Origin: Clostridium sp.
Lineage (GTDB): Bacteria > Bacillota > Clostridia > Clostridiales > Clostridiaceae
Direction of reading: 5' to 3'
Assembly: GCA_015058375.1 (NCBI GenBank)
Contig: SVCK01000116.1
Span: 1 to 44,531, forward strand
Length of the DNA: 44,531 nt
The position numbers were made by a program, and so were the translations under genes. Positions 1 through 44,531 of this stretch are shown here, piece by piece. Each line of letters opens with the position of its first letter. Position 1 is the first letter of the stretch. Under the pieces are notes generated by a model. It saw nothing but the letters and a program-made list of their open reading frames with translations, searched no databases and was not told the origin of the DNA.

Positions 1-261
1 CATTCCTATATTTAATGTTCCTTGATTGCTTGGAATTAATATTACTGCTGGAAGTACTGATTTATTATATCTTTCGATTGTTTCAGGAATATCCTTTGCA
101 ACATGTTCTGTCACAAATATTACTGCATAATCAGTTCTTGCTAACGTATCTATTGTTTTTTTAGCTTCACTTGGTTCAACTACTGGAAATACATCAATTC
201 CTAACGCCTTAAATGCTAGAACTGAGTCCTTATCCCCAACTACACCTATTTTCTTAAACAT
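1..261 (-). CDS. V-type ATP synthase subunit F (3' end missing)
   Basis: This is the first 87 codons of the central-stalk subunit F, which binds the rotor subunit D and couples ATP turnover to rotation. The gene runs off the left edge, so its C-terminus is not visible. The visible protein starts [17 protein letters not shown] and continues with a glycine-rich Rossmann-like start and an FVTEHVA segment, typical of the V/A-type F subunit. The ATG at 261 overlaps the stop of the upstream subunit C gene by 8 bases (ATGTTTAA), which implies translational coupling. In E. hirae nomenclature this protein is called NtpG, so I give no symbol. The order I-K-E-C-F predicts subunits A, B and D beyond the window. 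Confidence 0.9.
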
Positions 262-1255
262 ATATATCACGCAGCCTTTCTCTTATTACTTCTCCAGCAA
301 TATTATTTAGCTTGCCAACCATAATTATTCTAATTACTTTAATTTCTGTCTCTTTAGCATAAATGTAAGCTAATAAAGGTTCTCCTCCAAAAGGTACCAT
401 TTTTGCAGCTTTCATTAAATCCATTATGTAGTTATCTACTAACTTTTCTAATAGTCCTGCTGATCCTGTTTGAGCAAAATCTTCTACTCCTAACTTTAAT
501 ACTTCTTCATAATTAGTATAAGATAGCTTACTTGCTATATTTTCTACTGAATCACTTAATAAAGCTACTAAGACATCTTTATCAATTGAGCCGCCTTCAA
601 TAACTAAAGATAATAAGAAATCTCTATCCTTATTTTGTTTCTTAACTCTTAAAAGAGTTTTTAGATTTGTTAAATCTATTAATGCTGAAACATATTTAGA
701 TGTAAATACATCATCTAATTCTTTAGCTAATTCTCTCATATTTTTAAACATATAATTATCTAAGATAACATCTATTCTTTGAGGATCCTTCTTAGAATTG
801 AAATCTTCAATTGTTTCTTCAATAGCTTTTCTCATAGTAGAAGGTAAGTTTGAAAAGTTGTTAGTTTCTATATCAACTTTCATCTTCGCAGCATCTATTA
901 CACCTAATTCCATGAACATATGAGAAAAATCCTTTTTTAAGAACATTCCTTTTAATATTACCTTAATATTATGATAATCATATTTGATACTCATTATATC
1001 AACAAGAGCTTTTACTGGTGTCATGCTATATACTTCATGATAAACTCTTTTTAGTTCAGCACTTAACATATATTCATAATCTTCAGCTCTTTTAACATTT
1101 GACATTACATTTGAGTACTCAGTTTCTTGAAGTACTTTCAATGATTCTTCAGCAGAATTTGAATCGATCATTCTGTCGATTTTGGCTTTATCAAGGAGTC
1201 TGGTTTCTAATACTCTAAGTCTTGGAATAACTTGAGTAAATTTCATTTTATCCAT
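254..1255 (-). CDS. ntpC: V-type ATP synthase subunit C
   Basis: This 333-residue protein belongs to the AC39/d family. It forms the socket between the membrane ring of K subunits and the central stalk of the V-type ATPase. It is almost entirely helical with no membrane segment. The usual length for the family is 320-350, so it is complete. A strong ribosome site (AAGGAGG) lies 7 bases before the ATG. It sits 12 bases after subunit E and overlaps subunit F, so it is in the middle of a tightly packed operon. The assignment rests on the family-like N-terminus, length and operon position. Confidence 0.92.
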
Positions 1256-1267
1256 TTTTAAACCTCC

Positions 1268-1867
1268 TTAATTAAATAATTCTCTTGCTACTTCGAACTC
1301 CAATTCTTCCTTTAGTGAGTTAACTAAAGCTTCAAAAGTATTATTGATTTCTATGCCGTCTTTTTCTAAGATAAATCCGCCTTTAAAGTTACCTACTTCT
1401 GATGCAAAAGTAATTTCTCCTTTTTTACCTTTAGAAGCAAGTTCTTGATTAATTTCAGCTAAAATAGCTTCAGTTATAAACTTTTTACCTTCTTCATTTA
1501 AGATTAGCTTTTCATCTCCAGCTACTCCTGATGAAAGAATAGTTTCCTTAACAAAAGCTATGTATTTATCTTCATTTAATTTACAAAGTTCTTCTACGCT
1601 TTTTTCAAAAACTTCTTTTATAATAACTTGCTTTGCTTTAAGTTTTTCATTTCTAGCTTTAAGTTCTGCTCCTGAAATAACTCTTTCTTTAGCAGTTTGA
1701 GCTTCTCTCTTAGCTTTTTCTAACATTTGAGCTTCTAATGAGTTAGCTTCTTTAGTCTTTTTCTCAATTATTGAAGCTTTTTCACTTTCAGCATCTGCTA
1801 AAATTTTCGCCTTTCTTTCTTCTGCATCCTTAAGGATTTTAGAAGTCAGATTATTTATATTTGACAT
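1268..1867 (-). CDS. ntpE: V-type ATP synthase subunit E
   Basis: This 199-residue peripheral-stalk subunit pairs with the small coiled-coil stalk subunit and holds the catalytic A3B3 head against rotation. The first 100 residues form a charged Ala/Glu/Lys-rich helix (ILKDAEERKAKILADAE) suited to a right-handed coiled coil. The C-terminal half is the globular domain that contacts the head, including GGFILEKDGIEINNTFEALV, a signature region of the family. The gene lies 18 bases after subunit K and 12 bases before subunit C, with a GGGGAAGTGA ribosome site before the ATG. Confidence 0.93.
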   Translation of the reverse strand: MSNINNLTSKILKDAEERKAKILADAESEKASIIEKKTKEANSLEAQMLEKAKREAQTAKERVISGAELKARNEKLKAKQVIIKEVFEKSVEELCKLNEDKYIAFVKETILSSGVAGDEKLILNEEGKKFITEAILAEINQELASKGKKGEITFASEVGNFKGGFILEKDGIEINNTFEALVNSLKEELEFEVARELFN

Positions 1868-1885
1868 AGCTTCACTTCCCCAATC

Positions 1886-4348
<2,463 letters not shown>

Positions 4349-4362
<14 letters not shown>

Positions 4363-4675
4363 TCAATTTCACTATCCTCTCAACCACTAATTTAACAGCA
4401 TTATATTTCTTGTCTCCAGAAAGTTTTAAAATACTTTCAGAGTCATCCTTACCTTTAGCTAATATTGGCTCAGCAGCCTTATTACCCTCGGCAAGAGCAG
4501 TGTCTAAAATGTCTTTACACTTCTTCTTTGCATTACTTATAGCATCTTCATATTTCTTAGTTGCTTCTGCTGTAGCTGATTGAACTATTTCTCTAGCTTC
4601 AACTGTTGCATTTCTAATCATTTCATCTGCTTCTGCTTCTGCATCCTTGATTTTTTTAATTGCATCTAATGCCAA
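4349..4675 (-). CDS. V-type ATP synthase peripheral stalk subunit (G/H type)
   Basis: This 108-residue protein is the first gene of the ATPase operon. It is one long amphipathic Ala/Glu/Lys helix (IKDAEAEADEMIRNATVEA), as expected for the small stalk partner of subunit E (NtpF in E. hirae, AhaH in archaea). It starts with TTG at 4675, behind an AAAGGTGGTGA ribosome site. There is no ATG in frame near this site. The last codons overlap the start of subunit I. Its identity rests on coiled-coil character, size and operon position rather than on conserved single residues. Confidence 0.85.
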
Positions 4676-4780
4676 AATCTCACCACCTTTATGCCATCTT
4701 CAATTTTTTTATATAAACGAAATAAGAATAAAATAAATAATAATACTTTATATAGTATTTATTACTCTTTATTCTATTTC

Positions 4781-4808
4781 ATTATACACTATTCATATAC
4801 TTTTTCAA
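4781..4808 (-). promoter_or_regulatory. Sigma-A-type promoter of the V-type ATPase operon
   Basis: On the minus strand a TTGAAA -35 (4808-4803) and a perfect TATAAT -10 (4786-4781) are separated by 16 bases. Transcription would start near 4774, giving a leader of about 100 bases before the TTG start at 4675. Confidence 0.6.
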
Positions 4809-5117
4809 CTATTTTATAGCTATTATTCATATTTTTTCAGTCGAAATTTGTTATATTAACTTTTTTTCATAAATTTCGTTACACTTATTCAAAAAACAAA
4901 AAAATTAATATATCATTAAATTTCATACTATTGTAATATTTATCGACTACTTCTTTAATTTTCTTTAATTTTAAAATTTAATATTATACTAATTTAATAT
5001 TATACTATTCGTAATCTTGAGTGAATACAAAATCATTTTAATAATAAAATCTGATATCTTTATTAACTTTAGCAATTTTCACATCATATATACCTAGAAT
5101 ATCTTATTTAAAAATTA
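4809..5117. other. AT-rich intergenic region with a short tandem repeat
   Basis: This non-coding gap lies between the ATPase operon promoter and the methyltransferase-like gene. I see no ORF with a ribosome site. It contains a perfect 16-base unit (AATTTAATATTATACT) repeated twice head to tail at 4975-4990 and 4991-5006. On the minus strand each copy includes a TATAAT hexamer without a good -35. The function is unknown. Confidence 0.5.
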
Positions 5118-5684
5118 CTATGAATATATTTCAAGATTATAACTGTCAATAATACTTTCCTCTTTAGCCTCTTCTTTTTCTACGCTTTTTTTCTTAACAG
5201 CTTTAATAAAAAATATATCTTCCCAAACCTTAGTTTCTTCTATTTGTACATATTTTTGAAGCATTTTTTTAATTTCTTCATATTTACAACTTGATATTAA
5301 ATTATAATTTTTTAATATCAATGTTTTCATATCTCCACCTGGCAAAGCTACATTTATCTTATAGTCTATAATTTTTCCTCTTTCCTTATTAACGTCCCAT
5401 ATATATATTTCACCATTATCTTTTAAATAGTTAATAACCTCTTTTATTACTTTAGCTTTTCTTATTGAGCCAAAAATTTTATTAAGATTAAAAACAAAAG
5501 TACATGCATCATACTTTCTTTCACTTAATACATCCCTATCATCAGAATTAACATAATCAACACATAATTCCTCTTCTACATCCTTTGAAATACTATAAAC
5601 AATGCCTGAATTTTCACTTGATAAATCCAAAATATCTCCTTTAATTTTCACATCATTCATATTAATAAATATAGTTTTTCCCAT
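5118..5684 (-). CDS. SAM methyltransferase-like protein
   Basis: This 188-residue soluble protein looks like a class I methyltransferase fold. It has a GDILDLSSENSGIVY segment in the position of the SAM-binding motif, an acidic strand end, and a FVFNLNKIFGSIRKAKVIKEV stretch resembling motif IV and the following helix. A NYLKDNGEIYIWDV strand resembles motif VI. The usual GxGxG loop is degenerate (DLSSENSG), so activity is uncertain. The last 25 residues are charged and probably disordered. The gene is monocistronic, separated from the upstream gene by a terminator. No substrate can be inferred. Confidence 0.55.
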   Translation of the reverse strand: MGKTIFINMNDVKIKGDILDLSSENSGIVYSISKDVEEELCVDYVNSDDRDVLSERKYDACTFVFNLNKIFGSIRKAKVIKEVINYLKDNGEIYIWDVNKERGKIIDYKINVALPGGDMKTLILKNYNLISSCKYEEIKKMLQKYVQIEETKVWEDIFFIKAVKKKSVEKEEAKEESIIDSYNLEIYS

Positions 5685-5738
5685 AATACCACCCTTTACT
5701 ATTTTACCATATTTTTACTATGTTATCATTTTTAAAAC

Positions 5739-5768
5739 TTAAGAACATATCATAAGACATGTTCTTAA
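5739..5768 (-). terminator. Intrinsic terminator after the beta-propeller gene
   Basis: A 10-base-pair stem, TTAAGAACAT (5739-5748) with ATGTTCTTAA (5759-5768), has a 10-base loop. On the minus strand it is followed by GTTTTAAAAA. It lies just downstream of the 5793-7064 gene. Confidence 0.65.
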
Positions 5769-5792
5769 TGTGTTTGTTTGATAAATACTTTA

Positions 5793-7064
5793 CTACTTTT
5801 TATCTTTTTTTATTAATTTATATAAAACTATTATCAGCAATGTAACTACCAATATAAATATAAAGAAAATAATTATTATTGGTAATTTGAACCCTAAAAC
5901 ATCATTTTTCTTATGAATGCTATAAACGCATCCTGCTTTATTATCAAGAAGGAGGAATTCATTAGAATTATTTATTATATTCTCTATATTACTGTTGCTC
6001 TTAAGCTTTAATATTTCCTTATAAACATTTCCAACTGACAATGTACATATTTTTTCCAATCTACTATCCCAAAATAGAATTGTATCTTTCTCTAGCACTT
6101 TTCCTTTTCTATCCACAGCTATACCTTGTAATGAATCAAGTGAATCACTTTGATAAATAGGGGCAGGAACATTTCTATTTTTAGAATCTTTAAGCAAAGG
6201 TTTTACTATTTCTTCTCCTTTAAATCTTGGAGAATCTATAGGATCTCCTCCACTAAAATCTGGCCATCCATAGCAAATACCCTTTTCTATTTTATATATA
6301 TAGTCTTTATCCCTATTTACAGCCCTTAATCCTTCATTCTTCATACCTGAAAAAATAGCTTCAACTTCACCTTTACTGTTAACTGCAAGTCCCTTTACAC
6401 CTCTTATACCAGTTGAATAAAGCGAAACTTTATTATCTTTCAAATTCAAAGTATATATCGCTGCATTACCTATGTTCGCTGCTGATATCTTTTCTCCATT
6501 TTCAGTTTTGATTCCATATTTTTTATATACTCCTGTAAGCTTGGCTCCATAATTATTACCATTTAAAGTGACTTCTACTGGAGATATATCTTGATAATCA
6601 CCTTCTGAAATTCCTGAATTTGTTCTTGCTCCAACAGCAATATAAAGAGTATCTCTATCTATAGCCAATCTCCTTTTTAAGTTATTTCCAGACAAAGGAA
6701 CATTACCACATAGCATTTCTAAAGAATTATCTAATAAAGAAAATTTATAAATTCCATCATTTGAAATATATATAAGACTGTCATAATAATAAACCATATC
6801 CTCTATATCAATAGATTTATCCTTATACATCACCTTTTCTTTTCCTTCTTTGTCTATACTCTTTATGTAATCTGAAAAAGCAATATAAATATTCTCATCA
6901 TCATCTGTTGCTATAGCTTTCGCATCTTCACACCCTTTAACTACAATAGTACAATCTATATTATTTTTTAAGATATCTAAATCATATTTATTGGAAAGCC
7001 TATATAATGAAAAGGCACCAATAAGTATCACCATCAAAACTATTATTACATTTATTTTTTTCAT
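5793..7064 (-). CDS. Membrane-tethered beta-propeller protein, sorbosone/glucose dehydrogenase-like
   Basis: This 423-residue protein has an N-terminal membrane anchor (about 5-21), a large extracytoplasmic region and a C-terminal membrane helix (about 392-416) with a Lys-rich tail. The repeats (IATDDDENIYIAFSD, RRLAIDRDTLYIAVGAR, KGLAVNSKGEVEAIF, QGIAVDRKGKVLEKD) are propeller blades. YGWPDFSGGDP at 265-275 matches the YGWP region typical of PQQ-dependent glucose/sorbosone dehydrogenase-type propellers. I cannot confirm a PQQ site, and clostridia usually lack PQQ, so a non-enzymatic sensor or binding role is equally likely. A GGGGAAAG ribosome site precedes the ATG. Confidence 0.65.
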   Translation of the reverse strand: MKKINVIIVLMVILIGAFSLYRLSNKYDLDILKNNIDCTIVVKGCEDAKAIATDDDENIYIAFSDYIKSIDKEGKEKVMYKDKSIDIEDMVYYYDSLIYISNDGIYKFSLLDNSLEMLCGNVPLSGNNLKRRLAIDRDTLYIAVGARTNSGISEGDYQDISPVEVTLNGNNYGAKLTGVYKKYGIKTENGEKISAANIGNAAIYTLNLKDNKVSLYSTGIRGVKGLAVNSKGEVEAIFSGMKNEGLRAVNRDKDYIYKIEKGICYGWPDFSGGDPIDSPRFKGEEIVKPLLKDSKNRNVPAPIYQSDSLDSLQGIAVDRKGKVLEKDTILFWDSRLEKICTLSVGNVYKEILKLKSNSNIENIINNSNEFLLLDNKAGCVYSIHKKNDVLGFKLPIIIIFFIFILVVTLLIIVLYKLIKKDKK

Positions 7065-7126
7065 AACTTTCCCCTTTTTATTTCTTTACCTAATTTATAT
7101 TTTTTTAAGCAATAATTTAGACCTCC

Positions 7127-7154
7127 TTGAAAATAAACTTAACAATGATATACT
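7127..7154 (+). promoter_or_regulatory. Promoter of the M29 aminopeptidase gene
   Basis: TTGAAA (7127-7132) and TATACT (7149-7154) are separated by 16 bases. The AAGGAGGA ribosome site follows at 7172-7179 and the ATG is at 7187, giving a short leader of about 25 bases. Confidence 0.65.
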
Positions 7155-7186
7155 ATACATATTAAAATTCTAAGGAGGAAAATTAT

Positions 7187-8302
7187 ATGAAAGATGTAAG
7201 ATTTACTCAACTAGCCAAGAATTTAATTAATTATTCATGTAATTTAAAAGAAGGCGAAAAAATTCTTATTGAAGGATATGGAGACTGTAAGCCATTAATT
7301 AAGGAATTAATTAATGAAGCTTATAAAGTTAAAGCAATTCCTTTTGTAACTTTAAAAGACAATGAAATTAATAGAGAACTTTTTATGGGCATGTCAAAAG
7401 AACAACTTGATTTGATGGCTAAGTATGAAGCAGAAAGAATGAATGATATGGATGCTTATATAGGTATTAGAGCTAACAGCAATTCAGCTGAAACTTCTGA
7501 TGTTCCTTCTGAAAAGCTATCACTTCACAGTAGATATTTTTCTGAACCTGTTCATGGAAAAATAAGAGTTCCTCATACAAAATGGGTTATTTTAAGATAT
7601 CCTAATTACTCTATGGCACAAGCTGCTAATATGAGTACTGATGCTTTTGAAGATTATTACTTCAATGTATGTAACTTAGATTATTCTAAGATGTCAAAGG
7701 CTATGGATAAATTAGTAGACTTAATGAACAAAACAGATAAAGTAAGATTAACTGCAAAAGGTACAGATTTAACTTTTTCTATAAAAGATATTCCTGCAAT
7801 CAAATGCGCTGGAGAAATGAATATTCCTGATGGAGAAGTATATTCAGCACCTGTTAAGAATTCTATAAATGGTACTATTACTTATAACACCCCATCACTT
7901 AAAGATGGTTTCACTTATGAAAATATAAAACTTACTTTCAAAGATGGTAAGATTATTGAAGCAACAGCTAATGATACTGAAAAAATAAATGCTATTTTTG
8001 ACATGGATGAAGGAGCAAGATATGTAGGCGAATTTGCTATTGGTGTAAATCCTTATATACTTTACCCTATGAAAGATACTTTGTTTGATGAAAAAATAGC
8101 AGGTTCAATTCACTTCACACCTGGATGTTGCTATGATGATGCTTATAACGGAAATCAATCTGCCCTTCACTGGGATCTTGTTCTAATTCAAAGACCTGAA
8201 TATGGTGGAGGAGAAATTTACTTTGATGATGTTCTTATAAGAAAAGACGGTTTATTTGTTCTTGATGAATTAAAATGCTTAAATCCTGAAAACTTAAAAT
8301 AA
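7187..8302 (+). CDS. M29 family metallo-aminopeptidase
   Basis: This 371-residue cytoplasmic aminopeptidase removes N-terminal residues from peptides with a two-metal centre. The M29 ligands are visible: Glu217 (in IPDGEVYS), Glu282 (in VGEFAIG), His309 (in GSIHFTPG), His328 and Asp330 (in ALHWDLV). They have the same order and approximate spacing as Glu250, Glu316, His345, His378 and Asp380 of Thermus AmpT/AmpS. The length is somewhat shorter than the usual ~410 but no motif is missing. It is monocistronic, with its own promoter and a hairpin immediately after the stop. It probably acts in general peptide turnover. Confidence 0.9.
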   Translation: MKDVRFTQLAKNLINYSCNLKEGEKILIEGYGDCKPLIKELINEAYKVKAIPFVTLKDNEINRELFMGMSKEQLDLMAKYEAERMNDMDAYIGIRANSNSAETSDVPSEKLSLHSRYFSEPVHGKIRVPHTKWVILRYPNYSMAQAANMSTDAFEDYYFNVCNLDYSKMSKAMDKLVDLMNKTDKVRLTAKGTDLTFSIKDIPAIKCAGEMNIPDGEVYSAPVKNSINGTITYNTPSLKDGFTYENIKLTFKDGKIIEATANDTEKINAIFDMDEGARYVGEFAIGVNPYILYPMKDTLFDEKIAGSIHFTPGCCYDDAYNGNQSALHWDLVLIQRPEYGGGEIYFDDVLIRKDGLFVLDELKCLNPENLK

Positions 8303-8306
8303 TTAA

Positions 8307-8332
8307 AAGGTATGAGATTTTCCTCATACCTT
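8307..8332. terminator. Convergent terminator between aminopeptidase and M50 chimera
   Basis: A perfect 10-base-pair stem, AAGGTATGAG (8307-8316) with CTCATACCTT (8323-8332), has a 6-base loop. The minus strand continues with a T-rich run (TTTAATTATTTT), so it fits termination of the 8388-9539 transcript best. It may serve both directions. Confidence 0.7.
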
Positions 8333-8387
8333 CATCAACCTATATAACATTCTCTCCTCCACATAAAAAACTCATCTTTTTCCAAAC

Positions 8388-9539
8388 TCACATAATCTCA
8401 TCTTTACCTACAAATATTTGAAGTATCAGTTTTATTAAAGCTATTATTGATTTAACCCCTATAAATACAAACAATATCAACAAGACTAAACTCAATAAAT
8501 TTAATTTATTTATTACATTTATATTTGACAATATATACATTACAATTTTAAAAGAAAAAAATATATAAAAAATTATTGATACTAATCCATATAAAAATAT
8601 TGTAATAAGCACATTGTTTTTCCATACTTCTCTCAAATTATTAAAGCTTTCTTTTTTGCCAAATATCCATTTTATACATGATCTAATAACTATAGGGAAT
8701 TTCTTATTTAAATTATAAACGCCTAGTAAATCTGACAAAAACCAATATCCATCATACTTTAAAAATGGGTTCAAATTAAAAATGACTGATGTCATAAACA
8801 TAAAATATAAAATTATAAATACAGGATTATAATTTAAAAAATATATAAATAACAATAAAGTTGAATATACAACTTGAAAATAGACACCACCTAAGTCTAC
8901 TATAACTCGCTGATTCTTTTTTAATTTCCAACTATCATCTACATCAACAAATATAACTGGAGAAATAAAATAAATACCTACACCCAAAGATTTAGGAACA
9001 GATCCATATAACTTTGATGCCGTGATATGCCCTAATTCATGAAAAAACACGCCTAAAGTTCCAATTACTATAGCTATAATATAGTTAATCCCATTAAGGC
9101 TATTTATAGATATACTTTTATAATCCATAAGATTCGTACAAGACATTAAATATATAAAACTAGAAATAGCTACTACTAAATTAATAACACTTATTTTTTT
9201 ATTAAATAAAACAGATAACCTTCCAAGCTTACCTATTACTTTCTCATTTAATAATATAATCTTAAACCACATTCCACCATTTGAGTCTTTTACATTATCC
9301 TCTTCAAGCAATAGCTTTTTATATATAATCTCTTCTTTATCTAAATCTACATATCCTATTCTATTTTCTTTACAGTCAATTTCTTCATAACATGCATATA
9401 TATCTCCATATGCATCAATTACTAACATCCCTTTAGTTGCTCCACAAGCACTTGTTCTTAGTGCTGTTATCTTTTTTTCAACACTTAAAATAGACTTAAC
9501 GTCACTTATCATCCTTCTATACTGAATATTACATTTCAT
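8388..9539 (-). CDS. Chimera: partial radical-SAM SPASM domain plus M50 metalloprotease
   Basis: This 383-residue ORF has two parts. Residues 25-75 look like the first half of a SPASM domain: Cys32, twelve residues, Gly45, four residues, Cys50, then Cys56, matching the C-X9-15-G-X4-C rule for auxiliary Fe-S clusters. No radical-SAM core (CxxxCxxC) precedes it. Residues from about 90 onward are an M50-type intramembrane protease with HELGH (His167, Glu168, His171) and NLNPFLKYDG (Asp263), as in the peptide-maturation M50 proteins of YydH type, with several membrane helices. No ribosome site precedes the ATG at 9539, and the in-frame stop is only 27 bases upstream. This suggests an in-frame deletion that removed most of a maturase gene and fused its tail to the next gene. 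It follows the Cys-rich peptide gene by 62 bases. Confidence 0.75.
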   Translation of the reverse strand: MKCNIQYRRMISDVKSILSVEKKITALRTSACGATKGMLVIDAYGDIYACYEEIDCKENRIGYVDLDKEEIIYKKLLLEEDNVKDSNGGMWFKIILLNEKVIGKLGRLSVLFNKKISVINLVVAISSFIYLMSCTNLMDYKSISINSLNGINYIIAIVIGTLGVFFHELGHITASKLYGSVPKSLGVGIYFISPVIFVDVDDSWKLKKNQRVIVDLGGVYFQVVYSTLLLFIYFLNYNPVFIILYFMFMTSVIFNLNPFLKYDGYWFLSDLLGVYNLNKKFPIVIRSCIKWIFGKKESFNNLREVWKNNVLITIFLYGLVSIIFYIFFSFKIVMYILSNINVINKLNLLSLVLLILFVFIGVKSIIALIKLILQIFVGKDEIM

Positions 9540-9601
9540 ATTTTTTATATTATCTTTAAAAATATTTCATTTTCTTATTTATTCATTTATACTTAACCAA
9601 A

Positions 9602-9763
9602 TCAATTAAAAAAATCTAAAAAGCAACTTACTTCTGAGCATACATCTTCATCACATCCACCATCATCTGAATTACAATTATTCCAAAGACATGAGAATTC
9701 CATCTTCTTTTCTAATAATTCAACTATTTCAGAATAATTTTCGTTTTTCTTAATTTCTTTCAT
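9602..9763 (-). CDS. Cys-rich precursor peptide, candidate RiPP (radical-SAM type)
   Basis: This 53-residue ORF starts with ATG at 9763, eight bases after a strong GGAGGG ribosome site. It starts MKEIKKNENYSEIVELLEKK and ends ...DFFN. The first 22 residues form a charged, helix-prone leader. The core then holds Cys25, Cys30, Cys37, Cys42 and Cys47, that is spacings of 5, 7, 5 and 5 in an Asp/Asn/Gly-rich context (CNSDDGGCDED). Regular cysteines after a leader, next to SPASM and M50 sequences, are the signature of thioether-forming radical-SAM RiPPs (ranthipeptide or sactipeptide type). From memory it resembles clostridial 'Cys-every-fifth' precursors. It has its own promoter and is the first gene of a two-gene unit with the chimeric ORF. 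No function has been shown. Confidence 0.75.
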   Translation of the reverse strand: MKEIKKNENYSEIVELLEKKMEFSCLWNNCNSDDGGCDEDVCSEVSCFLDFFN

Positions 9764-9816
9764 ACTTTTCCCTCCTGATTTTTTCTTAATTATTTACATT
9801 TAACACTTTTATTGTT

Positions 9817-9845
9817 GTTATATTTATATTTTTCATTTTTTGCAA
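9817..9845 (-). promoter_or_regulatory. Promoter of the Cys-rich peptide locus
   Basis: On the minus strand TTGCAA (9845-9840) and TATAAC (9822-9817) are separated by exactly 17 bases. This gives a leader of about 47 bases before the precursor ATG at 9763. Confidence 0.55.
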
Positions 9846-9895
9846 TTTATACTTTTATAGAAGGTTTTTTAATATTAATTATTCAACTATTCTAT

Positions 9896-9922
9896 TTGAC
9901 CACCTCTTTGAATAATTATAAT
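9896..9922 (+). promoter_or_regulatory. Possible promoter of the SpoVB-like gene
   Basis: TTGACC (9896-9901) and TATAAT (9917-9922) are separated by a short 15-base spacer. The spacing is suboptimal and a sporulation sigma factor could be used instead, so this is tentative. Confidence 0.4.
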
Positions 9923-9947
9923 TGTAGAACAAAGGGGTGAACTAACT

Positions 9948-11456
9948 TTGGAAAAAGAGCAAGATAATTTTTTTAAAAATTCATTTTTATTAACGGCATC
10001 TAATGTAACTACAGGCGTTCTAGGATTTATTTTTTCCATATATCTTTCTCACGTCTTAGGACCTGAAGGTATGGGACTATATAACCTTGTAATGCCTATT
10101 TATAACTTATTTATATGTATGATGTCTGCTGGAATCTCTGCGGCTATCTCTAAAATAGCAGCAGTATATAACGAAAAAAATCAACAAAATAACATAACTA
10201 GAACTTTAAAAACTACAGCATGTTTTAACTTTGTATGGGCAATATCAATAGCACTTCTTGTTTTTGTATTTGCGCCTATAATAGGTGAATATGGTATAAG
10301 TGATGTCCGTACTATCGATGCCATAAAAGTTACGTGTCCCGCAATGGTATGTATAGCTTTATCTAATATTTTAAAAGGATACTTTTGGGGAACTTCTAAA
10401 ATTGTAATTCCTTCTATAATTGATATTTTTGAAAAAACTCTAAGAGTTCTAGTAGTGGCAATACTTATTTATCTTTTCTCTGCAAGAGATTTATCTCAAC
10501 TAGTTACTTTATGTTACTTAGCTTTATGTCTTGGTGAATTTCAAAGTTTATCTCTACTTTTTATTTATTATAAATACTGTAAAAAGAAAATTCCTAAGAC
10601 TTTTGAAAAACCAGAAAGAAAATCTCAACTTCTATTTGATGTACTTATTTTATGTTTACCTTTAACTTTAAACGGTTTTTTAAGCAATATATTTAATACA
10701 CTTTCAACTTTAATTATGCCTAGATGTTTAGTAAGCGCAGGATTTTCTCATGTAGAAGCTTTATCTATGATTGGTAAATTCACTGGAATGGCTATGATGA
10801 TTATAGGTATCCCGTTAATTGTTGTAGCATCAATCAATACCTTATTAATTCCTGACTTATCTCAAACTATGAGCAGAGGAAATTATTACAATGCATCTTG
10901 TAGAATTCATAAAGTAATTAAAATTGCTTTCATTTTAGGTTTAGCAACAACGGTAATATGTTTCTTAATTCCTGATAATCTAGGAGAAATACTATATCAA
11001 AGAAATGATTTAGGTAATTATATCAAATATGCAGCACTTTCAGCACCAGTATTTTTTCCTTCAGTAACTATGAATGGTATTTTAAATGGTATCAATAAGC
11101 AGATGATTATATTAAGAAATTCATTAATTATAGCTGTTTTAGAATTAATAGGATTATTTATTTTCACTTCTATACCTTCTATTAATATTTATGGCTATAC
11201 TATAACTCTTCTTTTAACTTCTATAATAAGTATAATCATTAACCTTTATGAAGTTAAAAAGACTATTGATATTAATATTTCAACTACTAATATAATTATA
11301 TACTTACTATTATCTTTACTAGTATTCTTTATTTTTAATTTTATAATTAATAAAATATTAGGTCCTTTATCTCTATTTAAAAATATTATTATAATTATAT
11401 TGATATTTGGAATGTTCACTTTTTTAGGAACTTTAGGTGAAGATAATTACAACTAA
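9948..11456 (+). CDS. spoVB: SpoVB-type polysaccharide/lipid flippase (MOP superfamily)
   Basis: This 502-residue polytopic membrane protein has about 14 helices. The N-terminus (FLLTASNVTTGVLGFIFSIYLSHVLGPEGMGLYNLVMPIY) is the typical start of the SpoVB/MurJ/Wzx group, which flips lipid-linked sugars across the membrane. SpoVB acts in spore cortex synthesis in Bacillus. Translation starts at a TTG (9948) seven bases after AAAGGGGTGA, and no nearby ATG is available. It is convergent with a second, distantly related flippase gene. SpoVB is the best guess among several related paralogues that clostridia carry, so the exact substrate is uncertain. Confidence 0.7.
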   Translation: MEKEQDNFFKNSFLLTASNVTTGVLGFIFSIYLSHVLGPEGMGLYNLVMPIYNLFICMMSAGISAAISKIAAVYNEKNQQNNITRTLKTTACFNFVWAISIALLVFVFAPIIGEYGISDVRTIDAIKVTCPAMVCIALSNILKGYFWGTSKIVIPSIIDIFEKTLRVLVVAILIYLFSARDLSQLVTLCYLALCLGEFQSLSLLFIYYKYCKKKIPKTFEKPERKSQLLFDVLILCLPLTLNGFLSNIFNTLSTLIMPRCLVSAGFSHVEALSMIGKFTGMAMMIIGIPLIVVASINTLLIPDLSQTMSRGNYYNASCRIHKVIKIAFILGLATTVICFLIPDNLGEILYQRNDLGNYIKYAALSAPVFFPSVTMNGILNGINKQMIILRNSLIIAVLELIGLFIFTSIPSINIYGYTITLLLTSIISIIINLYEVKKTIDINISTTNIIIYLLLSLLVFFIFNFIINKILGPLSLFKNIIIIILIFGMFTFLGTLGEDNYN

Positions 11457-11501
11457 CTATTATTTATAATTCAAAAAAATCAATCTTTAATATAACAAAA
11501 T

Positions 11502-11549
11502 AAGGAACTGTAACAATAATCAAATTCTTAATTATTGTTACAGTTCCTT
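11502..11549. terminator. Bidirectional terminator between the two flippase genes
   Basis: A perfect 19-base-pair stem (11502-11520 with 11531-11549) encloses a 10-base loop. It sits between two converging stop codons. T-rich sequence follows on the minus strand (TATTTTGTTATATT), and the plus side is also AT-rich. Confidence 0.85.
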
Positions 11550-11562
11550 TATCATGAATATT

Positions 11563-13173
11563 TTATTTTAATTTAATCCTCATAAATCTAGGAATAAATT
11601 TCATAATCTTAGGCGACACTCCTTGTATATCCTTTCTTCTTATACCACCAATTGCTATCATTACATAAACATAAACAAAAGCTCCTACTGCTACTAATAA
11701 AATTACTATAGGCATAGCTGTAAATCTTGATAATGGCATAAATCTATAAAGGATTTGTAATGGCTGCTTTAATATATATATCATAATTGCCATAGCGAAT
11801 GATGCCAAAATAGGTTTTATAGTCAATCTTACTATTGGCATTCTCATTCTCATTATCGAACATATTTTTTTATGATTTAACACCGCCGGTATTAAATGCC
11901 AAAAGCAATTACCAACAATAACACCATATATATTTATCTCTGGAATAGCTACCAAAACGTAATTGACTAAAATTTTCACTATTATTCCAATAGAGAATGT
12001 TCCAAGAACATAATAAAGTTTATTTATTCCTTGAAGTACTGTACTTTGTATCTGAGTTATAGACATCAATACAAGTATAATAGAACCATAAAGCATTAAA
12101 TCTGATCCTCTATCATAACCATACAAAGCTATATAAACTTCTCTGCTTAATACTGATAACCCTACCGCTGATGGAATTGCTATCATTAAAGCCATCTTCA
12201 ATGCATAACTTATCTTCTGTTTTGCTTCTTTTCTTTCTCTAAGTACTATTGATTTAGCTAATGAAGGTAATACAGTAGTTCCTATTGCTGTTATTAATAC
12301 TAATGGTACGCCATATAATGTCTTATATTTACCCAAAATACCATATAAGGCATTAGCAGCTGCCTCATCAAATCCTGCAACACCTAGTCTTTTTGATACA
12401 TTAAACATATCAACAATGCCCCCAAAATTTTGAAGGCCAGCACTAATAGTTATAGGAATAGAATATCTAATTACTTTAGATAAAATATATTTATTTTTTA
12501 ATTTCTTATCTGTAGTTTTATATTTTCTAGCTTCTTCTCCATAACCACTTTTTTCATAACAATATAAAATATAAAAGCATGCAAATAGAGCTCCTACTGA
12601 TGTACCTATTTGAGCACCAGCATTTCCAAATTCAATGCCACTTTGAACTAATATAAACGCACACAATAAACTTATTACTACATTTAAGAATTGTTCTGCT
12701 ATCTGTGAAATCGCGATTGACGTCATATTGCTCTTTCCTTGCATAAAGCCTCTAACTACTGCCAATACAGAAGTTATAATTATACAAGGTGCTAAAGCTC
12801 TTATTCCTAAGACCACATTTGGCGATTCTGACATAACACTTATCGGTCCTGCAATCAAAAACATTAATGATGAACATACTATACCAACAAATGCATAAAA
12901 TTTACTGGCAACTTTTAATGTTTTTACAGCCCCTCTAGGATTATCAAGTGCTGTATATTCAGCTACTACCTTAGCGACTGCTGGCTGTGCTCCCATACAG
13001 CTTAAAGCATATACAAATAAAAATATTTCTGTTGTCTTAGAATATATTCCATAACCTTCATCTCCCAATATAGATGTAAGAAAGGGAGTATATACTACTG
13101 ACATTACCTTTGCCATCATTCCGGCTAAGGACAGCATAAACATCCCCTTAGCCGCAGAAGTGTTCTCTTTCAT
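11563..13173 (-). CDS. YtgP/MurJ-like polysaccharide flippase (MOP superfamily)
   Basis: This 536-residue protein has about 14 membrane helices and the N-terminal pattern AKGMFMLSLAGMMAKVMSVVYTPFLTSILGDEGYGIYS of the YtgP/SpoVB branch. That branch includes the Firmicute lipid II flippase. Conserved charged residues lie in TM regions, such as RGFMQGKSN near residue 140. It follows the pseudouridine synthase gene by 20 bases and probably shares its transcript. AGGTGA seven bases before the ATG is the likely ribosome site, because the nearer GGAGG is too close. It differs clearly from the convergent SpoVB-like protein, so this is not a recent duplication. Confidence 0.75.
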   Translation of the reverse strand: MKENTSAAKGMFMLSLAGMMAKVMSVVYTPFLTSILGDEGYGIYSKTTEIFLFVYALSCMGAQPAVAKVVAEYTALDNPRGAVKTLKVASKFYAFVGIVCSSLMFLIAGPISVMSESPNVVLGIRALAPCIIITSVLAVVRGFMQGKSNMTSIAISQIAEQFLNVVISLLCAFILVQSGIEFGNAGAQIGTSVGALFACFYILYCYEKSGYGEEARKYKTTDKKLKNKYILSKVIRYSIPITISAGLQNFGGIVDMFNVSKRLGVAGFDEAAANALYGILGKYKTLYGVPLVLITAIGTTVLPSLAKSIVLRERKEAKQKISYALKMALMIAIPSAVGLSVLSREVYIALYGYDRGSDLMLYGSIILVLMSITQIQSTVLQGINKLYYVLGTFSIGIIVKILVNYVLVAIPEINIYGVIVGNCFWHLIPAVLNHKKICSIMRMRMPIVRLTIKPILASFAMAIMIYILKQPLQILYRFMPLSRFTAMPIVILLVAVGAFVYVYVMIAIGGIRRKDIQGVSPKIMKFIPRFMRIKLK

Positions 13174-13193
13174 TCCTCCATCACCTATCTAAG

Positions 13194-14153
13194 TTAAAAT
13201 TTAAAGACATCTTGTTTTATCTTTTTAAATATAGGAGGTAATGATTCAGTAACTGTCTTATTCTTTAAGTATTCAAGCTTACCGCCTAATTCTCTAAATA
13301 TAAGTTTATATGCATAAAGATATTGATAATTTAATCCATATTTATTTTCAAAAAATGAATTTTTTCTCTTATCTCCATATTTATAATCACCAACAACTGG
13401 ATTACCTAAATGAGCTAGATGAGCTCTTATTTGATGACTTCTTCCTGTAATTAAATGAATCTCTAATAATGAATAAGCACCATTTGATTGTATAGTTTTA
13501 ACTTCCATCGAAATTTCTTTAGAACCTGGAACTTTCTTTTCATATATCTTTGATATGTTAACATCCTCATTCTTTAATATGTATCCTGTATAAAGTCCGT
13601 CTTTTATACGTCCTTTGACTAAAGTATTATAATATTTCTCAACCTCATTTTCTCTTATCGCTTCATTTAAAGTTCTTAAGGCCTCGAAATTTTTCCCAAA
13701 TATAACTAATCCGGATGTATTTCTATCTAATCTATTACATGGAGCTGGAGTAAAAGTCAGCTCATTTTCTGGAAGATAATCTCCCTTTGCAAAAAGATAT
13801 GATAAAGCATAATCAGTCAATGTAGGATTTTTCTTTTTACTATCAGGATGAACTAATATTCCTGGCCATTTTTCAACTACAAGAACGTTCTCATCTTCAT
13901 AAGCAATTCTCAATCCACTCGAATCAACCTTTATGAAGTTGGCTTTTGTTTCCTTCTTTGTTTGAATATATCTTATCTCTACTATATCTTCTTCTTCTAA
14001 AATGTATTTTTCTTTTTGTTTTTTTCCATTAACTCTTACATCACCTTTTCTTAATGCCTTAAATATAGCACTTAAAGGTACATCTTTTAAAAGCTTTCTC
14101 AAAAACTTATCTAACCTTTGTCCTGCTTCGTTTGATCCAATTTCTATTTTCAA
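13194..14153 (-). CDS. RluD/RluC-family 23S rRNA pseudouridine synthase
   Basis: This 319-residue enzyme converts uridines in rRNA to pseudouridine. An N-terminal S4 RNA-binding domain (residues 1-62) starts AGQRLDKFLRK. The catalytic motif CNRLDRNTSGLV places the nucleophile Asp at 143. LLEIHLITGRSHQIRAHLAHLGNPVVGDYKYG is the conserved C-terminal fold signature. It starts with TTG at 14153, eight bases after AGGAG. The substrate position cannot be read from the sequence, because RluC and RluD are hard to separate in Firmicutes. Confidence 0.9.
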   Translation of the reverse strand: MKIEIGSNEAGQRLDKFLRKLLKDVPLSAIFKALRKGDVRVNGKKQKEKYILEEEDIVEIRYIQTKKETKANFIKVDSSGLRIAYEDENVLVVEKWPGILVHPDSKKKNPTLTDYALSYLFAKGDYLPENELTFTPAPCNRLDRNTSGLVIFGKNFEALRTLNEAIRENEVEKYYNTLVKGRIKDGLYTGYILKNEDVNISKIYEKKVPGSKEISMEVKTIQSNGAYSLLEIHLITGRSHQIRAHLAHLGNPVVGDYKYGDKRKNSFFENKYGLNYQYLYAYKLIFRELGGKLEYLKNKTVTESLPPIFKKIKQDVFKF

Positions 14154-14200
14154 ATAATCAACTCCTAGTCTTATCCTTGAGTTTAATCTACCTCATTATA

Positions 14201-14220
14201 TTAGATTAATATTAATCTAA
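14201..14220. other. Perfect 20-base palindrome across the M20 stop codon
   Basis: The sequence 14201-14220 (TTAGATTAAT followed by its reverse complement) is a perfect palindrome that includes the TAG stop of the M20 gene at 14217-14219. It could form a stem with a tiny loop or bind a dimeric protein. There is no T-tract, so it is not a standard terminator. Confidence 0.4.
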
Positions 14221-15401
14221 TTACTTGTCAAATATTCATATGCAACAGTACATTGTATTGCCGCCCCAATTACTAGAGCATCTTCATCTATGTTAAAGAA
14301 ACTTCCATGAGCAGGGTTATTAGTTTTTTTAACTATATTTCTAGTTCCCAAATAATAAAAAGCAGAAGGTCTCTCTTTAGCAAAATAAGCAAAGCTTTCA
14401 ACTCCCATACTCGGTTCAAGTTGCTCTAATATATTTTCTTTAACAATAATATTTTGAGCTGCTTTTTTAACTCTATTCACTACTTTTTCATTATTTATCA
14501 AGCTTGGATACCCTTCTTGAATTTCTATTTGTGCTTCGCAATTATGACTATTTGCTATTCCTGTAACTAATTCAACAAACCTTTTTTTTATTAAATGTCT
14601 GTCCTTTTCACAAACAGTTCTTATTATTCCTGAAATTTGAGTTTCTGAAGGTATGACATTAGGCGCTGTACCTGCATGAATTGTGCCAACAGTTAATACA
14701 ACTGGTCTTGCTGGATGTGATTCTCTACTCACTAAAGTTTGAAGTTCTGTAATTATTAAAGAAGTAGTAACAATAGGATCAGAGGTAACATCTGGCGTAG
14801 CACCATGTCCTCCTTTGCCTATAATTTTCACTTTGAAAGGGTTAGATGATGCATTAACTGAACCACTTTTTATCATTATTTTTCCTGTATCAACCTCTTC
14901 ATTCACATGAAGACCTACAACAAAATCAACTGAAGGATTATCCAAAACACCATCTTCTATCATTATTGGAGCTCCTCCAATAGTTTCTTCTGCAGGTTCA
15001 AAAAACAGCTTTACTGTTCCAGAAAAATTATTTTTATATTTATTTAATATTTTACAAACCCCAAGCAATATAGCTGTATGACCATCATGACCACAAGCAT
15101 GCATCTTACCTTTATTTAAAGATTTATATGGAACATCATTTTTTTCTTCTATAGGAAGGGCATCCATATCAGCCCTTAAAGCTAATACTCTATTTTTCCC
15201 TTCCTTTTTCCCTTTTATAAATGCATAGACACCAGTCTTAGCTGTTTCTATATAAGGAATGCCTTCTATATCTAAGAAATCTTTAATTACTTTTGATGTT
15301 CTCTTTTCTTTAAAACCAAGTTCTGGATGTTTATGAATATCTCTTCTTATACGTATAATTTCATCCTTAATATTATAGGCTTCATTTAAGAAATCAATCA
15401 A
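14217..15401 (-). CDS. M20 family amidohydrolase (N-acyl-amino-acid deacylase type)
   Basis: This 394-residue metallohydrolase belongs to the AmaA/HipO/IAA-amino-acid hydrolase branch of M20. The metal-binding HACGHDGHT at 101-109 supplies Cys103 and His105. EPAEE (135-139) supplies the catalytic and metal-binding glutamates, His165 is in VGLHVNEE, and a late histidine is in NPAHGSFF. The domain order (catalytic, dimerisation with HGATPDVTSDP, catalytic) is complete. It starts with TTG at 15401 behind AGGAGG, 18 bases after the stop of the FtsA-like gene, so it is probably cotranscribed. Likely substrates are N-acyl or N-acetyl amino acids. Confidence 0.88.
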   Translation of the reverse strand: MIDFLNEAYNIKDEIIRIRRDIHKHPELGFKEKRTSKVIKDFLDIEGIPYIETAKTGVYAFIKGKKEGKNRVLALRADMDALPIEEKNDVPYKSLNKGKMHACGHDGHTAILLGVCKILNKYKNNFSGTVKLFFEPAEETIGGAPIMIEDGVLDNPSVDFVVGLHVNEEVDTGKIMIKSGSVNASSNPFKVKIIGKGGHGATPDVTSDPIVTTSLIITELQTLVSRESHPARPVVLTVGTIHAGTAPNVIPSETQISGIIRTVCEKDRHLIKKRFVELVTGIANSHNCEAQIEIQEGYPSLINNEKVVNRVKKAAQNIIVKENILEQLEPSMGVESFAYFAKERPSAFYYLGTRNIVKKTNNPAHGSFFNIDEDALVIGAAIQCTVAYEYLTSN

Positions 15402-15419
15402 AATATCCTCCTAATTTAA

Positions 15420-17618
15420 TTATTGCCAATAAATCTCTATTTCATCGCCTTCTTTTAAAGCATCAGTATAAGATGCTTCCTTACCATTTAACTTAAGAAC
15501 AACTGATGTACCATACATTTTTGTCAAGTCAAAATCAATGAAATTGAATATATCTACAAATATATATGATTCTTTATTCCTTAAATATACCTTTTCTTTA
15601 TTAACTATAACCATTACTCCATCTTCTGCTTCGGTCACATCTGATTTTTCTTCAAATTCCTTATTATCTACTGTTTGCATATTTTGTTCTGTAGCTATTT
15701 CTTGATTTGTCACATCTTCTTGCTCATTATCATTAGCACTTGCGACTTCTTCATTAGCTAATTGCTTTTTAAAGTCATTAAATTCCTTGATAGCATTAAC
15801 TGTATTTATAACAGCATTCTTTTTATCTTCTTCTTTTCTTATTCTTTCCTCTTCAGCTTTAATTTCTGCTATTTCATCAGCTTCAGTTTTTACAAATATT
15901 TTTTCTCCATCTAATACTCTATAATCTTCTTCAAATTCTCTATATTCTATATCAACTAAAGTTTTATCAGACTTTAAAACATATTTCTTCAAATCACATA
16001 TTTTATTAGGTATAAATACTTGAACGTCATCACCTTCTGAAATATGTTCATCTATATTTCTAAGTTTTCCATTAATAATACATATAGGATCAATATTAAC
16101 TATTTCTTCATCAACATATATAGATATAGAATTTATATTAGTTAAAAATTCACTAACTTTAGCTTCTGCATCCTTACCATTCTGAGCATAAATAACTTTA
16201 ATATCATCATGTGCATTAATTTCTGATTCTATATCAGCTTCTTGTCCATTTATAGTGATTTCTGCATTAATGCCTATGCCTCCAAAAGCAAGTCTTTTTC
16301 TACCATTAACTGAAAATCTTATATTCTTTCCTGTCTTTGCAATCAACAATGATGGATTAATTCCTGCCTGTAATAAAACATCCATAACTGTATGCTTATG
16401 CGAATTGAACAAACTAACTGGTTCTTCATTTAAAGTTACATCTATAAAATCATTTCCCATACTTCTTATAGCAGTCAAAGCTATTCCAAGAACTGTAACA
16501 CCTGCAGAACCCATTGAATTATCTGATACGCATTCAAGAACAGTACTTCTATCTTTAATAGCTATTCTCTTTTCTGGAATATTAAGTTTTTTTGCCACTT
16601 CTTCTAATAATCCTGGAGTATGCGCACCTCCTCCTACTAAAAATACTGCTGAAGGTGCCTTTCCACCATTTAATTCTATAATTTTTGTAGATATGGATTC
16701 TGCTAATTTCTCTACTATTGGATTAATAAGCTTTCTTACATCTTCAGAAGAAATAGTATTTTCCAATCCCAAAACATCTGTATAAGTAATTTCTTTACTT
16801 ACTGAGATACTTCTTTTTATATCTTCTGCCGCATTAAAATCTACTAAATATTCTTGTGCAATAATTTCTGTAACTTCATCTCCTGCCATAGGAACCATTC
16901 CATACGAACTTATAGTTTGATTTGAACTTATAGCAATATCCGAAGTTCCAGCTCCTATATCAACCAATGCTATATTTAAAAGTCTTAAATTTTTAGGCAC
17001 TGCCGCTTCAATAGCTGCAATTGGTTCCAATGTTAGATTTACAACTCTAAGTCCAACTTTATTCATTACTGTATATAAAGAATCAATTACTGATCTAGGT
17101 AAAAATGTTGCTATAACTTCTACTCCTGCCGATTCACCTTTATGTCCTAAAAGATTTGAAATTACATAAGAATTCAAATAGTATTCCTTAACTGAATATC
17201 CAACGCAATATAGTTTACCTGATGTATTTTTATTTACTTCCTCTTCTGATTTTTTTACAGCACTTAACTCTAAAGTCCTAACTATTTCTTTATCTATTTC
17301 TTGTTCAGAATTAAGTTCCATATCATTCTTTGCTTCAGAAGTTCTTAAAAATCTTCCTGCTGCAGCTATAGAAACTTCCTCTAGTTTAACTCCAATTTCA
17401 TTTTCAAGTTGTCTTTTTACACTGTCTACAACTTGTGCTACTAAATTTATGTCATGAATTTGCCCATCTACCATGGCTCTTTCTTCATGTTCTTGATACT
17501 TTTCACATATTACTTCAAACTTTTTATCTCTAACAATTCCAACTGTTCCAATTATAGAACGTGTCCCAATATCTAATGCAAATATAATATCTTTCGGATT
17601 AAATGTTCCTCTCTCCAT
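15420..17618 (-). CDS. FtsA-like actin-fold ATPase with long C-terminal extension
   Basis: This 732-residue protein starts with an FtsA/PilM-type actin fold. The phosphate-1 loop is ALDIGTRSIIG (residues 14-24), the inserted SHS2/1C domain spans about 85-165, phosphate-2 is VDIGAGTSDIA near 220, and the adenosine motif is FLVGGGAHTPG near 330. Classical FtsA ends near residue 420, but here about 310 further residues follow. They contain Ubl/ThiS-like beta repeats (EGDDVQVFIPN, EGDEIEIYWQ), a coiled coil near 580-610 and an acidic linker. No C-terminal amphipathic membrane helix is seen. It is probably a clostridial FtsA relative involved in cell shape or division. ftsZ is not nearby. Confidence 0.75.
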   Translation of the reverse strand: MERGTFNPKDIIFALDIGTRSIIGTVGIVRDKKFEVICEKYQEHEERAMVDGQIHDINLVAQVVDSVKRQLENEIGVKLEEVSIAAAGRFLRTSEAKNDMELNSEQEIDKEIVRTLELSAVKKSEEEVNKNTSGKLYCVGYSVKEYYLNSYVISNLLGHKGESAGVEVIATFLPRSVIDSLYTVMNKVGLRVVNLTLEPIAAIEAAVPKNLRLLNIALVDIGAGTSDIAISSNQTISSYGMVPMAGDEVTEIIAQEYLVDFNAAEDIKRSISVSKEITYTDVLGLENTISSEDVRKLINPIVEKLAESISTKIIELNGGKAPSAVFLVGGGAHTPGLLEEVAKKLNIPEKRIAIKDRSTVLECVSDNSMGSAGVTVLGIALTAIRSMGNDFIDVTLNEEPVSLFNSHKHTVMDVLLQAGINPSLLIAKTGKNIRFSVNGRKRLAFGGIGINAEITINGQEADIESEINAHDDIKVIYAQNGKDAEAKVSEFLTNINSISIYVDEEIVNIDPICIINGKLRNIDEHISEGDDVQVFIPNKICDLKKYVLKSDKTLVDIEYREFEEDYRVLDGEKIFVKTEADEIAEIKAEEERIRKEEDKKNAVINTVNAIKEFNDFKKQLANEEVASANDNEQEDVTNQEIATEQNMQTVDNKEFEEKSDVTEAEDGVMVIVNKEKVYLRNKESYIFVDIFNFIDFDLTKMYGTSVVLKLNGKEASYTDALKEGDEIEIYWQ

Positions 17619-17663
17619 AATTTACCCTTCCTCTTTACTCTAGTTAACATATATACTACTAAA

Positions 17664-17692
17664 ATTATATATGATAAATAAATACTATTCAA
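17664..17692 (-). promoter_or_regulatory. Promoter of the ftsA-like operon
   Basis: On the minus strand TTGAAT (17692-17687) and TATAAT (17669-17664) are separated by exactly 17 bases. The leader to the ATG at 17618 is about 40 bases, and a GAGGAAGGG ribosome site is present. Confidence 0.65.
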
Positions 17693-17701
17693 ATGGAAAA
17701 A

Positions 17702-17725
17702 CAGGTATCTTTTCTTAGATACCTG
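17702..17725 (-). terminator. Terminator downstream of the 41-residue ORF
   Basis: A 9-base-pair stem, CAGGTATCT (17702-17710) with AGATACCTG (17717-17725), has a 6-base loop. On the minus strand TTTTT follows at once. It isolates the ftsA-like operon from upstream transcription. Confidence 0.8.
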
Positions 17726-17761
17726 CCACCTTATACTTTTATATACCATATTGGGTTATAT

Positions 17762-17887
17762 TTAACTATGTCTCTCACCCGGAGTTAACTTTGTCAAAAA
17801 AAATGCCATAATAATTATTCCTATAAGTACTTTTATATTGGTACTTAATCCATTTACAGTATTAATAATATCTATAAGATTAATCAT
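17762..17887 (-). CDS. Small single-span membrane peptide (41 aa)
   Basis: This is a short ORF of 41 codons. It starts with ATG at 17887, behind an AGAGGTG ribosome site nine bases upstream. It begins MINLIDIINTVNGL and has one hydrophobic helix (KVLIGIIIMAFFL, about residues 19-31) followed by a short positively charged tail (TKLTPGERHS). It lies between dapL and a clear intrinsic terminator, so it would end the dapL transcript or be a separate short one. The ribosome site, hydrophobic profile and placement before a terminator support a real gene. No homologue is recognised. Confidence 0.45.
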   Translation of the reverse strand: MINLIDIINTVNGLSTNIKVLIGIIIMAFFLTKLTPGERHS

Positions 17888-17989
17888 ATATTTAACACCT
17901 CTTAACATAACATTAATTACTAGTACATTAACACTATATTCTAACCATACTAATAATATGTCTACTATAGAGGTTTATATTTCCATTTC

Positions 17990-19219
17990 TTATTCAAAAA
18001 ATAAATTTAATGATTTCAATCTATCTCTAACTTCTTTTATAACAAATTCATCATCCTGATCAAAAGCTTCAAAAGTCACCGAAAATCTTAAATATGCTCC
18101 AACATCATCCCAAGGAACTGTTAATATTGCAGCATTAACAATTAAATATTCAGCTGCTTCTTCTGCATTTTTAAATTTTATACTTCCAGCTCCCAATGGC
18201 GCTTTTACATAGCAATAAAAAGTTCCTTTAGGCTTCCTCACACTAAATCCAACCTCTTGTAAAGCTTGAACTAAAAGATCAAGCCTTCTTGAATATTTTT
18301 CACAAACCTGTTTTGTAATATCTGTATGTTCCATTGCATATATTCCTGCTTTTTGTATTGCTCTAAACTGCCCTGAATCTGTATTATCTTTAACAGTACC
18401 ATAAGCCTTTATAATTTTTTCATTTCCTGCAATAAAGGCCAATCTCCATCCTGTCATGTTAAAAGCTTTTGATAGAGAGTGAATTTCAACTCCTACATCA
18501 ATAGCTCCTTCTACACTCAAAAAACTTAGAGGTTCATATCCATCAAATGTCACAGCTGCATAAGCAGCATCATGAACAACTAAAATATTATTCTTTTTAG
18601 CAAACTTAATTACATCTTGAAAAAACTCTTTTGTAGCTATTTGTGCCGTTGGATTGTTAGGATAATTTATATAAAGAATTTTAGATTTTTTCAAAATTTT
18701 CTTTGGTATCTTTTTTAAATCAGGAAAGTAATTATTCTCTTCTTTTAATTTTAATTTATAAACTTTTCCTCCTAAATATTTTGTGTAAGTTCCTAAAACT
18801 GGATATCCAGGTGTAGTCATAAGCACATAATCTCCAGGGTTTATAATGCATATAGGAAGCATAGCTAATATAGGTTTAGAACCTATTCCATGTATTATAT
18901 TTTTTACTGGATCTAACCCTTTAACTTTATATACATTTTTTAAATATTCACAGGCAGCTTCTTGAAACTCAATTATTCCGTTATCCGCATAGAATCTATT
19001 TTCACTTTTTCCAGCTTCTATAGCTAATACCTTAACCACTTCTTTATCTGCCGCAGAATCCGGTTCTCCAACCCCCATATCTATTAATTTAATATCTGGA
19101 TTTCTTTTCTTTAATTCTCTTCTTGCTTTCTTTATCTTTTCAAACTTATAAATATTTGTATCTTTTCCAAAATTAATTCCGCCTAAACGTTCTGCTATTA
19201 ATCTATCAATATAATTCAA
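17990..19219 (-). CDS. dapL: LL-diaminopimelate aminotransferase
   Basis: This 409-residue PLP enzyme (class I/II aminotransferase) converts tetrahydrodipicolinate directly to LL-diaminopimelate, a shortcut in lysine and cell wall synthesis. The DapL-type start (AERLGGINFGKDTNIYKFEKIKKA) and GVGEPDSAADKEV are distinctive. Asp217 in VVHDAAY contacts the pyridine nitrogen and Lys251 in HSLSKAFNMTGWR forms the Schiff base. It starts with TTG at 19219, ten bases after AGGGGAG. The length is normal. No lysine riboswitch is seen upstream. Confidence 0.9.
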   Translation of the reverse strand: MNYIDRLIAERLGGINFGKDTNIYKFEKIKKARRELKKRNPDIKLIDMGVGEPDSAADKEVVKVLAIEAGKSENRFYADNGIIEFQEAACEYLKNVYKVKGLDPVKNIIHGIGSKPILAMLPICIINPGDYVLMTTPGYPVLGTYTKYLGGKVYKLKLKEENNYFPDLKKIPKKILKKSKILYINYPNNPTAQIATKEFFQDVIKFAKKNNILVVHDAAYAAVTFDGYEPLSFLSVEGAIDVGVEIHSLSKAFNMTGWRLAFIAGNEKIIKAYGTVKDNTDSGQFRAIQKAGIYAMEHTDITKQVCEKYSRRLDLLVQALQEVGFSVRKPKGTFYCYVKAPLGAGSIKFKNAEEAAEYLIVNAAILTVPWDDVGAYLRFSVTFEAFDQDDEFVIKEVRDRLKSLNLFFE

Positions 19220-19283
19220 CTTGTATGCACTCCCCTCTACTATTATTCTATTGATAGACTTTCAATTATATGTGCTAATTCAA

Positions 19284-19312
19284 ATTATAAGTTTTCAATT
19301 TACTTTTCAAAA
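19284..19312 (-). promoter_or_regulatory. Possible dapL promoter
   Basis: On the minus strand TTTTGA (19312-19307) and TATAAT (19289-19284) are separated by 17 bases. The -35 is weak, with an overlapping TTGAAA at a 15-base spacing. Confidence 0.4.
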
Positions 19313-19326
19313 TACATAAAAAATTT

Positions 19327-19365
19327 GGATGTCACACTACTAAACATAGATATAGCATGACATCC
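19327..19365 (-). terminator. Terminator after the YD-repeat hydrolase gene
   Basis: GGATGTCA (19327-19334) pairs with TGACATCC (19358-19365), and the stem can be extended inward by a few wobble pairs. On the minus strand AAATTTTTT follows. Confidence 0.65.
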
Positions 19366-19381
19366 TCTTTTCTAATTTATA

Positions 19382-20734
19382 TTATAATAGATTTTCTGAA
19401 GCAAATTCATAAAATACATTATAAGATTTGCTCTTATTATCAGTTATAGTTTTCATACTTGTTATATTATTTGCAACTCCTGCTATTGCAACATTTTTTA
19501 ATTTCTTTCCATTTAAACTTATAGCACCATTTGAAGCAGTTGCCTTACTAGAAAAAAGTGAAATTCCCCAGAAATAACACTGTTTATCTATTCCCTTAGG
19601 TTTTGGAGTTAAAGTAGCATAAGTTGTCCTATCTTGAGTTTTTGTAATAGCACACGCAAGCCAAACCGCATTAGACCATCCTTGGCTTGATGTATTAGGA
19701 CACCTAGCATTTTTGGGAGCTCCACCTATACTTGAAAACTGTCCCTTTTTTGTTGCAATATCTCTAAGGTTTTTTCCACCTAAATATGATTTATTCGCAT
19801 TATATCTATTAATTAAAACCCATGAAACTGCTTTTTGATCTGTTAAGTTTGAAGTATTTTCTGCATAAATCAAACGTGCAAGTAAATCTATATTACTTAA
19901 TTTAGAATACCATGTTGATGATGTATCATTAATTGCATTACCAACTTTTTTATTCTTTATAAGATTATTAGCTTGAGTATCTATATCTTTTTTAGATACC
20001 GCTGAAGATTTTACTGATAATCTAGATGATGGTTTAATAGATATTTTACTATTTGTAGCATTATTATCTAAATAATACTTTCCTGTTTCAGCATTATAAT
20101 AACATCCTCCATAATAATAATATCCAGTTTCCTTATCAAAATAGAATCCTGCAAATCTATAAGGATTTATACTTCCTATAAATGAGTCATCTTCTGACTT
20201 ATCAATCCATTCACCTTTTTCATTTTTTCCTAATATCCTAGTATTATTTTTCTCATCATATTCATATTTAGCTACTATATTTCCTGCTTCATCTTTAATT
20301 GCTGTCACATTATCATTTTTAGAATCAAATACATATGTATATTTATTTCCATCCACTTCAATTCCAATTAAATTCTTCTCTTCATCTAAAGTATATTTAA
20401 TAGTTTTTTCGCTATTTCTTTCTTCTACTAATTTATTATTTTCATCATAAACATAATACGTTGTACCCTTATCATTAGACTTTGTTAATCTATTACAATT
20501 ATTATCATAAGTAAAATTTAAACTGTTTTGATCATTTAATGACTTAATAGAATAAACTAAAGATTCTCCATTGATAGCCTCAGCAAATTGTTCTGATGCT
20601 GATGTCTCTTCATTGCATTCTTGAACAGCTTGTCCAACAGATGCTGAAACTGTAGCTGATGCATTTAAAGGTTCAGTAATAACAACTGTCATTAAAACTA
20701 TTGCTATAATACTTATAAGTTTATTTTTCTTCAT
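19382..20734 (-). CDS. Secreted YD-repeat (Rhs-type) protein with SleB-like cell wall hydrolase domain
   Basis: This 450-residue exported protein begins with a signal peptide (cleavage near residue 26, NASA). Residues about 70-170 hold YD repeats (FTYDNNCNRLTKS, KYEYDEKNNTRILGK). Residues 188-224 hold an Rhs-core-like end (INPYRFAGFYFDKETGYYYY...AETGKYYLDN). Residues about 280-400 are a SleB/CwlJ-type hydrolase: LLARLIYAEN with the probable catalytic Glu292, then AVSWVLINRY and QFSSIGG. SleB family enzymes are lytic transglycosylases acting on peptidoglycan, in spores on cortex. A tiny Rhs cassette joined to a murein hydrolase resembles a polymorphic-toxin layout, but a role in spores or wall remodelling is equally possible. 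No immunity gene is apparent. Confidence 0.8.
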   Translation of the reverse strand: MKKNKLISIIAIVLMTVVITEPLNASATVSASVGQAVQECNEETSASEQFAEAINGESLVYSIKSLNDQNSLNFTYDNNCNRLTKSNDKGTTYYVYDENNKLVEERNSEKTIKYTLDEEKNLIGIEVDGNKYTYVFDSKNDNVTAIKDEAGNIVAKYEYDEKNNTRILGKNEKGEWIDKSEDDSFIGSINPYRFAGFYFDKETGYYYYGGCYYNAETGKYYLDNNATNSKISIKPSSRLSVKSSAVSKKDIDTQANNLIKNKKVGNAINDTSSTWYSKLSNIDLLARLIYAENTSNLTDQKAVSWVLINRYNANKSYLGGKNLRDIATKKGQFSSIGGAPKNARCPNTSSQGWSNAVWLACAITKTQDRTTYATLTPKPKGIDKQCYFWGISLFSSKATASNGAISLNGKKLKNVAIAGVANNITSMKTITDNKSKSYNVFYEFASENLL

Positions 20735-20911
20735 AATTACTAACTCCTTCTTTATTATTTCTTTTATTCATATTTTGGTTTTTAAATCCATAAATGTCAA
20801 TTAATATTATTTAAATAAAGCAAAATACTTCTTAAATTCATGTATGTTTACAAAAACAAAGTGGCTAATGAAAAGTTTGCTTCAGCAACTTAATTAAAAG
20901 TAAAAATTAAA

Positions 20912-20940
20912 AAGCATAGGATGCTCAAAATCCTATGCTT
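20912..20940 (-). terminator. Terminator after the UvrD-like helicase gene
   Basis: An 11-base-pair stem (20912-20922 with 20930-20940) has a 7-base loop. On the minus strand TTTAATTTTTA follows. Confidence 0.75.
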
Positions 20941-20965
20941 AATTTTAATGCTCTATATTTTTTCA

Positions 20966-22975
20966 TTAAATTATCTCTATAAGTCCACTTCTCATAAGTA
21001 TTTTTCCTGAAAACTTTCGAGTTCTTCCATCATCAAATTTTATCTTAACTTCATTTCCATTAACTTCATTAACAATACCTTCTCCAAAAGCTCTATGTTT
21101 CAAAATAGTTCCTTTTTTAAGATTATGCTCTGCTTTTGCTTCTACCTTACTCATAAAACCGCCTTCAGTAATAAACCTTGAAACTTCCTTAAACTTACCT
21201 TTTCTCATTTTAGGCACAAAAAGATAAAGATTATCTATAGCCCTAGTTATGGCAACATAAAAAAGTCTTCTTTCTTCTTCAATATTCGTTTCTTTACTTT
21301 GAGAATGAGGCATAGTGTCTTCAGTACAATTTATTAAAAATACATTTTTAAACTCCATTCCCTTTACACCATGAATAGTACTTAAAAGGACTCTATCTTC
21401 ACTTTTACTTCTTTTACTTTCTTCAATTTTCTTACCGACTTCATCTACATGAGAAAATAATTCTAATATAGTCTTGAATCCTGATGCTGATGTTTTAAAT
21501 TCTTCTAATATATCCTCTAAATCTTCAATACTACTACCAAACTTTTCAGCATATGCTCTTAAATAATCTAAATATCCTAAATCGCTAATTATAAATTGTA
21601 ATGCACTCATCAATGAAGTCTTATTTATATAATTAAAGTTACGCTTTAATTCATCAAGCTTTTTTTGTTGAAAAGGAGGAGTATCATTTTTTTCAATTAA
21701 TATATCAAATGTATTCTTTTCACTTTTATATTCTCTTACATATGCTATACTTGTCTTACTTATGTATCTAAAAGGTTTATTTATTATATGTATAAAAGCT
21801 TCTCTATCATAAGGGTTATTTGCCAACGCTAAATATGCCAAAAGATCTCTGCATATAAAATGATTAAAAAAATTATATTCTTTATCAAGCATAGTAAATG
21901 GAATTTTCTTTTTAATAAAAGAATCTATTATAGACATAGACTCCATATTAGTTCTATACAAAACTATATTATCTCGATAGCTATACTCCCCACTATTTTG
22001 CAAATTCATTATTATTTTTGCTATTTCTTCACCCTGAACACTTTCATCTTGACATGGAAAACATTCTATAATTCCATCTGTTTGTTTATTAGCAATTATA
22101 TCTTTATTATTTCTAGCTTTATTACATGATATTACTTTCTTAGAAGCTTCTATTATATTTTTACTACTCCTGTAATTTTTAGATAAATAATATTTTTTAC
22201 CTCCATTATAAATGTTCTGAAATGTGACCATATATTCAGGCTTAGATCCTCTAAAAGAATAGATGCATTGATCCTCATCTCCTACTGCAAAAAGAGAGTT
22301 TTCACTGTTTTCATTCATAAGACTTAAAAAATCAATTTGAAGTTGATCACAATCTTGAAATTCATCTACAAGAATATATTTAAATAAATTTTTATAACCT
22401 TCTTTAAGCCGTTTATTAGCTCTAAAAAGTTCTAAAGTTTTAATTGCAAGATCGTCAAAATCCCATAAACCATTCTCCTTCTTATATTCTGTATAACTTT
22501 TTAGACACTCTGTGAAAATTCTCTTAGAAAAACTAGGCGTAAACTTATCCAAAGGAACTCCTGATGTTTTAAATAATGAAATATTATTTATAGCTTCTTT
22601 CACCTTATCTTCACTTACATCATCTGAATATTTTTTTAGAACCCCTTCAACTATTTTATTTGTTATATATCCTTCAATAATCTGTATTTTATACCCTTCT
22701 CTTGATAAAATTTTATAAAATAGCCCATGAAAAGTACCAAAAAATGGGCTTTGTTCTTTTCTAAATGCTTTTTCGTATCTCCTCTTCATATTTAATGCTG
22801 CTGATTTTGTAAATGTTAAAACTATAATATTGCCATTATTAACATTGAGTTCATCCACTAAATACTTTATTCTATTTATAATAACTGTTGTTTTTCCTGA
22901 GCCTGGTGCAGCAACGACAAGAATATTTTGCTCCAGAGCTTTTACAGCTTTCATCTGATAACTATCCAAATTCAC
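20966..22975 (-). CDS. UvrD/PcrA-type superfamily 1 DNA helicase
   Basis: This is a 669-residue 3'-5' helicase. I start it at the GTG at 22975, because AGGAGGAG lies seven bases upstream. A longer reading from a TTG would translate the ribosome site itself. The motifs are Walker A AAPGSGKTT (22-30), Walker B LVDEFQDCD, motif III GDEDQCIYSFRG, NYRSSKNI, STIHGVKGMEF and VAITRA. The last 50 residues (KGTILKHRAFGEGIVNEVNG) form the small Tudor-like tail of PcrA, which binds RNA polymerase. It is shorter than canonical PcrA (~730) and lacks some insertions, so it is probably a paralogue rather than the essential PcrA. Confidence 0.88.
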   Translation of the reverse strand: MNLDSYQMKAVKALEQNILVVAAPGSGKTTVIINRIKYLVDELNVNNGNIIVLTFTKSAALNMKRRYEKAFRKEQSPFFGTFHGLFYKILSREGYKIQIIEGYITNKIVEGVLKKYSDDVSEDKVKEAINNISLFKTSGVPLDKFTPSFSKRIFTECLKSYTEYKKENGLWDFDDLAIKTLELFRANKRLKEGYKNLFKYILVDEFQDCDQLQIDFLSLMNENSENSLFAVGDEDQCIYSFRGSKPEYMVTFQNIYNGGKKYYLSKNYRSSKNIIEASKKVISCNKARNNKDIIANKQTDGIIECFPCQDESVQGEEIAKIIMNLQNSGEYSYRDNIVLYRTNMESMSIIDSFIKKKIPFTMLDKEYNFFNHFICRDLLAYLALANNPYDREAFIHIINKPFRYISKTSIAYVREYKSEKNTFDILIEKNDTPPFQQKKLDELKRNFNYINKTSLMSALQFIISDLGYLDYLRAYAEKFGSSIEDLEDILEEFKTSASGFKTILELFSHVDEVGKKIEESKRSKSEDRVLLSTIHGVKGMEFKNVFLINCTEDTMPHSQSKETNIEEERRLFYVAITRAIDNLYLFVPKMRKGKFKEVSRFITEGGFMSKVEAKAEHNLKKGTILKHRAFGEGIVNEVNGNEVKIKFDDGRTRKFSGKILMRSGLIEII

Positions 22976-23138
22976 GTCAAAACTCCTCCTAACTAGTTTA
23001 ATTATTACCAAATATAATTTCTGCTAAACTCTTATATTAAAATACTTATCTAGAATAGCCTTTTCTTGTATTTAAACCATAATACAATAGACCTAATTAT
23101 AATTTTATTTTTTATATAACTGGTCTAAACGTTAAAAA

Positions 23139-23165
23139 TAGAGATATATGAATCATATATCTCTA
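23139..23165 (-). terminator. Terminator after the 69-residue Cys protein gene
   Basis: TAGAGATATATGA (23139-23151) is complementary to TCATATATCTCTA (23153-23165). On the minus strand TTTTT follows. Confidence 0.65.
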
Positions 23166-23183
23166 TAATAAAAACAATTAATT

Positions 23184-23393
23184 TTACTTATCAAATTGTA
23201 TTATTTTATGAAATTCTATCTCTTCATCAAAATGTAATTCATTTTCTTCTATTTCTTTAATTCTAATTCCACTATCTGATAAATATTCTTTAAAAGGACA
23301 ATTATCTTTTATGGAAAAAAAATCATTCATCGGGCAAGTACTATCACATTCAATTCTCTTCTTATGTGTTGACCAAAACGGACACCTACTCAT
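23184..23393 (-). CDS. Small cysteine-motif protein (69 aa), unknown function
   Basis: This is a 69-residue soluble protein with cysteines at 4, 16, 20 and 32. They sit in CPFW, CDSTCPM and NCPF contexts, which suggests one metal or Fe-S site. The rest is acidic. It follows the EAL-HDOD gene by 34 bases on the same strand and ends before a terminator, so the two are probably cotranscribed. I do not recognise a named family. Confidence 0.6.
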   Translation of the reverse strand: MSRCPFWSTHKKRIECDSTCPMNDFFSIKDNCPFKEYLSDSGIRIKEIEENELHFDEEIEFHKIIQFDK

Positions 23394-23427
23394 AAATCAT
23401 CACCCTTAATATTCTCATTTTATATCT

Positions 23428-24639
23428 CTAACTAATAAAGCTATTTAAATATTCAACCGCTTTTATATACTGCTGAACTAGCAAGTTTTTATCATATGCT
23501 AATTTTTTACACAATTCATCCACTTCATCTACATGCATATTTTCATACGCACGAACAAGTTTTAGTATATTTCCCATCATATTATCTGCTCCAAGCAATG
23601 CCTCTTTTATATCTTCTGATAACGGTACATCACCTATTATGTCTTCCATATCTTTATTCATAAAATTATCTAAATTAGAAAACAATCCTGTCATGAACGC
23701 ATTTGAAGCTTTTGTCTTGTCTATTTCTTCTGCTACTAATTCACAAAAATATGCTTTTACTATACTACTATTTGTTATCTCTTCATTGTTATTGTTCTGC
23801 ATCTCACTAATCGCAATTAATGAAAGCCATTTCTTAAGATCATTTTTTCCCAACAACATTATAGCTTGTCTTATTGATGTTATTTCTTGTAAAAATCCAA
23901 ACCTAGATGAATTTAAAAATTTCATCAATTTATAACTAATTGCTACATCTGACTTAACAATATTCTCTATCTTATCCATATCAAATTCTGGATTCATTAA
24001 TTCAACCATAATATTAAAACAATTTAAATTCTTTACCGATATATCATTTTCTGCTACTATTACTGGCTTACTGAAATAATATCCTTGAAAATATGAATAT
24101 CCATTTTTTAAAGCTTCCTTGAATTCCTCTTCATTTTCAATTTTTTCTGCTAAAAGTTCAGCATTAGGATTAACATTCCTTATTTCAGATAAAATCAATT
24201 CTCTTTCAGTTTTATTTGTAGCCATAAAATCAATCTTATATATATCTATCAAATCACCAAACTGTCTACATCTTTCCCAATTGCATATATCATCTAATGA
24301 TAATATATAATTTTTCTCTTTTAATTCCTCTAAATATGTCAGAATATTTTCTGTTGCTTCAACATTTTCAAGTATCTCAACAACAATATTTTCAGGTTCT
24401 AACAAACTTATCATATCTTTTAAAAGAACTCCTCTTGGAAAGTTTATAAATGCTCTTTTATTATTAGTTAACTTACCTAGTCCAATAGTTCCACAATTAG
24501 CAATAAGCTTTATTGTTGCTTTCTCTTCGTCAATATTTCCCGAGAAATAATTCTCCATCGAATTTCTAAATAATAATTCATATGCTATAACATTACTTCT
24601 CTTATCATATATAGCTTGTCTAGCCAAATAAATTTCCAT
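23428..24639 (-). CDS. EAL-HDOD signalling protein (YuxH type)
   Basis: This 403-residue cytoplasmic protein has an EAL-type c-di-GMP phosphodiesterase domain (1-200) and an HDOD domain (about 205-395). EAL residues are mostly present: Glu21 in ELLFR (instead of EALxR), Asn66, Glu88 in VEILE, Asp116/Asp117, Lys135 in YKIDF, Glu165 and Gln185 in FQGYYFSKP. Loop 6, normally DDFGxGYSSL, reads DDICNWERCR, so catalysis or dimer control may be lost. This degenerate pattern is typical of the YuxH/CdgJ group, whose members often act by binding rather than hydrolysis. Confidence 0.88.
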   Translation of the reverse strand: MEIYLARQAIYDKRSNVIAYELLFRNSMENYFSGNIDEEKATIKLIANCGTIGLGKLTNNKRAFINFPRGVLLKDMISLLEPENIVVEILENVEATENILTYLEELKEKNYILSLDDICNWERCRQFGDLIDIYKIDFMATNKTERELILSEIRNVNPNAELLAEKIENEEEFKEALKNGYSYFQGYYFSKPVIVAENDISVKNLNCFNIMVELMNPEFDMDKIENIVKSDVAISYKLMKFLNSSRFGFLQEITSIRQAIMLLGKNDLKKWLSLIAISEMQNNNNEEITNSSIVKAYFCELVAEEIDKTKASNAFMTGLFSNLDNFMNKDMEDIIGDVPLSEDIKEALLGADNMMGNILKLVRAYENMHVDEVDELCKKLAYDKNLLVQQYIKAVEYLNSFIS

Positions 24640-24750
24640 CCTGCAACTCCCTACTATATACTTTTTATTTTATTATAGTATAAACACCGAAAAATTTAAA
24701 GAAAATTATCTCAATTATGCATAAAAATATTTAATGATATAAACAAAAAA

Positions 24751-24786
24751 TGCCTCAAAAAGACATTTTTTTGTCCCTTTCAGGCA
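24751..24786 (-). terminator. Terminator after the 105-residue hypothetical gene
   Basis: A nested hairpin pairs TGCCT/AGGCA outside and GGGACA/TGTCTT inside, with an A6 loop. On the minus strand TTTTTTG follows. Confidence 0.8.
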
Positions 24787-24797
24787 ACAAATATATC

Positions 24798-25115
24798 TTA
24801 TTTATTTTTATTTACAGATATTTGTATTATTTCATTTTGGAAAGCCTTTAATAAAGCCTTTTCTAAAACTTTTTCATTGTCAAAATTTTCAACATCTGTG
24901 CAAACTGCAAAAACTTTACTTTCTTGACCTTCTAAATTTCTATATGTCAAAGTTACATTAGGTTTATTATATTCAACATTAACAATCTTTATTCCCCATG
25001 ATATTTGAGCATAATCATCTTTAACAGTTAAAGTTGTTAAATCTTTCAATTTTCTTTTTTCCTCAGTTGGGTCATTAATTATAACTAATTCATCTCCAAC
25101 TTTATATTTTGCCAT
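24798..25115 (-). CDS. Hypothetical protein (105 aa)
   Basis: This is a 105-residue soluble protein, mostly beta-strand in its first two thirds (KYKVGDELVIINDP, LTVKDDYAQISWGIKIVNVEY, VTLTYRNLEGQESKVF), with a C-terminal helix. The opening resembles a KOW or SH3-like barrel start. It is monocistronic with a strong terminator, and it is divergent from perR. I recognise no named family. Confidence 0.6.
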   Translation of the reverse strand: MAKYKVGDELVIINDPTEEKRKLKDLTTLTVKDDYAQISWGIKIVNVEYNKPNVTLTYRNLEGQESKVFAVCTDVENFDNEKVLEKALLKAFQNEIIQISVNKNK

Positions 25116-25293
25116 TTAGATTCCCCCTCTTGTAAATTATAATCTCTTCTTTTTTGATTTGTTCTTAATTAAGTTTATCACCATTATATTTCATATTCAA
25201 TATTATTTGTCATATATATGCTAATTTTAAAATTTAATTAAATTTTTTATCCTTCCAAAAGTATACATTTAATCATTGTGTTATAAATCAAGC

Positions 25294-25306
25294 AATAATA
25301 ATTATT
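25294..25306. promoter_or_regulatory. Possible PerR box upstream of perR
   Basis: AATAATAATTATT is a 6-1-6 palindrome close to the Bacillus PerR box (TTATAATNATTATAA), with one mismatch per half site in its inner 13 bases. It lies 30 bases upstream of the perR -35, between perR and the divergent hypothetical gene. In AT-rich DNA such a match could be chance. Confidence 0.3.
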
Positions 25307-25335
25307 TCTTAGTCATAATACTCTAAAAATAACAA

Positions 25336-25364
25336 TTGACATGCATAGTGAGTTAAGATATACT
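25336..25364 (+). promoter_or_regulatory. perR promoter
   Basis: A perfect TTGACA (25336-25341) and TATACT (25359-25364) are separated by 17 bases. The leader is about 24 bases. Confidence 0.8.
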
Positions 25365-25394
25365 TTAATAAATATACTGGAAGGGGTATAACCA

Positions 25395-25805
25395 ATGGAT
25401 ACAATTGTCGCAATATTTAAAGAGAAAAAATTGAAACTTACTCCTCAAAGATTAGCAGTTTACAAATATCTTATGAGTACAAAAGAGCATCCATCTGCTG
25501 AGGCCATTTATAAAGCATTACAACCTGACTATCCTACAATGAGTTTGGCAACTGTTTACAAAACGCTTAAAACTTTAGTAGAAGTTAATTTGATTCAAGA
25601 AATTAACGTGGGTGAAGGTAATTTCAGATATGATGGTACTATAGAACCACATGCACATATTCAATGTATTAACTGTGGTAAAGTTGAAGATATAGATAAC
25701 TTTGATTCAAATTATCTTAATATAGAAGCTCAAAAGCATACTACTTTCAATATAATTTCTAATCAAATTTATTTTTATGGTTTATGTGAAAACTGCCAAA
25801 AATAA
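25395..25805 (+). CDS. perR: PerR peroxide-responsive repressor (Fur family)
   Basis: This 136-residue metalloregulator has a winged helix (residues 14-65, MSLATVYKTLKTL as recognition helix) and a dimerisation domain. The regulatory metal ligands His32, Asp80, His86, His88 and Asp99 match His37, Asp85, His91, His93 and Asp104 of B. subtilis PerR at a constant shift of five. The Asp at the last position (Fur has Glu) marks it as a peroxide sensor. Cys91/Cys94 and Cys131/Cys134 form the structural zinc site. It is monocistronic. It probably represses peroxide and oxygen defence genes until its histidines are oxidised. Confidence 0.92.
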   Translation: MDTIVAIFKEKKLKLTPQRLAVYKYLMSTKEHPSAEAIYKALQPDYPTMSLATVYKTLKTLVEVNLIQEINVGEGNFRYDGTIEPHAHIQCINCGKVEDIDNFDSNYLNIEAQKHTTFNIISNQIYFYGLCENCQK

Positions 25806-25894
25806 CAAAATAGCTTACATAACACTTTTCAGCTTATGAAACAGCTTTGTCAAATCCATCTAAAAGCAAAAAATTTTATACTCTCTTAGAAATT

Positions 25895-25923
25895 AAAAAG
25901 AACTAATCAATTTAGTTCTTTTT
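25895..25923 (+). terminator. perR terminator
   Basis: A 12-base-pair stem (25895-25906 with 25912-25923) has a 5-base loop. Its 3' arm runs into T-rich sequence. Confidence 0.75.
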
Positions 25924-25976
25924 TTACTTATATTAATTATTGTTTCCTCATATAAATTTATAGAGGTGATTATTAA

Positions 25977-26900
25977 ATGCGATGTATATTTATTAACAAA
26001 AAATGTTTATTTTATATACCAACTCTTATAGCACTTGCTATTTTATTCTTAATATTTATAATTCCAAATAAAAAATCTACAGATAAAGATTTAGAAGCTT
26101 TTAAGCCTCTTGATACAATAAGAAGTAATTCTATCGATTTAAATGCTGATGGTATAGAGGAAACTATTAATATAATTAACAGAAATGATACTGATGATAT
26201 TGAGATTATTTCTAATAATCATACATATTATTTAAGTTCTCTATGCAAAAATAATTTACTTTCCACCCATTCGTCTTTTTGGCCTATAAACATATATATT
26301 CAAAATCTATCAAGAAATCTCTATCCTGATATAATTGTTCAAGGCAATATTGACAACAAACCTGTTAATTATGTTTTTACATGGAAAGAAAATGCATTTA
26401 TAAAGGTATTTGATAATGATAAAAACCTTTTAGGTCTATTAGATATTAATAGCAATAAGACTCCTAAATGCTATACTTTAAATTCGTTTTCAGGTATATC
26501 ATCTTTTAATTCATTTATGCTTATAGATAAAAAAATTCTTGATATCACTAATGACACCAAACTCACACCAGATATAGATATAGTTCAAAATTTCATTAAT
26601 ATAATAGAAAAAAATTATGAGCTTAATGAACTTCCTAATATTTTTATTGAAGGAATACCTCAGAATGATTTGAGTCTTTTATGGCATTTAGATAAAGAAA
26701 ATAATACTTATAGTTTTCAAAATGGTTTTTTCTATGATGAGACATCGGAAATAAAAGGTGATACTGCAACATATAAATGGAATTTAAATTTTGAAAAATA
26801 CTCTTCATATAATAATTCCAAATCTCAAATTACTATTTATCTTGTAACTCAAAAAATACAAGATAATAGTTATAGAATTTCATCATTCTATATGAAATAA
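25977..26900 (+). CDS. Membrane-anchored extracytoplasmic hypothetical protein
   Basis: This is a 307-residue protein with one N-terminal membrane helix (about 12-30, FYIPTLIALAILFLIFIIP) and an extracellular region. An EF-hand-like loop, DLNADGIEE (55-63), suggests Ca2+ binding or a VCBS-like blade. The following repeats (IEIISNNHTYYLSS, PDIIVQGNIDNKPVNYVFTWKE) look like beta-rich domains. It is probably monocistronic: perR is upstream behind a terminator and the next genes are convergent. The role is unknown. Confidence 0.6.
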   Translation: MRCIFINKKCLFYIPTLIALAILFLIFIIPNKKSTDKDLEAFKPLDTIRSNSIDLNADGIEETINIINRNDTDDIEIISNNHTYYLSSLCKNNLLSTHSSFWPINIYIQNLSRNLYPDIIVQGNIDNKPVNYVFTWKENAFIKVFDNDKNLLGLLDINSNKTPKCYTLNSFSGISSFNSFMLIDKKILDITNDTKLTPDIDIVQNFINIIEKNYELNELPNIFIEGIPQNDLSLLWHLDKENNTYSFQNGFFYDETSEIKGDTATYKWNLNFEKYSSYNNSKSQITIYLVTQKIQDNSYRISSFYMK

Positions 26901-26908
26901 TACATGAT

Positions 26909-27026
26909 TAAAAAGACCGCAACTTAGTTGCGGTCTAAAAGGGGGATGGGGGGTTTTAGCTAGCATGAAGAAAATCTTCACTTAGCTATAGGAGAATACT
27001 TTCTCCGGTACAATAATATTATTAAC
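26909..27026 (-). ncRNA. Candidate C-rich small RNA
   Basis: On the minus strand this stretch folds as two hairpins, a single-stranded C-rich linker and an intrinsic terminator. Hairpin 1 is GGAGAA/TTCTCC (26991-27006). Hairpin 2 is TAGCTA/TAGCTA with inner TGAAGA/TCTTCA (26957-26988). The linker has CCCCCCATCCCCC (26941-26953) flanked by A4 and T4. The terminator stem AGACCGCAAC/GTTGCGGTCT (26914-26936) is followed by TTTT. No ORF is present. Exposed CCC/UCCC tracts next to a terminator are typical of Firmicute RNAs that pair with Shine-Dalgarno sites. It could instead be the 3' UTR of the 27048-27488 gene. Confidence 0.5.
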
Positions 27027-27032
27027 TTTTAT

Positions 27033-27059
27033 ATTATAAATTATTCACTACTTAGTAAA
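27033..27059 (-). promoter_or_regulatory. Possible promoter of the C-rich small RNA
   Basis: On the minus strand TTTACT (27059-27054) and TATAAT (27038-27033) are separated by 15 bases and overlap the end of the preceding gene. The -35 is weak. Confidence 0.35.
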
Positions 27060-27488
27060 ATCTTTAAAGGCACCAGAATTATACATTTCAATTATCTTAT
27101 CTATAAATTCAGCTCTCTCATTTGAAACTATATTTTTTATAGATTGAAGAAATTTTATATTTTCATCATCACCAAATGTAACATTATTATTTTCATTAGT
27201 AAATTGACTATTTTTATTAAAATTAAATCCAGAGTTATTTACGATATTATCAATATCTCTATAATTTTCTTGATTAGTAGATTGTGTATTAACAGAATTC
27301 AAATTAAATCCTTCCTGCCCCATTGATGATAATATATTTCCTAATCCATTCATATCTATATTACTACCCAATAGACTAAGAAGTTGTTGAGGGCTTATTC
27401 CAAATGGATTATTATTCATGCAATTATTATTAAAAGAAGGATCTCTCATACTATTGATATCTCTAGATTTATGTCTATGTTTTGACAT
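27048..27488 (-). CDS. Asn-rich hypothetical protein, probably sporulation-related
   Basis: This is a 146-residue hydrophilic protein starting MSKHRHKSRDINSM. I start it at the ATG at 27488, because GGGAG lies eight bases upstream. A longer GTG start would consume that site. It is rich in Asn, Gln and Ser through residue 110, probably disordered, with a C-terminal helical segment (NIKFLQSIKNIVSNERAEFIDKIIEMY). Its first residues (MSKH) resemble those of the next upstream protein. A CATATAATA element upstream matches a sigma-K-type -10. No named family is recognised. Confidence 0.6.
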   Translation of the reverse strand: MSKHRHKSRDINSMRDPSFNNNCMNNNPFGISPQQLLSLLGSNIDMNGLGNILSSMGQEGFNLNSVNTQSTNQENYRDIDNIVNNSGFNFNKNSQFTNENNNVTFGDDENIKFLQSIKNIVSNERAEFIDKIIEMYNSGAFKDFTK

Positions 27489-27519
27489 AACAAAATCTCC
27501 CACTTAAGTACTATATTCA

Positions 27520-27546
27520 TATTATATGTATAAAAAAAATATTGGT
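27520..27546 (-). promoter_or_regulatory. Possible sigma-K/sigma-E promoter of the Asn-rich gene
   Basis: On the minus strand CATATAATA (27528-27520) fits the mother-cell -10 pattern CATANNNTA, with an AC dinucleotide 16 bases upstream as in sigma-K promoters. The match is short, so it is only suggestive. Confidence 0.35.
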
Positions 27547-27570
27547 TAATTTATTTTTTATAAAATTTTT

Positions 27571-27594
27571 GGAGGGCATTAAACAATGCCCTCC
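27571..27594 (-). terminator. Terminator after the small Cys-rich membrane protein genes
   Basis: A perfect GGAGGGCATT/AATGCCCTCC stem has a 4-base loop, and AAAAATTTTATAAA follows on the minus strand. The stem is strong although the T-tract is weak. Confidence 0.65.
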
Positions 27595-27605
27595 ATTTAA
27601 CTTTA

Positions 27606-27863
27606 CTACCAACCAAAGCTGTTTCCGCAGCCATCGCCGCACCAGCCGTAAAGTAAAAATAGTAATATTATTAAAATTGAATTATTATTTAGAAGTCCTG
27701 CACCACAAGCTATTAGCCAGAATATAATTGCTTCCCAAAGTCCGCATCCAGTTCCACCAAATATACCATTCATCATGTTATTTCCTGAAGAACAAGGATT
27801 ACAGCAATTGTTATTGCTATATTCATATTTGCAGCAGCTTCTTTTATCTTTATGCTTTGACAT
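27606..27863 (-). CDS. Cys/Asn/Gly-rich small membrane protein (85 aa)
   Basis: This 85-residue protein begins MSKHKDKRSCCKYEYSNNNCCNPC. It then has two hydrophobic segments (LWEAIIFWLIACGAGLL and SILIILLFLLYGW) and ends CGDGCGNSFGW. Nine cysteines, many paired, flank the membrane parts. The composition and layout match the upstream 119-residue protein, which it follows by 40 bases with GGGAG as ribosome site, so they form an operon of related proteins. They may be spore-surface or membrane structural proteins. No named family is recognised. Confidence 0.65.
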   Translation of the reverse strand: MSKHKDKRSCCKYEYSNNNCCNPCSSGNNMMNGIFGGTGCGLWEAIIFWLIACGAGLLNNNSILIILLFLLYGWCGDGCGNSFGW

Positions 27864-27902
27864 AAACTTATCTCCCTTCTAATTAATTTGCAACATTAAA
27901 AA

Positions 27903-28262
27903 TTAACATCCACAATTTGTTCCGTCTAATCCACAGTTTCCACGACAGATAAATAGAAGAACTAATAAGAATAGCCACCAAGCTCCACCAAAGAAGGAGT
28001 TGTTATTATTGTTTCCACAGCAGCAGTTATTTTCTTTCTTTGGGCTCTTTGCATAGCAGCAAGGATTATAGCAGCAATTGTTATTGTTTCCACCCCATCC
28101 GAAGAAGAAGAAGATTATTAAGATCCAAATCCACCAGCTACCTAAGCCACAAGCTGCTCCATAATTTCCTAATGAATTAATTCCATTGCAACCACATGTG
28201 TTGTTAGAACCATTATTAGAATTATTGCAGTTTAATCCTTTAATAATGTCATTGATTTCCAT
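27903..28262 (-). CDS. Cys/Asn/Gly-rich small membrane protein (119 aa)
   Basis: This is a 119-residue protein. A CNGINSLGNYGAACGLG region is followed by a Trp/Phe-rich hydrophobic segment (WWIWILIIFFFFGWGG). A Cys cluster (NNNNCCYNPCCYAKS, ENNCCCGNNNN) comes next, then a second hydrophobic segment (WWLFLLVLLFICRG) and a CGLDGTNCGC tail. Seventeen or so cysteines in such a short protein suggest disulfide cross-linking or metal binding. The ATG at 28262 follows AAGGAGGA. It is first in a two-gene unit behind the engB terminator. No family is recognised, but the low-complexity composition resembles clostridial spore coat-type proteins. Confidence 0.65.
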   Translation of the reverse strand: MEINDIIKGLNCNNSNNGSNNTCGCNGINSLGNYGAACGLGSWWIWILIIFFFFGWGGNNNNCCYNPCCYAKSPKKENNCCCGNNNNNSFFGGAWWLFLLVLLFICRGNCGLDGTNCGC

Positions 28263-28348
28263 AGTGTTTTCCTCCTTGGAATAATATTTAGTTTTTATAC
28301 TATATACTATTCTTTGAATTTACTTTTGACACATTTTTCTAAAAAAAT

Positions 28349-28382
28349 AAGCTGTAAAAAGAATAATATCTTTTTACAGCTT
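28349..28382 (-). terminator. Terminator of the lon-engB transcript
   Basis: A perfect 14-base-pair stem (28349-28362 with 28369-28382) has a 6-base loop, with ATTTTTTT following on the minus strand. Confidence 0.9.
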
Positions 28383-28388
28383 ATAGCT

Positions 28389-28979
28389 TTATTCACTAGC
28401 CAAATCCGAAAATAAATTATCTACTAATTCTTCTCTTCCAATTTTATTTAAAGACGAGAAAAAATAAAATCTATCATTTTCTTCAAGTTTTAATGTATCC
28501 TTAATTAACTTTTCACTTTTTCTAAGTTCATTATTTGATAACTTATCTTTTTTAGTTGCAACAACTATACAATCATATCCAAAATGCTTTATCCAATTAT
28601 ACATTGTAATATCATCAGCTGTTGGTTTATGTCTAGAATCAACCAATAAAACAACTCTTTTTAATTCTTCTCTTCCATGAAGATATGTTTCAATTGTTTT
28701 TCCCCAGCTTTCCTGTTCTTTTTTAGAAACTCTTGCATAACCATAACCAGGTAAATCAACTAGATAGAAATCATTATTTATAAGGAAGAAATTTATTAAT
28801 TTTGTTTTTCCAGGTGTTTGACTTACTTTTGCAAGTTTTTTTCTATTAGTCAATGCATTTATTATTGAACTCTTTCCTACATTTGATCTTCCAACAAACG
28901 CCACTTCGACTCTATTATCTGCTGGATATTGATTTCTTTTAACAGCTGATATAATAAAATCACTACTTTTTATTATCAT
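28389..28979 (-). CDS. engB: Ribosome biogenesis GTPase EngB (YsxC/YihA)
   Basis: This is a 196-residue GTPase required for assembly of the 50S subunit. G1 is GRSNVGKSS (30-38), G2 follows [11 protein letters not shown]3 is DLPGYGYA, G4 is TKKDKL and G5 is SSLN. I start it at the ATG at 28979, nine bases after GGAG, because the protein then aligns with YsxC ([19 protein letters not shown]). A longer reading would begin inside the ribosome site. It overlaps the end of lon by 17 bases, so the two are translationally coupled. Confidence 0.95.
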
Positions 28980-31299
28980 TTGTATCATCTCCAATCAAAG
29001 CATTCGCAAGCACAGTTTCTATTCTTTCGGCTTCAATTATTGTTAATTTTTCTCTTATACTTTCAGGTATTTTTTCTACATCCTTCATATTATCTTTAGG
29101 AATAATTATTGTATCTACACCAGCTCTAACTGCTGCTAATGATTTTTCTTTTAATCCACCTATAGGCAATACTTTTCCTGTAAGAGTTATCTCTCCAGTC
29201 ATCGCAATATTACCTCTAACTTTTCTTCCAGATAATGCTGACACAAGAGATGTAATCATAGTAACACCTGCTGAAGGTCCATCTTTAGGAACTGCACCTT
29301 CTGGTACATGAATATGAACATCCTTGTTTTTATAAAATTCATTATCTATTCCATATTTTTTAGCATTTGCTCTCACATATGAATAGGCTGCTTTTGCAGA
29401 TTCTTGCATAACATCTCCAAGCTTTCCTGTTAATTGAAGCTTGCCATTTCCATCCATAACCATAGTTTCTATATATAAAGTATCTCCACCATAGGCTGTC
29501 CATGCAAGTCCAGTTACAACACCTATTTTATCTTCATTTTTTATCTCATCAAAAGTAAATATTCTCACTCCAAGAAGTTCTTCTACTTTCTGCTTATTAA
29601 TAGTTATAGATTCATCATCCTTTTTTAGCATTTCAGCTAATGCCTTTCTTATAAGCTTTCCAATAGCTCTCTCTAGGCTTCTTACTCCTGATTCCCTTGT
29701 ATAACCATCAACAACTTCTCTTATAGCCTCATCTTCTATTATTACTTTATCATTAGATATATTGTACTCGTTAAATATCTTAGGTATCAAATGATTCTTA
29801 GCTATATGAAATTTTTCTTCATAAGTATATCCTGACACTTCAACTATTTCCATTCTATCTAGTAAAGGTCTTGGAATAGTATCTAATGAATTAGCTGTTG
29901 TTATAAACATAGTTTTAGATAAATCTAAAGGTAATTCTAAATAATTATCTCTAAAAGATTTATTTTGTTCGCTATCTAAAACTTCCAATAATGCATCTGC
30001 AGGATTACCCTTATAATCTGAACTCAACTTATCAATTTCATCCAAAAGTATTAATGGATTTAGAGATTTAGCTTCTTTAAGACCATATGCAATTCTTCCT
30101 GGAATTGCTGCTACATAAGTTCTTCTATGTCCTCTTATTTCAGCTTCATCTTTTAATCCTCCTAAAGACATTCTTACAAAATGCCTATTAATTGCTTTTG
30201 CTATAGACTTTGCTATTGAAGTCTTACCTACACCTGGAGGACCTACTAAACAAAGAATTGGTCCCTTTAAAGATCCACTTATCTTCTTTACAGCAAGATA
30301 TTCTATTATTCTTTCCTTAACATCTTCTAATCCATAATGCTCTTCATTTAATACTTCTTCAACCTTTTTAATATCAAGTCTTTCTCTTGAATATTTTCCC
30401 CATGGAATATCAAGTACCCATTCGATATAAGATTGAATAGTATTTCCTTCTGTTGAAGACACACTTGTTCTCTTCAATTTTTTTAGTTCTTTAGTAAGTT
30501 TTTCTTTTACTTCTTTTGGAAGTTTCTTTTTTGAAATTGTTTCTTCAAAATCCTTTATAACAGCTTTATCTTCACTATCTTCCCCAAGCTCTTCTTGGAT
30601 AAATTTAAGTTGCTCTCTTAAATAAAATTCTTTTTGTGAATCATCAACACTTTTCTTCATTTTACCTGCAATTTTCTTTTGAACCTTTAATACTTTTATT
30701 TCATTTTCTATTGCAACTAAAAGCATTTCTATTCTCTTTTTTATATCAATAGTTTGAAGTACTTCCTGTTTTTTTTCTTCAGTCAATGGTAGATAACTTG
30801 AAACTATATTAACAAATTCATCCGGATTTTTTTCACTTTTTATGTTATTTACCATCTCTGGACTGTCGTCTCCAGCCATTTTAACAAACTTTCTGAAAGA
30901 TTTTTTTAAGCTTTCAAAATAAGCTGTAACTTCAGTATCTTCATTATTAAGTTCTTCTAATATTTCTTTTACAACTACCTCGAAATATTTATCATTATCT
31001 GCATATTCTTCTATTTCTGCTCTATACTTACCTTCTACCAAGACTCTTATAACGTCTCCTGGCATCTTTATAATCTGTTTTATCTTACATACAGTTCCTA
31101 TAGTATTTATATCAGCTTCTGTTGGTTCATCTAATTCAATTTTCTTTTGCATCGCCAAAAATATTTCTTCATTGTTTAGCATTGCAACATTAACAGCCTC
31201 AACTGATTTTTCTCTACCAACATCAAAATGCAAAACCATATTAGGAAAAATTGTTAATCCCCTTAGAGGAATTAATGGAAGTGTATTTTTATTATCCAT
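28963..31299 (-). CDS. lon: ATP-dependent protease Lon (LonA)
   Basis: This is a 778-residue cytoplasmic protease that degrades misfolded and regulatory proteins. It has an N-terminal substrate domain ([22 protein letters not shown]), an AAA+ module with Walker [10 protein letters not shown], and a C-terminal serine-lysine protease domain with PKDGPSAG (Ser676) and GGLKEK (Lys717). I start it at the ATG at 31299 behind GGAGGGGAG. A longer start includes that site. The gene is the usual LonA length and complete. It has its own promoter and lies downstream of clpX behind a terminator. Confidence 0.96.
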
Positions 31300-31343
31300 T
31301 TTTCTCCCCTCCATATATATATAATTTTTATTTAGTCTTAAAT

Positions 31344-31372
31344 AGTATACACATAATAAAAAATTTTTTCAA
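31344..31372 (-). promoter_or_regulatory. lon promoter
   Basis: On the minus strand TTGAAA (31372-31367) and TATACT (31349-31344) are separated by 17 bases, 45 bases before the start codon. I see no CIRCE or CtsR operator. Confidence 0.7.
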
Positions 31373-31459
31373 TAAATATAAAGGTAAATACATTATTCTT
31401 TCTCTTTTAAGTATTAATTTGACTAATATATTTAATTAATTCAATTTTGTAATATTCAA

Positions 31460-31501
31460 AAAAAGTATCAATTTATGACCTAACATAAATTAATACTTTT
31501 T
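31460..31501 (-). terminator. clpX terminator
   Basis: A long AT-rich stem (AAAAAGTATTAATTTATG on the minus strand with its near-perfect complement) has a 6-base loop and ends in a T7 run. It separates clpX from lon. Confidence 0.8.
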
Positions 31502-31513
31502 CTAAACTCAATA

Positions 31514-32812
31514 TTAAGCTGTTTCAATACCCTTACTTTTCTTAGTCTTTTTATTAGATCTTAAAAGAGCTCTTTCTTCTCCTTCAGCGACCCTATGAAT
31601 TTCTGGTTCTTGTTTATCTTTTATTGTTGGTTCAGTTATAACAACTTTATCGATTCTATCATCCGAAGGAATATCAAACATAATATTTGTCATTACATCT
31701 TCAATAATAGATCTTAAACCTCTTGCTCCAGTTTGTCTTTCAATCGCCTTATCAGCTATTGCATTTAAAGCCTTTTCTGTAAATTCTAATTGAACATTAT
31801 CCATTTCAAATAGCTTTCTATATTGCTTAACTAATGCATTCTTAGGCTTACTTAAAATATTAACAAGAGCTTCTCTATCTAAAGATTCTAATGTTACAAC
31901 TAAAGGTAATCTTCCTACAAATTCAGGAATTAAACCAAACTTCAATAAATCACTTGGTTCAATTTCTTTAAATAAGCTTCCAACATCTTTTTCATCTTTA
32001 GATTGAATATCTGCTCCAAATCCAATCGAACTCTTTCTTGTTCTCTTTTCAATAATTTTATCAACGCCATCAAACGCACCACCACAAATAAATAATATAT
32101 TTGCAGTATTTATTTGTATAAATTCTTGATGAGGATGTTTTCTTCCCCCTTGTGGTGGAACAGATGCCACTGTACCTTCAAGAATTTTTAATAATGCTTG
32201 TTGTACACCTTCACCTGATACATCTCTAGTAATTGATGGATTTTCTGATTTTCTTGCTATCTTATCAATTTCATCAATATATATTATTCCTTTTTCAGCT
32301 CTTTCAACATCATAATCAGCATTTTGAATAAGTCTTAAAAGAATATTTTCAACATCTTCTCCAACATATCCTGCTTCAGTTAATGTAGTAGCATCAGCAA
32401 TAGCAAAAGGTACATTTAAAAACTTTGCTAAAGTTTGAGCTAAAAATGTTTTACCAGAACCTGTAGGACCTAATAATAATATGTTACTCTTTTGTAATTC
32501 CACATCATCTTCAGAATCTCTAGAATTAACCCTTTTATAATGATTATAAACTGCTACTGATAGTGCTTTTTTAGCATCTTCTTGCCCAATTACATAATCA
32601 TCTAAATATCTCTTAATCTCTCGTGGCTTTGGTAATTCTTTAGCATCAAATTCAACAGATTCATCAAATTCATCAGCTATAATTTCAGAACATAATTCAA
32701 TACATTCATCACAAATATATACTCCTGGACCAGCTATTAATCTCTTAACCTGCTCTTGACCTTTGCCACAGAAAGAACATTTGAATTGTTTTTTTTCATC
32801 GTATTTAGCCAT
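31514..32812 (-). CDS. clpX: ATP-dependent Clp protease ATPase subunit ClpX
   Basis: This is a 432-residue AAA+ unfoldase that feeds tagged substrates to ClpP. The zinc-binding domain has Cys12, Cys15, Cys34 and Cys37. Walker A is GPTGSGKT (115-122), Walker B is IIYIDEID, and the pore loop GYVGED is present. The IGF loop that docks on ClpP reads IGFGAD near residue 268. It follows clpP by 28 bases in the usual clpP-clpX pair. Confidence 0.97.
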
Positions 32813-32840
32813 ACATTCACCTCACTTAGGCATTTTATCC

Positions 32841-33440
32841 TTATTTATCTTTTCCAAATTCATTTCTAGTTATCACTTTATCTACTAATCCGTATTCAGC
32901 AGCCTCATCCCCATCTAAGAAATGATCCCTTTCAACATCCTTTTGTAATTCTTCTAAAGGTTTTCCTGTATTCTCACTTAAAATCTTATTCATCTTTTCT
33001 TTAATTTTTAACATTCTCTTAGCGTGAATATCAATATCAGTAACTTGACCTTGGAATCCTCCTAATGGTTGATGTATCATAATTTCAGCATTAGGAAGAG
33101 CATATCTCTTACCTTTAGCTCCACTTGATAATAAGAATGCACCCATTGAAGCAGCCATTCCCATACATATAGTTGATACATCTGCCTTTATATAATTCAT
33201 AGTATCATATATTGCCATTCCTGCTGTTACTGAACCACCTGGACTATTAATATATAAATAAATATCCTTATCTGGATCTTCACTCTCTAAGAATAATAAT
33301 TGAGCAACTATTAAATTAGCCATATCATCAGTTACTTCACCACTTAACATTATAATTCTATCCTTTAATAATCTAGAATATATATCGTAAGATCTTTCTC
33401 CTCTACCTGTCTGTTCTACAACCATTGGTACTAAAGCCAT
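32841..33440 (-). CDS. clpP: ATP-dependent Clp protease proteolytic subunit ClpP
   Basis: This is a 199-residue serine protease forming a two-ring barrel with ClpX or other Clp ATPases. The catalytic triad Ser98 (MGMAASMG), His123 (MIHQPLGG) and Asp172 (ERDHFL) falls at the canonical positions. The N-terminal [22 protein letters not shown] is typical. The ATG follows an AGAGGAGG site. It is the first gene of the clpP-clpX transcript. Confidence 0.98.
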
Positions 33441-33477
33441 AATACAACCTCCTCTTACTTTTTATAAGTATATTGTA

Positions 33478-33506
33478 ATTATACAAAATTTTTTTAATTT
33501 TGTTAA
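33478..33506 (-). promoter_or_regulatory. clpP promoter
   Basis: On the minus strand TTAACA (33506-33501) and TATAAT (33483-33478) are separated by 17 bases. The leader to 33440 is about 30 bases. Confidence 0.65.
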
Positions 33507-33521
33507 TGTATATTTGAAATA

Positions 33522-33548
33522 ATTGCCAGAAAATATTTTTCTGGCAAT
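33522..33548 (-). terminator. tig terminator
   Basis: A perfect 12-base-pair stem (ATTGCCAGAAAA, 33522-33533, with 33537-33548) lies 39 bases after the tig stop. The minus-strand flank is AT-rich but lacks a pure T-run. Confidence 0.65.
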
Positions 33549-33586
33549 CATTTCTTTAAATATTTTATTTATAAAAATCAGTCAAA

Positions 33587-34870
33587 TTATTTTGCGTTAT
33601 CAGCTAATAACTTTATAGTCTTCTTAACAACTATATCATTTGCTATCATAGTACCTTGAGTCTTAACTAGCATATCAATCATCTTTTCATCAGCTTGTGC
33701 TGAGTACATCTTAGCAACTTCTTCAGCTCTTGCTTTAATTTCTTCTTCACTAGCTTCTATCTTTTCTTTTTCTGCTATAGCATTAAGAACTAAGTCTGCT
33801 CTTACCTTCTTATCAGCATTTTCCTTCATGTAATCTCTCATCTTATCCATAGTGCTTCCAGTGAATTCCATGTATTGATCTAAAGTTAATCCTTGATATT
33901 GTAATCTTTGTTGAAGATCTCTAATCATTATATCTATTTCTTTTTCTACCATTACTTGTGGTAAGTCAATCTTTGATGCTTCAACAGCAGCTGTTATTAC
34001 ATCATTTTCAAATTCTTGTTCAGCCTTTTGAGCGTTATGTTCTTCTAAATGCTTTTTAATATCTTCCTTAAGTTCAGCTAAAGTTTCAAATTCTGATGCA
34101 TCTTTTGCTAATTCATCATTTATTTCTGGAAGTTCTTTGAACTTAATTTCTTTAACAGTTACTTTGAAAGTTGCTTCCTTTCCATTTAACTCTTCTTTAC
34201 CGTAGTTTTCTGGGAAAGTAACTTTTACATCTTTGCTTTCTCCAGCTGCTAATCCTACTAATTGTTCTTCAAAGTTATCAATGAATGATCCTGAACCAAT
34301 TTCTAATGAATAATCAGTTCCTTCTCCACCTTCAAAAGCTTCTCCATCAATGAATCCCTTAAAGTCAATTACAGCTATATCACCATTTTCAACTTTACCT
34401 TCTGATTTAGTTTCAATTCTTGCATTTTTTTCTTGTAAAGATTTTATTTGTTTATCAACTTCTTCTTCAGTTACTTCATAAACATTTTTCTTTACTTCTA
34501 ATCCTTTATATTCTCCAAGTTCTACTTCTGGATATACTGTTATTTCTGCAGTATAAACTAAATCTTTTCCTTCTCCAATTTCAACAATATCAACTTTTGG
34601 ATAGTCAACTGGTCTTATATCATTTTCATCTAAAGCTTTTCCGTAAGATTCTTCTATAGCAAAGTTTACAGCATCATCATATAACACTTCTACTCCATAG
34701 AATTTCTTAACCATTGCCATTGGAACTTTTCCTTTTCTGAACCCTTGAACATTAAAACGTGATTTATTCTTGTTATAAGCTTTCTTTAAAGCTTCATTAA
34801 ATCTTTCTGCTTCCACTCTTACTTCAAGTTTAACTTTGTTTGTTTCTATTTTTTCCATTTTAGCTTCCAT
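33587..34870 (-). CDS. tig: Trigger factor chaperone/prolyl isomerase
   Basis: This is a 427-residue ribosome-bound chaperone that meets nascent chains. The N-terminal ribosome-docking signature is GFRKGKVP (43-50). A central FKBP-type PPIase domain spans about 150-240 ([20 protein letters not shown]). The C-terminal helical arms follow. The order tig, clpP, clpX, lon, engB is the common clostridial arrangement. The ATG at 34870 has AGGAGGA at a somewhat long spacing of 11 bases. A second ATG four codons later is possible. Confidence 0.96.
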
Positions 34871-34930
34871 CTTCTATATTCCTCCTAAAATAGTAATTAG
34901 CTTCTAAATTTTATTTATACAATCTAGCAT

Positions 34931-34960
34931 ATTATATCATACCTTGCTAATTATTATCAA
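34931..34960 (-). promoter_or_regulatory. tig promoter
   Basis: On the minus strand TTGATA (34960-34955) and TATAAT (34936-34931) are separated by 18 bases. The leader is about 55 bases. Confidence 0.6.
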
Positions 34961-35000
34961 ATTATTTATTTCTTCGGTACTCTTCTCTTATATGTTTTAT

Positions 35001-35795
35001 TTATTGACTTATTTCTCCATTAGAATTCATATAATAAACATTTCCATCCACTGTTATTGAAATACCCTTTTCAGGCAAAACATCACCTATTACTATATCT
35101 GTACCAACAAAGTTCCACACAGTCCTATGTGTATTTTGAGCTAAATCACAAATCCATATATACTTTTTTTGTCCTGAACTTTTAAAATAAGGTAATTCAC
35201 TTACATATACAATTATATTATCATCTATAAATTTAGGTTGGGAATGCCAAGTGTATGTTGGTGTAGCTGATAAAATTTGATCCTTTGGAAAAGTTGAACC
35301 AGCTTGAGATATATACTCCTTCTTAGTTATATCTATTATGTTTCCTTCAATATTCGATACTTTCATATTCTGTGCTGGATCCAAAAATACAACCTTATCC
35401 TTTTGAGGACTAATATTAAATTGATATCCTTCTGGTACTTCAACAGTCTCAATTTGTTTAACACCATTATTTTCAATATATTTAAGTTTTGCATTTACTC
35501 CATCTGCTAAAATTACATTTACAAATAACTCTTCTGGTTTAATTTCTTCCTTTTCTTTTACTTCTTCATTATTGTCATCAATATTTTCATTTTCCAATTG
35601 TTCTTGAGTTTCTCCACTATCAACCCATGCTTGGATATTTGCTCTTAAATTTGTAAAATCAAGCTTTTTAATTTTAGTATTAAAAATTACTATTCCAACA
35701 ACACATATTGCAACTACTGTAATTAATACTGCTATCCTCTTTCTTTTTTTCATTCTTCTCTCATAATCTTTACTAAAAATACTTGGCTTAGACAA
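35001..35795 (-). CDS. Membrane-anchored extracytoplasmic protein, TolB-like repeats
   Basis: This is a 264-residue protein with a charged N-terminus, one membrane helix (about 21-38, RIAVLITVVAICVVGIVIF) and an acidic linker (60-90). The extracytoplasmic beta-rich region has WD/TolB-like strands (PQKDKVVFLDPAQNMKVSNIEGN, QKKYIWICDLAQNTHRTVW). Start codon is TTG at 35795 with AGGAGG nine bases before. It lies upstream of tig with its own spacing, so it may be the first gene before that operon or separate. The function is unknown. Confidence 0.6.
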   Translation of the reverse strand: MSKPSIFSKDYERRMKKRKRIAVLITVVAICVVGIVIFNTKIKKLDFTNLRANIQAWVDSGETQEQLENENIDDNNEEVKEKEEIKPEELFVNVILADGVNAKLKYIENNGVKQIETVEVPEGYQFNISPQKDKVVFLDPAQNMKVSNIEGNIIDITKKEYISQAGSTFPKDQILSATPTYTWHSQPKFIDDNIIVYVSELPYFKSSGQKKYIWICDLAQNTHRTVWNFVGTDIVIGDVLPEKGISITVDGNVYYMNSNGEISQ

Positions 35796-35882
35796 CTTAA
35801 TTAACCTCCTATAAAACTATATCTAGTTTTAAATTATAATCGTTTATTATATTATATATTATTAATACAAATATTTGTATAA

Positions 35883-36479
35883 TTACTTTTGACCTTTCGC
35901 CTTATCACAACACGAACAATTTTCTAAACACTTGCAGATCATTTCAGAATTACATCCTTCTTTGCTTTTGCATTCACCACATTGTCCCGATTTTTTCTTA
36001 GGTCTCACAAAATTTTGAGTATAGATCTCGTATTCATTTTCTTTGTATAAAAGTTCCATATGATATTTTGCAACAATAAAGATACCACTTTCATCACTAT
36101 CTGACAACAATATATATTCTTCTATATCCTTAAATTTATTTAACTTTAAATATGTCATAAACTTATTTTCTATATCTTCTATAGAGTCATATGAATTATT
36201 TTCATATCTTAAAAAGACAACTCCGTTTCCACTAAAATATTCAGGAATCTTCTTTAAAATTTCTTTAAATTCATAAAAATTATTTTTCCCATTTTGAAGG
36301 ATTAATATACCATCACATTTATCATTAAAACTATTAAGCATATTATACTTTCCATTATTAATTTCTATATATCTACTATCTTCCCCTATTATTTTTACTT
36401 CAATAATAGCCTTATTAAATTTTTTAGTTATAAACTTGATAGATTTTTTTATTTTTTCTTCTATATTTAAACATTTCAT
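35883..36479 (-). CDS. Hypothetical protein with Cys-rich tail
   Basis: This is a 198-residue soluble protein. I start it at the ATG at 36479 behind GGAGGTGGGA. The longer frame would translate that site. The first 155 residues look globular alpha/beta (CDGILILQNGKN, GNGVVFLRYENN). The C-terminal 35 residues hold eleven cysteines in CGEC, GCNSEMICKC and NCSCCDKAK, suggesting a metal-binding or metallothionein-like tail. Its position is next to the TcaA-like gene. No family is recognised. Confidence 0.6.
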   Translation of the reverse strand: MKCLNIEEKIKKSIKFITKKFNKAIIEVKIIGEDSRYIEINNGKYNMLNSFNDKCDGILILQNGKNNFYEFKEILKKIPEYFSGNGVVFLRYENNSYDSIEDIENKFMTYLKLNKFKDIEEYILLSDSDESGIFIVAKYHMELLYKENEYEIYTQNFVRPKKKSGQCGECKSKEGCNSEMICKCLENCSCCDKAKGQK

Positions 36480-36523
36480 AATTCCCACCTCCAAAATTTT
36501 ATTATAAAAATCTTTTTCTTACT

Positions 36524-36551
36524 TTGCTTTTTAATTTTTTTGTCATATAAT
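36524..36551 (+). promoter_or_regulatory. Possible promoter of the second C-rich small RNA
   Basis: TTGCTT (36524-36529) and a perfect TATAAT (36546-36551) are separated by 16 bases. The start would be near 36558. Confidence 0.45.
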
Positions 36552-36557
36552 ATAGTT

Positions 36558-36685
36558 ATGAATTAATTTTAGCCCATACATCCTAGCATAAAGTTAGGTT
36601 GATATAAACCCCACAATATGTTCATTTATCCCTTTCACAAATGAACATAACCCAAACCTGTACTATAAAAAGTACAGGTTTTTAA
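36558..36685 (+). ncRNA. Candidate C-rich small RNA with loop-exposed UCCC
   Basis: This plus-strand intergenic stretch of about 128 bases has no ORF. It shows repeated C-runs (GCCC near 36572, ACCCC near 36609, ATCCC near 36629, ACCC near 36650). A perfect 11-base-pair hairpin, TATGTTCATTT/AAATGAACATA (36617-36649), carries the ATCCC in its loop. A terminator hairpin AAACCTGTACT/AGTACAGGTTT (36654-36681) with TTAATTTT follows. A promoter lies just upstream. This matches the layout of Firmicute RNAs that use CCC-rich loops to block Shine-Dalgarno sites. Its end lies opposite the stop of the convergent TcaA-like gene, so the hairpin may also serve that gene. Confidence 0.5.
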
Positions 36686-36687
36686 TT

Positions 36688-37866
36688 TTACAAACTGAAA
36701 TTTTCCACATCAGAAACTATCCATTCTTTATTTTCTTCATCATAAATCAATTTAGTAAAAAAGTTTTTTGAAACTTTATTCTTTTCTAATCCAAATAAGC
36801 GTTTTTCCACAACGTAGTCAACATCTACCAATACATTAGCCTTATATACGCCTTCATTATAGGTAAATTCACTTTTATCTTGCACTATATTTATATTATC
36901 AATAGAATATTTATTTTTTAAAAGTATATACTTTTCTTGTAAAACTGAATATATTTTATTCTTAACCTGTTCTTCTGAATTAGTTATATCCGATTTATTT
37001 TCAGCATTTAAAGCATTAAATACACTTAAATAAAATTTGTTAGAAACCTCTGTTAAGTCATCTACAAGATTATCATTCTTAATATCAATATCCAAATTTA
37101 TAACTGGTATGTCCTTTATATACTCTTCTTCACTTCTTATTCTTCCCCAAGGAAATTCTTTTTCTATGTATACTGATGATGAACCATCTGTCTGAAAAGG
37201 TCCTATTTCATCTATTTCTTCTACTTTCTTACCTGTATCTTCTCCATTAATATATACTTGAGCATCTTTAAATATAGATTTAACACTTACATTTATAGCA
37301 TTAAATTTAATCTTCAACTCTTCATCGTTCATCAACAAAAATTCATGTGTTGTTTCAATATCACCATAATCTCCGTGTAATAATCCCTTAACAGTATAAA
37401 TCCCTGGAATAACATTTTCTATAGATTCTCCAGAATTTATATATTTTTCATTATCTATTGTAAATGTTGATGATTCAAAATTACTATCTATCTTAATATT
37501 ATAAGTATTTAACTCTAACTTATATATATTTAGAATACCTTTCTTCTTATTTCTAATATTGAACACTGATGTATCTTTACCCTTTTTTAAACTACTAATT
37601 AAATTATCTATTGCCTGTGAATTTTGCATATAATACTGCATTAAAGGTTTTAAATCTTCCTTAGCTACCTTGTCTTCGTTAATTTCAACAAGATTTCTTA
37701 AAGAATTTAAATCACCTTCTTTTAAACATACCTCAAGCTTAGCAATTACTCTATCTCTACTATTATTAATATGTTGAATAGAATACCCCATTCCTAATAA
37801 GACCATCACAATTCCAATAATAGAAATAATTTTAAATCTCTTTTTCAAAAATAATCTATTACGCAT
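36688..37866 (-). CDS. TcaA-like membrane-anchored protein
   Basis: This is a 392-residue protein with a basic N-terminus, one membrane helix (about 14-31) and a long extracytoplasmic part. The repeated beta domains (YTVKGLLHGDYGDIETTHEF, DAQVYINGEDTGKK) and the C-terminal NTF2-like domain ending EWIVSDVENFSL fit the TcaA/YvbJ group, associated with cell wall stress and glycopeptide response. The N-terminal zinc ribbon seen in many members is absent. I start it at the ATG at 37866 behind AGGTGGTGA, as the GTG upstream would be part of that site. The role here is unknown. Confidence 0.65.
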   Translation of the reverse strand: MRNRLFLKKRFKIISIIGIVMVLLGMGYSIQHINNSRDRVIAKLEVCLKEGDLNSLRNLVEINEDKVAKEDLKPLMQYYMQNSQAIDNLISSLKKGKDTSVFNIRNKKKGILNIYKLELNTYNIKIDSNFESSTFTIDNEKYINSGESIENVIPGIYTVKGLLHGDYGDIETTHEFLLMNDEELKIKFNAINVSVKSIFKDAQVYINGEDTGKKVEEIDEIGPFQTDGSSSVYIEKEFPWGRIRSEEEYIKDIPVINLDIDIKNDNLVDDLTEVSNKFYLSVFNALNAENKSDITNSEEQVKNKIYSVLQEKYILLKNKYSIDNINIVQDKSEFTYNEGVYKANVLVDVDYVVEKRLFGLEKNKVSKNFFTKLIYDEENKEWIVSDVENFSL

Positions 37867-37955
37867 TATTATCACCACCTATTTATAAAAAACATCAATT
37901 CATTCTTATTTTCTTCTACTATAAAAATTATTCCTCCCTTTAAACTATAATAGAA

Positions 37956-38021
37956 TTTTCTATATGTTAATATAGAAAAACAGAGTGCCTTGAAATTAGA
38001 AAGTCAATTTTCTAGCACTCT
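37956..38021 (-). terminator. Terminator and second hairpin after the CxxC protein gene
   Basis: AGAGTGC (37982-37988) pairs with GCACTCT (38015-38021), an inner stem TAGAAA/TTTCTA sits in the loop, and TTTTT follows on the minus strand. A further 10-base-pair hairpin (TTTTCTATAT/ATATAGAAAA, 37956-37979) comes next. Confidence 0.65.
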
Positions 38022-38027
38022 TTTCTT

Positions 38028-38363
38028 CTATTCCAATATATCTATTATCCACTTGCCGCAATCAACACATTTATAAATTCTAATTACAAATAAGTCTAAT
38101 TCGTCTTTATTAATTTTGAATTGCTCAACTTCTTCATTTGTAATAAATTCATCTTCATTATTTATGTATCCATGTATCTGAGTAAAGTAATTATCTCTGC
38201 TTACTCCACAACACTCATTATCTTCAGTTACTGCTAGCTTTTCATAAGTTAACTTTCTTTCAAGTTCTTTAATTATAGGAATTATATCTTCATATTCTTT
38301 TATATCATCTAAGAATTCTTCCTCATAAAAAGATAAATCCTTAATCTTAAACAGCTCTTTCAT
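38028..38363 (-). CDS. Small zinc-ribbon-like hypothetical protein (111 aa)
   Basis: This is a 111-residue acidic soluble protein starting MKELFKIKDLSFYEEEFL. I start it at the ATG at 38363, behind AAAGGAGC. A TTG start would use up that site. It has a CC pair near residue 53 and a YKCVDCGKWIID segment near the C-terminus, which together could bind zinc. No family is recognised. It is monocistronic with a terminator. Confidence 0.6.
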   Translation of the reverse strand: MKELFKIKDLSFYEEEFLDDIKEYEDIIPIIKELERKLTYEKLAVTEDNECCGVSRDNYFTQIHGYINNEDEFITNEEVEQFKINKDELDLFVIRIYKCVDCGKWIIDILE

Positions 38364-38512
38364 ACTAAAAGCTCCTTTCAAATACTGTTGATTTCTTATT
38401 ATATCCTATATTATACTGAAAATCTACCAAAGCTATCAATTATTTTACGCAATAATAGACGAATTTATTCCTTTTACATATAATTAACATTAATTCTAAT
38501 GCTGGACATACC

Positions 38513-38551
38513 AAAAGAGGTATCACACAGACATTGTATGCTACCTCTTTT
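38513..38551. terminator. Terminator near the NSS transporter stop
   Basis: AAAAGAGGTA (38513-38522) pairs with TACCTCTTTT (38542-38551) around a 19-base loop. The T-run is on the plus side (TTTTTT), while the minus-strand arm also ends in TTTT, so it may terminate the transporter transcript. Confidence 0.55.
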
Positions 38552-38558
38552 TTATTGA

Positions 38559-40103
38559 TTATTTCCAAGAATTATCTTCGTCTTCAAAACCATTTTTCTT
38601 TTTATGATTAATAATAGCCTTTGCAATAAATCCACTAACAAAAACTATAAATGTCACAGCCCATCCCCCTACGATATTAGACCATAACGGATACCCTGAT
38701 TCTGCTCCATAAACTCCTCCATTTTTAAATAATGAAGTTAGATTCAATAATCCAAATCCTATCAAAGCAATTGGTGCAATAAATTTAATCGATGTATTGA
38801 ACCACCATTCTGACATTTTGAATCTTCCAGAATTCTTATTAATTTCGTCTAGAACTTTCTTAGGTTTAAATATCCATCCAATAACTATGCATTCCATAGC
38901 GCCTATTATTATCATATTATACTGATTAGTCCAGTTGTCAACAATATCAAGCCATGCTAACCCTGATTGAGTTATAAATACTATTGAAAATATTGCTGAA
39001 ATTATACAAATAAATTTAGTAGTCTTTCTTGCATTAAGTTTAAATCTATCAGCTATTGCTGTTGATACACCTTCTACTATTGAAAAAGCAGAATCTATAG
39101 CTAATGATGATAAACATGCATAAAATACAAATCCAAATATAGCATTAACCCATCCTATATTCGTTAAATTTACTATAGCTTGTGGAAAAATAATAAAAGC
39201 TGTTGCTATGCCTGATGATGACATATCACTTGAAGTCATGCCTACCCCATACATTGTAGTAAACATAACTATTCCTGATAATACACTTACACCTAAATCT
39301 GCAAAAGCAATTATTGTAGCATCCTTTGCTATATTAGATGATTCACTTAAATATGATCCATAAGCTATCATAATTGCCATCATTATTGATAAACTATAAA
39401 ACACCTGTCCTATAGCATCTATTATTAAACTTGGCCATAAACTATTTGCACTTATCGAAGCATAATCAGGTATTAATAACTTAGCTAATCCTTCTATTCC
39501 TCCTGGCATTGTAATTCCTTTAATCGCCATGATAACCAAGAATACTAAAGGAAGCGTTAATCCTGTATATTTTACAACTTTACCTACGCTAACTGTTCCT
39601 TTTCTAATACATAAATAAATAAGCAACCAAGCTACAATTAACGCTATTGCCATAGTAAAAGGAATTTTCATACCAGATATAGTACCTGACGTTTCAGTTA
39701 CTTCCATAAATAACGAACTTGCCGCTTTAGAATCTCCTATCATATTTGCGAATTTAAAACTAAATACTGACATTAAAAGAACCCACGTAAATACAACTGC
39801 ATAATATATTTCAATAGCAAATGCATTAGTTGTAGCTGCCCATCCTACATATTCTGCCTTTTTATTAACACTTTTGAAAGCTCCTGGTGCCCCTTGCCTT
39901 GTCTTTCTACCTAGTGCTATTTCCATAGTCAACATTGGTATTCCTAACACTAACATTGCTATAGCATATGTAATCAGAAAAGCTCCTCCTCCATATTTTG
40001 CCGCTAATCCAGGAAAACGCCAAGCATTACCAAGACCTACTGCTGAACCAACAGCTGCAAGAATAAATGTTACTCTCGAAGCCCATTCTTCTCTATTTTC
40101 CAT
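38559..40103 (-). CDS. Sodium-dependent amino acid/neurotransmitter symporter (NSS family)
   Basis: This is a 514-residue membrane protein with about 12 helices of LeuT fold. The first helix contains GSAVGLGNAWRFP, which carries the unwound region that binds Na+ and substrate. EIYYAVVFTWVLL (helix 3) contains the tyrosine that closes over the substrate. The likely substrate is an amino acid such as tryptophan, tyrosine or leucine, but the exact one is unclear. A Na+-coupled uptake system fits a cell with a Na+-type ATPase. It is monocistronic, with GGGGGA seven bases before the ATG. Confidence 0.92.
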   Translation of the reverse strand: MENREEWASRVTFILAAVGSAVGLGNAWRFPGLAAKYGGGAFLITYAIAMLVLGIPMLTMEIALGRKTRQGAPGAFKSVNKKAEYVGWAATTNAFAIEIYYAVVFTWVLLMSVFSFKFANMIGDSKAASSLFMEVTETSGTISGMKIPFTMAIALIVAWLLIYLCIRKGTVSVGKVVKYTGLTLPLVFLVIMAIKGITMPGGIEGLAKLLIPDYASISANSLWPSLIIDAIGQVFYSLSIMMAIMIAYGSYLSESSNIAKDATIIAFADLGVSVLSGIVMFTTMYGVGMTSSDMSSSGIATAFIIFPQAIVNLTNIGWVNAIFGFVFYACLSSLAIDSAFSIVEGVSTAIADRFKLNARKTTKFICIISAIFSIVFITQSGLAWLDIVDNWTNQYNMIIIGAMECIVIGWIFKPKKVLDEINKNSGRFKMSEWWFNTSIKFIAPIALIGFGLLNLTSLFKNGGVYGAESGYPLWSNIVGGWAVTFIVFVSGFIAKAIINHKKKNGFEDEDNSWK

Positions 40104-40421
40104 TAATTATCCCCCTTAAATTTATTATACTTTATATTATATCACTTTTAATAATATTTTCCACATTTTATTGAAAATTTTTTTATTTTTAATTTAAAAC
40201 CTAATCAAATAGTTAAGATTTTAAGCATTTTATTGATATTTTAATTTTAATCTTATGTAATATTTTTGTATATTAGGTATACACTTCTAGCACTCTAACT
40301 AACAACAGAAATTTTTATTATTTCCTAGAAATCAAAAAAAGCCATTGTATTAAAATACTAATACAACAGCTTTTTCTGTTAAAATTTAAAATCAAATTTA
40401 CCTTTTTTAATAGGCTATAAT
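40104..40421. other. Intergenic gap with promoter region and terminator
   Basis: This 318-base AT-rich gap separates the NSS gene from the ABC permease gene. I see no ORF or structured RNA other than the terminator of the ABC operon at 40341-40370. A TATAAT on the minus strand about 30 bases upstream of the NSS start is a possible -10 with no good -35. Confidence 0.5.
40341..40370 (-). terminator. Terminator of the ABC exporter operon
   Basis: GCCATTGTATTA (40341-40352) pairs with TAATACAACAGC (40359-40370) with two wobble pairs, and T7 follows on the minus strand. Confidence 0.8.
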
Positions 40422-42791
40422 CTATTCACTTACAAGATCTTTTGCACTTAGTTTTGATAAGTTATAGCAACTTAATACTACTGATAACATAATACTTAAA
40501 GTGAAGACAATTAATGAAAATACTATAAATTTCACATCATTACTTAGTGTAAAATTATTAATACCTACAAACTTCATAGTCATCGCCATAATTGAATTTT
40601 GCGATAATAAATCAGACACAACACCTATAATTATCGCAATTGCTAATAGTATGGATATTCTAGTCAAATAAATATCCTGTATTTGTTTCTTTCTAAATCC
40701 TAATGTCTTGTAAATTCCAAGTTCCTTCATATTTGAATTGATATTTATTGTATTGATATTCATAATACATATACATGCAACCAAAATGAAACTTATTATT
40801 ATAACATTCATAACAATATCTATAGGTCCAAAGTTTTCCTTAACTGCATTCTTCAAGAATTGATTTGATCCATCTACAGTAAATGAATCACCATATTCAT
40901 CTTTATAATCAGAAACAATTTTATCAACTTCTGTACTATCTTTAGCTATGATACTTATTTGCTTTATTGCTTTATATGCAAAAGTTTTATCATATTCTGA
41001 TATTGTATCTGATGGTATTATTAATATTTTACCAAAGTTAACTGCACATTCATATTTTCCAACTATCTTCATATCAACTTTTTTACCACCGATATAAAGT
41101 GTCCAGTTATCGCCAACATCCTTATTATATTTTTTAGCAAGTACAGCAGAAATCGTAACTTCTTCTTTATTCTCAGCTAATCTTCCCTCTATTACTGACA
41201 TACCTATATCAGATAAATCTTTATCATATGACAATGTTAACATTGGTTGTGATGGATTATCATCATCTTTTGGTACAATTACACCTCTATATGACTTCAT
41301 AACAGTAGCAGAGTCAATCCTGCTATCATTAGCTATTTTATCTGCTATTTTTTTTGCTTCTTCACTATTCATAGTTTCTTTTGGTTCTAAAGAAATATCA
41401 CAATTTTCAAGTCCCCATTGCTGTGAATACTTCTCCATATTACCCATTGCAAACTTTGCATTTATTGAAAATACTATAATGAATATTGATACAGCCATAA
41501 TAATAATAAGTAAAATTGACTGTCCTGCATTTGCAAATATATTTTTTAATCCTAAAATCCAAGTAACTCCTAAATGACGGAACTTATCTATTGGAAGTCC
41601 TTTCTTTGTCTTATTTACATTTTTAACTTTGCTCATTCTAATAGCTTCTGTTGGTGAAATTTTAGAAACTTTTCTAGTTGCAATATAAGTAGCTAAAGCT
41701 ATAAATACTTCTATAGTTCCTATACTTATTAATATTGTTGAAACTATTGGTATTGATACTTTTACAAATCCAAGACTTAAAAAGTATGCCTGTAAAAGTT
41801 CTTTTGAAACTACACATCCTAGCAAGCCTCCAACGACACTTGATATAAAACCAATAATTAAGAATTGTAATATATATATTCCTGAAACCTGATTCTTTTT
41901 TAGACCAAGTGACTCAAAAATTCCAATATTTTTGTATTCATTATAGATAGTATTTATTATTGTCATAATAATTACCATTAGTACAAAGAATATTATAGAT
42001 CCTGATATTCCCAATAAGATTCCGCCCATCATTTTATATGAAATCAAACTATTACTTTTTAGAGTATCATATCGATAAGAATATCCATTTACAGGTCTAC
42101 CAAAATCATTTTCAACATCAAGTTCAGTGCTCTCTGCTTTATCTTCATCTTTGTATGTCAATGTTACGACATTATATAGATTTCCTTCTGAAACCACGTC
42201 TTCTAAGCTTCCATCTTTAACCCACATTCTGCATACACCACAGCCTGCTTGTCCCATACTAGGATCTACTATAAGCGCACTAACTTCATATTTATATTCT
42301 TTATCTTCAATATTAAAAGTTATATAATCTCCAATTTTAATATCATTAGAATCAGCAACATCACTTGATATCCATACTTCACGATCACCAGGTTCACTAG
42401 CATCACTGCCTTTTAATACCTGAATCTTATCAATGTCTGAATCCTGCGAATATTCTTCCATGATATAAAACTGTTTCATTTTCTTACCATCGACTAATGC
42501 ATTGTCATCATTATAAAATCCATGCTGTTTTTGAATATCTTTAACATTATCATTGTTATTATAAACATCGATAATTTTATCAACGTCTTCTGCATTTGTT
42601 TTTGCTAATATTAAATTATCAAAACCATTCAAATTGTTGTGTGTTTCTTTATATGGCTTATCTAGACTAACAAGAAGATTAATAGATGCAGCTAATAATA
42701 AACTTGCTATTGCTAGAATAATACCTACTAGTGCAGTCTGTACCTTTTTATATTTCATTTTTTTTCTTATTATTAATCTAATTGCTCTCAT
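40422..42791 (-). CDS. FtsX-type ABC transporter permease (MacB/BceB-like)
   Basis: This is a 789-residue permease with the layout TM, large extracytoplasmic domain, three TM, TM, second extracytoplasmic domain, three TM. Both FtsX-like core domains (about 250-380 and 660-785) are present. Proteins of this class use ATP to extrude or sense peptides and lipoproteins. The first extracytoplasmic domain contains a CxxC motif, Cys184-Gly-Val-Cys187, unusual for the family. The ATG abuts the stop of the ATPase gene, so translation is coupled. No adjacent histidine kinase is seen, which argues against a bacitracin-type system. Confidence 0.88.
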   Translation of the reverse strand: MRAIRLIIRKKMKYKKVQTALVGIILAIASLLLAASINLLVSLDKPYKETHNNLNGFDNLILAKTNAEDVDKIIDVYNNNDNVKDIQKQHGFYNDDNALVDGKKMKQFYIMEEYSQDSDIDKIQVLKGSDASEPGDREVWISSDVADSNDIKIGDYITFNIEDKEYKYEVSALIVDPSMGQAGCGVCRMWVKDGSLEDVVSEGNLYNVVTLTYKDEDKAESTELDVENDFGRPVNGYSYRYDTLKSNSLISYKMMGGILLGISGSIIFFVLMVIIMTIINTIYNEYKNIGIFESLGLKKNQVSGIYILQFLIIGFISSVVGGLLGCVVSKELLQAYFLSLGFVKVSIPIVSTILISIGTIEVFIALATYIATRKVSKISPTEAIRMSKVKNVNKTKKGLPIDKFRHLGVTWILGLKNIFANAGQSILLIIIMAVSIFIIVFSINAKFAMGNMEKYSQQWGLENCDISLEPKETMNSEEAKKIADKIANDSRIDSATVMKSYRGVIVPKDDDNPSQPMLTLSYDKDLSDIGMSVIEGRLAENKEEVTISAVLAKKYNKDVGDNWTLYIGGKKVDMKIVGKYECAVNFGKILIIPSDTISEYDKTFAYKAIKQISIIAKDSTEVDKIVSDYKDEYGDSFTVDGSNQFLKNAVKENFGPIDIVMNVIIISFILVACICIMNINTININSNMKELGIYKTLGFRKKQIQDIYLTRISILLAIAIIIGVVSDLLSQNSIMAMTMKFVGINNFTLSNDVKFIVFSLIVFTLSIMLSVVLSCYNLSKLSAKDLVSE

Positions 42792-43544
42792 TTACCAACC
42801 CATGCTTTCCAAGTAGTCTACTACTTTTTTTTCTTTTTCAGCTTTTGATGTACCTAAAAGAGATAAATCTCCACGAATACATCCATCAGTAATAAAAATA
42901 ATTCTATCTGCTCTTAACGCAGCTTTAATATCATGAGTAACCATTACAATTGTGTGTCCATCATCACGAACTTTTTCTAATAAATCAAGTATTTCTTTTC
43001 CAGTCTTGGAATTTAACGCTCCTGTAGGTTCATCAGCAAATATTACTGGTGGGTTATTTATTAAGGCTCTTGCAATTGCACATCTCTGCTGCTGTCCCCC
43101 AGATACTTTAACTGGAAGTTTATTCATTTCTTTAGCAAGACCTACAGATTCAAGAAGTTCTTTAGCTCTCTTATTAACACTATCCTTGCTATCCCCTAAA
43201 ATATATCCAGGTAATATAACATTTTCTAAAAGTGATAAATTATCTAATAAATTTATATTTTGATAAACAAAGCTCATACCATTTCTTCTATAAACAGCAG
43301 TTTCTTTTTCCGAGAATTCAGTCAAGTTTTTACCATTTATATAGATATTACCAGATGTAGTTTTTTCTAATCCACTTAGTAAATATAATAAAGTTGATTT
43401 TCCTGAGCCTGAACTTCCCATTATAACAGTAAACTCACCTTTATATATTTCTAAATCCATTCCTTTGATGATAAGATTTCTTTGATCGTCTACTACATAT
43501 TCTTTTTTCAACTTATCAGCCTTAATTATTACTTCTCTTCCCAT
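42792..43544 (-). CDS. ABC transporter ATP-binding protein (MacB/LolD type)
   Basis: This is a 250-residue ATPase that powers the adjacent permease. Walker A is GSSGSGKST (43-51), the Q-loop Gln is in FVYQNINL near 95, the signature is VSGGQQQR (147-154), Walker B is VIFADEPT (167-174), and the H-loop is in VTHDIK. The ATG at 43544 is preceded by GGAGGGA. It is the first gene of the two-gene operon. Confidence 0.95.
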   Translation of the reverse strand: MGREVIIKADKLKKEYVVDDQRNLIIKGMDLEIYKGEFTVIMGSSGSGKSTLLYLLSGLEKTTSGNIYINGKNLTEFSEKETAVYRRNGMSFVYQNINLLDNLSLLENVILPGYILGDSKDSVNKRAKELLESVGLAKEMNKLPVKVSGGQQQRCAIARALINNPPVIFADEPTGALNSKTGKEILDLLEKVRDDGHTIVMVTHDIKAALRADRIIFITDGCIRGDLSLLGTSKAEKEKKVVDYLESMGW

Positions 43545-43961
43545 TTATTTATCCCTCCATTTTTCCTTGAACTACTTTATTAATAAATTGTTATTTTTTT
43601 CACACATTATAATAGCACTCACCTCATATTGTGATAAAAATAATATTATGGATTGTAGAATTTTTTACAAATTCCCTTTTAAAAGATGTATCTGAAATGT
43701 TTGAAATATAATTATCTATTTTCTAAGTTAATACTTAATTTTTTGAATACACTTTATAAATGTATATATTAACATTTATGTTTTTTATTGTCAACACATC
43801 TAGTTCAAACGAAATATTCCAAATTCCTATTCAGAAGTCTAAGTATTTTTTATCTTTTTAATCATAAATATATTTATTCCTTTTCATTTTCTATTTTGAC
43901 ATACAGTCCTTTATATTATATACTGTGATAAATACCAGCAATTTTAAAAGGAGGTAATTAT
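43545..43961. other. Intergenic region upstream of the ABC operon
   Basis: This 417-base AT-rich gap lies between divergent genes. I see no ORF with a ribosome site. A weak 8-base-pair hairpin, ATAAATGT/ACATTTAT (43756-43779), followed by T6 on the plus strand could end a short plus-strand transcript. The ABC promoter is not clear, although TATAAT occurs on the minus strand about 65 bases upstream of its start. Confidence 0.45.
43896..43924 (+). promoter_or_regulatory. Near-consensus promoter of the small membrane protein gene
   Basis: TTGACA (43896-43901) and TATACT (43919-43924) are separated by exactly 17 bases. The leader of about 30 bases contains AAAGGAGGT. Confidence 0.85.
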
Positions 43962-44162
43962 ATGGAAAAATTCCAATCTGTTTACTTTAAATTGGTTCCT
44001 ATTTTCTCAGCTATATTCCTATTATACTGGTCATATGAATCATATATAAATATGACGTCAGGAAACATCGCACGAATGAAATTAGATATTTTTATATCAG
44101 CTTTATCTGCAATTGCTTTTATAATAAGTTTAATTTTTATCTTTACGTCTAAAAAAAAGTAG
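43962..44162 (+). CDS. Small two-helix membrane protein (66 aa)
   Basis: This is a 66-residue protein with two hydrophobic helices (about 10-26 and 43-61) joined by a short loop, and a Lys-rich end (TSKKK). A perfect AAAGGAGGT ribosome site, a near-consensus promoter and a following terminator predict strong expression of a monocistronic message. No family is recognised. The topology would put both ends on the cytoplasmic side. Confidence 0.7.
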   Translation: MEKFQSVYFKLVPIFSAIFLLYWSYESYINMTSGNIARMKLDIFISALSAIAFIISLIFIFTSKKK

Positions 44163-44189
44163 TATCAAAATTAATATTTATGTCTTTTT

Positions 44190-44219
44190 GTCTTCCTTAT
44201 ATAAGTTAAAATGGGAGAC
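44190..44219 (+). terminator. Terminator of the small membrane protein gene
   Basis: GTCTTCC (44190-44196) pairs with GGGAGAC (44213-44219), with GTTTTTTT following. Confidence 0.7.
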
Positions 44220-44250
44220 GTTTTTTTATAATAATATAATTTAACTCATA

Positions 44251-44290
44251 AAAAAGACTATATGCAGACACACTCTCTGATACAGTCTTT
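44251..44290 (-). terminator. Terminator of the HisI-like gene
   Basis: AAAGACT and AGTCTTT form the outer stem, with an inner CAGA/TCTG stem. On the minus strand TTTTTT follows. Confidence 0.65.
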
Positions 44291-44304
44291 CTCAAAAATA
44301 ACTA

Positions 44305-44531
44305 TTAATAATTGTTTATTTCTTTTTTCTCACCTTTAAAGTTATTTATCTTATTCGCTCTCTTTTTAAGTTCTTCTTCAACCATTTCAAATTGAAAATG
44401 TCCTGATGTTGAGCCTTTATTCCAAAGTTCATCTCTACTTCTACTGTAAAACCAAGAAGTATCACCTTCTAAAGTTTTAATAAGACTTTCCTTAGACATA
44501 TAAGCAAGCATTAATACTTCGTTATTTTCAG
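44305..44531 (-). CDS. HisI-like phosphoribosyl-AMP cyclohydrolase (5' end missing, aberrant C-terminus)
   Basis: The 5' end lies beyond the window. The open frame continues to the right edge, so the ATG at 44511 is internal. The visible part ([39 protein letters not shown]) is the HisI active-site region. Normal HisI then continues with the zinc and magnesium ligands in a CDxDxxLL segment and a C-terminal CHTG..SCF. Here the frame instead runs [20 protein letters not shown] and stops, with no cysteine. It may be a truncated non-enzymatic relative or a remnant with a replaced end. No downstream his gene is in view. Confidence 0.6.

Follow-up and report, generated by a model that had tools for sequence, protein, structure and literature searches.

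The window analyzed here, a 44,531-nucleotide stretch of a Clostridium sp. contig (C108) from a draft assembly of 175 contigs that is 83.6% complete, carries on its minus strand an ATG-initiated precursor peptide gene (9602–9763). The encoded 53-residue peptide, MKEIKKNENYSEIVELLEKKMEFSCLWNNCNSDDGGCDEDVCSEVSCFLDFFN, has a charged leader and a Cys-rich C-terminal core, in which cysteines at positions 25, 30, 37, 42 and 47 form the pattern C-x4-C-x6-C-x4-C-x4-C, and a strong Shine-Dalgarno sequence, AGGAGGG (9770–9776, minus strand), lies 6 nt ahead of the start codon. An earlier note on this DNA, made from the letters and ORF translations, had described this peptide and its ribosome site, and both stand; the cysteine spacing that it called even holds at three steps but not at the other (5, 7, 5, 5). 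The promoter that it also described was not recovered: a scan for sigma-70-type sites, with 11 hits in 8250–10000 against a mean of 14.2 after shuffling, gave none on the minus strand upstream of 9763, and by eye we saw nothing better upstream of the gene than a weak TTGCAA-17-TATAAC. That 53 codons are too few for most gene callers, as was also held, is doubtful.

When the window was replaced by first-order Markov sequence (60 copies), no ORF of 35–80 codons with at least five cysteines and a 5-nt Shine-Dalgarno match arose, while the real window contains two, the precursor gene and an ORF at 41562. As the latter passes as well, the Markov null is imperfect, and it is homology, beyond this test, that decides that the precursor gene is real. 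The ORF at 41562 (minus strand; 40 codons, TTG start, five cysteines, Shine-Dalgarno match) lies in another frame of an FtsX-type permease gene and probably arose by chance.

Upstream of the precursor gene lies a divergent SpoVB-type gene (9948–11456, plus strand), and a convergent M29-type peptidase gene (7187–8302, plus strand) lies downstream of the second minus-strand ORF. Between these two genes, the minus strand carries the precursor gene and an ORF of 383 codons (8388–9539), after whose stop codon there is a terminator-like stem of 12 pairs (8306–8333, minus strand). As the earlier note had it, SPASM and M50 coding sequences adjoin the precursor gene: in this next same-strand ORF, residues ~304–389 of a radical-SAM (rSAM)/SPASM maturase are joined in frame to an M50 metalloprotease that begins at residue ~83. 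These residue numbers refer to the best relative, the locus of a genome from another genus of the same family (G096), in which the rSAM enzyme (454 residues) and the M50 protease (386 residues) are encoded by separate genes that overlap by one base.

The maturase remnant (9312–9569, minus strand) matches residues 304–389 of the G096 enzyme and keeps the first half of the SPASM domain (positions 1–41 of 93). Its upstream edge is an in-frame TGA (9567–9569), downstream of which the ATG of the fused ORF (9537–9539) has no Shine-Dalgarno sequence; among the in-frame starts within the first 90 codons, Shine-Dalgarno-like matches are 3–4 bases long, and those of 4 bases abut the start. The maturase match reaches upstream of this ATG, with residue 304 falling at the TGA in the genome search and residue 309 at 9554 by tblastn. 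Within the fused ORF, residues 4–76 align to rSAM residues 317–389 (45%), and from residue 79 onward the ORF aligns to M50 residues 83–376 (43%). By alignment and ORF coordinates, the junction between the two parts (9306–9311, minus strand) consists of two codons, against 443 nt in G096; these 443 nt encode the C-terminal, Cys-rich half of the SPASM domain and the first 82 codons of the M50 gene. The M50 part (8388–9305, minus strand), which lacks these N-terminal ~82 residues, contains the HELGH and NPFLKYDG motifs. Also gone are the ~303 N-terminal residues of the maturase, including the entire radical-SAM domain match (PF04055; residues 97–266 in G096). Consistent with this, no PF04055 match was found on C108 at E ≤ 0.01, so that a complete maturase in cis is absent and the maturase is, as the earlier note proposed, reduced to a fragment.

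A search with the single window peptide against 194 genomes of the family gave matches at E ≤ 1 in 61, of which two, the source genome itself and G096, matched at E ≤ 0.001. The best homologue, in G096 (E 1.7e-7, 40% identity), has cysteines at 24, 29, 42 and 47; a second G096 copy (E 0.0025) has them at 32, 37, 44 and 49, with a further one at 6 (positions counted by eye), and its spacing, C-x4-C-x6-C-x4-C, is that of the window peptide. The matches in the 59 other genomes (best E 0.014 to 1) were taken as chance. A profile was built from nine rows (one from the window, four from G096 and four from a third genome, G015), and at E ≤ 0.001 it matched three of 206 family genomes and three of 225 genomes of the order. 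Since these three genomes are those that supplied the rows, the precursor type is rare, and the profile shows no new members. Neither plasmids nor phages gave a precursor match at E ≤ 1, and no plasmid matched the window DNA.

Both G096 precursors share their locus with the rSAM/SPASM enzyme and the M50 protease. Furthermore, two more relatives, G038 and G148, each have a 51-residue precursor-like ORF, with a leader ending in EELEKREEY or ELLENREEY, ahead of an rSAM gene and an M50 gene in that order; these two are assigned by position and leader pattern, the profile having missed both at E ≤ 0.001. Homologues with conserved cysteines thus exist within the family beside rSAM/SPASM and M50 genes, and it was the absence of such homologues that the earlier note had named as speaking against its proposal. 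The leader of the window precursor is shared with homologues that adjoin rSAM genes, which is a general mark of rSAM RiPP loci, and the loci of the homologues bear out a RiPP-like, Cys-rich precursor of an rSAM/SPASM and M50 RiPP-type locus. The M50 starts of G096 and G038 have no clear Shine-Dalgarno sequence; they overlap the rSAM stop codon or sit two bases past it, which perhaps accounts for the missing site. The N-terminus of the M50 protein, the part missing from the window, is weakly PqqD-like in G015 (E 0.01) and weakly PaaA-like in G038 (E 0.007), both below cut-off. Against solved structures in the PDB this region gave nothing significant, and as PqqD chains (E 0.23 and 1.1) score no better there than S100 proteins (0.16–0.23), an RRE-like label for it is weak.

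Downstream of the two G096 precursors nearest the window peptide (L035, 7262–9791) come a gene of the FMN-dependent dehydrogenase type, which by eye resembles an IPP isomerase, and one for a 277-residue protein that matches polyprenyl synthase below cut-off. The tryptophan in the CAWNTC and CLWNNC motifs of the G096 precursors recalls prenylated ComX.

No Pfam or NCBIfam model matched the window precursor at E ≤ 1, and six of the ten precursors from the relatives, searched against NCBIfam, gave nothing at E ≤ 0.1 (five) or E ≤ 0.01 (one). The scan of the relatives' rSAM enzymes covered those of G096, G015, G038 and G057, with G008 and G148 left out. The top model was CefB (NF038107) for G096 and G038 and TIGR04463 for G015 and G057, with PapB (NF047865) close behind, all far from their cut-offs: CefB scored 126.7 bits for G096 and 163.3 for G038 against a cut-off of 600, and for G096 TIGR04463 scored 125 of 525 and PapB 113.7 of 340. 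The window fragment reached 28.4 of the 340 bits required for a PapB-type assignment (profile positions 223–296 of 330) and had no match to NF038107 at E ≤ 1. General models were reached, namely PF04055 (G096, G038), TIGR04085 (G096, G015, G057) and PF02163 (G038), whereas none of the family-specific NCBIfam models listed was reached by the relatives' enzymes. The window locus and its relatives resemble the CefB, TIGR04463 and PapB systems in that a SPASM-type rSAM enzyme accompanies precursors that are short, Cys-rich and acidic in the leader, but the relatives lie far under the cut-offs of these systems and the window retains only a C-terminal maturase fragment. Of the likeness to clostridial "Cys-every-fifth" precursors drawn by the earlier note, distant kinship at most survives: CefB is the top model for two of the enzymes, but far below cut-off, and no model recognizes the window precursor.

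For the M50 proteins scanned, the best models were those of daptide or epipeptide proteases, again below cut-off. The daptide protease model (NF041824; mpaP) is the top one for the window ORF (E 2.6e-32; 112.4 bits, cut-off 300), yet we know of no daptide locus that contains an rSAM enzyme. Epipeptide loci (YydH/LiaK/EpeP) do pair an M50 membrane protease with an rSAM enzyme, and NF058609 matches the window ORF at E 1.1e-16, although at 61.3 bits against a cut-off of 225. Epipeptide chemistry is epimerization, without links to cysteine, and the epipeptide EpeX is rSAM-modified. In titles and abstract openings, with most subscription papers outside our reach, we recognized no description of this precursor/rSAM/M50 family. 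Judged from these comparisons, the locus is filed as a putative decayed Cys-rich rSAM/SPASM RiPP locus with an M50 protease, and we do not give it the narrower label of ranthipeptide, of sactipeptide or of Cys-every-fifth system. The first two, to which the earlier note likened the locus, are defined by thioethers from the cysteine sulfur to a non-alpha carbon (ranthipeptides) or to an alpha carbon (sactipeptides), and either would be a candidate chemistry at most.

Among 206 family genomes, the fusion was seen only in the window. At E ≤ 1e-6 the fused ORF matched 20 places in 15 of these genomes, and both of its parts were covered only at the window's own; of the other 19 places, none with the fusion, 17 matched the M50 part (from query residue 70 to 127) and two nothing but the rSAM part. 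Within the genus, 11 of 68 genomes matched at E ≤ 0.001. Among plasmids, 73 records matched, none over more than 80% of the ORF; the 20 records listed all match in the M50 part, and three of them are annotated mpaP. The M50 part keeps 19 of the 20 positions that are invariant across six relatives, while leave-one-out controls on these six kept from 19 of 19 down to 19 of 26. The maturase remnant keeps three of the four positions invariant in five relatives, and eight of the 11 conserved in four of the five. The loss looks recent, since the fused ORF is open over 383 codons; the retention of the M50 positions indicates either a recent loss or an M50 part that is still under selection.

We consider that the locus is probably a Cys-rich rSAM RiPP operon that decayed not long ago and still has an intact precursor gene. 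The original operon would have comprised the precursor, then the rSAM/SPASM maturase, then the M50 membrane protease. From what is known of the families, the enzymes of the intact relatives would recognize the leader, the rSAM enzyme would link up residues of the Cys-rich core, and cleavage of the peptide, perhaps with some help in its export, would fall to the M50 protease. In the window, the alignment shows that the ~303 N-terminal maturase residues with the radical-SAM domain are missing and that a second gap takes out the Cys-rich SPASM half and the M50 N-terminus, fusing the remnants in frame. As the M50 start is tied to the rSAM stop in G096 and G038, loss of the rSAM start may also have silenced the M50 gene. 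The precursor, with its good ribosome site, has no maturase in cis, and most likely the peptide is produced without modification or no longer serves its function. The combination of precursor and maturase fragment, which the earlier note offered as new, is better explained by decay than by a novel architecture. Three observations speak against decay: 383 stop-free codons and 19 of 20 M50 invariants are more than an older relic should have kept, the fragmented and incomplete assembly may have lost or mis-joined sequence, and the M50 starts of G096 and G038 likewise lack a clear Shine-Dalgarno sequence.

The state of the assembly also leaves some room for an artefact, in which an intact precursor–rSAM–M50 operon was mis-joined at 9306–9311 and near 9570. 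We think this unlikely, as it needs two separate mis-joins, one of them in frame, and no other contig holds the missing rSAM parts at better than E 1.6e-5 with the G096 enzyme as query. It is slightly less likely that the locus is a reduced but working system, in which the Cys-rich peptide stays unmodified, disulfides perhaps holding it in shape, and needs no processing enzyme other than the M50 part. The intact precursor with its strong Shine-Dalgarno sequence and the retained M50 motifs and invariant positions would fit such a system, and a shared transcript is plausible, as the stem at 8333–8306 is the first terminator-like site on this strand after the precursor. A review reports that the M50 protease EpeP suffices for production of the epipeptide EpeX, although deletion of epeP did not wholly abolish production (PMC10885120). 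However, the N-terminal region, weakly RRE-like in the M50 proteins of relatives, is gone from the M50 part, a clear Shine-Dalgarno sequence is missing ahead of the fused ORF, and the fusion occurs in one of 206 family genomes. That the maturase was shed to leave a two-part unit of unmodified Cys-rich peptide and M50 protease fused to a maturase scrap, which now acts in peptide signaling or as a bacteriocin, seems quite improbable.

Slightly more improbable still is that a different rSAM enzyme encoded in this genome modifies the precursor in trans. At E ≤ 0.01 the source genome gave 27 matches to PF04055, of which 25 exceed the cut-off, and eight TIGR04085 (SPASM) matches, of which six others are over cut-off and the window's own is below. 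With the G096 enzyme as query, however, only three other places matched at E ≤ 0.01 (1.6e-5, 5.5e-4 and 0.0049), so that no close maturase was found elsewhere in the 83.6% of the genome that is represented. One contig (C92) carries, at its edge, a piece of a SCIFF-maturase/ScfB-related protein. Another (C128; L083, 4032–6578, near the contig end) carries an rSAM gene with an adjoining M50 gene and no precursor seen beside the pair, which would suit an enzyme acting in trans. Conversely, at E ≤ 1e-40 this enzyme occurs in three of 67 genus genomes, its own, G057 (contig C203, 83%) and G038 (contig C2, 46%), and beside the G038 enzyme lie two 39-residue precursors of another type. Homologues of these are present in the source genome on contig C55 (12721, E 3.7e-8, and 12868, weak at E 0.41; span 12721–12942) and in G057 on the contig of the enzyme itself, and the C128 pair appears to have precursors of its own. 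G057, moreover, has the enzyme and no window-like precursor by profile, not being one of the three matched among 206 genomes. Maturation in trans therefore looks unlikely, with some 16% of the genome missing.

The source genome also holds a separate candidate RiPP locus on contig C95 (L084, 4333–7807), with an rSAM/SPASM gene (4333–5661, minus strand), a 52-residue ORF with three cysteines near its C-terminus (5787–5945, minus strand) and a divergent gene, ABC transporter-like by eye (6089–7807, plus strand).

Taken as a decayed operon, the window locus draws attention to a small family in which Cys-rich precursors are partnered by rSAM/SPASM and M50 proteins and match no precursor model tried, and it would be one member caught soon after loss of its maturase. 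The intact loci of G096, G015, G038 and G148 are the better targets for the chemistry, and the window locus serves as a warning that an intact precursor need not mean a working pathway.

Other types of rSAM and M50 loci were seen as well. Two loci (L037, 5885–15079; L039, 7982–13480) place such genes beside that of a 668- or 671-residue protein, whose match to a squalene-hopene cyclase domain exceeds the cut-off in L039 but not in L037 and whose polyprenyl synthase match is below cut-off. In L037 there is, in addition, an evident polyprenyl synthase gene; by eye, each locus also contains IPP-isomerase/Nudix-like genes, and possibly the two are terpenoid-peptide loci. Two further, related loci (L125, 5857–8659; L126, 5227–8290) combine genes of rSAM type and genes matching M50 with short precursors whose cores, at the end of the peptide, are of the FGFGCPHGWFG type, one copy in L125 and two in L126, of which one reads FGFACPHGWFG.
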